Shown one piece after another: positions 1-64,000 of a DNA stretch of 64,000 nucleotides (its first letter is position 1; each line of letters begins with the position of its first letter). The DNA comes from Gammaproteobacteria bacterium. GTDB lineage: Bacteria; Pseudomonadota; Gammaproteobacteria; Ga0077536. The position numbers and the translations under genes are program-made. The DNA lies in contig JACQWY010000021.1 of assembly GCA_016209015.1 (NCBI GenBank), forward strand, positions 186,001-250,000. Direction: 5' to 3'. The notes below the pieces were generated by a model. It saw only the letters and a list, made by a program, of their open reading frames with translations. It was not told the DNA's origin and did no database searches.

Positions 1-1
1 C

Positions 2-868
2 GGCGGCTTCTTCAAGGATCTCGTGCTCGCGCCCGACGGCCGCCACTATCGCATCGACGTCTATTCCTGGGTCGGCCTCATTCCGATCTTCGCCTGCGAA
101 GTGCTCGACGAGCGCCTGCTCGCGAACGTGCCGCGCTTCAGGGCCGTGATCGAGCAGCACGTCGGCGGGCACTTCCAGGGCCACTGGTACGTCTCCGCCT
201 GCCCGGGCCGCGTCAACGCGCGCGGCGAACGCCTGCTCGCACTCGTCGACGAGGACAAGCTCGTACAGATCCTCGCCCGCGTCCTCGATGCCGGGCAGTT
301 CTTCTCGCCCTATGGCGTGCGCAGCGTCTCGCGTGTCCACGCCGGGTACCGCAGTCTCGGCAGCATTCCCGGGCTCGGCGAGACGACGATCGAATACGTG
401 CCGGGCGAATCGAACTCGGGCCTGTTCGGCGGCAATTCGAACTGGCGCGGTCCGGTGTGGATGCCGACGAACTACACGCTCGTCCAGGCGCTCGAGAAAT
501 TCCATCGCTTCTTCGGCGAGACGCTGAAGATCCCCGTGCCCGAGCTCGGCGGGCGTCCGTGCACGCTCGGCGAAATCGCGACGCTGATCGCCGAGCGTCT
601 CGTCGACATCTTCCGCCGCGACGCGCAGGGCCTGCGGCCGGTGTTCCCCGCCGACAGTCCGCTGCAGCACGACCCGGCGTGGCGCGATCTGCTGCTCTTC
701 CCCGAGTACTTCCACGGCGAGACGGGGCAGGGTCTCGGCGCTCAGCACCAGACCGGCTGGACCGGGCTCGTCGCGAATCTCGTGATGCGACGCTATCGCC
801 GCGACATCCCCGAGATCTGGCGCGCCGCGCCGCATGCCGCCGCCGCGGAGGTGCGTCATGCAGGCTGA
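2..868 (+). CDS. GH63-type glycoside hydrolase / glucosidase, C-terminal part (5' end cut by window edge)
   Basis: The reading frame is open from base 2 to a TGA at 866-868, giving 288 residues of a protein whose start lies outside the window. The sequence has the hallmarks of the (alpha/alpha)6-barrel C-terminal domain of GH63-like glucosidases: an IDVYSWVGLIPIFA segment, the block GESNSGLFGGNSNWRGPVW (around residues 135-153 of the visible part) and a late HQTGWTGLVANLV motif. The Glu in GESNSG is the likely catalytic carboxylate by family analogy. Enzymes of this group hydrolyse alpha-glucosidic bonds in oligosaccharides; the actual substrate cannot be told from this fragment. The next gene, an MFS transporter, starts inside its last codons, so the two are probably co-transcribed and may handle the same sugar. 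Family assignment is fairly secure, specificity unknown. Confidence 0.75.
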   Translation, partial: GGFFKDLVLAPDGRHYRIDVYSWVGLIPIFACEVLDERLLANVPRFRAVIEQHVGGHFQGHWYVSACPGRVNARGERLLALVDEDKLVQILARVLDAGQFFSPYGVRSVSRVHAGYRSLGSIPGLGETTIEYVPGESNSGLFGGNSNWRGPVWMPTNYTLVQALEKFHRFFGETLKIPVPELGGRPCTLGEIATLIAERLVDIFRRDAQGLRPVFPADSPLQHDPAWRDLLLFPEYFHGETGQGLGAQHQTGWTGLVANLVMRRYRRDIPEIWRAAPHAAAAEVRHAG

Positions 869-2060
869 GGCGCATCAGAAGGCCAGCCGGCTCGCGATCG
901 CGACGCTGTATGCGAGCACGGTGTTGCAGGGGCTCACGCTCGTGAGCTATCCCGCGCTCGCCGGCGTGCTCAGGACGACGGTCGGTCTCGACGACGCGCA
1001 GTACGGCGCGAGCTTCCTGCCGCAGGTCGTCGCGACCGCGCTCGCCGCGCTCGGCGGCGGCGCGCTTGCGCGGCGGCTCGCGCTGCGCCCGGTGCTTGCA
1101 CTCGCGCTCGTGCTGAACGCGATCGCGGAGCTGCTCCTCGTCGCGAGCGGCGTCTGGCCCGCGGCAGGCTTTCCGCTCGTGCTCGCGGGCACGGCGAGTC
1201 TCGGTCTCGGCTTCGGACTCTCCGCCGCACCCCTGAACGCCTTGCCCGGCAGGCTGCTGCCCGCGCGCCGCGAGTCCGCGCTCGTCGCCGCGCACGCCGG
1301 CATCGGCGCCGGGCTCGCGCTCGGACCCGTGCTCGCCGCGGCGCTCGCCGCCGCAGGCCGCTGGCAGCTCCTGCCGGCCGGACTCGCGATCGCGGCGTCG
1401 CTCCTCGCGCCTGGCGCGCTCGTCGCGCTGCCGCGGAGCGACGACGCGCCGGCACGGACCGCGCGCGCAGGCCGTTCACCCGCAGCCACCGGTGCGTTCT
1501 GGCTGCTCGCCGCGACGGCGGTCGTCTACGCCCTCGCCGAAGGCACGTTCAGCGGCTGGGCGGTGATCTATCTCAGCGAGGATCGCGGCCTCGGCGGCGC
1601 GAGCGCGGCGCTCGGCCTCACGGCGTTCTGGACGGCGCTCGTCGCCGGCCGTATCGCGGTCGCCGCACTCGTCGAACGTCTCGGCACGCTCAGGCTCTGG
1701 CTCGCGCTGCCGCCGCTCATGATCGCGGCCTTTCTCTGTCTGCCGCACGTGCGCACCGCAGCCGGAGGCGTGCTCGCCTTCGCGCTCGCCGGCTTCGCCT
1801 GCTCCGGCTTCTTCCCGCTGACCGTGGCGCGGGCGGCGGCGCGCTACCCGGACGACGTCGCCGCGGTGTCCTCGCTGCTGGTGGCCGCGCTCATGCTCGG
1901 CGTCGGGCTCGGCAGTTTCACCGTGGGTCCGCTGCGCGCGGCGCTGCCGCTCGCGGATCTCTACGAGCTCGCGGCGCTCTATCCGGCCCTCGCGTTCGTG
2001 CTCGCGCTCGCGAACTGCCGCGCGCCTTCCGTCCGCCTCGCCCTGGAGCGCGCGCGATGA
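858..2060 (+). CDS. MFS transporter
   Basis: A 400-residue, strongly hydrophobic protein with about twelve predicted membrane segments split by a polar central loop (around residue 200, with the acidic/basic stretch RSDDAPARTARAGR). This is the layout of a major facilitator superfamily carrier in the inner membrane. The overall pattern is closest to the FucP-like or general sugar/drug branch, but no substrate motif is evident. I chose ATG 858 because GGAG lies at 847-850, seven bases upstream. An ATG eight codons earlier lacks such a site. It overlaps the glycosidase end by 11 nt, and its TGA overlaps the next ATG (ATGA). Together with the GH63 neighbour it could import the released sugar or a glycoside; that is inference from position only. 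Confidence 0.8.
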   Translation: MQAEAHQKASRLAIATLYASTVLQGLTLVSYPALAGVLRTTVGLDDAQYGASFLPQVVATALAALGGGALARRLALRPVLALALVLNAIAELLLVASGVWPAAGFPLVLAGTASLGLGFGLSAAPLNALPGRLLPARRESALVAAHAGIGAGLALGPVLAAALAAAGRWQLLPAGLAIAASLLAPGALVALPRSDDAPARTARAGRSPAATGAFWLLAATAVVYALAEGTFSGWAVIYLSEDRGLGGASAALGLTAFWTALVAGRIAVAALVERLGTLRLWLALPPLMIAAFLCLPHVRTAAGGVLAFALAGFACSGFFPLTVARAAARYPDDVAAVSSLLVAALMLGVGLGSFTVGPLRAALPLADLYELAALYPALAFVLALANCRAPSVRLALERAR

Positions 2061-2584
2061 ATGCGCCGACCGAAGCGGGGATCGTCTGCCCGGTGTGCGG
2101 CGGACACAACGCGCCGGATGCCGTGTTCTGCGCGAACCCGGCGTGCCACAAGGCGCTCGGCGAATTCCGTTACGTGCAGGAGGAAGTGGCACGCGGCGCG
2201 TCCGGTCTGCAGCGTCTCGCCGAGCGCGTGGCGGCGTGGGTCGGGCATCCGCATTTCGTGCTCGTGCACCTCGCGGGTTTCGCGCTCTGGTCGCTCGTGA
2301 ATTCCGGGACGTTCGGCGCGGCGCTCGTCTTCGACGGGTATCCGTTCGGGCTGCTCGGCATCATCCTCGCCATCGAGGCGGTATTGATCACGAGCCTGCT
2401 GCTCATCAGCACGGCGCGCGCCGACGCCTACGAGCACAAGCGCGCGGAGCTCGAATACGAAGCGAACATCGCGTCCTACCGTCTGCTGCGACGGCTCGAC
2501 GCGGATCTCGGCGCGCTGCAGGAACGTTTGCACGCGCTCGAGAACGGCGTGCCGGCGGCGCGTGAACAGGATTCCGGCGCCTGA
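2057..2584 (+). CDS. DUF1003 membrane protein with N-terminal zinc ribbon
   Basis: The 175-residue product begins with a zinc-ribbon-like segment, CPVCGG at residues 12-17 and CANPAC at 27-32 (four cysteines as CxxC...CxxxxC). Two membrane segments follow (about residues 73-90 and 103-122) with the DUF1003 signature WSLVNS...FDGYPFGLLGIILAIEAV, then a charged probable coiled coil (residues 125-165, rich in E, R, L). DUF1003 proteins are inner-membrane proteins of unknown function. Coupling to the MFS gene through ATGA suggests co-expression. The bufferin-type precursor gene starts 72 nt downstream with its own ribosome binding site, so a link to it is possible but unproven. No biochemical role is claimed. 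Confidence 0.75.
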   Translation: MNAPTEAGIVCPVCGGHNAPDAVFCANPACHKALGEFRYVQEEVARGASGLQRLAERVAAWVGHPHFVLVHLAGFALWSLVNSGTFGAALVFDGYPFGLLGIILAIEAVLITSLLLISTARADAYEHKRAELEYEANIASYRLLRRLDADLGALQERLHALENGVPAAREQDSGA

Positions 2585-2656
2585 CGGCGCCGGTGGGACG
2601 CGACTGCGTCCGCATGACCCGTGACCACTCTCAACACACTGTCAAGGAGACCTCTC

Positions 2657-2926
2657 ATGTCCAAAGCAAGAAACCTCACCGGCCTCGCGATCGCCACCGC
2701 CGCGGCCGCACTGTTCGCGTCCACGGAGCTCTTCGCCGCCGCCGAAGCGGGTGCGAGCTCGGAAGCGATCGTGCACTGCCACGGCATCAACGCCTGCCGC
2801 GAGCGCGGCAACTGCAAGTCCGCCGACAATCAGTGCAAGGGCCATAACGCCTGCAAGGGCAAGGGCTGGACTGCGACGACCTCGGCGCAGTGCGAGAAGC
2901 TCGGCGGCACGGTGATCGCGGATTGA
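2657..2926 (+). CDS. bufA: Candidate bufferin-type RiPP precursor (six-cysteine, secreted)
   Basis: This is an 89-residue protein. Residues 1-28 form a classical signal peptide: basic MSKAR, a hydrophobic alanine-rich core, and a plausible cleavage after LFA or AAA. The mature part carries six cysteines at positions 41, 47, 53, 60, 66 and 79. The pattern CxGxNAC(R/K) occurs twice (41-48 and 60-67), with many Lys, Gly and Asn. Such small, exported cysteine-rich proteins next to DUF692 and DUF2063 genes are bufferin precursors: cysteines are modified by the MNIO enzyme and the product binds copper in the periplasm. ATG 2657 is preferred over 2621 because AAGGAG stands at 2644-2649 and the signal peptide then starts correctly. 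The bufA-like name rests on context and cysteine layout; metal and modification are not shown by the sequence. Confidence 0.75.
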
Positions 2927-2946
2927 ACCCGCGAACCGGAAGCCCG

Positions 2947-3840
2947 GTGAGTCCGGTGTCGCGGCAGCGGCATCGGCCTCGCTCGCAAGCGCGTGCAGGC
3001 CGCATCGCAGGCCCGGATCCGGGCTGCGGGCTCGGCCTGCGCAAGGATCACTACGACGACATCCTGGCCTCGCGGCCGGCGGTCGACTTCTTCGAGATCA
3101 TCACGGAGAACTATCTCGGCGCGGGCGGCGTGCCCTGGCATCATCTCGAGCGGATCCGCGCCGACTATCCGATCGTCATGCACGGCGTGTCGCTGTCGAT
3201 CGGCGGCACGGACCCGCTCGATCGCGCGTATCTCGGCGCGGTGCGCGAGCTCGCGGCGCGGCTCGACGCGCCGTGGGTCTCCGATCATCTGTGCTGGACC
3301 GGCGTCGGCGGCCGCAATCTCCACGATCTGCTGCCCGTGCCGCTGACCGAGGCGGCGCTCGATCACGTGGTCGCGCGTGTCGGCATCGCGCAGGATCTGC
3401 TCGGCCGCCGGCTCGTGCTCGAGAACGTCTCTTCCTATGTGCGCTTCACGGAGGCGGACATGACGGAATGGGAGTTCCTCGCCGCGCTCGCGGAACGTGC
3501 CGACTGTCTGCTGCTGCTCGACGTGAACAACGTCTACGTGAACGCCGTGAACCACGGCTTCGATCCGTATGCCTATCTCGCCGGCATTCCGCGCGGGCGG
3601 GTGCAGCAGTTCCATCTCGCCGGCCACACGAACCACGGCGCCTACATCATCGACACGCACGACGAGCCCGTCGTCTCCGCGGTGTGGGAGCTCTTCGGCG
3701 CAGCCGTGGCGCGCTTCGGGCCGGTGCCGGCACTCCTCGAACGCGACGACAACATTCCGCTGCTGCCGGTGCTGCTGGAGGAGCTCGCGCAGATGCGGCA
3801 GCTCTGCGCGGTCGCACATCCGCGCGAGGACGCCGCATGA
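2947..3840 (+). CDS. bufB: MNIO family (DUF692) peptide-modifying iron oxidase
   Basis: A TIM-barrel protein of about 297 residues of the multinuclear non-heme iron-dependent oxidative enzyme family. Candidate iron ligands are visible in order: FFEIITENY (Glu), [10 protein letters not shown] (His), VSDHLCW (Asp, His), [10 protein letters not shown] (Asp, Asn), FHLAGH and IDTHDEPV (His, Asp, His), and LLERDDNIP (Glu). By family knowledge it oxidises cysteines of the neighbouring precursor to a heterocycle in the cytoplasm before export. The start is uncertain: the frame is open upstream into the precursor gene, and GTG 2947 or GTG 2956 fit best, with GGA at 2938-2940. It ends ATGA with the next gene, so the pair is translationally coupled. 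Family call is strong; the exact modification is inference. Confidence 0.88.
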
Positions 3841-4604
3841 ACGCGCTGTGCACGCTCCAGCACGCGTTCCAGGCCGCGGTGCTCGGCGCTGCGGACACGG
3901 ACGCCTGGACGGGACCCCCGGGTGCCGGCATGGCGGTCTACCGGCATGCCTATCGCGCGCGGCTCGGCGAAGTGCTCGCGCTCGAATTCCCGAAGCTCGC
4001 GGCCTGGCTCGGGCCTGCGGCCTTCGAACGCCTCGCGGACGCCTATGTCGACGTCCAGCCGTCGCGGCACGCTTCCGTACGCGATTTCGGCGCTGAGTTT
4101 CCGGCCTTCCTGGGCCGGCAGGCGGACCTGCCGGAGCGCCGGCGTCGTGCGGCGCTCGCGCGTTTCGAATGGGCGCTCGGCGCCGTCTTCGACGCCCCGG
4201 ATGCCGCGGCGATCACGCCGGAGCGCCTCGCGGCCCTGCCGCCGGCCGACTGGGCGGGACTGCGGCTCGGCCTCGTCCCGGCGTTGCGGATCTGCCGTTG
4301 CGAGCCCTGCATCCCGGCCCTGTGGCAGCGCCTCGAGGGCAGGGCACCGGCGGAGCTGCCGGCGGCGCGCACGCGCGTGGCGCCGCACCTCGTCTGGCGA
4401 AGCGGTACGCGCGTCCGGTTTCGCGCGCTCGCGGACGACGAGGCGGTCGCGCTCGGTCTGCTCGCGCGGCGCCGCCGGCTCGCCGCGTTCTGCGAGGCGT
4501 TGGCGAGTCGTCTGCCCGGGGCGCCGGCTGCCGCGACGGCGGCCCGTCTGCTGCGCCGCTTCGCCGTGCTCGGCATTCTCGCCGCGCCCGCTGATCCGCG
4601 TTGA
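3837..4604 (+). CDS. bufC: DUF2063 / HvfC-BufC type partner of the MNIO enzyme
   Basis: A 255-residue protein starting with an N-terminal helical domain typical of DUF2063: [11 protein letters not shown], then [23 protein letters not shown] and a later [18 protein letters not shown] segment. The C-terminal half is winged-helix-like and Leu/Ala/Arg rich. In bufferin and HvfA-type clusters this protein forms a complex with the DUF692 oxidase and binds the precursor leader. Its ATG lies inside the stop of the preceding gene (ATGA at 3837-3840). The cluster has no visible DoxX-type fourth gene: tgt, a housekeeping gene, starts 49 nt later with its own promoter-like sequence. Function by homology and context. 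Confidence 0.82.
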
Positions 4605-4614
4605 CCGGGCGACC

Positions 4615-5763
<1,149 letters not shown>

Positions 5764-5816
5764 GGATTCCGCCCGGCCATGTGGCATACTACGCGCCGCT
5801 TTTCGCGGGGGTATCC

Positions 5817-6149
5817 ATGAATTTCCTGATCGACAACGCCTGGGCCCAGGAGGCGCCGGCTGCGCAGCCCGCCGGCCAGAGCTCGTTCTTCATTCTGCTG
5901 GCCGTCACGTTCCTGTTCTTCTACGTGATCGTCATCCGGCCCCAGATGAAGCGCCAGAAAGAGCATCAGAAGCTGCTCTCCGGCCTCTCGAAGGGCGACG
6001 AGGTCGCGCTCAGCAGCGGCCTGCTCGGCCGGCTCACGGAGGTCGGGGACAACTATCTCAAGGTCGAAATCGCGAAGGGCGTCGAAGTGAAGGTGCAAAA
6101 GAGCGCCATCTCCGCCGTCCTGCCGAAGGGAACGCTGAAGGAGGCATGA
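5817..6149 (+). CDS. yajC: YajC, Sec translocon accessory subunit
   Basis: A 110-residue inner-membrane protein, the same length as E. coli YajC. It has one membrane segment (SSFFILLAVTFLFFYVIVI, about residues 23-41) followed at once by the family motif RPQMKRQKEHQKLL. A small soluble beta domain follows (GDEVALSSGLLGRL...VEIAKGVEVKVQK). YajC associates with SecDF and SecYEG. ATG 5817 is supported by the GGGGG run at 5807-5811 and the family N-terminus. It sits between tgt and secD, 53 nt after the former and 52 nt before the latter, as in most gammaproteobacteria. Confidence 0.95.
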   Translation: MNFLIDNAWAQEAPAAQPAGQSSFFILLAVTFLFFYVIVIRPQMKRQKEHQKLLSGLSKGDEVALSSGLLGRLTEVGDNYLKVEIAKGVEVKVQKSAISAVLPKGTLKEA

Positions 6150-6201
6150 AGCCTCCCGCGTCCCGTCCATCCGCCCCTTCCAACCGGAATCGCCGTAACC
6201 C

Positions 6202-8019
6202 ATGAACCAGTATCCGCTCTGGCGCTATCTCTTGGTCCTCGTGGTGACGCTGGTCGGCGCCATTTATGCGGCGCCGAACCTCTTCGGCACCGATCCCGCG
6301 ATCCAGATCTCCGCGCAGCACTCCGAGCCCGTCGACAAGCTCCTGCAGGAGAAGATCGAGGCGGCGCTCAATGCGGCGAACATCGAGCCGAAGCGCGTCG
6401 AGCTCGCGAACAACCACCTCCTGTTCCGCTTCGCCTCCGACGCCGATCGCGGGCTGGCGATGACGAAGATCGGCGAGACGATCGACGGCACGAAGTACAC
6501 GCCTGCGCTGAACCTCGCCTCGGCGACCCCGGAGTGGCTGCGCTGGTTCGGCGCGAAGCCGATGTACATGGGGCTCGACCTCCGCGGCGGCGTGCACTTC
6601 CTGATGGAAGTCGACACGAACGCGGTGCTGCGGCAGGTCGAGGATCTGTTCATGTCGGAGCTGCGCACGAAGCTTCGCGACGAGAAGATCCGTTTCCGCA
6701 ACGTCGAGCGCGCAACGGGCGGCGGGCTCACGCTGTCGTTCCTGAACGATCAGGCGAAGGCGCAGGGCGTCGAGATCATCAAGCGGGAGTTCCCGAATCT
6801 CGACGTGAGCGATACCTCCGGCGATTTCGCCATCGCGCTCACGCCGAAGCCCGAGTTCCTGAGCGAGGAACGCAAGAAGGCGGTGAAGCAGAACCTCACG
6901 ACGCTGCGCACCCGCATCAATGCGCTCGGCGTCGCCGAGCCCGTCATCCAGCAGCAGGGCGACAGCCGCATCGTCGTCGAACTGCCCGGCATCGAGGATT
7001 CCGCGACGGCGAAGGACCTGCTCGGCGCGACCGCGACGCTCGAATTCCACATGGTCGATGTCAACGCCGATCCGACCGCCGCGAAGGAAGGCAAGGTCGC
7101 ACCGACCTCGAAGCTCTATCTCGAGCGCAACGGGACGCCGGTCGTGCTCCAGAAGCACACGCTGCTCACCGGCAAGTCGATCATCGACGCGACCTCGGGC
7201 ATGGAGCAGACGACGGGCCGTCCGGCCGTCTTCATCACGCTCGACGGCGAGGGTGCGCGCACGTTCGCCCGGGCGACGCGCGATCAGATCGGCAAGCCGA
7301 TGGCGGTCGTCTACATCGAGACGAAGAAGGGCAAGGTCGACGAGAAGGTCATCAACGTCGCGACGATCCGCGACGAGCTCGGCAAGCGCTTCCAGATCAC
7401 CGGCCTCGGCAGCACGGAAGAAGCGCACAACCTCGCGCTGCTGCTGCGCTCCGGCGCGCTCGCGGTACCCATCGACATCATCGAGGAACGCACGATCGGC
7501 CCGAGCCTCGGCCAGGCGAACATCGATCGCGGCCTGCACTCCTGCGTCGTCGGCTACATGGCGGTCGTGATCTTCATGCTGTTCCGCTACAGGACCTTCG
7601 GCCTCATCGCGAACCTCGCGCTCGCGCTGAACGTCGTGCTCCTCGTCGCGCTGCTCTCGATGCTGCAGGCGACGCTGACGCTGCCGGGCATCGCCGGCAT
7701 CCTGCTCACTGTCGGTATGGCGGTCGACGCGAACGTGCTCATCAACGAGCGCATCCGCGAGGAATTGCGCAACGGCAATTCGCCGCAGCAGAGCATCAAC
7801 GCCGGCTACGAGCGCGCGTTCGGCACGATTCTCGACTCGAACGTGACGACGTTCATCGCGGCGATCGTGCTCTTCAGCTTCGGCAGCGGCCCGGTGAAGG
7901 GCTTCGCCGTCGTGCTCTCGCTCGGTATCGGCACCTCGATGTTCACCGCCGTCACCGGCACCCGCGCCGTGGTGAACCTCGCCTACGGCCGCCGTCGTCT
8001 GACCAAGCTTTCGGTCTAG
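6202..8019 (+). CDS. secD: SecD, protein translocase subunit
   Basis: The 605-residue protein is one half of the SecDF proton-driven motor that pulls exported proteins out of the translocon on the periplasmic side. Visible are the first membrane helix (YLLVLVVTLVGAIYAAPNLF), the large periplasmic P1 domain with the YMGLDLRGGVHFLMEVD motif, and the C-terminal bundle of five helices. The last includes GILLTVGMAVDANVLINERI with the conserved Asp used in proton flow. Length is close to E. coli SecD (615). ATG 6202 has no strong Shine-Dalgarno, but homologues begin alike (MNQYPLWRY). secF follows after 20 nt. Confidence 0.96.
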   Translation: MNQYPLWRYLLVLVVTLVGAIYAAPNLFGTDPAIQISAQHSEPVDKLLQEKIEAALNAANIEPKRVELANNHLLFRFASDADRGLAMTKIGETIDGTKYTPALNLASATPEWLRWFGAKPMYMGLDLRGGVHFLMEVDTNAVLRQVEDLFMSELRTKLRDEKIRFRNVERATGGGLTLSFLNDQAKAQGVEIIKREFPNLDVSDTSGDFAIALTPKPEFLSEERKKAVKQNLTTLRTRINALGVAEPVIQQQGDSRIVVELPGIEDSATAKDLLGATATLEFHMVDVNADPTAAKEGKVAPTSKLYLERNGTPVVLQKHTLLTGKSIIDATSGMEQTTGRPAVFITLDGEGARTFARATRDQIGKPMAVVYIETKKGKVDEKVINVATIRDELGKRFQITGLGSTEEAHNLALLLRSGALAVPIDIIEERTIGPSLGQANIDRGLHSCVVGYMAVVIFMLFRYRTFGLIANLALALNVVLLVALLSMLQATLTLPGIAGILLTVGMAVDANVLINERIREELRNGNSPQQSINAGYERAFGTILDSNVTTFIAAIVLFSFGSGPVKGFAVVLSLGIGTSMFTAVTGTRAVVNLAYGRRRLTKLSV

Positions 8020-8039
8020 TGTAGGGAGCGAACCGAACC

Positions 8040-8978
8040 ATGAGCGCTATGCCGAGAACCCATATCGATTTCATGAAGTGGCGAAAGGTCGGCCTCGTGC
8101 TGTCGACCGTCGCCAACCTCATCGCGCTGATTTCCCTGTTTACGCAAGGGCTGAACTACAGCATCGAGTTCACGGGCGGGACGGTCGTCGAGCTCGCCTA
8201 CAAGCAAGCGCCGGATCTGAACGACATCCGCGAGAAGCTCGCGCACTCGCCGTTCGGCTCGAGCATCGTGCAGAACTTCGGTTCGCCGCAGGACGTGCTG
8301 CTGCGCCTGCCGCCGAGCCACGACAAGAACGCGAAGCAGGCCTCGGCCGCGGATTTCACGACGGAGCTCATGAAAGTGCTGCCGCCGGGCGCCGAAGTCC
8401 GGCGCGTGGATTTCGTCGGTCCGCAGGTCGGCGAGGAGCTCGCGGAGCAGGGGATCATGGCGACCGCCATTGCGCTCTTCGGCATCCTGATTTACGTCAT
8501 GGCGCGCTTCACGTTCAAGTTCTCGGTCGGCGCGATCGTGGCGACGGTGCACGACGTGCTCGTGATCATGGGCTTCTTCTCGATTTCGCGGATGAACTTC
8601 GATCTGACGGCGCTCGCCGCGGTGCTCGCGATCCTCGGCTACTCGCTGAACGACACGGTCGTCATCTTCGACCGTATCCGCGAGAACTTCCGCAGCATGC
8701 GCAAGGCCGAGCCGATCGAGATCATGAACGTCTCGCTGAACCAGACGCTCTCACGCACCATCACGACGCACCTCGTCACGCTGATCACCGTGCTCTCCCT
8801 CGTCTTCCTCGGCGGCGAGATGATCCGCAGCTTCTCCATCGCGCTCGTGATCGGCATCTTCGTCGGCACCTACTCGTCGATCTACGTCGCGAGCGCGATG
8901 ACGCTCGCGCTCGGCGCCTCGCGCAAGGATCTCCTGCCCGTGCAGAAGGAAGGCGTGGCCATCGACGACCGGCCGTGA
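8040..8978 (+). CDS. secF: SecF, protein translocase subunit
   Basis: A 312-residue partner of SecD (E. coli SecF has 323 residues). It shows an N-terminal membrane helix after a short leader, the IEFTGGTVVEL motif of the periplasmic P4 domain, and five C-terminal helices. One contains AVLAILGYSLNDTVVIFDRI with the conserved Asp-Arg pair of the proton channel; another is the RTITTHLVTLITVLSLVFLGG segment. It closes the yajC-secDF unit. Its TGA overlaps a GTG start for pdxB (GTGA at 8975-8978), which couples vitamin B6 synthesis to this operon. Confidence 0.96.
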   Translation: MSAMPRTHIDFMKWRKVGLVLSTVANLIALISLFTQGLNYSIEFTGGTVVELAYKQAPDLNDIREKLAHSPFGSSIVQNFGSPQDVLLRLPPSHDKNAKQASAADFTTELMKVLPPGAEVRRVDFVGPQVGEELAEQGIMATAIALFGILIYVMARFTFKFSVGAIVATVHDVLVIMGFFSISRMNFDLTALAAVLAILGYSLNDTVVIFDRIRENFRSMRKAEPIEIMNVSLNQTLSRTITTHLVTLITVLSLVFLGGEMIRSFSIALVIGIFVGTYSSIYVASAMTLALGASRKDLLPVQKEGVAIDDRP

Positions 8979-10081
8979 AGCTCGGCCTGGTCGCGGACCA
9001 GGGCATCACGCACGCCGCCGCCGCGTTCGCTGAATTCGGGACCGTCGCCCTCCGCGAGGGGCGGCGGATCACGAACGCCGATCTCCGCGACTGCGACGTC
9101 CTCCTCGTCCGCTCCGTCACCCGCGTCGACGAGGCGCTGCTCGCCGGCACGCCGGTGCGCTACGTCGGTTCGGCCACCGCCGGCATCGATCACGTCGATA
9201 CGGCGTATCTCGATGCCGCCGGCATCGCGTTCAGCGCCGCGCCCGGCTGCAACGCCCGCCCGGTCGCCGAATACGTGCTCGCCGCGCTGCTCGCCTGGTC
9301 GCTCGACAGCAGTCGGGCACTCGCGGGGCTCACCGCCGGCATCGTCGGTTGCGGCCACGTCGGCCGCACCGTCACGCAACTCCTCGGCGCGCTCGGCGTG
9401 CGCTGTCTCTGGAACGATCCGCCGCGCGCGGCGGCCGAAGGCGCGGGCGGTTACGTCGACCTCGACACCGCGCTCGCCGCCGATCTCGTCACGCTCCACG
9501 TGCCGTTGACCCACGCCGGCCCCTGGCCGACCGCGCAGTTGCTCGGCGCGCGCGAGCTCGAACGGCTCCGGCCGGGCGCGCTGCTCGTCAATGCCGCGCG
9601 CGGCGGCGTCGTCGACGAAGCGGCACTGCACGCGTTGCTCGATCGGCCCGGCGCGCCGCGTCTCGCGCTCGATTGCTGGCAGGGCGAGCCGCGCGTCGAT
9701 CGCGTGCTCGTCGACCGGGCGTTCCTCGCCACGCCGCACATCGCCGGCCACACCATCGAGGCGCGGACGCGCGCCACCGCCATGCTCCACGGCTGGCTCG
9801 CCGCGGCGTTCGGCCATGCGCCGCGCTGGCAGCCGCCGGCCGATCCGGCGCCGCGGCGCGTGAACCCCGTGCCAGGGGCCGATCCGCTCACGGCCGCCGT
9901 TTTCGCGGCCTGCGATCCGTCCCGCGACACCGCGCGCTTCAAGGCCGCTGGCGCGGATTTCGACGGTCTGCGCCGGCTGATCGGCGAACGCCGCGAGTTC
10001 GCCCATTACCTCGTTGCCAGCGCCGGGATCGCGCCGGATACTGTCGCCTCGCTCGCCGCGCTCGGGTTCGCGATCGATTAG
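8975..10081 (+). CDS. pdxB: Erythronate-4-phosphate dehydrogenase
   Basis: A 368-residue NAD-dependent D-2-hydroxyacid dehydrogenase-fold enzyme (E. coli PdxB: 378) that oxidises 4-phosphoerythronate, the second step of DXP-dependent pyridoxal phosphate synthesis. Seen in order: [11 protein letters not shown] and the catalytic-domain loop [13 protein letters not shown]; the Rossmann motif [12 protein letters not shown]; the catalytic Arg in [11 protein letters not shown], Glu in CWQGEPRVD and His in [12 protein letters not shown] short C-terminal PdxB dimerisation domain follows. The residues TAGIDHVD and the C-terminal extension separate it from SerA. GTG 8975 overlaps the secF stop. The stop codon TAG is the last part of the TTAG target site of the MITE that follows directly. 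Confidence 0.93.
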
Positions 10082-10233
10082 GGAAGCTCTGAAAAAGTCC
10101 GTCCTGGACTTTTCAGAGCACGGTCGGCAAGAAGCGTGGTTCTTACCGACCTTACGTAAACAATGGCTTACGCCACTGTTCACGGCGGCACGTCCATGTG
10201 CCGCAGAAAGCTCTGAACTTATTCAGAGCTTCC
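10082..10233 (+). mobile_element. IS5-like MITE, complete copy with TTAG target duplication
   Basis: A 152-bp non-coding element. Its ends are inverted: GGAAGCTCTGAAAAAGTCC on the left and, read on the other strand, GGAAGCTCTGAATAAGTTC on the right (17 of 19 identical). It is flanked by TTAG at 10078-10081 and 10234-10237. Inside it folds into a row of hairpins: 10086-10120, 10122-10151, a small one around GGCTTACGCC, GCGGCAC/GTGCCGC, and the terminal GCTCTGAA/TTCAGAGC. The end sequence resembles the IS5 terminus (GGAAGGTGCGAATAAG), and a 4-bp YTAR duplication is usual for that group. It has no transposase and would need one in trans. A partial inverted copy lies at 20299-20416. It may also act as a terminator between pdxB and purT. 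Confidence 0.82.
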
Positions 10234-10298
10234 TTAGGCGGGCGAAGCCGTATTCGCCGCGCCCGGCTGCTGGGGCGGCACGTTATTTCGAGGTTGTC

Positions 10299-11498
10299 AT
10301 GTCCACGCTTGAAATCGGTACTCCGTACACTCCCGCCGCGACGCGCGTGCTCCTGCTCGGCTCCGGCGAGCTCGGCAAGGAAGTCGCGATCGAGGCGCTC
10401 CGCCTCGGTCTCGAGGTCATCGCCGTCGATCGCTACGCGCACGCGCCCGCCATGCAGGTCGCCCATCGCTCGCACGTGATCGACATGCTCGACGGCGACG
10501 CGCTCGAGGCCGTCATCCGCGCCGAGGAGCCGGCGTTCATCGTGCCGGAGGTCGAGGCGATCGCGACCGAGCGGCTGCTCGAACTCGAGGCCGCGGGCTT
10601 CCACGTCGTACCCACGGCGCGCGCCGCGCGGCTCACCATGGATCGCGAAGGCATCCGTCGTCTCGCCGCGGAGGAGCTCGGCCTGCCGACCTCGCCCTAC
10701 GAGTTCGCGGGCAGCGAAGCCGAGTGCATCGCCGCCGTCGGGCGCATCGGCACGCCCTGCGTCATCAAGCCGGTCATGAGCTCCTCGGGCAAGGGGCAGG
10801 TCGTGGTGAAGAAGCCGGAGGACGCCGCCGCGGCGTGGGCGAAGGCCGTCGCCGGGGGCCGCGCCGCGAAGGCGCGCGTGATCGTCGAGGGCTTCGTGGA
10901 GTTCGATTACGAGATCACGCTGCTCACCGTGCGCCACGCCGGCGGCACGAGCTTCTGCGATCCGATCGGCCACGTGCAGATCGACGGGGACTACCGTGAA
11001 TCCTGGCAGCCGCAGACGATGTCGGCGCAGGCGCTCGCGGGCGCGCAGGACGTCGCGGCGCAGGTCACCGCAGCGCTCGGCGGGCGCGGCATCTTCGGCG
11101 TGGAATTCTTCATCAAGGGCGACGCGGTGTTGTTCAGCGAGGTCTCGCCGCGTCCGCACGATACCGGCATGGTGACGATGATTTCGCAGGACCTCTCGGA
11201 GTTCGCGCTGCACGTGCGCGCGATCCTGGGATTGCCGATCCCGAACATCCATCAGCGCGGTCCTTCGGCCTCGGTCGCGATCCTCGGCACGGGCGAGGGC
11301 GACGATCTGCGCTACACCGGGCTCGCCGCCGCGCTGACCGCGCCCGACACCGAGCTCCGGATCTTCGGCAAGCCCGAAATCCACGGCAACCGCCGACTTG
11401 CGGTCGCGCTCGCCCGTGATACAACGACCGTCGCGGCCCGGGCCAAGGCCCACGCCGCCGCCGCGGCGCTCGGCATCGCGGTCGGGAAGGCTGTCTGA
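10299..11498 (+). CDS. purT: Phosphoribosylglycinamide formyltransferase 2 (formate-dependent)
   Basis: The 399-residue ATP-grasp enzyme formylates GAR with formate and ATP, the folate-independent route of purine synthesis step three. It matches E. coli PurT (392) from end to end: [16 protein letters not shown], the substrate loop [32 protein letters not shown], the ATP-binding [14 protein letters not shown], and the metal-binding GVEFFIKGD...[19 protein letters not shown] 10299 has GAGG five bases upstream and gives the family N-terminus. The MITE separates it from pdxB, so its promoter must lie in or after the element. gloA begins 10 nt after its stop. Confidence 0.95.
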
Positions 11499-11508
11499 GG
11501 CGGCGCGG

Positions 11509-11877
11509 GTGAGCGATCTCGATCGCGCGCTGAAGTTCTACTGCGACGTGCTCGGGATGAACCTCTTGCGGCGCAAGGACTACCCCGAGGGCCGCTTCAC
11601 GCTGGCCTTCGTCGGCTACGGCTCGGAGACCAACAACACCGTGCTCGAGCTGACGCACAACTGGGACACGAAGGCCTACGAGCTCGGCTCCGCCTACGGC
11701 CACATCGCGATCGGCGTGAAGGACGTCTACGCGACCTGCGACGCCATCAAGGCCGCCGGCGGCAAAGTGGTGCGCGAGGCCGGCCCGATGAAGGGCGGCA
11801 CCTCGGTCATCGCCTTCGTCGAGGACCCGGACGGCTACAAGGTCGAGATCGTCGAAGACGTCCCGAACATCGGCTGA
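11509..11877 (+). CDS. gloA: Glyoxalase I (lactoylglutathione lyase), N-terminally short
   Basis: A 122-residue member of the GloA family, which converts the hemithioacetal of methylglyoxal and glutathione to lactoylglutathione. From residue 2 onward it matches closely: LDRALKFYCDVLGMNLLRR, LAFVGYGSE, metal ligand Glu in VLELTHNW, ligand His in SAYGHIAIGV, and ligand Glu in DPDGYKVEIVED. What is missing is the usual first strand (about nine residues, MRLLHTMLRV-like) that carries the first metal ligand His5. The only start near the homology edge is GTG 11509, with GAGG at 11497-11500. The upstream frame runs through the purT end and has no such His. Either the gene is 5' truncated against purT or the sequence lost some bases. 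Activity is doubtful. Confidence 0.82.
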   Translation: MSDLDRALKFYCDVLGMNLLRRKDYPEGRFTLAFVGYGSETNNTVLELTHNWDTKAYELGSAYGHIAIGVKDVYATCDAIKAAGGKVVREAGPMKGGTSVIAFVEDPDGYKVEIVEDVPNIG

Positions 11878-11960
11878 ACCGCGCACCCCGGCCGGCCCGC
11901 CGCGGCGGGCCGCCCTTCCTCTCCGCCCGTACGCCGCCGGTGCCGTGCACGGCGGCTTTG

Positions 11961-11969
11961 TGCTAGATT
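11961..11969 (+). promoter_or_regulatory. Putative extended -10 promoter for mlaC-ibaG-murA
   Basis: TGCTAGATT (TGN plus TAGATT at 11964-11969) lies 85 nt before the mlaC start and just after the gloA end. No convincing -35 was found. A GC-rich inverted repeat (11893-11901 with 11904-11912) just upstream could end gloA transcription, although it lacks a T run. Confidence 0.3.
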
Positions 11970-12053
11970 TCGCGCCCGGCTTCCGGCGCCGGGGCCGGCC
12001 GGGCCGGATCGACGGCCGGGCGGGCCGGTCTTTGGGGGACAGAGGACATTCCG

Positions 12054-12665
12054 ATGAAGCGCTATTCCTACATCGCCGTGGTCGCGCTGGCGATGCTGTG
12101 CGGGGCGGTCGCCGCGCGTGCCGCCACCGATCCGCTGGAGATGATCAAGACGACGACCGAAGCGGTCACGACGCGTGTCGCGAAGGAAAAAGAGGCGCTG
12201 CGCGCGGACCCCGGCAAGACCTACGAGCTCGTGTCGGAGCTCATCTTCCCGAGCTTCGATTTCTCGACCATCGCGCCGTTCGTGCTCGGCGCGGAGCAGT
12301 GGAAGGCCGCCGACGAGGCGCGCCGCAAAGCCTTCGTCGAGCAGTTCCGCAAGCTCATGGTGCGGACCTATGCGACCGCGCTCCTCGAGTACTCGGACCA
12401 TCCGATCCGCTATCCCGAGGGGGCGGACGTGAAGGACGGCACGGCCTTCGTGAAACAGGAGATAGTGCAGCCTGGCGGCACCCCGATGGTGGTGAGCTAC
12501 CGGCTCAGCAACAAGACCGGCGAGTGGCGCGTGATCGAAGTCGTGGTGGACGGGGTCGCGCTGATGAAGACCTACCGCGGCTCCTTCCAGGGCACGGTGC
12601 AGGAGAAGGGCCTCGACGGTCTGATCGCCGATCTGACGACGAAGAACGCCGAGCTCGACAAATAG
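12054..12665 (+). CDS. mlaC: MlaC, periplasmic phospholipid-binding protein
   Basis: This 203-residue protein has a signal peptide (MKRYSYIAVVALAMLCGAVAARA) and the MlaC/Tgt2 fold signatures: IFPSFDFSTIAPFVLGAEQWKAA, VEQFRKLMVRTYATALLEY, and the beta segment GEWRVIEVVVDGVALMKTYRGSF. MlaC ferries phospholipids between the outer-membrane MlaA complex and the inner-membrane MlaFEDB ABC transporter. The start ATG 12054 has GGGGGACAGAGGA upstream. Unusually, the transporter genes mlaF, mlaE and mlaD do not precede it and no mlaB follows. Only the ibaG-murA part of the common order is kept. Function depends on those genes being elsewhere. Confidence 0.9.
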   Translation: MKRYSYIAVVALAMLCGAVAARAATDPLEMIKTTTEAVTTRVAKEKEALRADPGKTYELVSELIFPSFDFSTIAPFVLGAEQWKAADEARRKAFVEQFRKLMVRTYATALLEYSDHPIRYPEGADVKDGTAFVKQEIVQPGGTPMVVSYRLSNKTGEWRVIEVVVDGVALMKTYRGSFQGTVQEKGLDGLIADLTTKNAELDK

Positions 12666-12793
12666 TGCGCTCCGCACCGCCCCGCGGCCCGGACCGCCCG
12701 GCCCCGGCCCGTGTAATGCACCCGGTCCGGGGGTAACATGATGCTCAACCCGGCCGCGCCGCCCGGCGCCGCCCCCAGCCCAGACGTGGACCA

Positions 12794-13048
12794 ATGACTA
12801 CAGACGACATCAAGACGCTCATCGAGACCGGGATCGCCGGCGCGACGGCCCTGGTCGAGGGCGACGACGGCGTGCATTTCGCCGCCCGGGTGATCGCGCC
12901 GGCGTTCGCCGGCCTCTCGCCCGTGAAGCGTCACCAGCTCGTGTACGCCACGCTCGGCGACCGCATGCAGCGCGACCTCCACGCCCTTTCGATCCAAACG
13001 TTTACGCCTGAACAGTGGGAAGAGGCGAAGAACTTCAAGACGCTGTGA
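12794..13048 (+). CDS. ibaG: BolA-family protein IbaG
   Basis: An 84-residue BolA-fold protein. The motifs EGDDGVHFAARVIAPAFAGLSPVKRHQLVYATLGD and the C-terminal LSIQTFTPEQW are typical of IbaG (YrbA), which pairs with monothiol glutaredoxin in iron-sulfur trafficking and affects the cell envelope. E. coli IbaG has the same length and also stands just upstream of murA. The murA start follows after 18 nt, suggesting joint expression. The 128-nt stretch before it (12666-12793) is GC-rich with a weak TAACAT box; no gene was seen there. Confidence 0.9.
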   Translation: MTTDDIKTLIETGIAGATALVEGDDGVHFAARVIAPAFAGLSPVKRHQLVYATLGDRMQRDLHALSIQTFTPEQWEEAKNFKTL

Positions 13049-14326
<1,278 letters not shown>

Positions 14327-14338
14327 GGCGGTAGCGCC

Positions 14339-14989
14339 ATGCCCGCCGCCGCTGCCGACGAGCTCGTCGTCGCCGTCTCCAAAGGCCGCATCCTGAAGGA
14401 CGCGCTGCCGCTGCTCGCCGCCACCGGCATCGTGCCGGTCGAGGATCCCGAGCGCTCGCGCAAGCTCATCCTCGACACCTCCGTGCCGGGCATCCGCCTC
14501 GTCGTGATCCGCGCGACGGACGTGCCGACCTACGTCGAGTACGGCGCGGCCGACGTCGGCATCGCCGGCAAGGACACGCTGCTCGAATACGACGGCGACG
14601 GCTATTACGAGCCATTGGATCTCGGCATCGCGAAGTGCAAGCTCGTCGTCGCCGGCCGGCCCGAAGCCGCGACGACGACGGCGCGGCTGCGCGTCGCGAC
14701 GAAATACTCCGCCGTCGCGCGGCGCTGGTTCGCGGAGAAGGGCGTGCAGTGCGAGGTGATCAAGCTGTACGGCTCGATGGAGCTCGCACCGCTCGTCGGG
14801 CTCGCGGATCTGATCGTCGATCTCGTCGATACCGGCAACACGCTCAAGGCGAACGGCCTCGTCTGCCTCGAGCACATCTGCGAAGTGAGCTCGCGGCTCA
14901 TCGTCAACAAGGCGGCGCAGAAGACGAAGCACGCGCGCATCGCGCGGCTCATCGCCGATCTGAGCCGGGCGATCGGCGCCGGCACATGA
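14339..14989 (+). CDS. hisG: ATP phosphoribosyltransferase, short form (HisG-S)
   Basis: A 216-residue enzyme catalysing the first step of histidine synthesis from ATP and PRPP. Seen: [31 protein letters not shown], and the PRPP loop [19 protein letters not shown]. The length is that of the short form, which lacks the C-terminal regulatory ACT-like domain and normally needs HisZ. No hisZ is in this window. Some alternative starts exist near the 5' end, but ATG 14339 gives the family length. It ends ATGA with hisD, and the rest of the his pathway (hisC and others) is not adjacent. Confidence 0.94.
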
Positions 14990-16281
14990 TCGCGGTCATC
15001 ACGCGGCTCGATACGTCCGAGCCGGGCTTCGAGGCCGGGTTCGAGCGTCTGCGCACGGGTGACGAGGACGCGCTCGCCGACGTCGGGACGGTCGTGCGCG
15101 ATATCGTCTCCGCCGTGCGGAAGCGCGGGGACGCGGCGCTCCTCGAGTACACGAATACGTTCGATCGCCGGACCGTGCAGAACGCGGCGGAGCTCGAGAT
15201 CCGGGATCTCGCGCCGTATGCGCAGGCGATTGCCCCCGGGCTGCGCGAGGCGCTCGCCGATGCCGCGGCGCGCGTCCGTGCCTATCACGAGAAGCAGAAG
15301 CAGGATTCCTGGCAGTACACCGAAGCCGACGGCACGGTGCTCGGCCAGCAGGTCACGCCGCTCGATCGCGTCGGCGTCTACGTGCCGGGCGGCAAAGCGG
15401 CCTATCCCTCGTCCGTGCTCATGAACGTCATCCCGGCGAAGGTCGCCGGCGTCGGCGAGGTGGTGATGGTCGTGCCGGCGCCCGAGGGCCACGTCGAGCC
15501 CGTCGTGCTCGCCGCCGCCCGCATCGCGGGCGCGGACCGCGTGTTCACGATCGGCGGGGCGCAGGCCGTGGCCGCGCTCGCCTGGGGCACGGCGACCGTC
15601 CCTGCGGTCGACAAGATCGTCGGTCCCGGCAATCTCTACGTCGCGACCGCGAAGGCCCAGGTCTTCGGCAAGGTCGGCATCGACATGATCGCGGGTCCGT
15701 CCGAGATCCTGATCATCTGCGACGGCGGTACGGATCCCGACTGGATCGCCATGGATCTCTTCTCGCAGGCCGAGCACGACGAGCAGGCGCAATCGATCCT
15801 GCTCTGTCCGGATGCCGCCTACCTCGACGCCGTCGCGGCGAGCATCGCGAAGCTCCTGCCGCAGATGCCGCGCGCGGCGATCATCGAGAAAGCGCTCGCC
15901 GGCCGCGGCGCGCTCGTGAAGGTGCGGGACCTCACTGAAGCCGCCGCGCTCGCGAACCGCATCGCCCCCGAGCATCTCGAGCTCTCGGTCGGCGCGCCGC
16001 GTGAGCTGCTGCCGCTCATCCGCCACGCCGGCGCGATCTTCCTCGGCCGCTACACGGCGGAAGCGCTCGGCGACTACTGCGCCGGACCGAACCACGTGCT
16101 GCCGACCGCCGGCACGGCGCGCTTCTCCTCCCCGCTCGGCGTGTACGACTTTCAGAAGCGCTCGTCCATCATCGAATGCTCGGCCGAAGCGGCCGCGCGT
16201 CTCGGCCGGGTCGCCTCCGCGCTCGCCCGCGGCGAGGGCCTCGTCGCGCACGCCCGCTCGGCGGAATACCGGGACACCTGA
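14986..16281 (+). CDS. hisD: Histidinol dehydrogenase
   Basis: A 431-residue zinc enzyme (E. coli: 434) performing the last two oxidations to histidine. Visible are [30 protein letters not shown], the zinc/substrate site GPSEILII...[13 protein letters not shown], and IAPEHLELS with the catalytic Glu-His pair. ATG 14986 overlaps the hisG stop. The downstream gene in Pseudomonas would be hisC; here petA follows after a 282-nt gap with its own promoter. Confidence 0.95.
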
Positions 16282-16339
16282 GCCCGCTCTCCGGCCCCTT
16301 CGTGCGGCCGTTTCACCGCGCCGCCGCCCGATTTTTTGG

Positions 16340-16348
16340 TGCTATAAT
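16340..16348 (+). promoter_or_regulatory. Extended -10 promoter for petABC
   Basis: TGCTATAAT is a perfect extended -10 (TGN plus TATAAT at 16343-16348) in an AT-richer patch, with no good -35. It would give a leader of roughly 210 nt before petA. The rest of the 16282-16563 gap shows a GC-rich inverted repeat region but no gene. Confidence 0.55.
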
Positions 16349-16563
16349 CGCCGCCGGTTTGTGGTCTTGTCGAAACTTGTAGCCGACCCCCTCGTGACTC
16401 AGCGGCGGCGGGCACCGGCGGCACACCGCCCGCAGGCTCTACGTACTCAGGCACCACACGCAAGAAGATTTTGGGGATCAAGCGAAAACTCTGCGCATCC
16501 TCCCGGCTCCGTTGCGGGCCAGAATGCGGCCGAATTGATTTTGAAGAGGAGTAGAGCGATATC

Positions 16564-17163
16564 ATGAGTGATAACGCCGTCGACACCGGCAGGCGTCAGT
16601 TCCTGACCGGCACCGCCTCGGTGCTGGGTGGAATCGGAGCCTGCTTCGCCGCCGTGCCGTTCATCGCATCGTTCCAGCCGAGTGAGAAGGCGAAGGCGAT
16701 CGGTGCACCGGTGGAAGTGGATATCAGCAAGCTCGAGTCGGGCCAGCGCATCATCGCGAAATGGCGCGGCAAGCCGGTGTGGATCGTCCGCCGCACGCCG
16801 GAGATGATCGAAGCGCTCAAGAAGCCGCTCGCCGGGCAGCTCCGCGACCCCGAATCCAAGGAGTCCGAGCAGCCGAAGTACGCGCAGAACGAAATGCGTT
16901 CGAAGAACCCCGAGCTCCTCATCCTCGTCGGCATCTGCACCCATCTGGGTTGCTCGCCGACCTTCCTGCCGAGCCCCGATGCCGCGGGCGTCGGCGAGAA
17001 CTGGCGCGGCGGATTCTTCTGCCCCTGCCATGGTTCGAAGTTCGACCTCGCGGGCCGCGTTTTCACCGGCGTCCCGGCGCCGACGAACCTGCCGGTCCCC
17101 CCCTACAAGTTCCTGAACGACACGCGGATCCTCATCGGCGAGGATGATGGAGGCGCGGCATGA
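16564..17163 (+). CDS. petA: Rieske iron-sulfur subunit of cytochrome bc1
   Basis: The 199-residue protein holds the [2Fe-2S] cluster that takes electrons from ubiquinol at the Qo site. The N-terminus carries a Tat-type signal anchor (GRRQFLTG followed by a hydrophobic helix). The C-terminal Rieske domain has both cluster boxes, CTHLGC and CPCHGSKFD, so all Cys and His ligands are present. An insertion of about 30 residues between the anchor and the domain ([20 protein letters not shown]) is common in proteobacterial versions. ATG 16564 is preceded by AGAGGAGTAGAG-like purines. It ends ATGA with petB. Confidence 0.96.
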
Positions 17164-18413
17164 ACGCCATCGTGAAGCAATTGACGGGCTTGCGGGACTG
17201 GGTCGACGACCGCTTCCCGCTGATGACGCTCTGGAACGACCACATGGGCGCTTACTACGCGCCCAAGAACTTCAACTTCTGGTACTACTTCGGCGTGCTC
17301 TCGCTCGTCGTGTTCGTGATCCAGATCCTGACCGGCATCTGGCTCGTCATGAGCTACAAGCCGGACGCGACGCTCGCGTTCGCTTCCGTCGAGTACATCA
17401 TGCGCGACGTGAGCTGGGGCTGGCTCATACGCTACATGCATTCGACGGGCGCCTCGGCGTTCTTCATAGTCATCTACCTGCATATGTTCAGGGCGCTGCT
17501 CTACGGCTCGTTCAAGAAGCCGCGCGAGCTGATTTGGATCCTCGGCATGTTCCTGTATCTCGCGCTCATGGCAGAGGCCTTCATGGGCTACCTGTTGCCC
17601 TGGGGTCAGATGTCCTACTGGGGCGCACAGGTGATCATCTCGCTGTTCGGCGCGGTGCCCGTCATCGGCGGCTGGCTCTCCGAGATGATCCGCGGCGACT
17701 ACGTCGTCTCCGACATCACGCTGAACCGCTTCTTCTCGCTCCACGTCGTCGCGCTGCCCTTCGCGATCGCGGGCCTCGTCGTGCTGCACATCATCGCGCT
17801 GCACGAAGTCGGTTCGAACAATCCGGACGGTGTGGAGATCAAGAAGCACAAGGACGAGAACGGCCATCCGCTGGACGGCATCCCGTTCCATCCTTACTAC
17901 AGCGTCAAGGACAGCGTGGGTGTGGTGGTGTTTCTCATCCTGTTCTCGATGGTGCTGTTCTTCATCCCCGAGTTCGGCGGCTACTTCCTGGAAGACAACA
18001 ACTTCTTCCCGGCCGATCCGATGAAGACGCCGCTGCACATCGCGCCGGTGTGGTACTTCACGCCCTACTACTCGATCCTGCGCGCGAACACCGTGAACTT
18101 CTTCTTCGTGCCGGCGAAGCTGTGGGGCGTCATCTTCATGGGCCTCGGCGTCATGATCTTCTTCCTGCTGCCCTGGCTCGACCGCAGTCCGGTGAAGTCG
18201 ATCCGCTACCGCGGCGGCCTGTTCAAGGGTGCACTCGCGATCTTCGTCGTCGCGTTCGTGATCCTCGGCTACCTCGGTGCGCTGCCGCCGACTCCGGGAC
18301 GCAACATCATGGCCCAGATCTGCACCGTGATTTATTTCTTGTTCTTCCTGCTGATGCCCATCTACACGAAGCTCGACAAGACCAAGCCTGTTCCTGATAG
18401 GGTGACCCACTGA
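17160..18413 (+). CDS. petB: Cytochrome b subunit of bc1 complex
   Basis: A 417-residue inner-membrane protein with about eight helices carrying haems bL and bH. The haem histidines are visible in [18 protein letters not shown] and [22 protein letters not shown], spaced as in the family. GGW/GAQV and [13 protein letters not shown] mark the Qo region. The ef-loop reads APVWYFTP, i.e. PVWY instead of the PEWY of mitochondria and alphaproteobacteria; this variant is known from beta- and gammaproteobacteria. It is a stand-alone cytochrome b, not fused to c1. Overlaps: ATGA with petA, and 1 nt with petC. Confidence 0.96.
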
Positions 18414-19150
18414 TGCGCCGCCTGATTACCCCCATACTCGCCCTGGTCGTCGCGCACGGTGCCTGGGCCAACGAAGGCCCCGCGCTGCAGGATGCGAACG
18501 TGGATCTCCGCGACACCGCCTCGCTGCAGCGGGGAGCGAAGTTCTTCGTGAACTACTGCGTGAGCTGCCATTCGGCGAGCTTCATGCGCTACAACCGTGT
18601 CGCGAAGGACCTGGGCATCCCCGAGAAGGCCGTCGCCACCGACATGATGTTCACGACGGACAAGATCGGCGAGACCATGCAGGTCGCGATGAAGCCGGCC
18701 GACGCGGAGAATTGGTTCGGGGTCGTGCCGCCTGATCTCTCGGTCATCGCGCGTGCCCGCGGCGCCGACTGGATCTACACCTTCCTCCAGAGCTTCTACC
18801 TCGATCCCTCGCGGCCGACCGGCGTGAACAACGTCGTGTTCCCGAGCGCGGCCATGCCCCACGTGCTGTGGGAGCTCCAGGGCGTGCAGCGCGCCGTGTT
18901 CAAGAAGGAGAAGAACGCGGAAGGCAAGGAAGTGGACGTGCTCGAGCGCCTCGAGACCGCCGTGCCGGGCAGGCTGACCGATGCCGAGTACAAGCAGACC
19001 GTACACGATATCGTGAACTTCATGGTGTACATGGGCGAGCCAGCGAAGCTCGTCCGCTACAAGGTCGGCGCCTGGGTCATCGCCTATCTGCTGGTTCTGC
19101 TCGTCGCCGTCTATGCAATGAAGAAGGACTATTGGAAAGACGTGCACTGA
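18413..19150 (+). CDS. petC: Cytochrome c1 subunit of bc1 complex
   Basis: A 245-residue protein with a signal peptide ([19 protein letters not shown]), a haem c site CVSCH at residues 46-50, and the distal axial Met region (SAAMPHVLWELQG). A C-terminal membrane anchor (VGAWVIAYLLVLLVAVYAMKK) is followed by a short basic tail. It passes electrons from the Rieske protein to periplasmic cytochrome c. It shares the last base of petB with its ATG. The order petA-petB-petC-sspA-sspB is common in gammaproteobacteria. Confidence 0.96.
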   Translation: MRRLITPILALVVAHGAWANEGPALQDANVDLRDTASLQRGAKFFVNYCVSCHSASFMRYNRVAKDLGIPEKAVATDMMFTTDKIGETMQVAMKPADAENWFGVVPPDLSVIARARGADWIYTFLQSFYLDPSRPTGVNNVVFPSAAMPHVLWELQGVQRAVFKKEKNAEGKEVDVLERLETAVPGRLTDAEYKQTVHDIVNFMVYMGEPAKLVRYKVGAWVIAYLLVLLVAVYAMKKDYWKDVH

Positions 19151-19163
19151 GCAGTCCATTGCA

Positions 19164-19790
19164 ATGACAGCGCTTGCCAACAGGCGGTCGATCATGACGC
19201 TCTATGCCGATGCGACCGACCCCGTGGGCCACGCTGTACGCCTCGTGCTGGCGGAGAAGGACATCAACGTCGAGATCCAGTTCGTCAATCACGAGACGAA
19301 GCCCGAAGACCTCAACGACCTCAATCCCTACCACGAGATCCTGACCCTCATCGATCGGGATCTCGTGCTCTACGATCCCCAGATCATGCTGGAGTACCTC
19401 GATGAGCGGTATCCGCATCCGCCGCTCATGCCGGTCGATCCGGTTTCCCGCGCGAACAACCGTCAACTCCGCTATCGCGTCACGCGTGACCTCTACGCGG
19501 CGGTGGACGACATCGTCGGTGACGACGCCGCCGCCGCCTCGAATGCGCGGCGGGTGATCCGGGACAATCTGATGGCGATCGCGCCGATTTTCTCCCGGCA
19601 TACGTATTTCCTTACCGAGGAGTACTCGCTCGTGGAATGCTGTTTCGCCCCCCTGCTGTGGCGGCTCGACCACTACGGGATCAAGCTCACGCCGCAGGCG
19701 AAACCCCTCATGCGCTACGCCGATCAATTGTTCGCGCGCGAGGCTTTCCGGACGTGCCTGTCACCCTTCGAAAAGACCCTACACCGCTGA
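19164..19790 (+). CDS. sspA: Stringent starvation protein A
   Basis: A 208-residue glutathione-S-transferase-fold protein that binds RNA polymerase and alters promoter choice in starvation and acid stress. The N-terminus aligns with E. coli SspA from the first residue (ANRRSIMTLY... against ANKRSVMTLF...), which decides ATG 19164 over the internal ATG 19194. Further matches are LVLAEKDINVEI, DLNDLNPY, the SspA-type surface YLDERYPHPPLMPVDPVSRA and AREAFRTCLSPFEK. It lies 13 nt after petC and is probably read from the pet promoter. Confidence 0.94.
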   Translation: MTALANRRSIMTLYADATDPVGHAVRLVLAEKDINVEIQFVNHETKPEDLNDLNPYHEILTLIDRDLVLYDPQIMLEYLDERYPHPPLMPVDPVSRANNRQLRYRVTRDLYAAVDDIVGDDAAAASNARRVIRDNLMAIAPIFSRHTYFLTEEYSLVECCFAPLLWRLDHYGIKLTPQAKPLMRYADQLFAREAFRTCLSPFEKTLHR

Positions 19791-19851
19791 GCCGCGATCG
19801 GGCTGTGCGCGGGGAGCCCCGCTGCCGATACGCTGGAAGGCAACGTACCAG

Positions 19852-20280
19852 GTGAATGACATGACCATGACCTCCTCGAAACCGTATCTGCTCCGCGCGA
19901 TCTACGAGTGGATTCTCGACAACAAGCTCACCCCGTATCTGCTCGTCGACACGAAGGACGAGCGCGTCGTGGTGCCGACGCAGTTCGTGCGCGACGACAG
20001 CATCGTGCTGAACGTCTCGCCGGGCGCGGTGCGCAACCTGGAGCTCGGCAATGAATATGTGATGTTCAGCGCACGCTTCGGCGGCGTCGCGCACGACATC
20101 GTGGTGCCGATCTCCTCGGCGCGAATGATCTACGCGAAGGAGAACGGCCGCGGCGTAGTGCTCCCGGACGATGCCGATGCGCCGACGCCGAGCAATGCGG
20201 GCGCGGACGGCGACAGCAAGCCGACGCCGCCGGCCCCGCCCGCGCCGGGCAAGGCGAGCCACCTGAAGGTAGTGAAGTAG
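19852..20280 (+). CDS. sspB: SspB, ClpXP substrate adaptor
   Basis: The 142-residue product delivers ssrA-tagged proteins to ClpXP. The folded domain matches well: PYLLRAIYEWILDNKLTPYLLVD, VLNVSPGAVRNLELGNEYVMFSARFGG, and ISSARMIYAKENGRGV. A disordered Asp/Pro/Ala-rich linker follows, and the tail ends PGKASHLKVVK, the conserved ClpX-binding motif. The start is uncertain among GTG 19852, ATG 19861 and ATG 19867; GGAAGG at 19835-19840 fits GTG 19852. It follows sspA by 61 nt. Confidence 0.93.
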   Translation: MNDMTMTSSKPYLLRAIYEWILDNKLTPYLLVDTKDERVVVPTQFVRDDSIVLNVSPGAVRNLELGNEYVMFSARFGGVAHDIVVPISSARMIYAKENGRGVVLPDDADAPTPSNAGADGDSKPTPPAPPAPGKASHLKVVK

Positions 20281-20298
20281 GAGGAGACGGCGCGCGTC

Positions 20299-20416
20299 GC
20301 GGTACAGGAATGTGCCGCTTGAACAGTGGCGTAAGCCATTGGTCAGGTAAGGTCGGCAAGAACAACGCTTCGTGCCGACCGTGCCCTGAAAAGTCCGGAA
20401 CGGACTTGTTCAGAGC
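20299..20416 (-). mobile_element. Truncated second copy of the IS5-like MITE (inverted)
   Basis: Read on the minus strand, these 118 bp match the element at 10082 almost base for base over about 105 nt: the GCTCTGAA..AAGTCC hairpin, the GGTCGGCA..TGCCGACC hairpin, CAATGGCTTACGCCACTGTTCA, and the GCGGCAC/GTRCCGC stem with a changed loop. It lacks the last hairpin, and the outermost TTCC of the other end, so it is a decayed or deleted copy with no recognisable target duplication. It lies between the convergent sspB and dolP, 18 nt after one stop and 4 nt from the other, and may serve as their shared terminator. Confidence 0.8.
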
Positions 20417-20420
20417 GTCG

Positions 20421-21035
20421 TCAATTCGAGGTCGGCGCCGGCGTCGCCTGGTTCGGATATTCGAACAGCTTGACGACCTTGCGCACGGGCGAGAGGCCCG
20501 CGACCACGTCGGCCACCGCGTCCGCGGTCGGCTTGTCGAGGAAGCCCAGCAGGTAGACCACGCTGTTCTCGGTGACGACCTTGATGCGCGAGGATTCCAG
20601 GTTCTTGATCGACAGGAGCTTGGCCTTGACCTTCGTCGTGATGAGGCCGTCGTTCGTGCGCACCATGCCCGAGGTCGGCTGGCCGATGTCGATTTCGTTG
20701 TAGACGTGGCGGACCTTGGCGATGCGCGAGACGAGGTCGGCGGCGCGCGCCTTCAGGTCCTCTTTCGGCGCCTGCCCGGTCAAGAGCACCATGCCGTTGT
20801 AGCTCGTCACCTCGATGTGCGTGAGCTTGTCGAGCACATCGTCGGCGTTGAACATGTTGTGGGCCTTGATTTCGATGCCCTGGTCGTCGATGACCGTGCC
20901 CGTCGTGCGCGGGTCGTTCGCCACGGCGGCGCCCGTCGCCGCACCCCCGATGACCACACCGGCACAGCCGGAGAGGCCCGTGAGGGCGCTTGCGAGGATC
21001 AGATTCAAGAACAGGACGGTGGAGGTTCGCGTCAT
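20421..21035 (-). CDS. dolP: DolP-like outer-membrane lipoprotein with two BON domains
   Basis: A 204-residue lipoprotein: the signal peptide ends in the lipobox LSGC (Cys near residue 24), followed by glycine/alanine-rich AGVVIGGAATGAAVA. Two BON domains follow: about residues 45-115 (IEVTSYNGMVLLTGQAP...VYNEIDI) and 120-190 (VVTENSVVYLLGFL...VRKVVKLFEY). DolP (YraP) binds anionic phospholipid and supports outer-membrane integrity and BAM function. It is the last gene of a minus-strand run lpoA-yraN-diaA-dolP, identical in order to E. coli. Confidence 0.93.
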   Translation of the reverse strand: MTRTSTVLFLNLILASALTGLSGCAGVVIGGAATGAAVANDPRTTGTVIDDQGIEIKAHNMFNADDVLDKLTHIEVTSYNGMVLLTGQAPKEDLKARAADLVSRIAKVRHVYNEIDIGQPTSGMVRTNDGLITTKVKAKLLSIKNLESSRIKVVTENSVVYLLGFLDKPTADAVADVVAGLSPVRKVVKLFEYPNQATPAPTSN

Positions 21036-21046
21036 GAGTATTGGCC

Positions 21047-21685
<639 letters not shown>

Positions 21686-22045
21686 TTATGCCGAAAACGC
21701 ATCTTTAATCCAGTCGATCGCGAGCGGTTTCGCCTCACCCGTGATGCCGATCGCATCGAAGCGGCAGGGACGGTTGCCGTACTCGGGCGCGCCGCCGAGA
21801 AACCATTCCGCGGCCTTGATGACGCGTCCGCGCTTGCGGCCGGTCACCGATTCGAGTGGAGAGCCGTAACGTGAGGAGTGTCGATAGCGCACTTCCACGA
21901 AGACCAGCGTCTCACCGTCCTCCATGACCAGATCGAGCTCGCCGAGGCGGCATCGGAAGTTGCGCGCCACGAGCTTGAGTCCATGGGCGAGGAGATAGCG
22001 CTCCGCTTCACGTTCGTATCGGTTGCCTTTCGCGATCGAGTTCAT
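21686..22045 (-). CDS. yraN: YraN family UPF0102 nuclease-fold protein
   Basis: A protein of about 119 residues with the Holliday-junction-resolvase-like fold. The family signature GNRYEREAERYLLAHGLKLVARN is followed by GELDLVMEDGETLVFVEVRYR, whose Glu, Asp and Glu-x-Lys/Arg positions resemble the PD-(D/E)xK nuclease core. Here the usual Lys is Arg. Its biochemical role is unsettled. I prefer ATG at 22045 because it gives the usual length; an in-frame ATG at 22072 would add nine residues. Confidence 0.87.
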   Translation of the reverse strand: MNSIAKGNRYEREAERYLLAHGLKLVARNFRCRLGELDLVMEDGETLVFVEVRYRHSSRYGSPLESVTGRKRGRVIKAAEWFLGGAPEYGNRPCRFDAIGITGEAKPLAIDWIKDAFSA

Positions 22046-22090
22046 GCGTCCTGCATCCTGTCCCGCACGCATCCTGCCGCGGGCTATGCG

Positions 22091-23977
22091 CTATTGACTA
22101 GAGACCGGCGGCCCGGCACCGAGTTCCTCCGGCACGCCGCCGCGGAAGCGCGCCCAGATCGGGTCGCGATGCACGCCGCCGCCCGTGTCCATCCAGAGCT
22201 GCCCCGTGGTCCCCGCGAGTCGCATGCCGTGCTGAGCCTTGAGCTGCGCGAGATAGGGCAGCAGACGATAGGCGTCGATGCCGAAGGCGAAGAGCCGCGC
22301 ATATTCGCGCTGACGATCGCGCCACACGGTGTCGACGGTCGTTTTCAAGCGCTCGCCGCCGCGTCTGAACAGCCACGGCATGTCGGCGAAGCTCACGCCG
22401 TCGAGATCCTGATCCGCGCTCGCGTTGACGTTGCCCGTGAACACGTGCGAGGTCGCATAGACCGGGACGTCGTTGGCGTGGAAATAACGCAGCTGCGGCA
22501 GGATCTGGCGTGCGTCGATCGGATAGGCGGCCAGGAAGATCGCGTCGACGTCGTTGCGCCGGCGGGGCTGGAATTCGATCTTCCGCTGCGTGATCCGGCG
22601 CAGCGCCGCAGCCCGCGCCTCGCTCTCGTCGACGCCGAAGATCTGTTTGACGGCCGCGGCGTAGCCCTCGACTTCCTGCGAGAAGCGAATGGTGCCGAGC
22701 AGCCTGCCGCCGTCCGTCTGCCATTGCGTCGCGAACGCGGCTGCGACGCGATCGCCCCAGCTGTTCGCGGGCACGATCGCGACGGCGTGCGAGAGTCCGT
22801 CGGCACGCGCGCGCTGCGCGGCGGCCGCGGCCTCGTCCTCGGGCCGGAGGCTGAACTGGTAGAGCGCGGCGCCTTCGCCTTGCGCGCTCTGGTCGCTCGT
22901 ATTCAGCGCGAGTACGGGCGCGCCCCGGTTCGCGCGCTTCGCGAGCGCTTCGACCGCGGCTTTCTCGAGCGGCCCGACGACGAGGCTCGCGCCTTCCGCA
23001 AGCGCTTTGTCGAACGTCTGATTGATCCCCGCCGGTGTCGTCGGATACAGCGCGACGGGCGGGCGGGAGGGGCCGCGCGGATCGGCGTACCACGCGGCGA
23101 GGAAGCCATCGCGGATCGCCTCCGACAGCCCCGCGAGCTGGCCTTCGAACGGCAACAGCAGCGCGATCTGGCGCGGCGTGGCGAGCAGACGCTCGCTCTG
23201 CTCGACGAGCTCGCCGATCAGGAGCTCGTTCGCGGGATGATTCGAATACTGCTTCTGCCAGGCGTCGATGGCCGCACCGAATGCCGCCGCGTCGCCGGCC
23301 TGCTTGCGATAGATCTCGAGCAGCGCCAGCCAGCCTGCGGCGTGCGGGCTGCCGGTCGCCGCGACCGCCGCCGGATCGGGATCCTGGACGTGGTTCAGCG
23401 CGGTCCAGATGGCCTGCGTGAGCTCGCCGCGCCGCGCCGGCGGCAGGGGAGCGGTCTCAGCCCCGAGCAGTGCGCCCGCGGCTTCGCCCCAGCGCGCCGC
23501 CTGGAGCGCGGCGCGGCCCTTGAGGCGCAGGGACAGTCCCCGGACATAAGGCGTAGAATCGCCCGTCCCGAGCGCGGACAGGCGGGTGAGCGCGCCGGCA
23601 AAATCGCGGGCCTGTTCCAGGCGGGCCGCGGCGAGCAGGCCGTGGAGACGGGCGGCCCCGGGGTCGCTCGGAACCTGCGGGGGCAGCGTGATGGGCGCGG
23701 CGGGATCGAGGTCTGCAGCGATGAGCGCCGCCGTCAGGCGCGCGCGTTCGGCGAGGGCGTCGGCGCCGGCATTGCCGAGCCGCGCGTAGTCGGCCGCTGC
23801 CGCGGCGAAATCGCCTGCCGCGAGTTTCGCCTCGGCGCCGGCCAGGGCATCCTGGCGGACGGCCGGTCGTTCGGCGACGAGCGTCTGCTCCGGCGTACAG
23901 CCCGCGACCGCGAGGACCAGCGCGAGTCCGGGCACGAAGCGGCTCACGGCGCTGCCGACTTTCAGATTCAATGACAT
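22091..23977 (-). CDS. lpoA: LpoA, outer-membrane lipoprotein activator of PBP1A
   Basis: A 628-residue lipoprotein. From ATG 23977 the signal peptide ends at the lipobox VAGC, which decides this start over one 18 codons earlier. The N-terminal 250 residues are alanine-rich helical repeats (TPR-like). The C-terminal part is a type-1 periplasmic-binding-protein fold beginning IALLLPFEGQLAGLSEAIRDGFLAAW and containing VDAIFLAAYPIDARQILPQLRYF. LpoA spans the periplasm to stimulate the transpeptidase of PBP1A. It begins 22 nt from the divergent rsmI. Confidence 0.92.
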   Translation of the reverse strand: MSLNLKVGSAVSRFVPGLALVLAVAGCTPEQTLVAERPAVRQDALAGAEAKLAAGDFAAAAADYARLGNAGADALAERARLTAALIAADLDPAAPITLPPQVPSDPGAARLHGLLAAARLEQARDFAGALTRLSALGTGDSTPYVRGLSLRLKGRAALQAARWGEAAGALLGAETAPLPPARRGELTQAIWTALNHVQDPDPAAVAATGSPHAAGWLALLEIYRKQAGDAAAFGAAIDAWQKQYSNHPANELLIGELVEQSERLLATPRQIALLLPFEGQLAGLSEAIRDGFLAAWYADPRGPSRPPVALYPTTPAGINQTFDKALAEGASLVVGPLEKAAVEALAKRANRGAPVLALNTSDQSAQGEGAALYQFSLRPEDEAAAAAQRARADGLSHAVAIVPANSWGDRVAAAFATQWQTDGGRLLGTIRFSQEVEGYAAAVKQIFGVDESEARAAALRRITQRKIEFQPRRRNDVDAIFLAAYPIDARQILPQLRYFHANDVPVYATSHVFTGNVNASADQDLDGVSFADMPWLFRRGGERLKTTVDTVWRDRQREYARLFAFGIDAYRLLPYLAQLKAQHGMRLAGTTGQLWMDTGGGVHRDPIWARFRGGVPEELGAGPPVSSQ

Positions 23978-23999
23978 GCCGGCGAGAGTATCGAGTTCC

Positions 24000-24860
24000 A
24001 TGGTAGAGGTGTCAATCGAACGGCCGGCCATCTACGTGGTGGCGACGCCGCTGGGCAATCTCGGGGATCTGAGCCCTCGGGCCGCCGCAGTGCTCCGCAA
24101 ATCGGACCTGATTCTCGCGGAGGACACCCGTCACAGTCGCAAGCTCCTTGACCACATCGGCGGCAGCTCTGCAGCACTCGCCGCCATGCACGAGCACAAT
24201 GAGCGCGACATCGCGGCCGGGCTCGTCGCCCGCATCGCGGCGGAGCGGCTCGCGGTCTGCGTCATCACGGATGCCGGGACGCCCCTCATCTCCGATCCGG
24301 GCTTTCCCCTCGTCGTCCAGGCGCTCGAGGCCGGACTGCCGGTCCGGCCGGTGCCGGGGCCCTGCGCACTCGTCGCGGCGCTGTCGGTCTCGGGACTCGA
24401 CACGACGCGCTTCCTGTTCGAGGGCTTCCTGCCCGCGAAAGCGCATGCCCGTGAAGAACGTCTGACGGTGCTCGCCGGCATGCCGCACACGACCGTGTGC
24501 TACGAGGCGCCGCATCGCATCCTCGGCACGCTCGAGGACGTGGTCCGGATCGTGGGCAGCGCGCGTCCGATCGCGCTTGCGCGCGAGCTCACGAAGCTCT
24601 ACGAGACGGTCTATCACGGGCCGGCCGGCGAAGTGCTCGCCGCGGTCCGGCGCGACGCGCACGGCACGTACGGCGAATTCGTGCTCGTCATCGGCCCGGG
24701 ACCGGAGCAGGCGCCCGACGAGGCCGAGGCCCGCCGCGTGCTGACCGTGCTGCTCGGCCGGTTCTCCCGTCGCGATGCGATCGACGCGGCCACGGAAATC
24801 CTGCGCATGCGCCGGAATCAGCTCTACGCGCTGTCGCTCGAGCTCGCCCCCGAGGCCTGA
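24000..24860 (+). CDS. rsmI: 16S rRNA (cytidine-1402-2'-O)-methyltransferase
   Basis: The 286-residue tetrapyrrole-methylase-fold enzyme (same length as E. coli RsmI) methylates C1402 in the 30S decoding centre using SAM. Motifs: YVVATPLGNLGDLSPRA, ILAEDTRHSRKLLDH, VITDAGTPLISDPGF, VRPVPGPCALVAALSVSG, FEGFLP, and CYEAPHRIL. ATG 24000 was chosen for family length; GTG 24009 and an upstream start eight codons earlier are also possible. It is divergent from lpoA and 50 nt upstream of rnpB, an arrangement known from pseudomonads. Confidence 0.95.
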   Translation: MVEVSIERPAIYVVATPLGNLGDLSPRAAAVLRKSDLILAEDTRHSRKLLDHIGGSSAALAAMHEHNERDIAAGLVARIAAERLAVCVITDAGTPLISDPGFPLVVQALEAGLPVRPVPGPCALVAALSVSGLDTTRFLFEGFLPAKAHAREERLTVLAGMPHTTVCYEAPHRILGTLEDVVRIVGSARPIALARELTKLYETVYHGPAGEVLAAVRRDAHGTYGEFVLVIGPGPEQAPDEAEARRVLTVLLGRFSRRDAIDAATEILRMRRNQLYALSLELAPEA

Positions 24861-24874
24861 GCGGCCCGCGGCCG

Positions 24875-24903
24875 TTGCAATCGCCCGGCGCCGATCGCAG
24901 ACT
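24875..24903 (+). promoter_or_regulatory. Possible rnpB promoter
   Basis: TTGCAA at 24875-24880 and CAGACT at 24898-24903, 17 nt apart, would place the transcription start at about 24910, exactly where the RNase P RNA begins. Both boxes are imperfect, so this rests mostly on position. Confidence 0.35.
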
Positions 24904-24910
24904 GCGCGCG

Positions 24911-25290
24911 GCGAGTCGGCCGGGTGGTCGCTGGGGCGGGCTCCACCCGCCCTGGAGGAAAGTCCGGGCTCCGCAGGACAGGGTGCCAGGTAACGCCTGG
25001 GGGGCGAGAGCCCACGGAAAGTGCCACAGAAAATATACCGCCTGGCGCGCGAGCGCCCGGTAAGGGTGAAATGGTGCGGTAAGAGCGCACCGCGCCGGCC
25101 AACGCCGGTGGCAGGGTAAACCCCACCCGGAGCAAGACCAAATAGGGAAGCATGTCGCGCGAGCGGCGAGGCGTGGTCCGCGCCCGCTTCCGGGTAGGTC
25201 GCTACAGGCGCACGGCGACGTGCGTCGCAGATGAATGATCACCACGCCGGCAACGGCGATACAGAACCCGGCTTACAGGCCGGCTCGCCC
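24911..25290 (+). ncRNA. rnpB: RNase P RNA, class A (catalytic subunit)
   Basis: About 380 nt with the universally conserved blocks of bacterial RNase P RNA. CR-I GAGGAAAGTCCGGGCTC is at 24954-24970. GGTAAGGGTGAAATGGTGCG and GGTAAACCCCACCCGGAGCAA match the specificity domain. AGATGAATGATCACCACG and ACAGAACCCGGCTTAC near the 3' end match CR-V. The 5' GAGTCGGCC pairs with GGCCGGCTC at the 3' end (P1). The RNA cleaves the 5' leader from tRNA precursors. Exact ends are estimated from the P1 helix to within some ten bases. No clear T-run terminator follows. Confidence 0.95.
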
Positions 25291-25461
25291 CTTCTCATCC
25301 GCGATGGTCCGAGGTGCCACAGAGTTCACCTGCTTTCTTAGCTCTCACTGGTATCCGGCTGATATTCATCCCGATCTTTTTCAGCCCGACTCGGCCCGTC
25401 GCGACCGTCCGCAGCCCAAGCTAAGTCCCTGTTGCACAAGCAAGATTTCGCTCGGATTTCC

Positions 25462-25491
25462 TTGACAGCTTTCGGCGCGGCTCCGTATAGT
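25462..25491 (+). promoter_or_regulatory. dcw cluster promoter (Pmra), sigma70 type
   Basis: TTGACA at 25462-25467 is a perfect -35. TATAGT at 25486-25491 is a near-perfect -10, with an 18-nt spacer. Transcription would start near 25498, just before the MraZ boxes. This is the clearest vegetative promoter in the window. The stretch 25291-25461 between rnpB and this promoter is less GC-rich and shows no gene. Confidence 0.8.
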
Positions 25492-25500
25492 TCCTGCTTG

Positions 25501-25525
25501 TGGGGAAAAGTGGGAGAGAGTGGCG
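25501..25525 (+). promoter_or_regulatory. MraZ operator: three TGGGN-type boxes
   Basis: TGGGG (25501-25505), TGGGA (25511-25515) and TGGCG (25521-25525) stand 5 nt apart, the exact TGGGN-N5 repeat recognised by MraZ. The third box has one mismatch. They follow the predicted transcription start, so MraZ binding would repress the whole cluster, including mraZ itself. Confidence 0.78.
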
Positions 25526-25621
25526 AAGCAGCCACGATTTCGCGCTGAAAGTGCCTCATCGAGGTTTGACTCGAGCGGGTGTGTCACGCACCCGTTCCTC
25601 AGCAGCCAGGGCCAGCAAAGC
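25526..25621 (+). promoter_or_regulatory. mraZ 5' leader with GC-rich hairpin
   Basis: The predicted mraZ transcript has a leader of about 124 nt. It holds a hairpin at 25576-25594: CGGGTGTG, loop TCA, CGCACCCG, with one G-U pair. The frame of mraZ is open through this leader up to a GTG at 25520, so a 34-residue N-terminal extension cannot be excluded. No family member supports it. Role unknown. Confidence 0.4.
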
Positions 25622-26080
25622 GTGTTTAGAGGCTTCAGTTCCGTCAGCATCGATGCGAAAGGCCGGATGGCGATCCCCGCCCGGTTCCGCGAGCAACTGA
25701 CGCAACGGGGCACGAACCAGCTCGTCGTCACCCTCAATCCCTGGGACAAATGTCTGTGGCTCTACCCGCTGCCGGAATGGCAGGCGGTCGATGCCAAGCT
25801 CCAGCAACTCTCCGACTTCGACAAGCAGAGCCGGCGCACGAAGCAGGTCATCCGCGGCTATGCGAACGACTGCGTCTGCGACGGGCAGGGGCGCGTGCTC
25901 CTCCCGCAGGAGCTCCGCGACTTCGCCGGCATCGACAAGCGCGCCGTCGTGCTCGGGCAGGGCAACAAGTTCGAGATCTGGGAGGAAGGCCTGTGGGCCG
26001 CGCAACGCGACGAGTGGCTGCAGGGCGTCGGCGCCGAGGATGCCCCGGCCTCTCCGATCCTCGGGTCGCTGTCCTTGTGA
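25622..26080 (+). CDS. mraZ: MraZ, transcriptional repressor of the dcw cluster
   Basis: A 152-residue protein, the length of E. coli MraZ, with two tandem AbrB/MraZ-like half-domains. Each has its DxKGR-type signature: SIDAKGRMAIPARFREQL near residue 10 and CDGQGRVLLPQELRDFAGI near residue 85. It oligomerises into a ring and binds TGGGN repeats. The start GTG 25622 (VFRGFSSV...) is chosen by homology; the Shine-Dalgarno is weak (CAGGG). The operator just upstream makes autoregulation very likely. rsmH begins 13 nt later. Confidence 0.93.
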   Translation: MFRGFSSVSIDAKGRMAIPARFREQLTQRGTNQLVVTLNPWDKCLWLYPLPEWQAVDAKLQQLSDFDKQSRRTKQVIRGYANDCVCDGQGRVLLPQELRDFAGIDKRAVVLGQGNKFEIWEEGLWAAQRDEWLQGVGAEDAPASPILGSLSL

Positions 26081-26093
26081 GGGGAGCGCGGCA

Positions 26094-26996
26094 TTGCACA
26101 CGCCGGTCATGCTCGCCCAAACCCTGGAGGCGCTCGCCGTCGCACCCGCGGGCTTCTACGTGGACTGCACGTTCGGTCGCGGCGGACACTCCCGTGCGAT
26201 CCTCGAGCGCCTCGGCCCCGAGGGCCGTCTGCTCGCCTTCGATCGCGATCCGGCGGCCTGCGCGGCCGGAGTTGAACTCGCCGCCGATCCCCGTTTCGAA
26301 CTCATCCATGAGCGTTTCTCGCATCTCGAGGCCGTGCTCGCCGCGCGCGGCAGACTCGGTACGGCGAGCGGCGTCCTGATGGATCTCGGAGTCTCCTCCC
26401 CGCAGCTCGACGACCCCGCACGCGGTTTCAGCTTCAGTGCCTCCGGTCCCTTGGACATGCGGATGGATCCTTCGCAGGGACCGTCGTGTGCGGACTGGCT
26501 GAATCAGGCGAAGCAGACGGACATCGAGAACTGTCTGTGGGAATACGGCGAAGAGCGTTTCTCCCGCCGCATCGCACGCGCCATCGTCGCGGCGCGCAGC
26601 CGTGCCCCGCTGCAGACGACGGGCGAGCTCGCGGCGATCGTCGCCGGCGCGGTGCCGCGCCGGCCGGCGCGCATCCATCCGGCGACGCGCACGTTCCAGG
26701 CGCTGCGCATACTGATCAACGACGAGCTCGGCGAACTGCGCGCCGGGCTCGCACAGGGCACACGTGCGCTCGGCGTCGGCGGGCGCTTCGTCGTCATCTC
26801 GTTCCATTCGCTCGAAGACCGCATGGTGAAACGCTACTTCCGCGATCTCGCCCGCCCGCCGGAACCGCCGGCGCTGCCCGCGGAGTCGCCGTTCCGTCTC
26901 CTGCAGCGCAAGCCCGTGACGGCGGACGAGGCCGAGGTCGCGGCGAATCCGCGCGCCCGGAGCGCGAATCTCCGCGCCCTGGAGCGTGCGGCATGA
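26094..26996 (+). CDS. rsmH: 16S rRNA (cytosine-1402-N4)-methyltransferase
   Basis: A 300-residue SAM-dependent enzyme methylating N4 of C1402, the same nucleotide that RsmI methylates on its ribose. Motifs: FYVDCTFGRGGHSRAIL, LLAFDRDP, GVLMDLGVSSPQLDDPARGFSF, GPLDMRMD, ATRTFQALRILINDEL, and FVVISFHSLEDRMVKRYF. No ATG or GTG fits the family N-terminus. TTG 26094 (LHTPVMLA...) has GGGGAG at 26081-26086, so it is the best start. It ends ATGA with ftsL. Confidence 0.94.
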   Translation: MHTPVMLAQTLEALAVAPAGFYVDCTFGRGGHSRAILERLGPEGRLLAFDRDPAACAAGVELAADPRFELIHERFSHLEAVLAARGRLGTASGVLMDLGVSSPQLDDPARGFSFSASGPLDMRMDPSQGPSCADWLNQAKQTDIENCLWEYGEERFSRRIARAIVAARSRAPLQTTGELAAIVAGAVPRRPARIHPATRTFQALRILINDELGELRAGLAQGTRALGVGGRFVVISFHSLEDRMVKRYFRDLARPPEPPALPAESPFRLLQRKPVTADEAEVAANPRARSANLRALERAA

Positions 26997-27259
26997 CGCA
27001 GTACCTGATCGCCGCCGCCCTCGGCCTCGGCATCTTCTTCAGCGCGCTGCAGGTCGTCGAGAACCGCTACGAGAGCCGGCGGCTGTTCATCGAGCTGCAG
27101 GAGCTGCACAAGCACAAGGACGATCTCGATCAGGAGTGGAGTCAGCTCCTGCTCGAGCAGGGCACGTGGGGCGCGCACGGCCGGGTCGAGGAAATCGCGC
27201 GCAGCAAGCTCAACATGACCCTGCCGGCGCCGGACAAGGTCTACCGGGTGAAATCGTGA
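26993..27259 (+). CDS. ftsL: Cell division protein FtsL
   Basis: An 88-residue bitopic protein: a short cytoplasmic start, one membrane helix (YLIAAALGLGIFFSALQVV), then a periplasmic leucine-zipper-like coiled coil (RRLFIELQELHKHKDDLDQEW). The conserved end is WGAHGRVEEIARSKLNMTLP. It forms the FtsQLB complex that activates FtsWI. It is shorter than E. coli FtsL (121) because the cytoplasmic tail is reduced. Both ends overlap neighbours (ATGA with rsmH; GTGA with ftsI). Confidence 0.92.
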   Translation: MTQYLIAAALGLGIFFSALQVVENRYESRRLFIELQELHKHKDDLDQEWSQLLLEQGTWGAHGRVEEIARSKLNMTLPAPDKVYRVKS

Positions 27260-28998
27260 AGCGTCTGCAGCTCGGGGATCTCGCGCTCCGCCGCGGCATC
27301 GTGTTCGCGGCGTTCGGGCTCGCGGCCGCCATCCTGGCCTGGCGTGCCTTCGATCTGCAGATGACGAACCGCGAGTTCCTGCAGGAGCACGGCGACGCCC
27401 GCTATCTGCGCACCGTCGAGACGGAAGCGCATCGCGGCATGATTACGGATCGCAACGGCGAGCCGCTCGCGATCAGTACGCGCGTGAACTCGGTGTGGGC
27501 GAAGCCCGGCGAGCTCATGGCGAACAAGCAGGAGTGGCCGCGCCTCTCGAAGCTGCTCGAAATGAACACAGAGCAGTTGAAGGCCCTCGTCGAACCGCGC
27601 CGCGGTCGCGAGTTCCTCTATCTGCGCCGTCAGGTGCCGCCGGAGACCGCGCAGCGCCTCGAGGCGGCAGGCATTCCCGGCATCGGCCTCGTCAGCGAAT
27701 ATCGCCGCTACTACCCGACCGTCGAGGTCGCGGCGCATCTGCTCGGCTTCACGAACGTCGACGATCGCGGCCAGGAAGGCGTCGAGCTCGCGTTCGACGA
27801 CACGCTGCGCGGCACGCCCGGCAAGAGCCGCGTCATCAAGGATCGGCTCGGCCGCATCGTCGAGCACGTCGACAACATGCGCCTCGTGCAGCCGGGCCGC
27901 GACATCGCGCTCAGCATCGATCGCCGCGTGCAGTACGTCGCCTATCGCGAGCTGAAGCGCGCGGTGCAAAAGCACGGCGCACAGGCCGGCTTCATCGTGA
28001 TCCTGGATATCGAGACCGGTGAGATCGTCGCGCTCGTCAATCAGCCATCCTACAACCCGAACAATCGCAGCGACCTGAAGGGCAGCCAGTCGCGCAATCG
28101 CGCCGTGGTCGATCTCTTCGAGCCCGGTTCGACGATCAAGGCGTTCACGATCGCGGCCGCGCTCGAGTCCGGCCAGTACACGCCGAAGACGCGGGTCGCG
28201 ACCGAGCCCGGCATCTTCAAGCTCGGCCGTCACGTGATCCGCGACGTGCACAACTACGGCAATCTCGACGTCTCGGGCGTGATCGAGAAATCGAGCAACG
28301 TCGGCGCGGCGAAAATCGCGCTGTCGATGGAGCCCGAGCTGTTGTGGAAGATGTACACGAGCGTGGGCTTCAGTCAGCCGACCGGCGTCGGGATGCCGGG
28401 CGAGGCGGGTGGGCGGCTCGCGGACTTCCACAATTGGCGCGAGATCGAGCACGCGACCCTCGCGTTCGGTTACGGCATCTCGGTGACGGGCCTGCAGCTC
28501 ACGCGCGCTTACGCCGCGCTCGCTGCCGACGGCGTGCTGAAACCCGTGAGCATCCTGAAGCAGACGAAGGCGCCGGAAGGCGTGCGCGTGATGTCCGCGA
28601 AGACCGCGCATGAAGTGCGCGACATGCTCGAGCTCGTGGTGACGAGCGGCACGGCGAAGGCCGCGGCCGTGCCGGGTTATCGCGTCGCGGGCAAGACCGG
28701 GACGGTGCACAAGCTCGCCGCCGACGGTTACGCGGAGGACGACTACCTCTCGCTCTTCGCGGGTTACCTGCCGGCCTCGGCGCCGAAGCTCGTCGCGCTC
28801 GTCGTGATCGACAATCCGCAGGGCAAGGACTATTACGGCGGCCTCGTCGCCGCACCGGTATTCGCTGCCGTCATGCAGGATGCCGCGCGGATCCTGAACC
28901 TCACGCCGGACGCCTATCCGGCGGACGGCGATGATCGCGTGCGCATGGCGGCGTGGGGCGAACCGCAACCCGCGAAGATCGCGGACAACCGGCGATGA
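27256..28998 (+). CDS. ftsI: FtsI (PBP3), septal peptidoglycan transpeptidase
   Basis: A 580-residue class B penicillin-binding protein (E. coli FtsI: 588). It has one N-terminal membrane anchor (VFAAFGLAAAILAWRAFDLQ), the pedestal domain (HRGMITDRNGEPLAIS), and a transpeptidase domain. The active-site motifs are EPGSTIKAFT (SxxK), KSSNVGAAK (SxN) and AGKTGTVHK (KTG). It cross-links septal peptidoglycan with FtsW. GTG 27256 overlaps the ftsL stop. No cleaved C-terminal extension is obvious. Confidence 0.95.
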   Translation: MKRLQLGDLALRRGIVFAAFGLAAAILAWRAFDLQMTNREFLQEHGDARYLRTVETEAHRGMITDRNGEPLAISTRVNSVWAKPGELMANKQEWPRLSKLLEMNTEQLKALVEPRRGREFLYLRRQVPPETAQRLEAAGIPGIGLVSEYRRYYPTVEVAAHLLGFTNVDDRGQEGVELAFDDTLRGTPGKSRVIKDRLGRIVEHVDNMRLVQPGRDIALSIDRRVQYVAYRELKRAVQKHGAQAGFIVILDIETGEIVALVNQPSYNPNNRSDLKGSQSRNRAVVDLFEPGSTIKAFTIAAALESGQYTPKTRVATEPGIFKLGRHVIRDVHNYGNLDVSGVIEKSSNVGAAKIALSMEPELLWKMYTSVGFSQPTGVGMPGEAGGRLADFHNWREIEHATLAFGYGISVTGLQLTRAYAALAADGVLKPVSILKQTKAPEGVRVMSAKTAHEVRDMLELVVTSGTAKAAAVPGYRVAGKTGTVHKLAADGYAEDDYLSLFAGYLPASAPKLVALVVIDNPQGKDYYGGLVAAPVFAAVMQDAARILNLTPDAYPADGDDRVRMAAWGEPQPAKIADNRR

Positions 28999-30503
28999 TG
29001 GCGGCGATGGCGAACGACGGTATCGCGCTCTCGACCTTGCTCGCAGGTATTTGCACGGTGCCGGCGCAGTTCGACCGCGCCATCACGGGCCTCGCGCTCG
29101 ACAGTCGGCGCGTAGTGCCGGGCGATTGCTTCTTCGCGCTCGAGGGCACTGCCGCGCATGGCGTGACGTTCGCGCGCGCCGCGGTCGCCGCCGGCGCGCG
29201 CGTGGTGCTCGTCGAGGACGTCGACGTGTTGCCGGCACTCGACGTGCCGGTGCTGAAGGTCGAGGGTCTGGGCGCGCAGGTCGGCGTCGTCGCTTCGCGC
29301 TTCTTCGGCGCGCCGAGCGCCGCACTCGACGTCGCCGCGATCACGGGCACGAACGGCAAGACGACGGTCGCGCACGTCGCCGCGCAGGCGCTGTCGCTGC
29401 TCGGCGCGCGCTGCGCCTATCTCGGCACGCTCGGCTACGGGCTCCTCGACGCGCTCGCGCCCGCCGGCATGACGACGCCCGATCCGATCAGCTTCCAGCG
29501 CGAGCTCGCGCGGGCGCTCCGCGAGGGTTGCGTCGCCGTCGCCTGCGAAGCTTCGTCGCACGCGCTCGCGCAGGACCGGCTCGCGGGCACGGCAATCGAG
29601 TTCGCGGTGCTGACCGGTTTCGGTCACGATCATCTCGATTATCACGCGACGAGCGCGGACTATGCGGCAGCGAAGAAGCGTCTGTTCACGGCACCCGGCA
29701 TCTCGCACGCGATCCTGAACTGCGACAGCGCGCTCGGCCGCGAAATCGCCGCGACCATTCCCGACGCGCTGACGCTCTGGACCTACGGCCTCGCACCGCA
29801 GACCTCCGTGCCGGCTCATGCGCGCCGCCTGTGGGCGGAGTCGATCGAAGCCTCGCCCGCCGGCACGCGTATCGCGCTCGCCACGCCTTTCGGCCGCGGT
29901 CACATCGCGAGCCGGCTGCTCGGCGACTTCAACGTCGAGAACACGCTCGCCGTGCTCGGCATCCTGCTCGCGCGCGGCACGCCGCTCGTCGACGCCTGCG
30001 CAGTGCTCGGCGAGATCCGGCCCGTGCCGGGCCGCATGGACACGTTCGGCGGGGGCAGTGCGCCGCTCGTCGTCGTCGACTACGCGCACTCGCCGGACAG
30101 CCTCGCGCGCGTGCTGACGACGCTGCGCGCCGCGCAGCCCGCCGCGCTTTCCTGCGTGTTCGGTTGCGGCGGCGATCGGGATCGCACGAAGCGCCCGCTG
30201 ATGGGCGAGCTCGCCGAGCGGCTCGCCGATCGCGTTATCGTCACCGCCGACAATCCGCGCAGCGAGGACAATGCCGACATCGCGCGTGAAATCCTCCAGG
30301 GCATGCGCAAACCGGCCGCGGTGCGCGTGATTCACGATCGCGAAGCCGCCATCCGCACCGCCATTGCCGAGGCCGCGCCGGGCGAGATCGTGCTCGTCGC
30401 CGGCAAAGGTCACGAGCGCGAACAGGTCGTCGGCGGTGAAGTGCGCGCGTTCTCGGATCAGGCCGTCGTCGCGGCGGCCCTCGCGGAGCGCGGCCATGAT
30501 TGA
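28995..30503 (+). CDS. murE: UDP-MurNAc-tripeptide synthetase (meso-DAP adding)
   Basis: A 502-residue Mur ligase. The P-loop is ITGTNGKTTVAHV. The substrate motif ADNPRSE shows specificity for meso-diaminopimelate rather than lysine, and so identifies the peptidoglycan type. Other sites are MTTPDP, CEASSHAL, GFGHDHLDYH with the ATP/Mg site, and the carbamylated Lys in AAKKRLF. Start: the doublet ATGATG at 28995/28998 overlaps the ftsI stop. It overlaps murF by 8 nt. Confidence 0.95.
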   Translation: MMAAMANDGIALSTLLAGICTVPAQFDRAITGLALDSRRVVPGDCFFALEGTAAHGVTFARAAVAAGARVVLVEDVDVLPALDVPVLKVEGLGAQVGVVASRFFGAPSAALDVAAITGTNGKTTVAHVAAQALSLLGARCAYLGTLGYGLLDALAPAGMTTPDPISFQRELARALREGCVAVACEASSHALAQDRLAGTAIEFAVLTGFGHDHLDYHATSADYAAAKKRLFTAPGISHAILNCDSALGREIAATIPDALTLWTYGLAPQTSVPAHARRLWAESIEASPAGTRIALATPFGRGHIASRLLGDFNVENTLAVLGILLARGTPLVDACAVLGEIRPVPGRMDTFGGGSAPLVVVDYAHSPDSLARVLTTLRAAQPAALSCVFGCGGDRDRTKRPLMGELAERLADRVIVTADNPRSEDNADIAREILQGMRKPAAVRVIHDREAAIRTAIAEAAPGEIVLVAGKGHEREQVVGGEVRAFSDQAVVAAALAERGHD

Positions 30504-31860
30504 GATGACGCTCGCCGCCGCCGCCAGCGCCGTCTCCGCCGTGCTGCACGGCGCGGACCGGCCGTTCTCGGGTGTGAGCACCGACACGCGCACGCTGGCA
30601 GCGGGCGAGCTCTTCGTCGCGCTGAAGGGCGATCGCTTCGATGCGCACGATCATCTCGCGGACGCCGCGGCCCAGGGCGCGGCGGGCGCGCTCGTCGCGC
30701 GGCGCCAGCCCGTCGACATCGCGCAACTCGAAGTCGCGGACACGCGCCTCGCGCTCGGCCGGCTCGCCGCCGCCTGGCGCGCGTGCTTCGCCGTGCCCTG
30801 CGTCGCAGTGACCGGCAGCAACGGCAAGACGACGACGAAGGAGCTGCTCGCGGCGATCCTGCGCCGCCAGGGCGCCGTGCTCGTCACGGAAGGCAATCTC
30901 AACAACGACATCGGTGTGCCGCAGACGCTGTTCCGCCTCGGCGCCGGACACCGCTGCGCCGTGATCGAAATGGGCGCGAACCACGCCGGCGAGATCGCCT
31001 ATCTCTGCACGCTCGCGCGTCCCGACGTCGCGCTCGTCACGATGGCGGGGCCGGCGCACCTCGAAGGCTTCGGCTCGCTCGCGGGCGTGGCGCGTGCGAA
31101 GGGCGAGGTCTTCCAGGGGCTCGGCGGCCGCGGCACGGCGGTCGTGAACGCGGACGATGCGCACGCGCCGCTGTGGCGCGAGCTCGCGGCCGGCGCGCGG
31201 ATTCTCGACTTCGGTTTCACATCCGGCGCGGCAGTGCATGCCGAGGACTTCGTGCAGCGCCCGCTCGGCGAAGGCAGCACGTTCACGCTCGTCACGCCGC
31301 AAGGCCGTGCGCCGATGGCACTGCCGCTCGACGGCCGCCACAACGTCATGAACGCGCTCGCCGCCGCGGCTTGCGCCGTCGCACTCGACGTGCCGCTCGT
31401 CGAAATCGCCGGCGGCCTCGCGAGCTGCGCCGGCGTGAAGGGCCGTCTGCAATTGAAGGCCGGCGTGAACGGACTCGTCGTCGTCGACGACACCTACAAC
31501 GCGAATCCGGCCTCGCTCGAGGCCGCGCTCGCCGTCCTCGCGTCGCGGCCCGGTCGCCGCTGGCTCCTGCTCGGCGACATGGGCGAGCTCGGCCCGGACG
31601 GCGCGGAGCTCCATCGCGAGGCCGGTCGGATCGCGAAGCGTCTCGGCATCGAGCGTCTGCTCACGCTCGGCGAGCTCTCGACGTTCGCGGACGAGACGTT
31701 CGGCGCGGGCGCGGCGCATTTCGCGAGCTGCGAGGAAGCCGTCGCGGCGATCCGCGAGGCCGCCGCGCCGGACGTGACGCTGCTCGTGAAGGGCTCGCGC
31801 TTCATGCGCCTCGAACGCGTCGTCGCGGCACTCGACGCCCGGGGGCATCGCACATGCTGA
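30496..31860 (+). CDS. murF: UDP-MurNAc-pentapeptide synthetase (D-Ala-D-Ala adding)
   Basis: A 454-residue Mur ligase (E. coli MurF: 452). The N-terminal UDP-binding domain shows [20 protein letters not shown]. The ATP site is [14 protein letters not shown], followed by [15 protein letters not shown] and the typical [13 protein letters not shown]. The C-terminal domain has [17 protein letters not shown]. It completes the cytoplasmic pentapeptide precursor. The start ATG 30496 is inside murE; its TGA is inside mraY. Confidence 0.95.
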
Positions 31861-32936
31861 TGTTCCTGACGGAATGGCTGACGCACTTCGACTCGGGCTT
31901 CCGGGTCTTCCAGTACCTCACGCTGCGCACGATTCTCGGCACGCTGACGGCGCTGTTCATCGCGCTCATGATCGGCCCGCACATGATCCGCGCGCTCGTC
32001 GAGCGCCAGATCGGCCAGACCGTGCGCGACGACGGTCCGCAGACGCATCTCTCGAAGGCCGGCACGCCGACCATGGGCGGGCTCCTGATCCTGGTCTCGA
32101 TCGCGATCAGCACGCTCTTGTGGGGCAATCTCGCAAATCGATTCGTGTGGATCGTGCTCGTCACGACACTGCTCTTCGGCGCGATCGGCTGGGCCGACGA
32201 TTTCCTCAAGCTCTCGCGCCGCAACCCCAAGGGCCTCTCGGCGGGTCAGAAGTATTCCTGGCAGTCGCTCGCCGGCATCGGCGCCGCGGTCGTCCTGTTC
32301 GCGACCGCGCAATCGCCGGCGGAGACCCAGCTCATCGTGCCGTTCTTCAAACAGGTCGCGCTGAACATGGGCTGGTTCTACCTCGTGTTCACCTACCTCG
32401 TAATCGTCGGTTTCAGCAATGCCGTGAATCTCACCGACGGTCTCGACGGCCTCGCGATCCTGCCGACCGTGCTCGTCGCCGGCGCGCTCGTCGTCTTCGC
32501 CTACGCGACCGGCAACGTGAACTTCTCGCACTATCTCGGCGTGCCCTATGTCGCAGGCGCCGGTGAGCTCAGCGTATTCTGCGGCACCGTCGTCGGCGCG
32601 GGCCTCGGCTTCCTGTGGTTCAACACCTATCCCGCGCAGGTGTTCATGGGCGACATCGGTGCGCTCGCGCTCGGCGCCGCGCTCGGCATCGTCGGCGTCA
32701 TCGTGCGCCAGGAGCTCGTGCTGCTGGTCATGGGCGGCGTATTCGTGATGGAGACCGTGTCGGTGATCCTGCAGGTCGGCTCCTACAAGCTGACCGGCAG
32801 GCGCATCTTCCGCATGGCGCCGCTGCATCATCATTTCGAGCTGAAGGGCTGGCCGGAGCCGCGCGTGATCGTCCGCTTCTGGATCGTCACCGTGATTCTC
32901 GTGCTCACCGGGCTCGCGACCTTGAAGATCCGCTGA
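31854..32936 (+). CDS. mraY: Phospho-N-acetylmuramoyl-pentapeptide transferase
   Basis: The 360-residue integral membrane enzyme, same length as E. coli MraY, makes lipid I on the inner face of the membrane. Conserved cytoplasmic loops: [27 protein letters not shown] (catalytic Asp pair), [35 protein letters not shown], and the HHHFELKGW histidine loop. About ten membrane helices are seen. It overlaps murF by 7 nt and is one base from murD. Confidence 0.96.
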
Positions 32937-32937
32937 C

Positions 32938-34323
32938 GTGACGGGCCGCGCGCAAATCATCGACCACGACGCCGCGCACTGCGGGCTCGATACCCGGCCG
33001 ACGATCGTCTTCGGCATGGGCAAGACCGGCCTGTCGTGCGCGCGCTTCCTCGCCGCACGCGGCGAGCATGTGATGTTCGTCGATACGCGGAGCGCGCCGC
33101 CCGCGCTCGCGGCGATCCGCGAGCTGCTGCCGGCTGCTGTGACGCATTGCGGGCCGGTCGCAAAGGACGCGCTGCTCGGCGCCCGCCGCATCATCGTGAG
33201 TCCCGGCGTGCCGCTCGATCATCCCGCGCTCGTCGCGGCCGCGGCGTGCGGCATCGCGATCGCCGGCGACGTCGAGCTGTTCGCGCAGGCCGCGCGGGCA
33301 CCGGTGATCGCGATCACCGGCTCGAACGGCAAGAGCACGGTCACGACGCTCGTCGGCGAGATACTCGCGGCGGACGGCAAGCGCGTCGCGGCCGGCGGCA
33401 ACCTCGGCACGCCGGCGCTCGATCTCCTGAGCGACCCGGAGCCCGACTGCTACGTGCTCGAGCTGTCGAGCTTCCAGCTCGAGACGACGCACTCGCTCGC
33501 CGCGCGTGTCGGCGCGATCCTGAACGTGAGCCCCGATCACCTCGATCGTCACAAGAGCCTCGAGGCCTACGCCGCGGCGAAGGCGCGCGTCCTCAACGAT
33601 GCTTCCGTCGCCGTGCTGAACGCCGACGATCCGATCGTTGCGGTGCTCGGCGGCCGTGCGCGCTCGACGCTCACCGTGTCGCTGGAACCGGACGCGCCGG
33701 CGAACTACGGCGTCGTGACACGGCTCGACGGCCTCTGGCTCGCGCAGGACGGCGAGCCCGTGCTCGCCGTCTCCGAGCTCGGCATCAAGGGCCGCCACAA
33801 TGTCTTCAACGCGCTCGCCGCACTCGCGCTGACCGATGCCGCCGGCGCCGCGCGCAGCGCGCAATGCGCCGTGCTGAAGCGCTTCCAGGGCCTGCCGCAC
33901 CGCTGCAACCTCGTCGCGGAGAAACTCGGCGTCACCTGGTACGACGATTCGAAGGGCACGAACGTCGGCGCCTCGGCCGCCGCGATCGCCGGCATCTTCG
34001 CCGATCGCCAGGGCGTCCTCATCGCCGGCGGACAGGGCAAGGGCGCGGATTTCGCCGAGCTCGCCGCGGCGCTGCCCGATCGCGTGCACACCGTCGTGCT
34101 CATCGGCGAGGACGCAGCGCGCATCGCGGCCGCCATCGGTACGCTGGCGGCCGTGCGTCACGCGGGTTCGATGCGCGAGGCGGTGGCGATCGCGGCGTCG
34201 GCCGCGCGCCCCGGCGACGCGGTGCTGCTCTCGCCCGCCTGCGCGAGCTTCGACATGTTCGACGACTACGAGCATCGCGGACGGGAATTCGTCGCCGCGG
34301 TCGCCGCGGAGCTCGGCTCATGA
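32938..34323 (+). CDS. murD: UDP-MurNAc-L-alanine:D-glutamate ligase
   Basis: A 461-residue Mur ligase (E. coli MurD: 438) adding D-glutamate. Seen: the N-terminal GMGKTGLSCARFL nucleotide fold, the P-loop ITGSNGKSTVTTL, LELSSFQLETT, LNVSPDHLDRH, KARVL, LPHRC and DDSKGTNVGAS. GTG 32938 is the only close start after the mraY stop, and gives about 20 residues before the first strand, which accounts for part of the extra length. It ends ATGA with ftsW. Confidence 0.95.
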   Translation: MTGRAQIIDHDAAHCGLDTRPTIVFGMGKTGLSCARFLAARGEHVMFVDTRSAPPALAAIRELLPAAVTHCGPVAKDALLGARRIIVSPGVPLDHPALVAAAACGIAIAGDVELFAQAARAPVIAITGSNGKSTVTTLVGEILAADGKRVAAGGNLGTPALDLLSDPEPDCYVLELSSFQLETTHSLAARVGAILNVSPDHLDRHKSLEAYAAAKARVLNDASVAVLNADDPIVAVLGGRARSTLTVSLEPDAPANYGVVTRLDGLWLAQDGEPVLAVSELGIKGRHNVFNALAALALTDAAGAARSAQCAVLKRFQGLPHRCNLVAEKLGVTWYDDSKGTNVGASAAAIAGIFADRQGVLIAGGQGKGADFAELAAALPDRVHTVVLIGEDAARIAAAIGTLAAVRHAGSMREAVAIAASAARPGDAVLLSPACASFDMFDDYEHRGREFVAAVAAELGS

Positions 34324-35507
34324 GTCAGGCGGTCGCCCAGCTCGAGATGAAACGCGCAGCGCCGGAAGCGAGCCTGCCCGTCGACCTCTGGCTCGTCTGC
34401 GCCGTCGCCGCGCTCGTCTCGCTCGGACTCGTGATGGTGGCTTCGGCGTCGATTTCGATCGCCGCGCGCCAGGATGGCGGCGGGCTCTATTACTTCTGGC
34501 GCCAGCTCGCCGCGATCGGGCTCGGCACGCTCGTCGGCGCCGTGGTCGTGCGGACACCGCTCGCGACGCTGCAGCGGATGAGCACGCTGTGTCTGCTCGC
34601 GGCGTTCGTACTGCTCGTCTCCGTGCTCGTGCCCGGACTCGGCCGCGAGGTGAACGGCTCCATGCGCTGGGTGCGCCTCGGCACGCTCACGATGCAGGCC
34701 TCGGAGCCGGTCAAGCTCGCGATCGTCATCTACGTCGCCGGCTACCTCGTACGCCACGCCGATCAGGTGAAGAGTGAATTCATCGGCTTCATCAAGCCCA
34801 TCGGCGTACTGACGCTCGTCGCCGGCCTGCTCCTGCTCGAGCCGGATTTCGGCGCGGCCGTCGTGCTCTTCACGACGGTGCTCGGCATGGTGTTCATGGG
34901 CGGCGTGCCGCTGGCGCGATTCTTCTCCTGGGGCCTCGCGGCGCTCGCCGCGCTCGCCTCGATCGCAATCCTCGCGCCGTATCGCATGAAGCGCCTGATG
35001 ACCTTCATGGATCCCTGGTCCGATCCCTACAACACGGGCTTCCAGCTCACGCAGGCCTTGATCGCGTTCGGCCGCGGCGAGTGGACGGGCGTCGGCCTCG
35101 GCAACAGCGTGCAGAAGCTTTTCTACCTGCCGGAAGTGCACACCGATTTCATCTTCGCGGTGATCGGCGAGGAGTTCGGTCTCGTCGGGACGGTGAGCGT
35201 GATCGCGCTGTTCCTGTTCCTGGTCTGGCGGATCTTCCACGTCGCCGCGCTCGCGGAACGCGCGGGCCAGAGCTTCGCGGCCTACGTCGCTTACGGCGTC
35301 GGCCTCCTCGTCGGCATCGAGGCCTTCGTGAACATCGGCGTGAACATGGGGATCCTGCCGACGAAGGGTCTCACGCTGCCGCTCATCAGCTACGGCAGCA
35401 ACAGCGTTGTGATGATCTGTGTCGCGCTCTCGCTCGTCATGCGCGTCGCCTACGAGGCGCGCATGGCTCCGGCGAAAGAAGCGGCCGCCGCGGAGGCGCA
35501 GTCGTGA
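34320..35507 (+). CDS. ftsW: FtsW, septal peptidoglycan glycosyltransferase
   Basis: A 395-residue SEDS protein with about ten membrane helices. It polymerises lipid II at the septum together with FtsI. Family signatures: GLVMVASAS, the catalytic-loop region LEPDFGAAVVL (Asp), WSDPYNTGFQLTQALIAFGRG, YLPEVHTDFIFAVIGEEFG, and the C-terminal GVNMGILPTKGLTLPLISYG. The position between murD and murG is standard for FtsW rather than RodA. GTGA overlap with murG. Confidence 0.95.
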   Translation: MSQAVAQLEMKRAAPEASLPVDLWLVCAVAALVSLGLVMVASASISIAARQDGGGLYYFWRQLAAIGLGTLVGAVVVRTPLATLQRMSTLCLLAAFVLLVSVLVPGLGREVNGSMRWVRLGTLTMQASEPVKLAIVIYVAGYLVRHADQVKSEFIGFIKPIGVLTLVAGLLLLEPDFGAAVVLFTTVLGMVFMGGVPLARFFSWGLAALAALASIAILAPYRMKRLMTFMDPWSDPYNTGFQLTQALIAFGRGEWTGVGLGNSVQKLFYLPEVHTDFIFAVIGEEFGLVGTVSVIALFLFLVWRIFHVAALAERAGQSFAAYVAYGVGLLVGIEAFVNIGVNMGILPTKGLTLPLISYGSNSVVMICVALSLVMRVAYEARMAPAKEAAAAEAQS

Positions 35508-36577
35508 CGCGCCGGGTACTCATACTCGCGGGCGGCACGGGCGGGCACATCTATCCCGCGCTCGCGGTCGCCGACTGTCTGCGCGGCGCAGGCGTCGATC
35601 TCGCCTGGCTCGGCTCGCTCAACGGCCTGGAAGGCCGCGTCGTGCCGGCGCACGGCATCCCCATGGTCCGCATTCCGGTGACGGGCCTGCGCGGCCGCGG
35701 CGTGCTCGGCTGGCTCGCCGCACCCTGGCGCGTGGTCCTCGCGACGTACCGCGCGATCGTCGCGGTGCTCGACGTGAAGCCCGGCGTCGTGCTCGGCATG
35801 GGCGGCTTCGTGAGCGGTCCCGGCGGTGTCGCGGCGTGGCTATGCCGGCGTCCGCTCGTGATTCACGAGCAGAATGCGATCCCGGGGCTCACGAACAAGC
35901 TCCTCTCGCGTCTCGCGACGCGCGTGCTCGAAGCCTATCCGCGGAGCTTCGAGCTCGCGCGCCAGGCGATCGCGACCGGCAATCCCGTGCGCGCGGACAT
36001 CGCCGCGCTGCCTGCGCCGCGCGAGCGCCTGGGCGGCCGCCGGGGTTTGCGCGTGCTCGTCTTCGGCGGCAGCCGGGGCGCGCGGCGCCTGAACGTCGTG
36101 CTGCCGCTCGCGCTGGGACTCCTCGCACTTCCCGGTCTCGAAGTGCGTCATCAATGCGGACGGGACGATGTCGCGACGACCCAGGCGGCTTATGCGGCGC
36201 AGGGCGTCGCGGCGCAGGTCGAGGCATTCATCGAGGACATGGCGGGCGCCTACGCCTGGGCCGATCTCGTGATCTGCCGTGCGGGCGCGATCACGGTCGC
36301 CGAGCTCGCTGCGGCGGGCGCGGCCTCGATCCTCGTGCCGTTCCCGTATGCGGTCGACGATCACCAGACCGCGAATGCGCGCTATCTCGCGGACGCCGGC
36401 GCGGCGCGCCTCGTGCAGGAGCGCGATCTCGAGCCTGCAGCGCTCGCCGCCGTCATCACGGAGCTCGCGCACGATCGCCAGACGCTCGTCGCGATGGCGG
36501 AGCGCGCGCGCGATCTCGCGCGGCCCGATGCCGCGACGACCGTCGCCGGTCACTGCCTGGAGCTCCTCGATGCATAG
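35504..36577 (+). CDS. murG: UDP-GlcNAc:lipid I N-acetylglucosaminyltransferase
   Basis: A 357-residue GT28 enzyme (E. coli MurG: 355) that makes lipid II at the membrane. G-loops [16 protein letters not shown] and [11 protein letters not shown], the acceptor motif [11 protein letters not shown], and the UDP-GlcNAc site [16 protein letters not shown]...[15 protein letters not shown] are complete. GTG 35504 follows GGAGG at 35491-35495 and overlaps the ftsW stop. It overlaps murC by 8 nt. Confidence 0.95.
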
Positions 36578-38015
36578 GCCCGATCAGCTTCCCATGTACA
36601 ACGTGCGGCGTATCCACTTCGTCGGCATCGGCGGTGCGGGCATGGGCGGCATCGCCGAAGTGTTGAGCAATCTCGGCTACGCGGTGTCGGGCTCGGATCA
36701 GTCCGCGAACGGCATGACGGAGCGGCTCGCGAAGCTCGGTGTGCAGATCTCGATCGGCCACGCCGCGGAGCACGTCGACGGCGTCGACGTCGTCGTCTAT
36801 TCGAGCGCGATCAATTCCGGGAACGTGGAGATCGCCACGGCCCGCGCGCGCCGCGTGCCGATCGTGCCGCGCGCCGAAATGCTCGCCGAGCTCATGCGCT
36901 TCCGCCGCGGCATCGCGGTCGCCGGGACGCACGGCAAGACGACGACGACGAGCCTCGTCGCGAGCGTGCTCGCCGAGGGCGGGCTCGATCCGACGTTCGT
37001 GATCGGCGGGCTGCTGCAGAGCGCGAAGTCCCACGCCCGGCTCGGCACCGGACATTACCTCGTCGCCGAAGCGGACGAGAGCGATGCGTCGTTCCTGCTG
37101 TTGAATCCGCTGATCTCGGTGCTGACGAACGTCGACGCCGATCACATGGGCACGTACGGCGGCGACTTCCAGCGCCTGCGCGGCGCGTTCATCGAGTTCT
37201 TCAAGCGTCTGCCGTTCTACGGCGTCGCGGTCGTGTGCATGGACGACGCGCAGGCGCGCTCGCTCATTCCGGACATCCACACGCGTGTCATCACTTACGG
37301 CATCGCGGAGGACGCGGACGTGCGCGGTCATGACGTGGTCGTCGCCGGCACGCGCTCGACGTTCATGGTCGAGCGCAAGGGGCGACCCGGGCTGCTCGCG
37401 ATCTCGCTCAACATGCCGGGCCGCCACAATGCGCTGAACGCGCTCGCCGCGATTGCCGTCGCCACCGAGCTCGCGCTCCCGGACGAGGCGATCGTGCGCG
37501 CGCTAGCCGCGTTCCAGGGCGTGAACCGCCGCTGCCAGGTGAAGGGCGAGTACCTCGCGGCACCGGGCGCGCGCGTCACCGTCATCGACGACTACGGCCA
37601 TCATCCGCGCGAGCTCGCGGCGGTCATCCGCGCGGTGCGCGAGGGCTGGCCGGAGCGGCGTCTCGTCGTCGCCTTCCAGCCGCATCGATACACCCGCACG
37701 CGCGATCTGTTCGAGGACTTCGTCGACGTGCTGTCCGGCACGGACGCGCTGCTCGTGCTCGAGATTTATGCCGCCGGGGAGGCGCCGGTGCCGGGCGCGG
37801 ATGCACGGGCGCTGTGCCGCTCGATCCGGGCGCGCGGTCAGGTCGATCCGGTGTTCGTGCCGGGTCCCGATCAATTGCCGGAAGTGCTCGCGGGCGTGGC
37901 GCGCGACGGCGACATCGTGGTGCTGCTCGGCGCGGGCAGCATCGGCCGCGTCGCCGAGCACCTGGAATTCCTGCCGCGTGGCGAAGGGGTGACGGGCGAT
38001 GGCGCGGGAGGCTAG
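36570..38015 (+). CDS. murC: UDP-N-acetylmuramate:L-alanine ligase
   Basis: A 481-residue Mur ligase (E. coli MurC: 491) adding L-alanine to UDP-MurNAc. Seen: [28 protein letters not shown], the P-loop [35 protein letters not shown], the [13 protein letters not shown] segment and [16 protein letters not shown] 36570 is used; a second in-frame ATG at 36594 sits immediately before the conserved core and could be the true start. Confidence 0.95.
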
Positions 38016-38958
38016 GGCGGTCATGAACGCGCGGGCCTGGTACGAAGGTCTCACGCTGCGCGGCACGTTCCTCGAACGTGAGCCGATGGGCCGCCATTGT
38101 TCGTGGCGTGCCGGCGGTCCCGCCGAACGTTATTTCGAGCCGGCCGATCCCGAGGACCTCGCCGTGTACCTCGCGCATGCGCCGGCCGACGAGCCCATCA
38201 CCTGGCTCGGTCTCGGCAGCAACGTGCTCGTGCGCGACGGCGGTCTGCCGGGCACGGTGATCGCAACGGCGCGCGCGTTCGGTGCGCTCGAACGGATTGG
38301 CGCGCTGGAATTCGAGATCGGCGCGGGCGTGAGCTGCGCTAAAGTCGCGAAGGCCGCAGCCAAAGCAGGTTTGCACGGCGGCGAGTTCCTCGCCGGCATT
38401 CCAGGCAGTCTCGGCGGTGCGCTCGCGATGAACGCGGGTGCGTTCGGCGGCGAGACCTGGCGACTCGTCAGCGCGGTCGCGACGATCGATCGCGCGGGCG
38501 TGCGGCGCCGGCGCGCGGCGGCCGAGTATCGCATCGCCTATCGCAGCGTGACGGGCCCGGCGGCGGAGGAATGGTTCACCGGCGCGCGCCTGCATTTCGA
38601 GGCGGGCGCGGACGGCGCGGCGCAGGAACGCATTCGTGCGCTGCTCGCACAGCGCGCCGCGACGCAGCCGCTCGGTCTGCCGAGCTGCGGCTCGGTGTTC
38701 AAGAACCCGCCCGGCGATTTCGCCGGCCGGCTGATCGAGGCCGCCGGCATGAAGGGCGCACGTTGCGGGGGCTGCAGCGTGTCGGCGAAGCACGCGAACT
38801 TCATCGTCAACGACGCGAACGGTACGGCGACGGACATCGAGACCTTGATCGAACGCGTACGCGCCGCGGTGTTCGCGCAGTCCGGCATCCGCCTCGAATC
38901 GGAAGCGCGCATTCTCGGACGACCGCCGGCCGGCGGGCCGCGTGAGGAGAAGCCATGA
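37999..38958 (+). CDS. murB: UDP-N-acetylenolpyruvoylglucosamine reductase
   Basis: A FAD-dependent reductase of about 319 residues that turns the MurA product into UDP-MurNAc. FAD-binding motifs are [16 protein letters not shown] and [22 protein letters not shown]. The catalytic Ser is in [19 protein letters not shown], and the last Glu in [11 protein letters not shown]. The compact C-terminal domain suggests a type II enzyme, unlike E. coli MurB (342). Two starts are possible: ATG 37999 (GAAGGGG upstream, overlapping murC by 17 nt) or ATG 38023 after the murC stop. Confidence 0.94.
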
Positions 38959-39896
38959 GCGTGACCGACGCCGAGATCAAAGCGCGTGCCGGACGTGTCG
39001 CCGTGCTGATGGGCGGCCCTTCGGCGGAGCGGGCGGTGTCGTTGAAGAGCGGCACCGCGGTGCTCGAAGCGCTGCTGCGATCGGGTGTGAACGCCGTCGG
39101 CGTGATCTGGGACGGCAGGCTGCTCGACGATCTCGCGAACGTCGACTTCGATCGCGTGTTCATCGCGCTGCACGGCCGCGGTGGCGAGGACGGACAGGTG
39201 CAGGCGTTGCTCGGCCTGATTGACGTTCCCTACACCGGCAGCGGCGTGCTCGGCTGCGCGCTCTCCATGGACAAGGTGCGCTCGAAGCGCGTGTGGCAGA
39301 GCCTGGGCCTGCCGACGCCGGAGTTCCAGGTGCTCGCGCCCGGCGAGGACGGCACGGCTGCCGCCGCCGCGATCGGCTATCCGCTCGTCGTGAAGCCCGC
39401 GCACGAAGGATCGAGCATCGGTGTCTCGAAGGTCGAGACGCCCGCGCAGCTCGCGCCCGCACTCGCGCTTGCGGCCCGCTACGACCGCGCAATCCTCATG
39501 GAGCGCTGGATCGTCGGCGGCGAGTATACGCTCTCGATCGTCGACGGCCGGGCGCTGCCGCTCATCAAGATCGAGACGCCGCATGCGTTCTACGACTACG
39601 ACGCGAAGTACCACGCGGACTCGACGCGCTATCTCGTGCCCTGCGGCCTCGACGCCGCGCTCGAGGCGGAGCTCGCGAAGACGGGTCTCGCGGCGTTCGA
39701 GGCGATCGGCGCCTCCGGCTGGGGCCGCGTCGATTTCATGCTGGACGCGGAGCGTCGGCCCTGGCTCATCGAGGTCAACATGGTGCCGGGCATGACCGAT
39801 CACTCGCTCGTGCCGATGGCGGCGCGCGCGGTCGGCATGTCGTTCGACGAACTCGTGTTGCGCATTCTCGCGACGAGCTTCGAGTCGAGGAGCTGA
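38955..39896 (+). CDS. ddl: D-alanine:D-alanine ligase
   Basis: A 313-residue ATP-grasp ligase (E. coli DdlB: 306). The N-terminal VAVLMGGPSAERAVSLKSG, the LHGRGGEDGQVQALL loop, VKPAHEGSSIGVSKV, and the metal site SGWGRVDFMLDAERRPWLIEVNMVPGMT (Asp, Glu, Asn) are present. The Tyr-bearing loop DYDAKYHADSTRYLVPC fits a D-Ala rather than D-Lac ligase. ATGA overlap with murB; ftsQ starts 2 nt after. Confidence 0.95.
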   Translation: MSVTDAEIKARAGRVAVLMGGPSAERAVSLKSGTAVLEALLRSGVNAVGVIWDGRLLDDLANVDFDRVFIALHGRGGEDGQVQALLGLIDVPYTGSGVLGCALSMDKVRSKRVWQSLGLPTPEFQVLAPGEDGTAAAAAIGYPLVVKPAHEGSSIGVSKVETPAQLAPALALAARYDRAILMERWIVGGEYTLSIVDGRALPLIKIETPHAFYDYDAKYHADSTRYLVPCGLDAALEAELAKTGLAAFEAIGASGWGRVDFMLDAERRPWLIEVNMVPGMTDHSLVPMAARAVGMSFDELVLRILATSFESRS

Positions 39897-39897
39897 G

Positions 39898-40677
39898 ATG
39901 GCGAAAGGTCAGGCTGTCGCTAAAACCGAGCCCGCGCCGAAGAAGCCGGCGGGGCGGCGCGTCGCGCTGTGGCTCGGCGCGTTGTGCGCGCTCGCGCTGC
40001 TCGGCGGCGCCGGTTATTTCGCGCGGCTGATCTCGGATCCGGCGGCGATCCCGATCCGCAAGGTCACGGTCGAGGGCGACTTCGTGCATCTGACGCAGGA
40101 GCACGTGCAGCGCCTCGTGTCGGACGCGGTGCACGGCGGCTTCTTCCAGGTCGACGTCGCGGCGATCCGCTCGCGCATTCTCGATGAGCCCTGGCTCTAC
40201 GATGCGAACGTGCGGCGCGTGTGGCCGGACACGATCAGCGTCAGCATCCGCGAGCAGCAGGCCGTCGCGGCCTGGGGCGAGACCTCCCTCCTGAACGCGG
40301 AGGGCGACATCTTCGCGCCGGAAGCCTCGACGCTGCCGACGGGGCTCGTGCGGCTGCGCGGTCCGGTCGGCACCGAGCTCGAGGTGCTGAGCACGTACCG
40401 CTCGATCGAACCGCGACTCGCCCAGCTCGGGCTGCATGTCGCGGCGGTCTCGCTGTCCGATCGCCGCGCGCTCGTGCTCGAGCTCGCGGGCGGCACGATG
40501 GTGATCGTGGGCAGGCACGCGGTGGAGAACCGGCTCGCGCGCTTCCAGCGCGTATTCGACACGCTGCTGCGCGACCACTGGGCGCAGATCGCGGTCGTCG
40601 ACCTGCGGTACACGAACGGCTTCGCGATCCGGCGGCGCGACGAGGCGCCCGGTTCCGAGAAGGCGGGCAGGGGTTGA
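39898..40677 (+). CDS. ftsQ: Cell division protein FtsQ
   Basis: A 259-residue bitopic protein (E. coli: 276). It has a basic cytoplasmic tail with KTEPAPKKPAGRR, one membrane helix (VALWLGALCALALLGGAGYF), and a POTRA domain (IRKVTVEGDFVHLTQEHVQRLVSD). The beta domain follows, with VRRVWPDTISVSIREQQAVAAW and the C-terminal LRYTNGFAIRRR. It recruits FtsL and FtsB to the septum. ftsA follows after 39 nt. Confidence 0.94.
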   Translation: MAKGQAVAKTEPAPKKPAGRRVALWLGALCALALLGGAGYFARLISDPAAIPIRKVTVEGDFVHLTQEHVQRLVSDAVHGGFFQVDVAAIRSRILDEPWLYDANVRRVWPDTISVSIREQQAVAAWGETSLLNAEGDIFAPEASTLPTGLVRLRGPVGTELEVLSTYRSIEPRLAQLGLHVAAVSLSDRRALVLELAGGTMVIVGRHAVENRLARFQRVFDTLLRDHWAQIAVVDLRYTNGFAIRRRDEAPGSEKAGRG

Positions 40678-40716
40678 AGCCAAGGTAAACGGGCGCAACG
40701 CAACGGAAACAATTGA

Positions 40717-41961
40717 ATGGTTCGTAAACAGGAAAAGAATTTGATCGTCGGTCTCGACATCGGCACCTCGAAGGTCGTGGCGATCGTCGGCGAAGTGACG
40801 CCCGAAGGCACGATCGAGGTCGTGGGGATCGGATCGCATCCTTCGCGCGGCCTGAAGAAAGGCGTGGTCGTCAACATCGAGTCGACCGTGCAGTCGATCC
40901 AGCGCGCCATCGAGGAAGCGGAATTGATGGCGGGCTGCGAGATCCACTCGGTGTACGCGGGCATCGCGGGCAGCCACATCCGTAGTCTGAACTCGCACGG
41001 CATCGTCGCGATCCGCGACAACGAAGTCACCGCGAACGACGTGGAACGGGTGATCGACGCCGCGCGCGCGGTGGCGATCCCGGCCGACCAGAAGATCCTG
41101 CACATCCTGCCCCAGGAGTTCATCATCGACGGACAGGAAGGCATCCGCGAGCCGATCGGCATGTCCGGCGTGCGCCTCGAGGCGCGCGTCCACATGGTGA
41201 CGGGCGCGGTCAGCGCGGCGCAGAACATCATCAAGTGTGTGCGCCGCTGCGGCCTGGAGGTCGACGACGTGATCCTGCAGCAGCTCGCCTCGTCCTACGC
41301 CGTGCTCGCGGAAGACGAGAAGGAGCTCGGCGTGTGTCTCTGCGACATCGGCGGCGGCACGACCGACATCGCGGTCTTCGTGCACGGCGCAATCCATCAT
41401 TCCGCCGTCATCCCGATCGCGGGCGATCAGGTGACGAACGACATCGCAGTCGCGCTGCGTACGCCGACGCAGCACGCCGAGGACTTGAAGATCAAATACG
41501 CCTGCGCGCTCACGCAGCTCGCGGATCCCGACGAGACCATCGAAGTGCCGAGCGTGGGCGACCGCCCGCCGCGGCGTCTGGTGCGCCAGACGCTCGCCGA
41601 AGTCGTGGAGCCGCGCTACGAGGAGCTCTTCTCGCTCGTCGCCGCGGAGCTGAAGCGCAGCGGTTTCGACGGCATGATTGCGGCCGGCATGGTATTGACC
41701 GGCGGCGGCGCCCGCATGGAGGGCGCGATCGAGCTCGCCGAGGAAGTGTTCAACATGCCCGTGCGTCTCGGCTCGCCGCAGTACGTCGCGGGGCTCGTCG
41801 ACGTCGTGCGCAATCCGATCTACGCGACGGGCGTCGGACTCCTGCTTTTCGGCAGCCATTCGGGACACGTCGGCGGATCGCACAAGGGCGGCGGCGCGCG
41901 TCTGGAATCGGGCACGAATCTCTGGGAGCGGATGAAGAACTGGTTTCATGGGAATTTCTGA
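40717..41961 (+). CDS. ftsA: Cell division protein FtsA
   Basis: A 414-residue actin-fold ATPase (E. coli: 420) that tethers FtsZ to the membrane and recruits the late division proteins. Phosphate-1 is VGLDIGTSKVVAIVGEV, phosphate-2 CDIGGGTTDIAVF, and the adenosine motif TGGGARMEGAIELAEEVF. The 1C-domain region between residues 85 and 165 is present. The C-terminal amphipathic helix LWERMKNWFHGNF is the membrane-targeting sequence. ATG 40717 follows ACGGAAAC. Confidence 0.96.
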   Translation: MVRKQEKNLIVGLDIGTSKVVAIVGEVTPEGTIEVVGIGSHPSRGLKKGVVVNIESTVQSIQRAIEEAELMAGCEIHSVYAGIAGSHIRSLNSHGIVAIRDNEVTANDVERVIDAARAVAIPADQKILHILPQEFIIDGQEGIREPIGMSGVRLEARVHMVTGAVSAAQNIIKCVRRCGLEVDDVILQQLASSYAVLAEDEKELGVCLCDIGGGTTDIAVFVHGAIHHSAVIPIAGDQVTNDIAVALRTPTQHAEDLKIKYACALTQLADPDETIEVPSVGDRPPRRLVRQTLAEVVEPRYEELFSLVAAELKRSGFDGMIAAGMVLTGGGARMEGAIELAEEVFNMPVRLGSPQYVAGLVDVVRNPIYATGVGLLLFGSHSGHVGGSHKGGGARLESGTNLWERMKNWFHGNF

Positions 41962-42099
41962 AAAAGGGAACCGTCGTGCCGGGGAGCGGCGCGGCTTGGC
42001 TGCGGCAGGACAGGATCGCAGACGCTGGACTCGAGTTGGAAACAATCACGCCCCGTGCGCGGTCAGGCGACCCGGGGAAGAGATGCGGAGGGCTGAATA

Positions 42100-43296
42100 A
42101 TGTTTGAATTGATGGATGCGTACAGCCAGAGCGCTGTAATCAAGGTGATCGGTGTGGGCGGCGGCGGCGGCAACGCCATCCAGCACATGCTGACTGCGAA
42201 TATCGAAGGTGTGGATTTCGTCTGCGCGAACACGGACGCGCAGGCGCTCAAGAACTCCGCGGTGAAAACCATCCTGCAACTGGGCAGCGACATCACGAAA
42301 GGGCTCGGCGCCGGCGCCAACCCCGACGTCGGCCGGCAGGCGGCGCTCGAGGATCGCGATCGCATCAGCGACGTGCTCGAGGGCGCGGACATGGTATTCA
42401 TCACCGCCGGCATGGGCGGCGGCACGGGCACGGGTGCGGCGCCGATCGTCGCGCAGCTCGCGAAGGAAATGGGCATCCTGACGGTCGCCGTCGTGACCCG
42501 GCCGTTTCCATTCGAAGGCCGCAAGCGCGCGGAGATCGCGATCAACGGGATCCGCGAGCTCTCGCAGTACGTCGATTCGCTGATCACGATCCCGAACGAG
42601 AAGCTGCTCTCGGTGCTCGGCCGCGACATCAGCCTGCTCGACGCGTTCAAGGCGGCGAACGACGTGCTGCTCGGCGCGGTGCAGGGCATCGCGGAGCTCA
42701 TCACCTGCCCCGGCCTCATCAACGTCGACTTCGCCGACGTGCGGACCGTGATGTCGGAAATGGGCATGGCCATGATGGGCACGGGCCGCGGCAAGGGCCC
42801 GGGCCGGGCGAAGGAGGCGGCCGAGGCCGCGATTTCGAGCCCGCTGCTCGAAGACATCAATCTCGCGGGCGCGAAGGGCATTCTGGTGAACATCACTTCG
42901 GGCCTCGACATCACGATGGGCGAGTTCGAAGAGGTCGGCAACACGGTGAAGAGCTTCGCCTCGGACAATGCCACCGTCGTCGTCGGCACGGTGATCGATC
43001 CCCAACTCCAGGGCGAACTCCGCGTGACGGTCGTCGCGACCGGCATCGGCGGCGCGACCTCCGGGCACGGCGGCGGCGAGAAGAAATCCCGCGACGACAA
43101 CATCGCGACGATCGTCAAACCGGCCATCGATCGCGAGCCGCCGGTCGACTACGGCAATCTCGATCGCCCGACGGTGCTGCGCAAGCGCCCCGATCTGCAG
43201 GCCGAGGCTCCGCAGGCGCCGGTGGTGAACACGACGGTCAATTCGCGCACCGATTACCTCGACATCCCGGCCTTCCTGCGGCGTCAGGCGGACTGA
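42100..43296 (+). CDS. ftsZ: Cell division GTPase FtsZ
   Basis: A 398-residue tubulin homologue forming the Z-ring. Seen: IKVIGVGGGGGNAIQHM, NTDAQAL, the tubulin signature GGGTGTGAAPIVAQ, the T7 loop region NVDFADVRTVM with the catalytic Asp residues, and a linker. The conserved C-terminal peptide DYLDIPAFLRRQ binds FtsA and ZapD-type partners. ATG 42100 has GGAGGG upstream. The 138 nt after ftsA show no gene and may hold a secondary promoter. Confidence 0.97.
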   Translation: MFELMDAYSQSAVIKVIGVGGGGGNAIQHMLTANIEGVDFVCANTDAQALKNSAVKTILQLGSDITKGLGAGANPDVGRQAALEDRDRISDVLEGADMVFITAGMGGGTGTGAAPIVAQLAKEMGILTVAVVTRPFPFEGRKRAEIAINGIRELSQYVDSLITIPNEKLLSVLGRDISLLDAFKAANDVLLGAVQGIAELITCPGLINVDFADVRTVMSEMGMAMMGTGRGKGPGRAKEAAEAAISSPLLEDINLAGAKGILVNITSGLDITMGEFEEVGNTVKSFASDNATVVVGTVIDPQLQGELRVTVVATGIGGATSGHGGGEKKSRDDNIATIVKPAIDREPPVDYGNLDRPTVLRKRPDLQAEAPQAPVVNTTVNSRTDYLDIPAFLRRQAD

Positions 43297-43403
43297 CGGT
43301 TAAGGTACTGTTCAGGCGCGAGCAGGCAAGATCCGCATACGTCGGGCGAGGAAAAAGAGATAACTCTTTGAATTTAGATGGCTTATCGCTGTGCAATATG
43401 CTG

Positions 43404-43412
43404 TGATATCAT
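43404..43412 (+). promoter_or_regulatory. Putative lpxC promoter, extended -10
   Basis: TGATATCAT (TGN plus TATCAT at 43407-43412) lies in a locally AT-rich part of the ftsZ-lpxC gap, 43 nt before the lpxC start. A weak TATCGC is at -35 spacing. It would allow lpxC to be expressed apart from the dcw cluster. Confidence 0.4.
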
Positions 43413-43454
43413 GCCGGCGGGCGCCACCTTGCTCAGGGGGAAGCGGGGCTTGTA

Positions 43455-44363
43455 ATGATTAATCAACGAACACTAAAAAATGTCATCCGCGCCACCGGCG
43501 TCGGGCTCCACACCGGACGCAAGGTGTTCCTGACCTTGCGACCCGCCGCGCCCGACACGGGCATCGTGTTCCGACGCGTCGATCTCAACCCCGTGGTCGA
43601 GATCCCGGCGCGGGCGGAGAACGTCGGTGATACCAGCCTCTCGACGAGCCTCGTGCGGGAAGGCGCGCGTATCTCGACCGTGGAGCATCTGCTCTCGGCC
43701 TTCGCGGGTCTCGGCATAGACAACGCCTATGTCGATCTCAGTGCGCCCGAAGTGCCGATCATGGACGGCAGCGCGGGGCCGTTCGTATTCCTGATCCAGT
43801 CGGCCGGCGTCGAAGAGCAGAATGCGCCGAAGAAGTTCATCCGCATCAAGCGCACGATCTCCGTCAAGGATGGCGACAAGTGGGCGCGCTTCGAGCCGTT
43901 CGCCGGCTTCAAAGTGTCGTTCGCGATCGAGTTCGATCATCCCTTCTTCCAGCAGAGCAGCAAGCACGCCGAAATCGACTTCTCGACCACCTCCTTCGTG
44001 AAGGAAGTGAGCCGGGCCCGCACGTTCGGATTCATGCGTGACGTCGAACTGCTGCGCGGGCGCAACCTCGCGCTCGGTGGGAGCCTGGACAACGCAGTGG
44101 TCGTGGACGACTACCGCGTGCTGAACGAAGACGGGCTGCGCTACGAAGACGAGTTCGTGAAGCACAAGATCCTGGACGCGATCGGCGATCTCTACCTGCT
44201 GGGCTTCAGCCTGATCGGCGCGTTCCGCGGTCACAAGTCCGGCCACGAGTTGAACAACCAGCTGCTCCGCAAGCTGCTCGCATCGAAATCGGCATGGGAG
44301 CTCGTCTCCTATCCCGCGGGCCAGGAGGCTCCGATTTCGTTCATGCAGCCGATGCCCGCCTGA
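43455..44363 (+). CDS. lpxC: UDP-3-O-acyl-N-acetylglucosamine deacetylase
   Basis: A 302-residue zinc hydrolase (E. coli LpxC: 305), the committed step of lipid A synthesis. Zinc and catalytic residues are visible: [17 protein letters not shown] (His), [18 protein letters not shown] (His and Asp of HKxxD) and [12 protein letters not shown] (catalytic His). [14 protein letters not shown] forms the acyl-binding passage region. ATG 43455 follows AGGGGGAAGCGGGG. Its presence shows an LPS-bearing outer membrane. It ends the dcw block; a bidirectional terminator follows. Confidence 0.96.
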
Positions 44364-44391
44364 CGCGGCGTTTCGTCACATCCTGACCTCG

Positions 44392-44418
44392 AACGCCCGC
44401 CGCTCCCCGGCGGGCGTT
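44392..44418. terminator. Bidirectional terminator between lpxC and dciA
   Basis: A perfect 10-bp stem AACGCCCGCC / GGCGGGCGTT encloses a 7-nt loop (GCTCCCC) and is followed by TCATTT on the plus strand. It lies between two convergent genes, 29 nt after the lpxC stop, so it can serve both. Confidence 0.7.
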
Positions 44419-44440
44419 TCATTTCCGGCCCTCGCGGTAC

Positions 44441-44749
44441 TCAGATGGGTGGTGCACCCGCCACTCTGATCCGAATGTTCCTGACGCCGGGAAATCCCTC
44501 GTCCGTGGCCAACAGGCGCAGGATGTCCGGCACGCTGTAACGCAATCGCGCAGCCCAGGCTGCCGAGGACGCGAGCAGGACGAGCGTCTCGTCGCGGACC
44601 ACGGCAACTTCGGCATGCGGCGCGAGCGTCGGCGGCAACAAGGCTTTGAGGCGCTCGTTCAGGCGCTTCAACTCGCCGGCCTGTGCCGTGAGGCGGCGCA
44701 ATGCCTCGCTCTGGCCGGCGATGACGCCGATGCGGGTCGGCGATTTCAT
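44441..44749 (-). CDS. dciA: DciA-like protein (DUF721), DnaB helicase loader
   Basis: A 102-residue protein. From residue 20 it shows the DUF721 pattern: LRRLTAQAGELKRLNERLKALLP, then VVRDETLVLLASSAAWAARLRYSVPDILRLL, an anti-codon-like KH-type fold that interacts with DnaB. DciA is the ancestral helicase operator in bacteria lacking DnaC. The start at 44749 gives the usual short N-terminus; an upstream start would add 29 low-complexity residues. Divergent location beside secA is the known arrangement in Pseudomonas-type genomes. Confidence 0.82.
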   Translation of the reverse strand: MKSPTRIGVIAGQSEALRRLTAQAGELKRLNERLKALLPPTLAPHAEVAVVRDETLVLLASSAAWAARLRYSVPDILRLLATDEGFPGVRNIRIRVAGAPPI

Positions 44750-44979
44750 GATGTCCCGCGCAGTGCGGAGTCCGGTGCACGGGCGTGAGGGGCGGCTAGA
44801 GGGGCGCTCGGATCGTTCATGTCCGCAGTCTACCAAACCGGCCGTGGCGATGCGGCCGCCGGCCGTTTCCGCAGCCTGTCCACGCGAATCAACCCGCCGT
44901 GCGGCTTTGCTACACTATGCCATTTCGTGCGCTCGGGACCCCGACGCAGCACGGAGCCGATCATGCTCTCGAGGAACGT

Positions 44980-47727
44980 ATGACAGACAGCTCGCAACCT
45001 CTGGGGCGCAGGATACTGCGCGCCCTGTTCGGCAGCCGCAACGACCGGCTCATCAAACGCATGCGCAAGACGGTCGATGCGATCAACGCGCTCGAGCAGG
45101 GCATCAGCCAGTTGTCCGACGAAGCCCTCGCGGCGAAGACGCTCGAGTTCAAGGAACGGCTGGCTTCCGGCACGGCGCTCGATGATCTGCTGCCCGAGGC
45201 ATTCGCCGTGGTACGCGAGGCCGGCAACCGCGTGCTCACCATGCGCCATTTCGACGTCCAGCTCATCGGCGGCATGGTGCTGCACCAGGGTCGCATCGCC
45301 GAGATGCGTACCGGTGAAGGCAAGACGCTCGTCGCGACGCTGCCCGCCTACCTCAACGCGCTGACCGGACGCGGCGTCCACGTCGTCACGGTCAACGATT
45401 ATCTCGCGAAGCGCGACGCGGAATGGATCGGCAAGATCTACCGCTTCCTCGGTCTGACCGTGGGCACGGTACTCTCGGGGCTCGACCAGGAGCAGCGCCG
45501 CGAGGCCTACGGTGCCGACATCACCTACGGCACGAACAACGAATTCGGTTTCGACTACCTGCGCGACAACATGGCGTTCGCGAAGGATCAGCGCGTGCAG
45601 CGCGAGCTCGCCTACGCCATCGTCGACGAAGTGGACTCGATCCTCGTCGACGAGGCGCGCACGCCGCTCATCATTTCCGGACCGACCGACGATCGCAGCG
45701 ATCTCTACATCAAGGTCAACGCGCTCATCCCGAAGCTCGTCCGCCAGGCTGAAGAAGAAGGCGATGGCGATTACTGGGTCGACGAGAAGGCGCGCCAGAC
45801 GCATCTGACGGAACGCGGCCACGAGCACGTCGAGGAATTGCTGACATCGGCGGGCCTCCTCGCCGAAGGCGACAGTCTCTACAGCGTCGCGAACATTTCG
45901 CTGATGCATCACGTCAATGCGGCGCTGCGCGCGCACGCGCTGTTCGCACGCGACGTCGACTACGTCGTGAAGGACGGAGAAGTCGTAATCGTCGACGAGT
46001 TCACGGGGCGCACGATGCCGGGCCGGCGCTGGTCGGAAGGCCTGCACCAGGCCGTCGAGGCGAAGGAAGGCGCGCGCATCCAGCTCGAGAACCAGACGCT
46101 CGCCTCGATCACCTATCAGAACTACTTCAGGATCTACGGCAAGCTCGCCGGCATGACCGGCACGGCGGACACCGAAGCCTACGAGTTCCAGCAGATCTAC
46201 GGTCTCGAGGTCGTGGTGATTCCGACCCACAAGCCGATGATCCGCATCGACAACGGCGATGTCGTATTCCTGACCGCGAAGGAGAAGTACAAGGCGATCA
46301 TCGAGGACATCAAGGATTGCATGCAGCGCAAGCAGCCCGTGCTCGTCGGTACGACTTCGATCGAGACCTCGGAATACCTCTCCGGGCTCCTCACGCAGGA
46401 GAAGATCGAACACCAGGTGCTGAACGCGAAATTCCACGAGAAGGAAGCGCAGATCGTCGCGCAGGCCGGTCGCCCCGGCACGGTGACGGTCGCGACGAAC
46501 ATGGCCGGCCGCGGCACGGACATCGTGCTCGGCGGCAGCCTCGAGGCCGAGCTCGCCGGACTCCCGGACGCCTCGCCCGAGCAGATCGCGGAAGTGCGCG
46601 CCGCCTGGCAGCAGCGCCATGACGCCGTCGTCGCGGCCGGCGGCCTGCACATCGTCGGCACCGAGCGTCACGAATCGCGGCGCATCGACAATCAGCTCCG
46701 CGGCCGTTCCGGTCGCCAGGGCGACCCGGGCTCGAGCCGCTTCTACCTCTCGCTCGAGGACAACCTCATGCGCATCTTCGCCTCCGATCGCGTGGCGGGG
46801 CTCATGCAGAAGCTCGGCATGCAGGAAGGCGAGGCGATCGAGCATCCGTGGGTGACGAAGGCGATCGAGAACGCGCAGCGCAAGGTCGAAGGCCGCAACT
46901 TCGACATCCGTAAGCAGCTCCTCGAGTTCGACGACGTCGCGAACGATCAGCGCAAGCACGTCTACGAGCAGCGCCGCGAGCTGATGGAGGCCGACGACAT
47001 CTCGGAGAACATCCGCGGTATCCGGCACGACATCGTCAACGATCAGATCGACAACTTCATCCGTCCCGACAGCTATCACGAGGACTGGGACGTCGCCGGA
47101 CTCGCGCAGGCGCTGCAGCGTGACTTCGGCCACGACGTCCCGCTCGAAGCCTGGCTCGAGGCGGACGACAACATCACGGAGAACCAGATCCGCCAGCGCA
47201 TCGTCGAGACGCTGGAGCAGCATTACACCGACAAGGAGCAACTCGTCGGCGCCGACGTGCTGAGGGAATTCGAGCGCGCGGTGATGCTGCAGGTGCTCGA
47301 CGGGCATTGGAAGGAGCATCTCGCGGCGATGGATCATCTGCGGCAGGGCATCCATCTGCGCAGCTACGCGCAGAAGAACCCGAAGCAGGAGTACAAGCGC
47401 GAAGCCTTCGAGATGTTCGCGCGCATGCTGCAGGAAATCATGCGCGACGTGATCGGCATCCTCTCGCGCGTGGAAGTGCGCGCCCGGGACGAAGTCGAAG
47501 CCATCGAAGAGCAACGCCGACAGGCCGCGGCCATGCCTCAGCAACAGGTGCACGCGAGCTTCAGTGCGATGTCCGGCGAGGAAGAATCGCCGCCGCCGAA
47601 TCTCGGCACACCGGACGAGCCCGCGCACGAGCCGTTCGTGCGGAACGAGCGCAAGGTCGGACGCAACGAGCCGTGTCCGTGCGGCTCCGGTAAGAAGTAC
47701 AAGCAGTGTCACGGCAGGCTCGCCTGA
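44980..47727 (+). CDS. secA: SecA, preprotein translocase ATPase
   Basis: The 915-residue motor (E. coli SecA: 901) drives proteins through SecYEG. Walker A is [17 protein letters not shown], and Walker B/DEAD is [18 protein letters not shown]. The second nucleotide fold shows [14 protein letters not shown] and [15 protein letters not shown]. The preprotein and helical scaffold domains follow, then the C-terminal zinc finger [17 protein letters not shown] 44980 follows GAGGAA; a start 27 codons earlier lacks homology. No secM-like arrest gene precedes it. The 230 nt between dciA and secA hold only weak promoter-like sequence. Confidence 0.96.
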
Positions 47728-47749
47728 AACCCCGTGCGCGGAGATTGAC

Positions 47750-48961
47750 GTGAAGATCGAATTCAGCGAAACGCCGCGGATCGTCGCGGGTGTGCGCCTC
47801 GCCACCGTCTCGGCGGGCGTGAAGACCCCCGGCCGCAAGGACCTCACGCTCATCGCCTTCGACGCCGGCACGACGGTCGCAGGCGTGTTCACGCGGAACG
47901 CCTTCTGCGCGGCGCCGGTCACGGTCTCGCGCGAGCATCTCGTCGCGACGGCCCCGCGTCTGCTCGTCGTGAATTCCGGCAACGCGAATGCCGGCACGGG
48001 CAGCCAGGGTCACGCCGATGCGCGCGAAGTCTGCGCCGTCGCCGCCCGCGAGTTCGGCTGCGCGACCGCGGCAGTGCTGCCGTTCTCGACCGGCGTCATC
48101 GGTCAGAGACTGCCCGTGGAACGCATCCTGAACGTGCTCCCCGAAGCCGTGAGCGCGCTCGCGCCGGGCGGCTGGGACGATGCCGCGCACGGGATCATGA
48201 CGACCGATACCGTCCCGAAGTGTGCCTCGGTCGCGATCGAGAGCGAAGGCTTCGCGTGCACGATCACCGGCATCGCCAAAGGTGCAGGCATGATCAAGCC
48301 GGACATGGCGACGATGCTCGGCTATGTCGCGACCGACGCCGCGATCGCGACGAGCGATCTGCAGGCCGCGCTCGCGCAGGCGGCCGACCGGAGCTTCAAC
48401 CGCATCACGATCGACGGCGACACCTCGACGAACGACAGCCTGATCCTGGCCGCGACCGGTGCCGGGCCCCAGGGCCGCACGGCGCCCGGTGCACCGGGGT
48501 GGGAGGCTTTCGTCACGGGCCTCGAGCAAGTCTGCGAGTCACTCGCGCGCGCGATCGTGCGGGACGGTGAAGGCGCGACGAAGCTCGTGAAAGTCAGCGT
48601 CGTCGGCGGGCGCTCCGAAGCGGACTGTCTCAAGGTCGCATACGCCGTCGGCGAGTCGCCGCTCGTGAAGACCGCCCTCTTCGCGGGCGACCCGAACTGG
48701 GGCCGCATCCTCGCGGCAACCGGCCGTTCCGGCGTCGCCGGGCTCGACATCTCGAAGGTCTCGCTCGCGCTCAATGACTATTTCATCGTGCGCGACGGCG
48801 AGCCGGCCGCCGGCTACGAAGAGAAGATCGCCGCCGACATCATGAAAGGCGCCGAGTACGATATCGTGATCGACCTGGGCGCGGGCCCGGCATCGGCCTT
48901 CGTGCTCACCTGCGATTTCTCCTACGACTACGTCAAGATCAACGCGGAATACCGCAGCTGA
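47750..48961 (+). CDS. argJ: Bifunctional ornithine acetyltransferase / N-acetylglutamate synthase
   Basis: A 403-residue precursor of the self-cleaving ArgJ enzyme, which recycles the acetyl group in arginine synthesis. The autoproteolysis site KGAGMIKPDMATMLGY is present with the nucleophilic Thr, so alpha and beta chains are expected. Other motifs are NSGNANAGTG, TTDTVPK, DGDTSTNDS and GDPNWGRILAATGRSG. GTG 47750 has GGAG at 47740-47743. It is 22 nt after secA. Confidence 0.94.
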   Translation: MKIEFSETPRIVAGVRLATVSAGVKTPGRKDLTLIAFDAGTTVAGVFTRNAFCAAPVTVSREHLVATAPRLLVVNSGNANAGTGSQGHADAREVCAVAAREFGCATAAVLPFSTGVIGQRLPVERILNVLPEAVSALAPGGWDDAAHGIMTTDTVPKCASVAIESEGFACTITGIAKGAGMIKPDMATMLGYVATDAAIATSDLQAALAQAADRSFNRITIDGDTSTNDSLILAATGAGPQGRTAPGAPGWEAFVTGLEQVCESLARAIVRDGEGATKLVKVSVVGGRSEADCLKVAYAVGESPLVKTALFAGDPNWGRILAATGRSGVAGLDISKVSLALNDYFIVRDGEPAAGYEEKIAADIMKGAEYDIVIDLGAGPASAFVLTCDFSYDYVKINAEYRS

Positions 48962-48985
48962 TCGCGGCGCCGCGCGCCGTTCCGC

Positions 48986-49975
48986 ATGAGTATCACTCTG
49001 CACGTCGTCGCCGCCGTCATCCGCGGCGCCGACGGCGGCATCCTGCTCGCGCTGCGGCCGCGCCACCTTCACCAGGGCGGTCTCTGGGAATTTCCGGGCG
49101 GCAAGCTCAGTACCGGTGAGACGCCGCGCGCGGCACTGCGACGGGAACTCGAGGAAGAGCTCGGGATCCGCGCCGCGAATGCCGCGCCGCTGATCCAGAT
49201 CCTGCATCGCTATCCCGATCGGGAAGTCTTTCTCGACGTTTTCGAGGTCACGCGATGGGCCGGCGAACCGCACGGCCGCGAGGGCCAGGAAGTCCGTTGG
49301 GTCGCGCCGGACTCGCTCGACGACTATGCGTTTCCCGCGGCGAATCTGCCCATCGTGCGGGCCGCGCAGCTCCCGCGGGCGGTGCTCGTAACGCCGGAGC
49401 CCGCAGCCGTAGACGAATTCCTGGCGATGCTCGACTCAGCACTCGCACGGGGCATCGGGCTGGTCATCCTGCGCGCAAAAACGCTCGCGCCGAGTGCTTA
49501 TCTCGAGCTCGCCGCAGCCGCGCGCGAATGCTGTGTTCGACGCGGTGCGAAGCTCCTGTTGAACGCGCCCGTCGAGATGCTCGCGAATGTGGACGCCGAC
49601 GGCCTGCATCTCCCGTCGCACGTGTTGATGGCGACGCGCGAACGTCCGATCGATGCCGCACGCCTCCTGAGCGCGGCGTGTCACGACGAGGTCGAGCTTG
49701 CGCAGGCGCGACGTCTCGGCTGCGCCTTCGCGCTGCTCTCACCGGTGGCCGCCACGCCGACGCATCCGGATGCCCGGCCGCTCGGCTGGACGCGCGCGGC
49801 GAAGTGGGTGCGTGCCGCGACGCTGCCGGTGTATGCGCTCGGCGGCATGCAGCGCGCGGATCTCGCGATCGCGGTCGGTGCGGGCTGTCAGGGGATCGCC
49901 GCCATCCGCAGCGTATGGACGTCAGGCGACTGGCGCGCAGAGACGTTGCGCAAGGAATTGAGCGAGGATTACTGA
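48986..49975 (+). CDS. Nudix hydrolase fused to a ThiE-like domain
   Basis: A 329-residue two-domain protein. Residues 1-130 are a MutT-like Nudix hydrolase with a full Nudix box, GGKLSTGETPRAALRRELEEELGI (split by its Gx5E and REx2EE pattern), which sanitises oxidised nucleotides. Residues 135-329 resemble thiamine phosphate synthase (ThiE): LRAKTL, DGLHLPSHVL, FALLSPVAATPTHPDA and YALGGM. However, the usual metal/pyrophosphate site (ND in INDR, and HLGQ) is replaced by NAP and HLPS. The ThiE part is thus probably not a normal TMP synthase. Such fusions are known near secA/argJ in gammaproteobacteria, and the second domain's role is unclear. Confidence 0.88.
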   Translation: MSITLHVVAAVIRGADGGILLALRPRHLHQGGLWEFPGGKLSTGETPRAALRRELEEELGIRAANAAPLIQILHRYPDREVFLDVFEVTRWAGEPHGREGQEVRWVAPDSLDDYAFPAANLPIVRAAQLPRAVLVTPEPAAVDEFLAMLDSALARGIGLVILRAKTLAPSAYLELAAAARECCVRRGAKLLLNAPVEMLANVDADGLHLPSHVLMATRERPIDAARLLSAACHDEVELAQARRLGCAFALLSPVAATPTHPDARPLGWTRAAKWVRAATLPVYALGGMQRADLAIAVGAGCQGIAAIRSVWTSGDWRAETLRKELSEDY

Positions 49976-50013
49976 GACGACGGAGCGACGCCGTCAGCGG
50001 ACGAAGCAGGCGT

Positions 50014-50829
50014 TCAGATCCCGCAACACTGCAATTCGAACCACACCGTGTCCGGGGCCTGTTGCGGCCGCGAGTTCGTGCTCGGCTGGCTGAAGAAGCG
50101 CACGGTGAAGCGGTGCTTGCCGCCGCTGATTTCCGGGAACACGGTTTCCGAATCGGCGACTATGACGCGCACGAGCTGGCAGGGCAGATTACCGTCGAGC
50201 TGCTGCTGGTAGAAGCCGGCGGGCGCGCTCACGCGGCGCGGCATCGCGCTGTCCCGCACGAGCTTCAGTACCGTGCGCGTCGCGTCCTCGATAATCTTCA
50301 AATCCTGTACCCATTCCTCGAGCTGAGCATTGCGGACGTCCGCGCTGCGGCTCAGCCAGTAGTGGAACGCGGGCAGATCGAAATTGCAGGTCCCGCCGGG
50401 GATCGCGATGCGTTGCTTGATCTGACTGACGAGCTCGTTCTGGCGCAGCTTCGAACCGGGCTGACACGAGTTGAGCTTCAAGGCCTGGGCGATCGGCTCG
50501 ATCGCGGCGAGTGTCTTCTCGAGCGTATTCTGGTTGACGCTCGGATTGTTGCGGAGGGAGGAGAGGATCGCGGCGTGGCGCTCGATTTCCTTGATGAGCT
50601 CGCCCTTGATGTCGACCCGGCCGATCAGGTCCGTGATTTCGATCATGTTGATGATCGCCGCCCGGGCATCCCAGATCGTGTCCCGCTGCAGACAGTCGGC
50701 GATACCCCGGAACAGGTATTCCAGCCGCAGGACGTTGCGCATCCGCTCGTTCAGCGGCTGCTCGTACACCGTATGGGCATCCACCTCCGGGAACAGCTTG
50801 CTCTGCGCATTCGTTCCAGCATTCTGCAT
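50014..50829 (-). CDS. zapD: ZapD, Z-ring bundling protein
   Basis: A 271-residue cytoplasmic protein (E. coli ZapD: 247). The N-terminal helical domain shows VYEQPLNERMRNVLRLEYLF and DLIGRVDIKGELIKEIERH. The beta-rich C-terminal domain has FDLPAFHYWLSRS and the substrate-binding basic face. It cross-links FtsZ filaments through their C-terminal peptide. It follows coaE on the minus strand, as in E. coli, but the usual yacG is absent here. It converges on the Nudix-ThiE gene, with 38 nt between stops. Confidence 0.92.
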   Translation of the reverse strand: MQNAGTNAQSKLFPEVDAHTVYEQPLNERMRNVLRLEYLFRGIADCLQRDTIWDARAAIINMIEITDLIGRVDIKGELIKEIERHAAILSSLRNNPSVNQNTLEKTLAAIEPIAQALKLNSCQPGSKLRQNELVSQIKQRIAIPGGTCNFDLPAFHYWLSRSADVRNAQLEEWVQDLKIIEDATRTVLKLVRDSAMPRRVSAPAGFYQQQLDGNLPCQLVRVIVADSETVFPEISGGKHRFTVRFFSQPSTNSRPQQAPDTVWFELQCCGI

Positions 50830-50969
50830 GGGCTAAGGTCCTGTCCCGCCGGTTCTTGGCATTTTGCGCACGGCCCGCTGCGATCAGCCCGGAGGCGAGA
50901 GCAGGGCGGGTGCGCCGGTGTTCAGTGGCGTCTCGTGACGGCGAGGAGTGAAAGAGAGCGGCGGCGAGG

Positions 50970-51593
50970 CTAGTGGCCGCTCCGGGCAGCGGCGGCCGCG
51001 AGATCGAGATACCGGCGGTGGAGCTCGTCGACCCGATCGGCCAGACGGCTCACCTCGCCCGTATTGCTCACGACATCGTCGGCGCGCTGCAATCGCGCTT
51101 CACGAGAGGCTTGTGTGTTCATGATTGCTGCAACCTCGGCCGCTGTCAAATTATCCCGCTTCATGACGCGCTCGATCTGCGTCTCGACCGGGCAGTCGAC
51201 CACCAGCACCCGATCGATCCACGCGTAGCCCTTCTTCTCCACGAGCAGCGGAATGCAGAGCAGGCAGTAGGGCTCGACGATCTCGCCGAGCCGCGCTTCG
51301 AGCCGCTGCCGAATGCGCGGATGCAGGATTTCCTCGAGCCGCTTCAAGCGCGGCGCGTCGCCGAACACCATGCGCCGCAGTTGTCCCCGATCGAGCGCGC
51401 CATCGGCGCCGAGGATGGACGTCCCGAATTCGGCGACGAGCGCTGCGAGCCCGTCGCTGCCCGGTTCGACCACTTCCCGCGCGGCGACGTCGGCGTCGAG
51501 CACCGGCACGCCGCGGCGTTCGAACTCGCGTGCGACCGTGGACTTTCCGGAGCCGATGCCGCCGGTCACACCGATGACGTAGGGGCGCTTCAC
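50970..51593 (-). CDS. coaE: Dephospho-CoA kinase
   Basis: A 207-residue P-loop kinase (E. coli: 206) performing the last step of CoA synthesis. Walker A is GVTGGIGSGKSTVAREF. DADVAAREVVEPG and LLVEKKGYAWIDRVLVVDCP mark the CoA-binding lid, and RDNLTAAEVAAIMNTQ the nucleotide base region. Start GTG 51593 overlaps the pilD stop (GTGA). The reading frame runs far upstream, but that part is a shadow of pilD. Confidence 0.95.
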   Translation of the reverse strand: MKRPYVIGVTGGIGSGKSTVAREFERRGVPVLDADVAAREVVEPGSDGLAALVAEFGTSILGADGALDRGQLRRMVFGDAPRLKRLEEILHPRIRQRLEARLGEIVEPYCLLCIPLLVEKKGYAWIDRVLVVDCPVETQIERVMKRDNLTAAEVAAIMNTQASREARLQRADDVVSNTGEVSRLADRVDELHRRYLDLAAAAARSGH

Positions 51594-52459
51594 AAGCCGC
51601 CGCCCATACCGAGATAGGCGTGCAGAATCGTCGGGCCGAACAGGAGCGCGATCCAGCCGGCGATCGCGAGAAAGGGACCGAAGGGCAGCGGTACGTCGCG
51701 TCCGCGCCCTGCGAAGAAGATGAGGCTGCCGCCGATGATGGCGCCGACGACGGACGACAGCACGATGACGAGCGGGAGCTGTTGCCAGCCGAGCCACGCG
51801 CCCAGCATGCCGAGCAGCTTGAAGTCGCCGTAGCCCATTCCTTCCTTGCCGGTCACGAGCTTGAATCCCCAATACACGCACCACAGACTGAGATAGCCCG
51901 CCAGCGCACCGATCACGCTCGTCGGCAGGTCGGTGAATGCGCCGAACAGGTTCGCGATGATGCCGAGCCAGAGACCCGGTTGTGTGATTGCATCGGGAAG
52001 ATACTGCGTGTCGAAATCGATCGCGGCGAGTGCGATGAGCATCCAGGTCAGGACGGCGCCGAAGAGCGCCGCCGATCCGAAACCGAAATGCCAGGCGACC
52101 GCGGCGGTGGCGATGCCGCTCACGAATTCGACCGCGGGATAACGCGGCGAAATTTTTGCGCGGCAGCTCGCGCAGCGGCCGCCCAGCACGACGTAGCTCA
52201 CGATCGGTACGTTCTGCACGGCAGTGATCGGCGCCTTGCATTGCGGGCAACGGGAACGCGGCATGACGAGATCGAAGCGCTCGATCGTCTGCGCGCCGGC
52301 TCCGAAAGTCTCCTCGCACTCACTGCGCAGCGCGCGTTCCATCATGATCGGCAGGCGGTGTATGACGACGTTCAGGAAACTGCCGACGACGAGGCCCAGC
52401 ACGGCCATGACGGCGGTGAAGGCGAGCGGCGAGGTCGAGAGCAGATCGAGGAGAGCCAT
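51590..52459 (-). CDS. pilD: Type IV prepilin peptidase / N-methyltransferase
   Basis: A 289-residue inner-membrane protein (P. aeruginosa PilD: 290). It cleaves prepilin leaders and methylates the new N-terminus. The cytoplasmic zinc-binding loop has two CxxC pairs (CPQCKAP and CASCRAK). The aspartyl protease motifs are AIDFDTQYLPD and GMGYGDFKLLG. About seven further membrane helices are seen. It lies 74 nt downstream of pilC. The pilin gene itself is not in the window. Confidence 0.95.
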   Translation of the reverse strand: MALLDLLSTSPLAFTAVMAVLGLVVGSFLNVVIHRLPIMMERALRSECEETFGAGAQTIERFDLVMPRSRCPQCKAPITAVQNVPIVSYVVLGGRCASCRAKISPRYPAVEFVSGIATAAVAWHFGFGSAALFGAVLTWMLIALAAIDFDTQYLPDAITQPGLWLGIIANLFGAFTDLPTSVIGALAGYLSLWCVYWGFKLVTGKEGMGYGDFKLLGMLGAWLGWQQLPLVIVLSSVVGAIIGGSLIFFAGRGRDVPLPFGPFLAIAGWIALLFGPTILHAYLGMGGGL

Positions 52460-52533
52460 CAGGCGCGGGACGTCGCGGCGTGCCGCGCGCGGTGGCAGAT
52501 CACTTCAGCAGGTCTCGCAGCGGAGACGGGCGA

Positions 52534-53754
52534 TCAGACCACCTGGCCCATCTTGAAGATCGGGAGGTACATCGCGATCACGAGACCGCCGATGAGTACG
52601 CCGAGCACCGCCATGATGAGTGGTTCGAGCAGACTCGTGAGCGCGTCGACCGCGTCGTCCACTTCCTGCTCGTACCAGTCGGCGACCTTGGCGAGCATCG
52701 CGTCGAGCGCGCCGGATTCTTCACCGATGGCGATCATCTGCACCACCATGTTCGGGAACAGCCTGGTTTCACGCATCGAGACCTGGAGCTGCGTACCGGT
52801 CGCGATCTCGTCGCGCATCCTCATGACGGCATCGTAGTAGACGATGTTGCCGGTCGCGCCCGCGACCGAGCTCATCGCTTCGACGAGCGGCGTGCCCGCG
52901 GCGAACATCGTGGACAGCGTTCGCGCGAAGCGCGCGATAGCGGATTTGTTCAGGATGTCGCCGATGACCGGCAGCTTCAGCGACATGCGATCGATGAAGT
53001 GCGCGAAGCCCATCGAGCGCTTGCGCAACTGCCACAGGCCCGCGACCGTGCCGCCGACTAAGGCGATCAGGATGTACCAGTAGGACTGAAACCAGTTCGA
53101 CATGTCGATGACCATGCGCGTCAGGGCGGGCAGGTCGGCACCGAAACCCTTGAACAGATCCTCGAACTGCGGGATCACGTAGATCATGAGGATGCAGGTG
53201 ATGACGAACGCCACGACGATGACCGCGATCGGGTAGAAGAGCGCACCCTTGATCTTGCCCTTGAGGGCTTCGGTCTTCTCCATGTACGTCGCGAGCTTGT
53301 GCAGGATGTCTTCGAGAATACCCGCGTGCTCACCGGCGGTGACGAGGTTCACGTAGAGCTCGCTGAAGTGCTGAGGATGCTTCGAGAGAGCCTCGTTCAA
53401 CGAGCCGCCCGCCTCGATGTCCGACTTGATTTGCAGCACGAGCTGCTGCATCGCCTTGTTCTCGTGCCCGCGTCCGACGATCTCGAAGGACTGCACGAGC
53501 GGTACGCCGGAGGACATCATGGTCGCGAGCTGGCGACTGAAGACGGTGATGTCCTTGGTGGTGATCTTGCCGCCGCCCTCGGTGAACAGGGAGCGCTTCT
53601 TCTTCGCGACCTTCAGCGGGTTGACGCCCTGACGTCGCAGGGTGGCCTTGATGAGCTGGTCGTTCTGACCGGACATCTCGCCTTTGACGCGCTTGCCGTT
53701 CTTGTCCAGACCCTCCCAGACGTACATCTCGGACTTTACAGCAGCTTGCGCCAT
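52534..53754 (-). CDS. pilC: PilC, type IV pilus inner-membrane platform protein
   Basis: A 406-residue protein with two GspF domains (about residues 70-190 and 275-400). Each includes FSRQLATMMSSGVPL- or FARTLSTMFAAGTPL-type repeats, and there are three membrane segments. The N-terminal sequence YVWEGLDKNGKRVKGEMSG is typical of PilC. It couples the motor PilB to pilus assembly. Only three nt separate it from the pilB stop, so the two are co-expressed. Confidence 0.95.
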   Translation of the reverse strand: MAQAAVKSEMYVWEGLDKNGKRVKGEMSGQNDQLIKATLRRQGVNPLKVAKKKRSLFTEGGGKITTKDITVFSRQLATMMSSGVPLVQSFEIVGRGHENKAMQQLVLQIKSDIEAGGSLNEALSKHPQHFSELYVNLVTAGEHAGILEDILHKLATYMEKTEALKGKIKGALFYPIAVIVVAFVITCILMIYVIPQFEDLFKGFGADLPALTRMVIDMSNWFQSYWYILIALVGGTVAGLWQLRKRSMGFAHFIDRMSLKLPVIGDILNKSAIARFARTLSTMFAAGTPLVEAMSSVAGATGNIVYYDAVMRMRDEIATGTQLQVSMRETRLFPNMVVQMIAIGEESGALDAMLAKVADWYEQEVDDAVDALTSLLEPLIMAVLGVLIGGLVIAMYLPIFKMGQVV

Positions 53755-53757
53755 GGC

Positions 53758-55476
53758 TTACTCCATCGTTACGCGGTTGATCTCGGCGAGACTCGTGATG
53801 CCGCGCTTCGCTTTCTGCAGCCCCGACTTGCGGATATCCCAGATGCCCTCGGCGCGCGACTGATCGGCGAGCTGGACGGCGTTCGCGCCTTCCATGATGA
53901 GCCGCTTCATGGTGTCGGTGATCGGCATCACCTGGTAGATGCCGACGCGGCCCTTGTAGCCGGTCGGGCAATCCGCGTTGCCGATGCCCGGGCCGTACAG
54001 CTTCACGCCGTCCGCGATGTCCTCGTCCGTGTAGCCTTCGCCGCGCAGCGCTTCGGCCGGCAGATCGACAGGCACGCGGAAATCGGGATGCAGCCGGCGC
54101 GCGAGGCGCTGCGCCGTGATGAGGTTGATCGTCGTCGCGACGGCGAAGGCCTGCACGCCCATGTCCTGCAGACGCGTGAGCGTCTGCGGGCCATCGTTCG
54201 TGTGCAGGGTGGACATCACCATGTGACCGGTCTGCGCGGCCTTCACCGCGATCGAGGCCGTCTCGATGTCGCGGATCTCGCCGACCAGGATTACGTCCGG
54301 GTCCTGACGCAGGAAGGCTTTCAGCGCCTTCGCGAACGTCATGCCGGTCTTCTCGTCGACCTGCACCTGGTTCACGCCCGGCAGGTTGATTTCGACCGGG
54401 TCTTCCGCGGTGGAGATGTTGATGTCGTCGTTGTTCAGGATGTTGATGCCGGTGTAGAGCGAAACGGTCTTGCCGCTGCCCGTCGGACCGGTCACCAGGA
54501 ACATGCCGTAGGGCTTTTGCAGGTTCTTGAGGAACACCTCCTTCTGGAAGTCCTCGTAGCCGAGCTGATCGATGTTCAGCTTCGCGGCGTCGGAATCGAG
54601 GATACGCATCACCACCTTCTCGCCGTAGAGCGTGGGGCAGGTGCTGACGCGGAAGTCGATCGCCTTCGTCTTCGAGAGCTTCAGCTTGATGCGGCCGTCC
54701 TGCGGTACGCGGCGCTCGGAGACGTCGAGGCGCGACATGACCTTGATGCGCGCGGCGATCTTGAAGGCGAGCGCGAGCGGCGGTTTCGCGATTTCGGCGA
54801 GCATGCCGTCGACGCGGAAGCGCACGCGGTAGTACTTCTCGTAGGGCTCGAAGTGCAGGTCGGATGCGCCGCGCTTGATCGCGTCGAGCAGCACCTTGTT
54901 GACGAAGCGCACGACCGGCGCATCGTCGACCTCGGTCGATTCCTGCGCGGCTTCCTGCTGCGTGCCGACTTCGAGATCGTCGAGATTCTCGAAGTCGCTG
55001 TCCTGCATGTCGTTGAGGCCGGAGTCCTGGGCCGCGAGCGCTTTCTCGATGGCGCGGGCGAGCTTCGTCTCCTCGACGAGCACGGCCTCGGTGTTCGCGC
55101 CGAGATGGAACCGGATCTCGTCGAGCGCCTGCAGGTTCGTCGGATCGGACAGGCCGATGAACACGCGGTTGCCGCGTTTGAAGATCGGCAGTGCGTGATG
55201 GCGCTGGATGATCTCCTCGCTGACGAGCTTGACGACGTCGGGATCGATGTCGATGGAGTCGATGTCGAGGAGCGGGACGCCGAATTCCTGCGAGGCGGCG
55301 TGGGCGATGACCTTCGCGTCGCCGAGCTTGTTGTCGATCAGGAATTTGACGAACGGGATGCGGGCGCTGAGCGCGTCCTGGAAGGCCTGGGCAGCAGCCT
55401 TGTCGTCCAGCAGTCCGTCCGCGACCAGCTTGCGGGCGAGACCGCTGAGAGGCACTCGATTCGTCGTTACCGCCAC
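53758..55476 (-). CDS. pilB: PilB, type IV pilus extension ATPase
   Basis: A 572-residue hexameric ATPase (P. aeruginosa PilB: 566). Two N-terminal MshEN/GspE-N-like domains precede the motor. Walker A is VTGPTGSGKTVSLYT, the Asp box follows, Walker B is DPDVILVGEIRDIETA, and the His box is TGHMVMSTLHTND. The usual tetracysteine zinc site is degraded: LARRLHPDF lacks the first CxxC and GNADCPTGYKGRVGIY keeps a single Cys. The start GTG 55476 has GAGGGG about 10 nt upstream. It begins 141 nt after clpB, where its promoter should lie. Confidence 0.94.
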   Translation of the reverse strand: MAVTTNRVPLSGLARKLVADGLLDDKAAAQAFQDALSARIPFVKFLIDNKLGDAKVIAHAASQEFGVPLLDIDSIDIDPDVVKLVSEEIIQRHHALPIFKRGNRVFIGLSDPTNLQALDEIRFHLGANTEAVLVEETKLARAIEKALAAQDSGLNDMQDSDFENLDDLEVGTQQEAAQESTEVDDAPVVRFVNKVLLDAIKRGASDLHFEPYEKYYRVRFRVDGMLAEIAKPPLALAFKIAARIKVMSRLDVSERRVPQDGRIKLKLSKTKAIDFRVSTCPTLYGEKVVMRILDSDAAKLNIDQLGYEDFQKEVFLKNLQKPYGMFLVTGPTGSGKTVSLYTGINILNNDDINISTAEDPVEINLPGVNQVQVDEKTGMTFAKALKAFLRQDPDVILVGEIRDIETASIAVKAAQTGHMVMSTLHTNDGPQTLTRLQDMGVQAFAVATTINLITAQRLARRLHPDFRVPVDLPAEALRGEGYTDEDIADGVKLYGPGIGNADCPTGYKGRVGIYQVMPITDTMKRLIMEGANAVQLADQSRAEGIWDIRKSGLQKAKRGITSLAEINRVTME

Positions 55477-55617
55477 GTCTTATCGACCCCTCACCTGTCC
55501 GGGAGACACTGGCCAAAATGGTAGATGAATCGAGGGTAAATAGCTACCGGGCCTCCAGATTTCATGAGCCGTGAATCACGGCCGGAGAGCCGATGTGGCG
55601 CCCCGGCCGGTGTCGGG

Positions 55618-58197
<2,580 letters not shown>

Positions 58198-58230
58198 GAA
58201 GCGAACCTCGTGGAGTAATCCTTGGGCGCT

Positions 58231-58259
58231 AGATGGGGGCGCGCGGCGCTTCGATCAAG
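58231..58259 (-). promoter_or_regulatory. Sigma32 (heat shock) promoter of clpB
   Basis: On the minus strand CTTGAT (58259 to 58254) and CCCCATCT (58238 to 58231) stand 15 nt apart, closely matching the RpoH consensus CTTGAA-N13..15-CCCCATNT. Transcription would start near 58224, about 27 nt before the clpB ATG. It lies just after the pgeF stop, so clpB can be induced apart from rluD-pgeF. Confidence 0.75.
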
Positions 58260-58271
58260 CCGCGCGGTGTG

Positions 58272-59018
58272 TCAGCGCGTGTCGGCGGGCACCAGCCAGA
58301 CGAGGCTCGCCATGCGCCCGGTGACCGGCTCGCGACGATAGGAGTAGCAGCGATCGGCGGCCTCGAACGTGCATTCGGCGCTGCCGCCGATCCACCCGAC
58401 ACCGAGCGCGTCGAGCTGGAGGCGCGCGATCGCGGCGAGATCCGCGTACCACTGCCCGCCATCCTGCCTGAAGGCCGCGGCACACGCCGCATCGGCAGCG
58501 CAGAACGTGGCGCGCAGCTCGGGGCCGACGGCATAGGCGCGCGGCCCGATGCCGGGGCCGATCCAGGCGAGCAGCTCGCCGGGCGGCGTGCCGAGACGGA
58601 TGACCGTGGCCGCGACGATGCCGGCAGCGAGGCCGCGCCAGCCGGCGTGCACGGCCGCGACGCGCGTACCGGCGGCGTCGCAGAGGAGGATCGGCAGGCA
58701 ATCGGCGGTCAGCACCACACAGCAGTGACCCGGCACCGTCGCGAACGACGCGTCGGCCTGCGCCTCGGGCGGCGCGAGCGCGGCATCGACGATGGCCGTG
58801 CCGTGCACCTGGCGGAGCCAGACCGGCTCGCGCGGCAGCCCGAGCGCGACGCGCAGGCGCGCCCGGTTCGCGGCGACGGCTGCAGGTGCGTCGCCGACGT
58901 GGCTCGCGAGGTTGAAGCTCGCATAGGGTCCGGTGCTCACGCCGCCGGCTCGCCTCGTGACGGCGCCCCGTACCGTCGCGGGCGCCGGCCAGTCCGGCCG
59001 GATGACATCGATATTCAC
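58272..59018 (-). CDS. pgeF: PgeF (YfiH), purine nucleoside phosphorylase-like polyphenol oxidase-fold protein
   Basis: A 248-residue member of the laccase-domain family. The conserved metal/active-site signature is seen as VWLRQVHGTAIVD (His), CCVVLTADCLPILL (Cys) and VAAVHAGWRGLAAGI (His). The sequence ends WYADLAAIARLQL and ECTFEA...CYSYRRE. PgeF corrects misincorporated L-Ser/Gly in peptidoglycan precursors (an editing amidase role) and has purine nucleoside activity in some species. GTG 59018 overlaps the rluD stop; a longer start would add a basic low-complexity tail. Confidence 0.92.
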   Translation of the reverse strand: MNIDVIRPDWPAPATVRGAVTRRAGGVSTGPYASFNLASHVGDAPAAVAANRARLRVALGLPREPVWLRQVHGTAIVDAALAPPEAQADASFATVPGHCCVVLTADCLPILLCDAAGTRVAAVHAGWRGLAAGIVAATVIRLGTPPGELLAWIGPGIGPRAYAVGPELRATFCAADAACAAAFRQDGGQWYADLAAIARLQLDALGVGWIGGSAECTFEAADRCYSYRREPVTGRMASLVWLVPADTR

Positions 59019-59977
59019 GCCGGGACGGCGACGCGATCCGCTTCGAGCACCTCGAGCACGGCCTCGAAGTCCCCGGGCAGTGCGCATTCGAACGCGAGCG
59101 GCTCACCGGTCCGGGGATGCTCGAAGGCGATTTCGCGGGCGTGCAGCGCCTGGCGGTCGAACGCATCGAGCATCGCGACGAGCTCCGGGAGCGCGGCGGG
59201 CGGCAGTCGGCGCCGGCCGCCGTAGACGGGATCGCCGAGGATCGGATAGCCGATGTGCTGCATGTGGACGCGGATCTGATGCGTGCGGCCGGTCTCGAGC
59301 GTGAGCTCGACGTAAGTGTGGGCGCGGAAGCGTTTCAACACGCGATGATGCGTCACCGCCTCGCGTCCGCCTTCGCTGACGCGCATGCGCGTGCGATGGA
59401 CGCGGTCCCGCGAAATGGCGGCATCCACCGTGCCGCCGGCGACCATCACGCCGTTGACGATCGCGTGATAGCGGCGATGGATCTTTCGTCCCGACATCGC
59501 CGCCGTCAGCGTCTGGAAGGCGGCCGGCGTGCGGGCGACGACGAGCAGGCCCGAGGTGTCCTTGTCGAGGCGGTGGATGAGCCCCGCGCGCGGCAGCTCG
59601 GCGAGCTTCGGATAGCGATGGAGCAGGCCGTTGACGAGCGTCCGGCCGGGATTGCCCGCACCGGGATGCACGACGAGGCCTGCGGGCTTGTTCACGACGA
59701 TCACGTCGCGATCGGCGTGGACGACCTCGAAATCGACCTTCTCGCGCGCGAGGTGCCCGGTGGCCGCGAGCGTGACTTCGAGCGCCACCTCGTCGCCGGC
59801 CCGGACCGGGTCGCGCGGCCGGCGGGTCGCGCCGTTGACGAGGACCCGGCCTTCCTCGATCAGCATTTTCAGGAGCGTGCGCGAATAGTCGGCGAGCAGC
59901 TCGGACAGGGCCCGGTCGAGGCGCGCGCCGGCGAGCGTCTCGGGGATGATCAATTGATGGGTGCGAACCTCGGACAT
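59015..59977 (-). CDS. rluD: 23S rRNA pseudouridine synthase RluD
   Basis: A 320-residue enzyme (E. coli RluD: 326). It has an N-terminal S4 RNA-binding domain (GARLDRALSELLADYSRTLLKMLI) and the RluA-type catalytic domain with GLIHRLDKDTSGLLVVAR, whose Asp is the nucleophile. VELTLETGRTHQIRVHM is the substrate-binding motif. It makes pseudouridines in helix 69 of 23S rRNA. The start at 59977 is preferred; the frame extends 56 codons upstream, but without homology. It diverges from bamD. Confidence 0.95.
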   Translation of the reverse strand: MSEVRTHQLIIPETLAGARLDRALSELLADYSRTLLKMLIEEGRVLVNGATRRPRDPVRAGDEVALEVTLAATGHLAREKVDFEVVHADRDVIVVNKPAGLVVHPGAGNPGRTLVNGLLHRYPKLAELPRAGLIHRLDKDTSGLLVVARTPAAFQTLTAAMSGRKIHRRYHAIVNGVMVAGGTVDAAISRDRVHRTRMRVSEGGREAVTHHRVLKRFRAHTYVELTLETGRTHQIRVHMQHIGYPILGDPVYGGRRRLPPAALPELVAMLDAFDRQALHAREIAFEHPRTGEPLAFECALPGDFEAVLEVLEADRVAVPA

Positions 59978-60056
59978 GCTGCGAAGTCTATCAGCTCGCC
60001 ACGGGGGCCGGCCGGGCCGCGGCGGCCTGCCGGGCGTCCGCGGGTCTCCTCCCGGA

Positions 60057-60085
60057 TTGGTCATCGCACCCCGAGCGCCTACAAT
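60057..60085 (+). promoter_or_regulatory. bamD promoter, sigma70 type
   Basis: TTGGTC (60057-60062) and TACAAT (60080-60085) are 17 nt apart in the 161-nt gap between the divergent rluD and bamD starts. The leader would be about 47 nt. Confidence 0.6.
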
Positions 60086-60138
60086 AGCCGGCTCGCGGGG
60101 CCCCGGCCCGGCATCGACTATCATCGGACACAGCCATT

Positions 60139-60936
60139 TTGACAACGAAATCCGCTCTCAGCCGCCTCGCCATCCTGTTCTGCGCCCTCGGTCTCCTGAG
60201 CGGTTGCGGCCTGTTCGGCGACAAGGACAAGGACGACGCCTCGAACTGGCCGGAGAAGAAACTCTACTTCGCCGGCAAGGATCGCATGGCCTCCGGATCG
60301 TGCAACGGCGCGATCGACTACTACGAGAAGCTCCAGTCGCGCTATCCGTTCGGCCCCTATGCGGCGCAGGCCCAGCTCGAGCTCGCCTACTGCTATTACA
60401 AGAGCGACGAGAGCGCTTCCGCCATCGCGGCCATCGATCGCTTCCTGAAGCTGAACCCGACGCACTCCGCGACCGACTACGCCTACTACCTGCGCGGCCT
60501 CATCAACTTCAACTCGGGGCAGGGCCTGACGGAGCGCTTCATCCCGCGCGATCCCTCGCAGCGCGATCCGGGTGCGGCGCTGCAGTCGTTCAACGACTTC
60601 AGCGAAGTCATCAAGCGCTTCCCCGACAGCCGTTACGTGCGGGACTCGCAGCTCCGTATGAAGCACCTGCGCAACATCCTCTCCCAGCACGAGGTGAACG
60701 TCGCGAACTACTACATGCGCCGCGGCGCGTTCGTCGCGGCCGCGAACCGCGCGCGCTACGTCGTGGAGAATTATCAGCAGACGCCGGCGATGCCGGAGGC
60801 GCTCGTCGTGCTGGCGAAGGCCTACAAGATCCTCGAGCTCGACGATCTGTCGTCCGATGCGCTGCGCGTGCTGGAGACGAACTACCCGAATCATCCGGGC
60901 ATCGAGGAAGTGAAGCGCACGCGCGTGCGCGAGTGA
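60139..60936 (+). CDS. bamD: BamD, outer-membrane protein assembly lipoprotein
   Basis: A 265-residue lipoprotein (E. coli BamD: 245), an essential part of the BAM complex. The signal peptide ends in the lipobox LLSGC. Five TPR-like repeats follow, including YYEKLQSRYPFGPYAAQAQLELAYCYY and the later VANYYMRRGAFVAAANRARY. The start is TTG 60139: no ATG or GTG gives the signal peptide, and the Shine-Dalgarno (CGGA) is poor, so expression may be set partly by the rare start. It lies opposite rluD, the arrangement also found in E. coli. Confidence 0.95.
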   Translation: MTTKSALSRLAILFCALGLLSGCGLFGDKDKDDASNWPEKKLYFAGKDRMASGSCNGAIDYYEKLQSRYPFGPYAAQAQLELAYCYYKSDESASAIAAIDRFLKLNPTHSATDYAYYLRGLINFNSGQGLTERFIPRDPSQRDPGAALQSFNDFSEVIKRFPDSRYVRDSQLRMKHLRNILSQHEVNVANYYMRRGAFVAAANRARYVVENYQQTPAMPEALVVLAKAYKILELDDLSSDALRVLETNYPNHPGIEEVKRTRVRE

Positions 60937-60943
60937 TTCGACG

Positions 60944-60967
60944 AAGCTCCGAACGCCTTCGGAGCTT
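60944..60967. terminator. Hairpin terminator between bamD and nadE
   Basis: A perfect 10-bp stem AAGCTCCGAA / TTCGGAGCTT with loop CGCC sits between convergent stops, 7 nt after bamD. No T run follows, so it may act mainly as an RNA-stabilising or Rho-assisted end. The stem resembles the terminal hairpin of the MITE (AAGCTCTGAA..TTCAGAGCTT). Confidence 0.55.
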
Positions 60968-60983
60968 GCCCGGCCCCGCCGGC

Positions 60984-62624
60984 TCACGCCGGCTCGGGAT
61001 CCTGCTCGTGATAGCCTGAAGTGATCGGAAAGCGCCGATCGCGTCCGAACGCGCGCTGGGTGATGCGCACGCCCGGCGCGGCCTGCCGCCGTTTGTATTC
61101 GTTGCGATCCACCATCCGGGCCACGCGCTTGACCGTCTCGAGCTCGTAACCCTGGGCGCAGATTTCCTGCGGCGTCAGGTCGCGCTCGATGTACATCTCG
61201 AGGATCGGGTCCAGCACCTCGTAGGGCGGCAGGCTGTCCGTGTCCTTCTGATCGGGCCGCAGCTCCGCGGACGGCGGGCGCTCGATCACGCGTTCGGGGA
61301 TGACTATGCCGCGCGAATTCCGCCAGCGCGAGAGCCGGTAGACGAGCATCTTCGGCACGTCCTTCAACGGCGCGAAGCCGCCGGCCATGTCGCCGTACAG
61401 CGTCGCGTAGCCGACGGACATCTCGCTCTTGTTGCCGGTCGTGAGCACGATGCGGCCGGTCTTGTTCGAGACCGCCATGAGAATGATGCCGCGGCAACGG
61501 GCCTGGATGTTCTCCTCCGTCACGTCCGCGGCCGCGCCGGCGAAGACCGGTGCGAGGATGTCGTTGAACGCGGCGAAGGGCTGTTCGATCGGCACGACGT
61601 GGAAGCTGGAGCCGAGTGCGCGGGCCTGCAGCGCCGCGTCCTCGTTGCTCATGTCCGCGGTGTAGCGCGAGGGCATGGCGATCGCGGTGACGTTTTCCGC
61701 ACCGAGCGCGTCGGCGGCGATCGCGAGCGTGAGCGCGGAATCGATGCCGCCCGAGAGCCCGAGCACTGCGCCCTTGAAGCGGTTCTTGCGGACGTAATCG
61801 CGCACGCCGAGCACGAGTGCCGCGTAGACGTTCTCGTCCCCGGTGAGCGGCTCCGTCATTGCCCCGGAAATCTCGAGGCCATCCCTGCCGCGGCCGATTT
61901 CCCAGCACAGCAGCGCTTCCTCGAACTCCGGGCCGGCCGCGCGCACGTCGCCGCGCGCAGCAACGGCGAGCGAGCCGCCGTCGAAGACGAGCTCGTCCTG
62001 ACCGCCGACGAGATTGAGATAGACGATCGGCAAACCGCTCGCGGCACCGGCGGTGCGCAGCGCCGCGAGGCGCGCCGCGCGCTGCAGCGTGTGATAGGGC
62101 GAGGCGTTGACATTGAGGATGAATTCCGCGCCCGCGTCGCGCGCCGCGACGCTCGTCGCCGGATCCCAGATGTCCTCGCAGATGCCGAGGCCGATGCGAT
62201 AGCCGTTCACGTCGACGACCGCCGGCGCGCGGCCTTCGATGAAATAGCGCTTCTCGTCGAACACCGCGTAATTCGGCAGGCGCTGCTTGCGGTACGTCAG
62301 CACGCGTGCGCCGGCGTGGAACAGCGTGACGCTGTTGTAGAGGCCCTCCGGCGCGGCCTCCGGATGGCCGACGAGCGCGCGGATGCCGCGCGTCTCGCGC
62401 ATGATCCGCTCGAGCGCGGCTTCGACGCGGCGGTGCAGTCCGGGCCGGAACAGCAGGTCCTCGGGCGGATAGCCGGTGATCGCGAGCTCGGGGAACGCGA
62501 CGAGATCGGCGTGGAGCCCGTCGCGGGCTTTCGCGACGGCACTGATGATCGCCGCCGTGTTGGCCTCGATGTCGCCCACGCAGCAGTTCTGCTGCGCGAG
62601 CGCGAGGCGCAGTCGTTCAGCCAT
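60984..62624 (-). CDS. nadE: Glutamine-dependent NAD+ synthetase
   Basis: A 546-residue two-domain enzyme. The N-terminal nitrilase-type amidase makes ammonia from glutamine (Glu in [10 protein letters not shown], Lys in [14 protein letters not shown], nucleophile Cys in GICEDIWDP). The C-terminal NAD synthetase domain has the ATP loop [16 protein letters not shown] and the [22 protein letters not shown] motif. It completes NAD synthesis in the cytoplasm. It lacks the long extra N-terminal stretch of mycobacterial versions. It is convergent with bamD. Confidence 0.95.
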
Positions 62625-62667
62625 GCCGGCCGGTCGACTGCGCGGGGCGCGGCACTCCCGTCACGGG

Positions 62668-63537
62668 CTACATCACCCGCTTCATGGTCGAGCCGAGATC
62701 GGCCGGTGAACGCGCGACGTGCACGCCTGCCGCTTCGAGCGCCGCGAACTTGTCGGCCGCCGTGCCCTTGCCGCCGGAGATGATCGCGCCCGCATGGCCC
62801 ATGCGCTTGCCGGGCGGGGCGGTGACGCCCGCGATGTAGCCGACGACCGGCTTCGTGACCTTCGCCTGGATGAACGCCGCGGCCTCTTCCTCGGCCGAGC
62901 CGCCGATCTCACCGACCATGATGATGCCCGCGGTCTGCGGATCATCCTGGAAGAGCGTGAGGCAGTCGATGAAGTTCATGCCCTGGATGGGATCGCCGCC
63001 GATGCCGACGCAGGTGCTCTGGCCGAGGCCGGCGTGCGTCGTCTGGTGTACGGCTTCGTAGGTCAGCGTGCCGGAACGCGAGACGATGCCGATCTTGCCG
63101 GGCTTGTGGATGTGGCCCGGCATGATGCCCATCTTGCACTCGCCGGGCGTGATCACGCCGGGGCAGTTCGGGCCGATGAGGAAGACGCCGGGACGATTCA
63201 TGAGGCTCGCCTTCACGCGCAGCATGTCGAGGACGGGAATGCCCTCGGTGATGCAGGCGATGACCTTGATGCCGGCGTCGACGGCTTCGACGATCGCGTC
63301 GGCCGCGAACGGCGGCGGGACGAAGATCATGCTCGCATCCGCGCCGGTCGCGTCGACGGCCTGCTGGACGGTGTCGAAGATCGGCCGGTCGAGGTGCTTG
63401 CTGCCGCTCTTGCCGGGCGTGATGCCGCCCACGATCTGCGTGCCGTAGGCGATCGCCTGTTCGGCGTGGAACGTGCCCTGCTTGCCGGTGAAGCCCTGGA
63501 CGATCACCTTCGTGTTCCTGTTGATCAGAATCGACAT
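62668..63537 (-). CDS. sucD: Succinyl-CoA synthetase alpha subunit
   Basis: A 289-residue subunit, the same length as E. coli SucD, of the TCA-cycle enzyme that makes ATP or GTP from succinyl-CoA. The CoA-binding fold shows [17 protein letters not shown] and [33 protein letters not shown] follows, and the phosphorylated His is in [14 protein letters not shown]. It overlaps the sucC stop by one base (TAATG). Confidence 0.97.
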
Positions 63538-64000
63538 TACTTCGCTCCTTCCACTGCAGCCACCACCTTGCTCGCGGCGTCCGCGAGTCCTTCCGCGCCC
63601 GTGATGGCGAGACCGCTCGCCGCGAGCAGGCTGTTGCCCTGCTCGACGTTCGTGCCCTCGAGGCGCACGACCACCGGCACGTCGACGCCGACTTCCTTGA
63701 CCGCGGCGATGATGCCTTCGGCGATCATGTCGCAGCGGACGATGCCGCCGAAGATGTTGACGAGGATGGCATGCACGTTCGGATCGGAGACGATGATCTT
63801 GAACGCCTCGGAGACGCGCTCTTTCGTCGCGCCGCCGCCGACGTCGAGGAAGTTCGCCGGATTGCCGCCGTGCAGCTTGATGATGTCCATCGTCGCCATG
63901 GCGAGGCCCGCGCCGTTCACCATGCAGGCGATGTTGCCTTCGAGCGTGACGTAGTTGAGATCGAATTCCTTCGCGCGGCGCTCCTTGTCGTCCTCCTGGC
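63537..64000 (-). CDS. sucC: Succinyl-CoA synthetase beta subunit, C-terminal part (5' end cut by window edge)
   Basis: About 154 codons of the beta subunit are inside the window; the start lies past base 64000. Visible are [51 protein letters not shown] and [13 protein letters not shown], the typical C-terminal ligase (CoA-binding) domain. An internal ATG at 63923 is not the true start: the frame continues upstream with conserved SucC sequence ([15 protein letters not shown]). It is translationally coupled to sucD. Confidence 0.97.

Follow-up and report, generated by a model that had tools for sequence, protein, structure and literature searches.

In the characterised bufferin pathways, cysteines of a precursor peptide are converted to 5-thiooxazoles by BufBC, the peptide is exported through the Sec system, and the product binds Cu(I) in the periplasm (PMC12452194, PMC13097082, PMC13419390). 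Buf1 bufferins (DUF2282, PF10048) have four cysteines, 90% of the Buf2 (BufA2) bufferins (Buf_6/12Cys) have six, and the structural models of the two precursor types are related (PMC12452194). The order bufA-bufB-bufC is typical of bufferin clusters and has been described as strictly conserved (PMC12452194). The one Buf2 member with a preliminary characterisation behaves like the copper-binding Buf1 type; the same paper left the Buf2 modification structurally unsolved (PMC12452194), and a thiooxazole in Buf2 peptides would be expected by analogy. In enzymes acting on Cys-Lys motifs, such as BufB2, the catalytic base is reported to be followed by Asp instead of Phe (PMC13097082). The EGKCG captophorins (fontiphorin and oxazolin HvfA; PMC13097082), also matured to 5-thiooxazoles by an MNIO and a PME1 protein, have EGKCG repeats and an enzyme with Phe after the catalytic Asp. 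Lastly, gammaproteobacterial DUF692 clusters from Antarctic soil (PMC8692599) consist of a six-cysteine precursor gene of about 240 bp, a DUF692 gene and a DUF2063 gene, with a putative cation antiporter gene upstream; a text search of PMC8692599 returned no mention of DoxX.

We analysed a 64,000-nucleotide stretch of gammaproteobacterial DNA (the window), in which three adjoining plus-strand genes, bufA2 (2657-2926), bufB (about 2947-3840) and bufC (3837-4604), follow one another in the order seen in Buf2 clusters. A sequence-only reading had described them as a precursor, a DUF692 enzyme and its DUF2063 partner in a bufferin-type cluster; the coordinates and profile matches agree with that description, and the NCBIfam cut-offs and the specificity residue of the enzyme sharpen it to Buf2/BufA2. 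The profile searches which that reading had suggested (DUF692, DUF2063, bufferin precursor) all gave matches (PF05114, PF09836 and NF050166), far above chance (E-values of 2e-24 for BufA2, 1.4e-110 for BufB and 1.3e-20 for DUF2063). We consider the locus to be a complete and ordinary Buf2 bufferin operon, whose predicted product is a copper-sequestering periplasmic peptide with thiooxazoles (probability about 0.9).

The 89-residue BufA2 precursor matched NF050166 with 85.6 bits (84.9 bits in the genome search; cut-off, 60). Its gene is preceded by a good Shine-Dalgarno sequence (AAGGAG, about positions 2644 to 2649). A putative Sec-type signal peptide can be seen by eye (an n-region with Lys/Arg and a hydrophobic core, then a cleavage region rich in Ala and lacking a lipobox), and this part is covered by the profile alignment. 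Six cysteines were counted, in line with the earlier description of an exported six-cysteine peptide. The precursor contains three Cys-Lys motifs and one Cys-Arg, the latter in place of a Cys-Lys of the Buf2 bufferins. As the precursor has six rather than four cysteines and matched neither PF10048/DUF2282 nor any other family in a Pfam search, it is not of the Buf1 type, and reading of its sequence revealed no EGKCG repeats. The suggestion that the cysteine pattern might mark a distinct subgroup did not survive comparison, as the spacing (5-5-6-5-12) is the commonest in the family, occurring in 28 of about 80 precursors from relatives. Two Pseudoalteromonas loci (L086 and L096) encode precursors with duplicated six-cysteine domains, giving 12 core cysteines, the known Buf_12Cys form.

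BufB scored 368.7 bits against NF050167 (cut-off, 310) and 367 bits against PF05114, but only 280.8 bits against the HvfB model (cut-off, 360); the MbnB, ApyH and ChrH models were likewise below their own cut-offs. It could be aligned to PDB 3BWW through the H-G, S-D-H, E-N, D-x-N-N, H-x-A-G-H, D-T-H and E-R-D motifs. Across an alignment of 116 MNIOs, the matching H, E, D, N, H and D positions show little or no variation, and all 116 have the catalytic Asp. The metal and catalytic motifs of BufB are intact, as the sequence-only reading had stated for the iron ligands. The residue following the catalytic Asp, the specificity site, is Asp, as in the Buf2 enzymes and in contrast to the Phe of the captophorin enzymes. 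The nearest BufB found shares about 64% identity with it across the full length. A recent duplication as the origin of this genome's two Buf2 copies was considered and is unsupported, as a quick tree does not pair them; the branch of the window BufB is weakly placed in that tree (SH-aLRT 43).

Reading of the bufB frame revealed no ATG start. The longest frame (2890-3840, plus strand) opens with a GTG, and the MNIO domain begins at its residue 46; the likeliest start, judged from the position of that domain and of a GGAAG, is the GTG at 2947 behind the GGAAG, which would place the beginning of bufB probably about 20 bases after bufA2. The lack of an ATG in bufB, the patchy distribution of the cluster and the failure of a promoter scan to find a sigma-70-like promoter might be taken to mean that the cluster is a decaying, unexpressed remnant. 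This is most improbable, however, as all three frames are intact with every motif kept, the Shine-Dalgarno sequence before bufA2 is strong, and the ATGA overlap that couples bufB to bufC (3837-3840), already noticed in the earlier reading, has been retained. Moreover, the scan is uninformative at this G+C content, and ECF promoters lie outside its coverage. A search for a shared ECF promoter motif upstream of Buf2 genes, using a GTAAC/CGA-type pattern, yielded none.

BufC matched PF09836 (DUF2063) with 73.9 bits. The HvfC model (cut-off, 142) gave it no more than 43.5 bits, a result counted against the Buf2 assignment. Its AlphaFold2 model (pLDDT 90.2, pTM 0.87) retrieved, in Foldseek, 3DEE (PME1; E = 4.7e-5) and TglI (TglHI entries; E = 1e-4), with weaker matches to MbnC and to RREs of lasso-peptide systems. 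These fold matches of the model indicate that the partner protein with its C-terminal RRE-like domain, as found in Buf2 systems, is present.

By analogy with the characterised relatives, BufC would hold the precursor, presumably bound by the RRE, and would activate BufB. With O2 and its mixed-valent di-iron site, BufB would turn some core cysteines, most likely those of the Cys-Lys motifs, into 5-thiooxazoles, with a loss of 4 Da each and an expected absorbance at about 305 nm. The peptide would then be exported by the Sec pathway with removal of the signal peptide, and the product would chelate excess Cu(I) in the periplasm.

Upstream of the operon lie an MFS transporter gene (834-2060, plus strand; PF07690, 75.7 bits) and, coupled to it by an ATGA, a gene for a DUF1003 membrane protein (2057-2584, plus strand; PF06210, 58 bits) that ends 72 bases before bufA2; both are putative members of the operon, and they stand where the Antarctic soil clusters have the cation antiporter. 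Downstream of bufC are tgt (4654-5763, plus strand) and then yajC/secD/secF. Neither a copper regulator nor an efflux gene was recognised beside the operon, which counts against a function in copper handling. The same modification might serve against another metal or stress (gold, mercury or oxidative stress), and gold-induced operons and MerC-Buf2 fusions have been listed (PMC12452194). Yet the sole Buf2 member with a preliminary characterisation resembles the copper-binding Buf1 type (PMC12452194), and we consider a target other than copper possible but rather unlikely.

The earlier reading was correct in stating that no fourth, DoxX-like gene follows bufC; no DoxX gene lies anywhere in the window, and the two in the genome are outside it, one of these in the same contig, 10 kb further upstream. 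However, the missing gene is neither notable nor a defining trait: of the 54 Buf2 loci flanked on each side by 1.5 kb or more, 49 have no DoxX in the adjoining 1.5 kb, as counted with a profile built here from few sequences and cross-checked only by looking for small membrane ORFs. We therefore rejected the loss of DoxX as a special feature of this operon.

Nothing diagnostic distinguishes the operon from Buf2; the system is already known and widespread among bacteria, and this is a typical example of it. The unusual features lie around the operon, not in it. The gene tgt forms the right edge of an 18.4 kb stretch that parts it from queA (C65:172281-190654 of the source genome, G000; from L016:4281 to position 4654 of the window), whereas in each of the 19 relatives open to scoring, those with both genes on one contig, queA and tgt are adjacent, at a distance of under 280 bases. 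The stretch contains an MNIO-DUF2063 pair (BufB/BufC; L016:4478-6149), two sigma-54 activator genes, a Buf1 (DUF2282) precursor gene followed by DoxX and without an MNIO (L016:9900-10756, 10.5 kb upstream of bufA2), metabolic genes and the window operon. It may have been inserted, or queA and tgt may have become separated otherwise. There is no tRNA gene in the window or in the upstream stretch, the junctions lack a long direct repeat, the composition does not stand out (G+C of 70-72% vs 67-69%), and no integrase was noticed among the ORFs read, not all of which were profile-scanned.

In the quick tree, the queA-adjacent MNIO clusters with those linked to Buf1 (SH-aLRT 99); its specificity site is occupied by Ala. 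A relative of the same family (G016) has the usual order of genes, Buf1 precursor, MNIO, DUF2063 protein and DoxX, next to a gene similar to the GAF-type regulators. In view of this grouping and of the usual order in G016, the upstream set is best read as a rearranged Buf1 system, its order changed to B-C-regulators-A-DoxX, which departs from the conserved order reported for bufferin clusters (PMC12452194). One could imagine that this set and the window operon form one mixed system, with a shared DoxX and possibly an exchange of maturases between the precursors, since both lie within the same 18.4 kb and the Buf1-type precursor is accompanied by DoxX but lacks an adjoining MNIO, and the queA-adjacent MNIO has no precursor beside it. 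But this MNIO belongs to the Buf1-linked clade and carries Ala rather than Asp at the specificity site, so that each precursor already has a matching enzyme, and nothing points to an exchange of maturases; such a mixed system seems very doubtful. That the stretch is a bufferin island, in which the Buf2 operon and the split Buf1 system act together, perhaps under sigma-54 control, is also an unlikely proposition. We retain the reading of an ordinary Buf2 operon next to a rearranged Buf1 set.

Judging by its distribution in the genomes compared, the cluster is accessory, as had been surmised: a clear BufA2 was found in just 1 of the 24 other genomes of the same family. A link to plasmids was not upheld, as there were just 15 plasmid records with weak matches. 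Five MNIO genes are present in the source genome (5.7 Mb), more than in any other of the 40 genomes compared (0 to 3 in the others). Besides the window operon and the pair directly after queA, these are in a doxX-bufA2-bufB-bufC cluster on C44 (L017:2720-6200) with divergent genes for an ECF sigma factor and a zf-HC2 anti-sigma factor, a cluster of the EGKCG captophorin type on C28, and a locus on C36 encoding an HvfB-like enzyme with an unusual precursor. A gene at L019:5156-5479 (minus strand) encodes an HvfA-like leader and a core without EGKCG and with only two cysteines, possibly an unusual substrate; the adjoining frames (L019:4291-5352 and 3521-4294) include an HvfB-like MNIO whose specificity residue is Glu.

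Sigma genes have been reported as not found in Buf2 clusters (PMC12452194), whereas Pfam-confirmed ECF sigma genes were seen here within about 1.5 kb of BufA2 clusters at ten loci (L017, L135, L045, L047, L051, L065, L067, L071, L080 and L091). At L135, which belongs to G008, another genome of the family, BufB and BufC appear to be fused in a single frame of 568 residues (L135:5720-7426, minus strand), followed by an ECF sigma gene and a putative anti-sigma gene.

As a missing DoxX is normal in the Buf2 subfamily, the maturation of Buf2 peptides is unlikely to depend on DoxX. The five MNIO loci of this genome, with their several substrate types and a split Buf1 system beside a Buf2 operon, make a convenient natural set for studying how maturases and precursors are paired.
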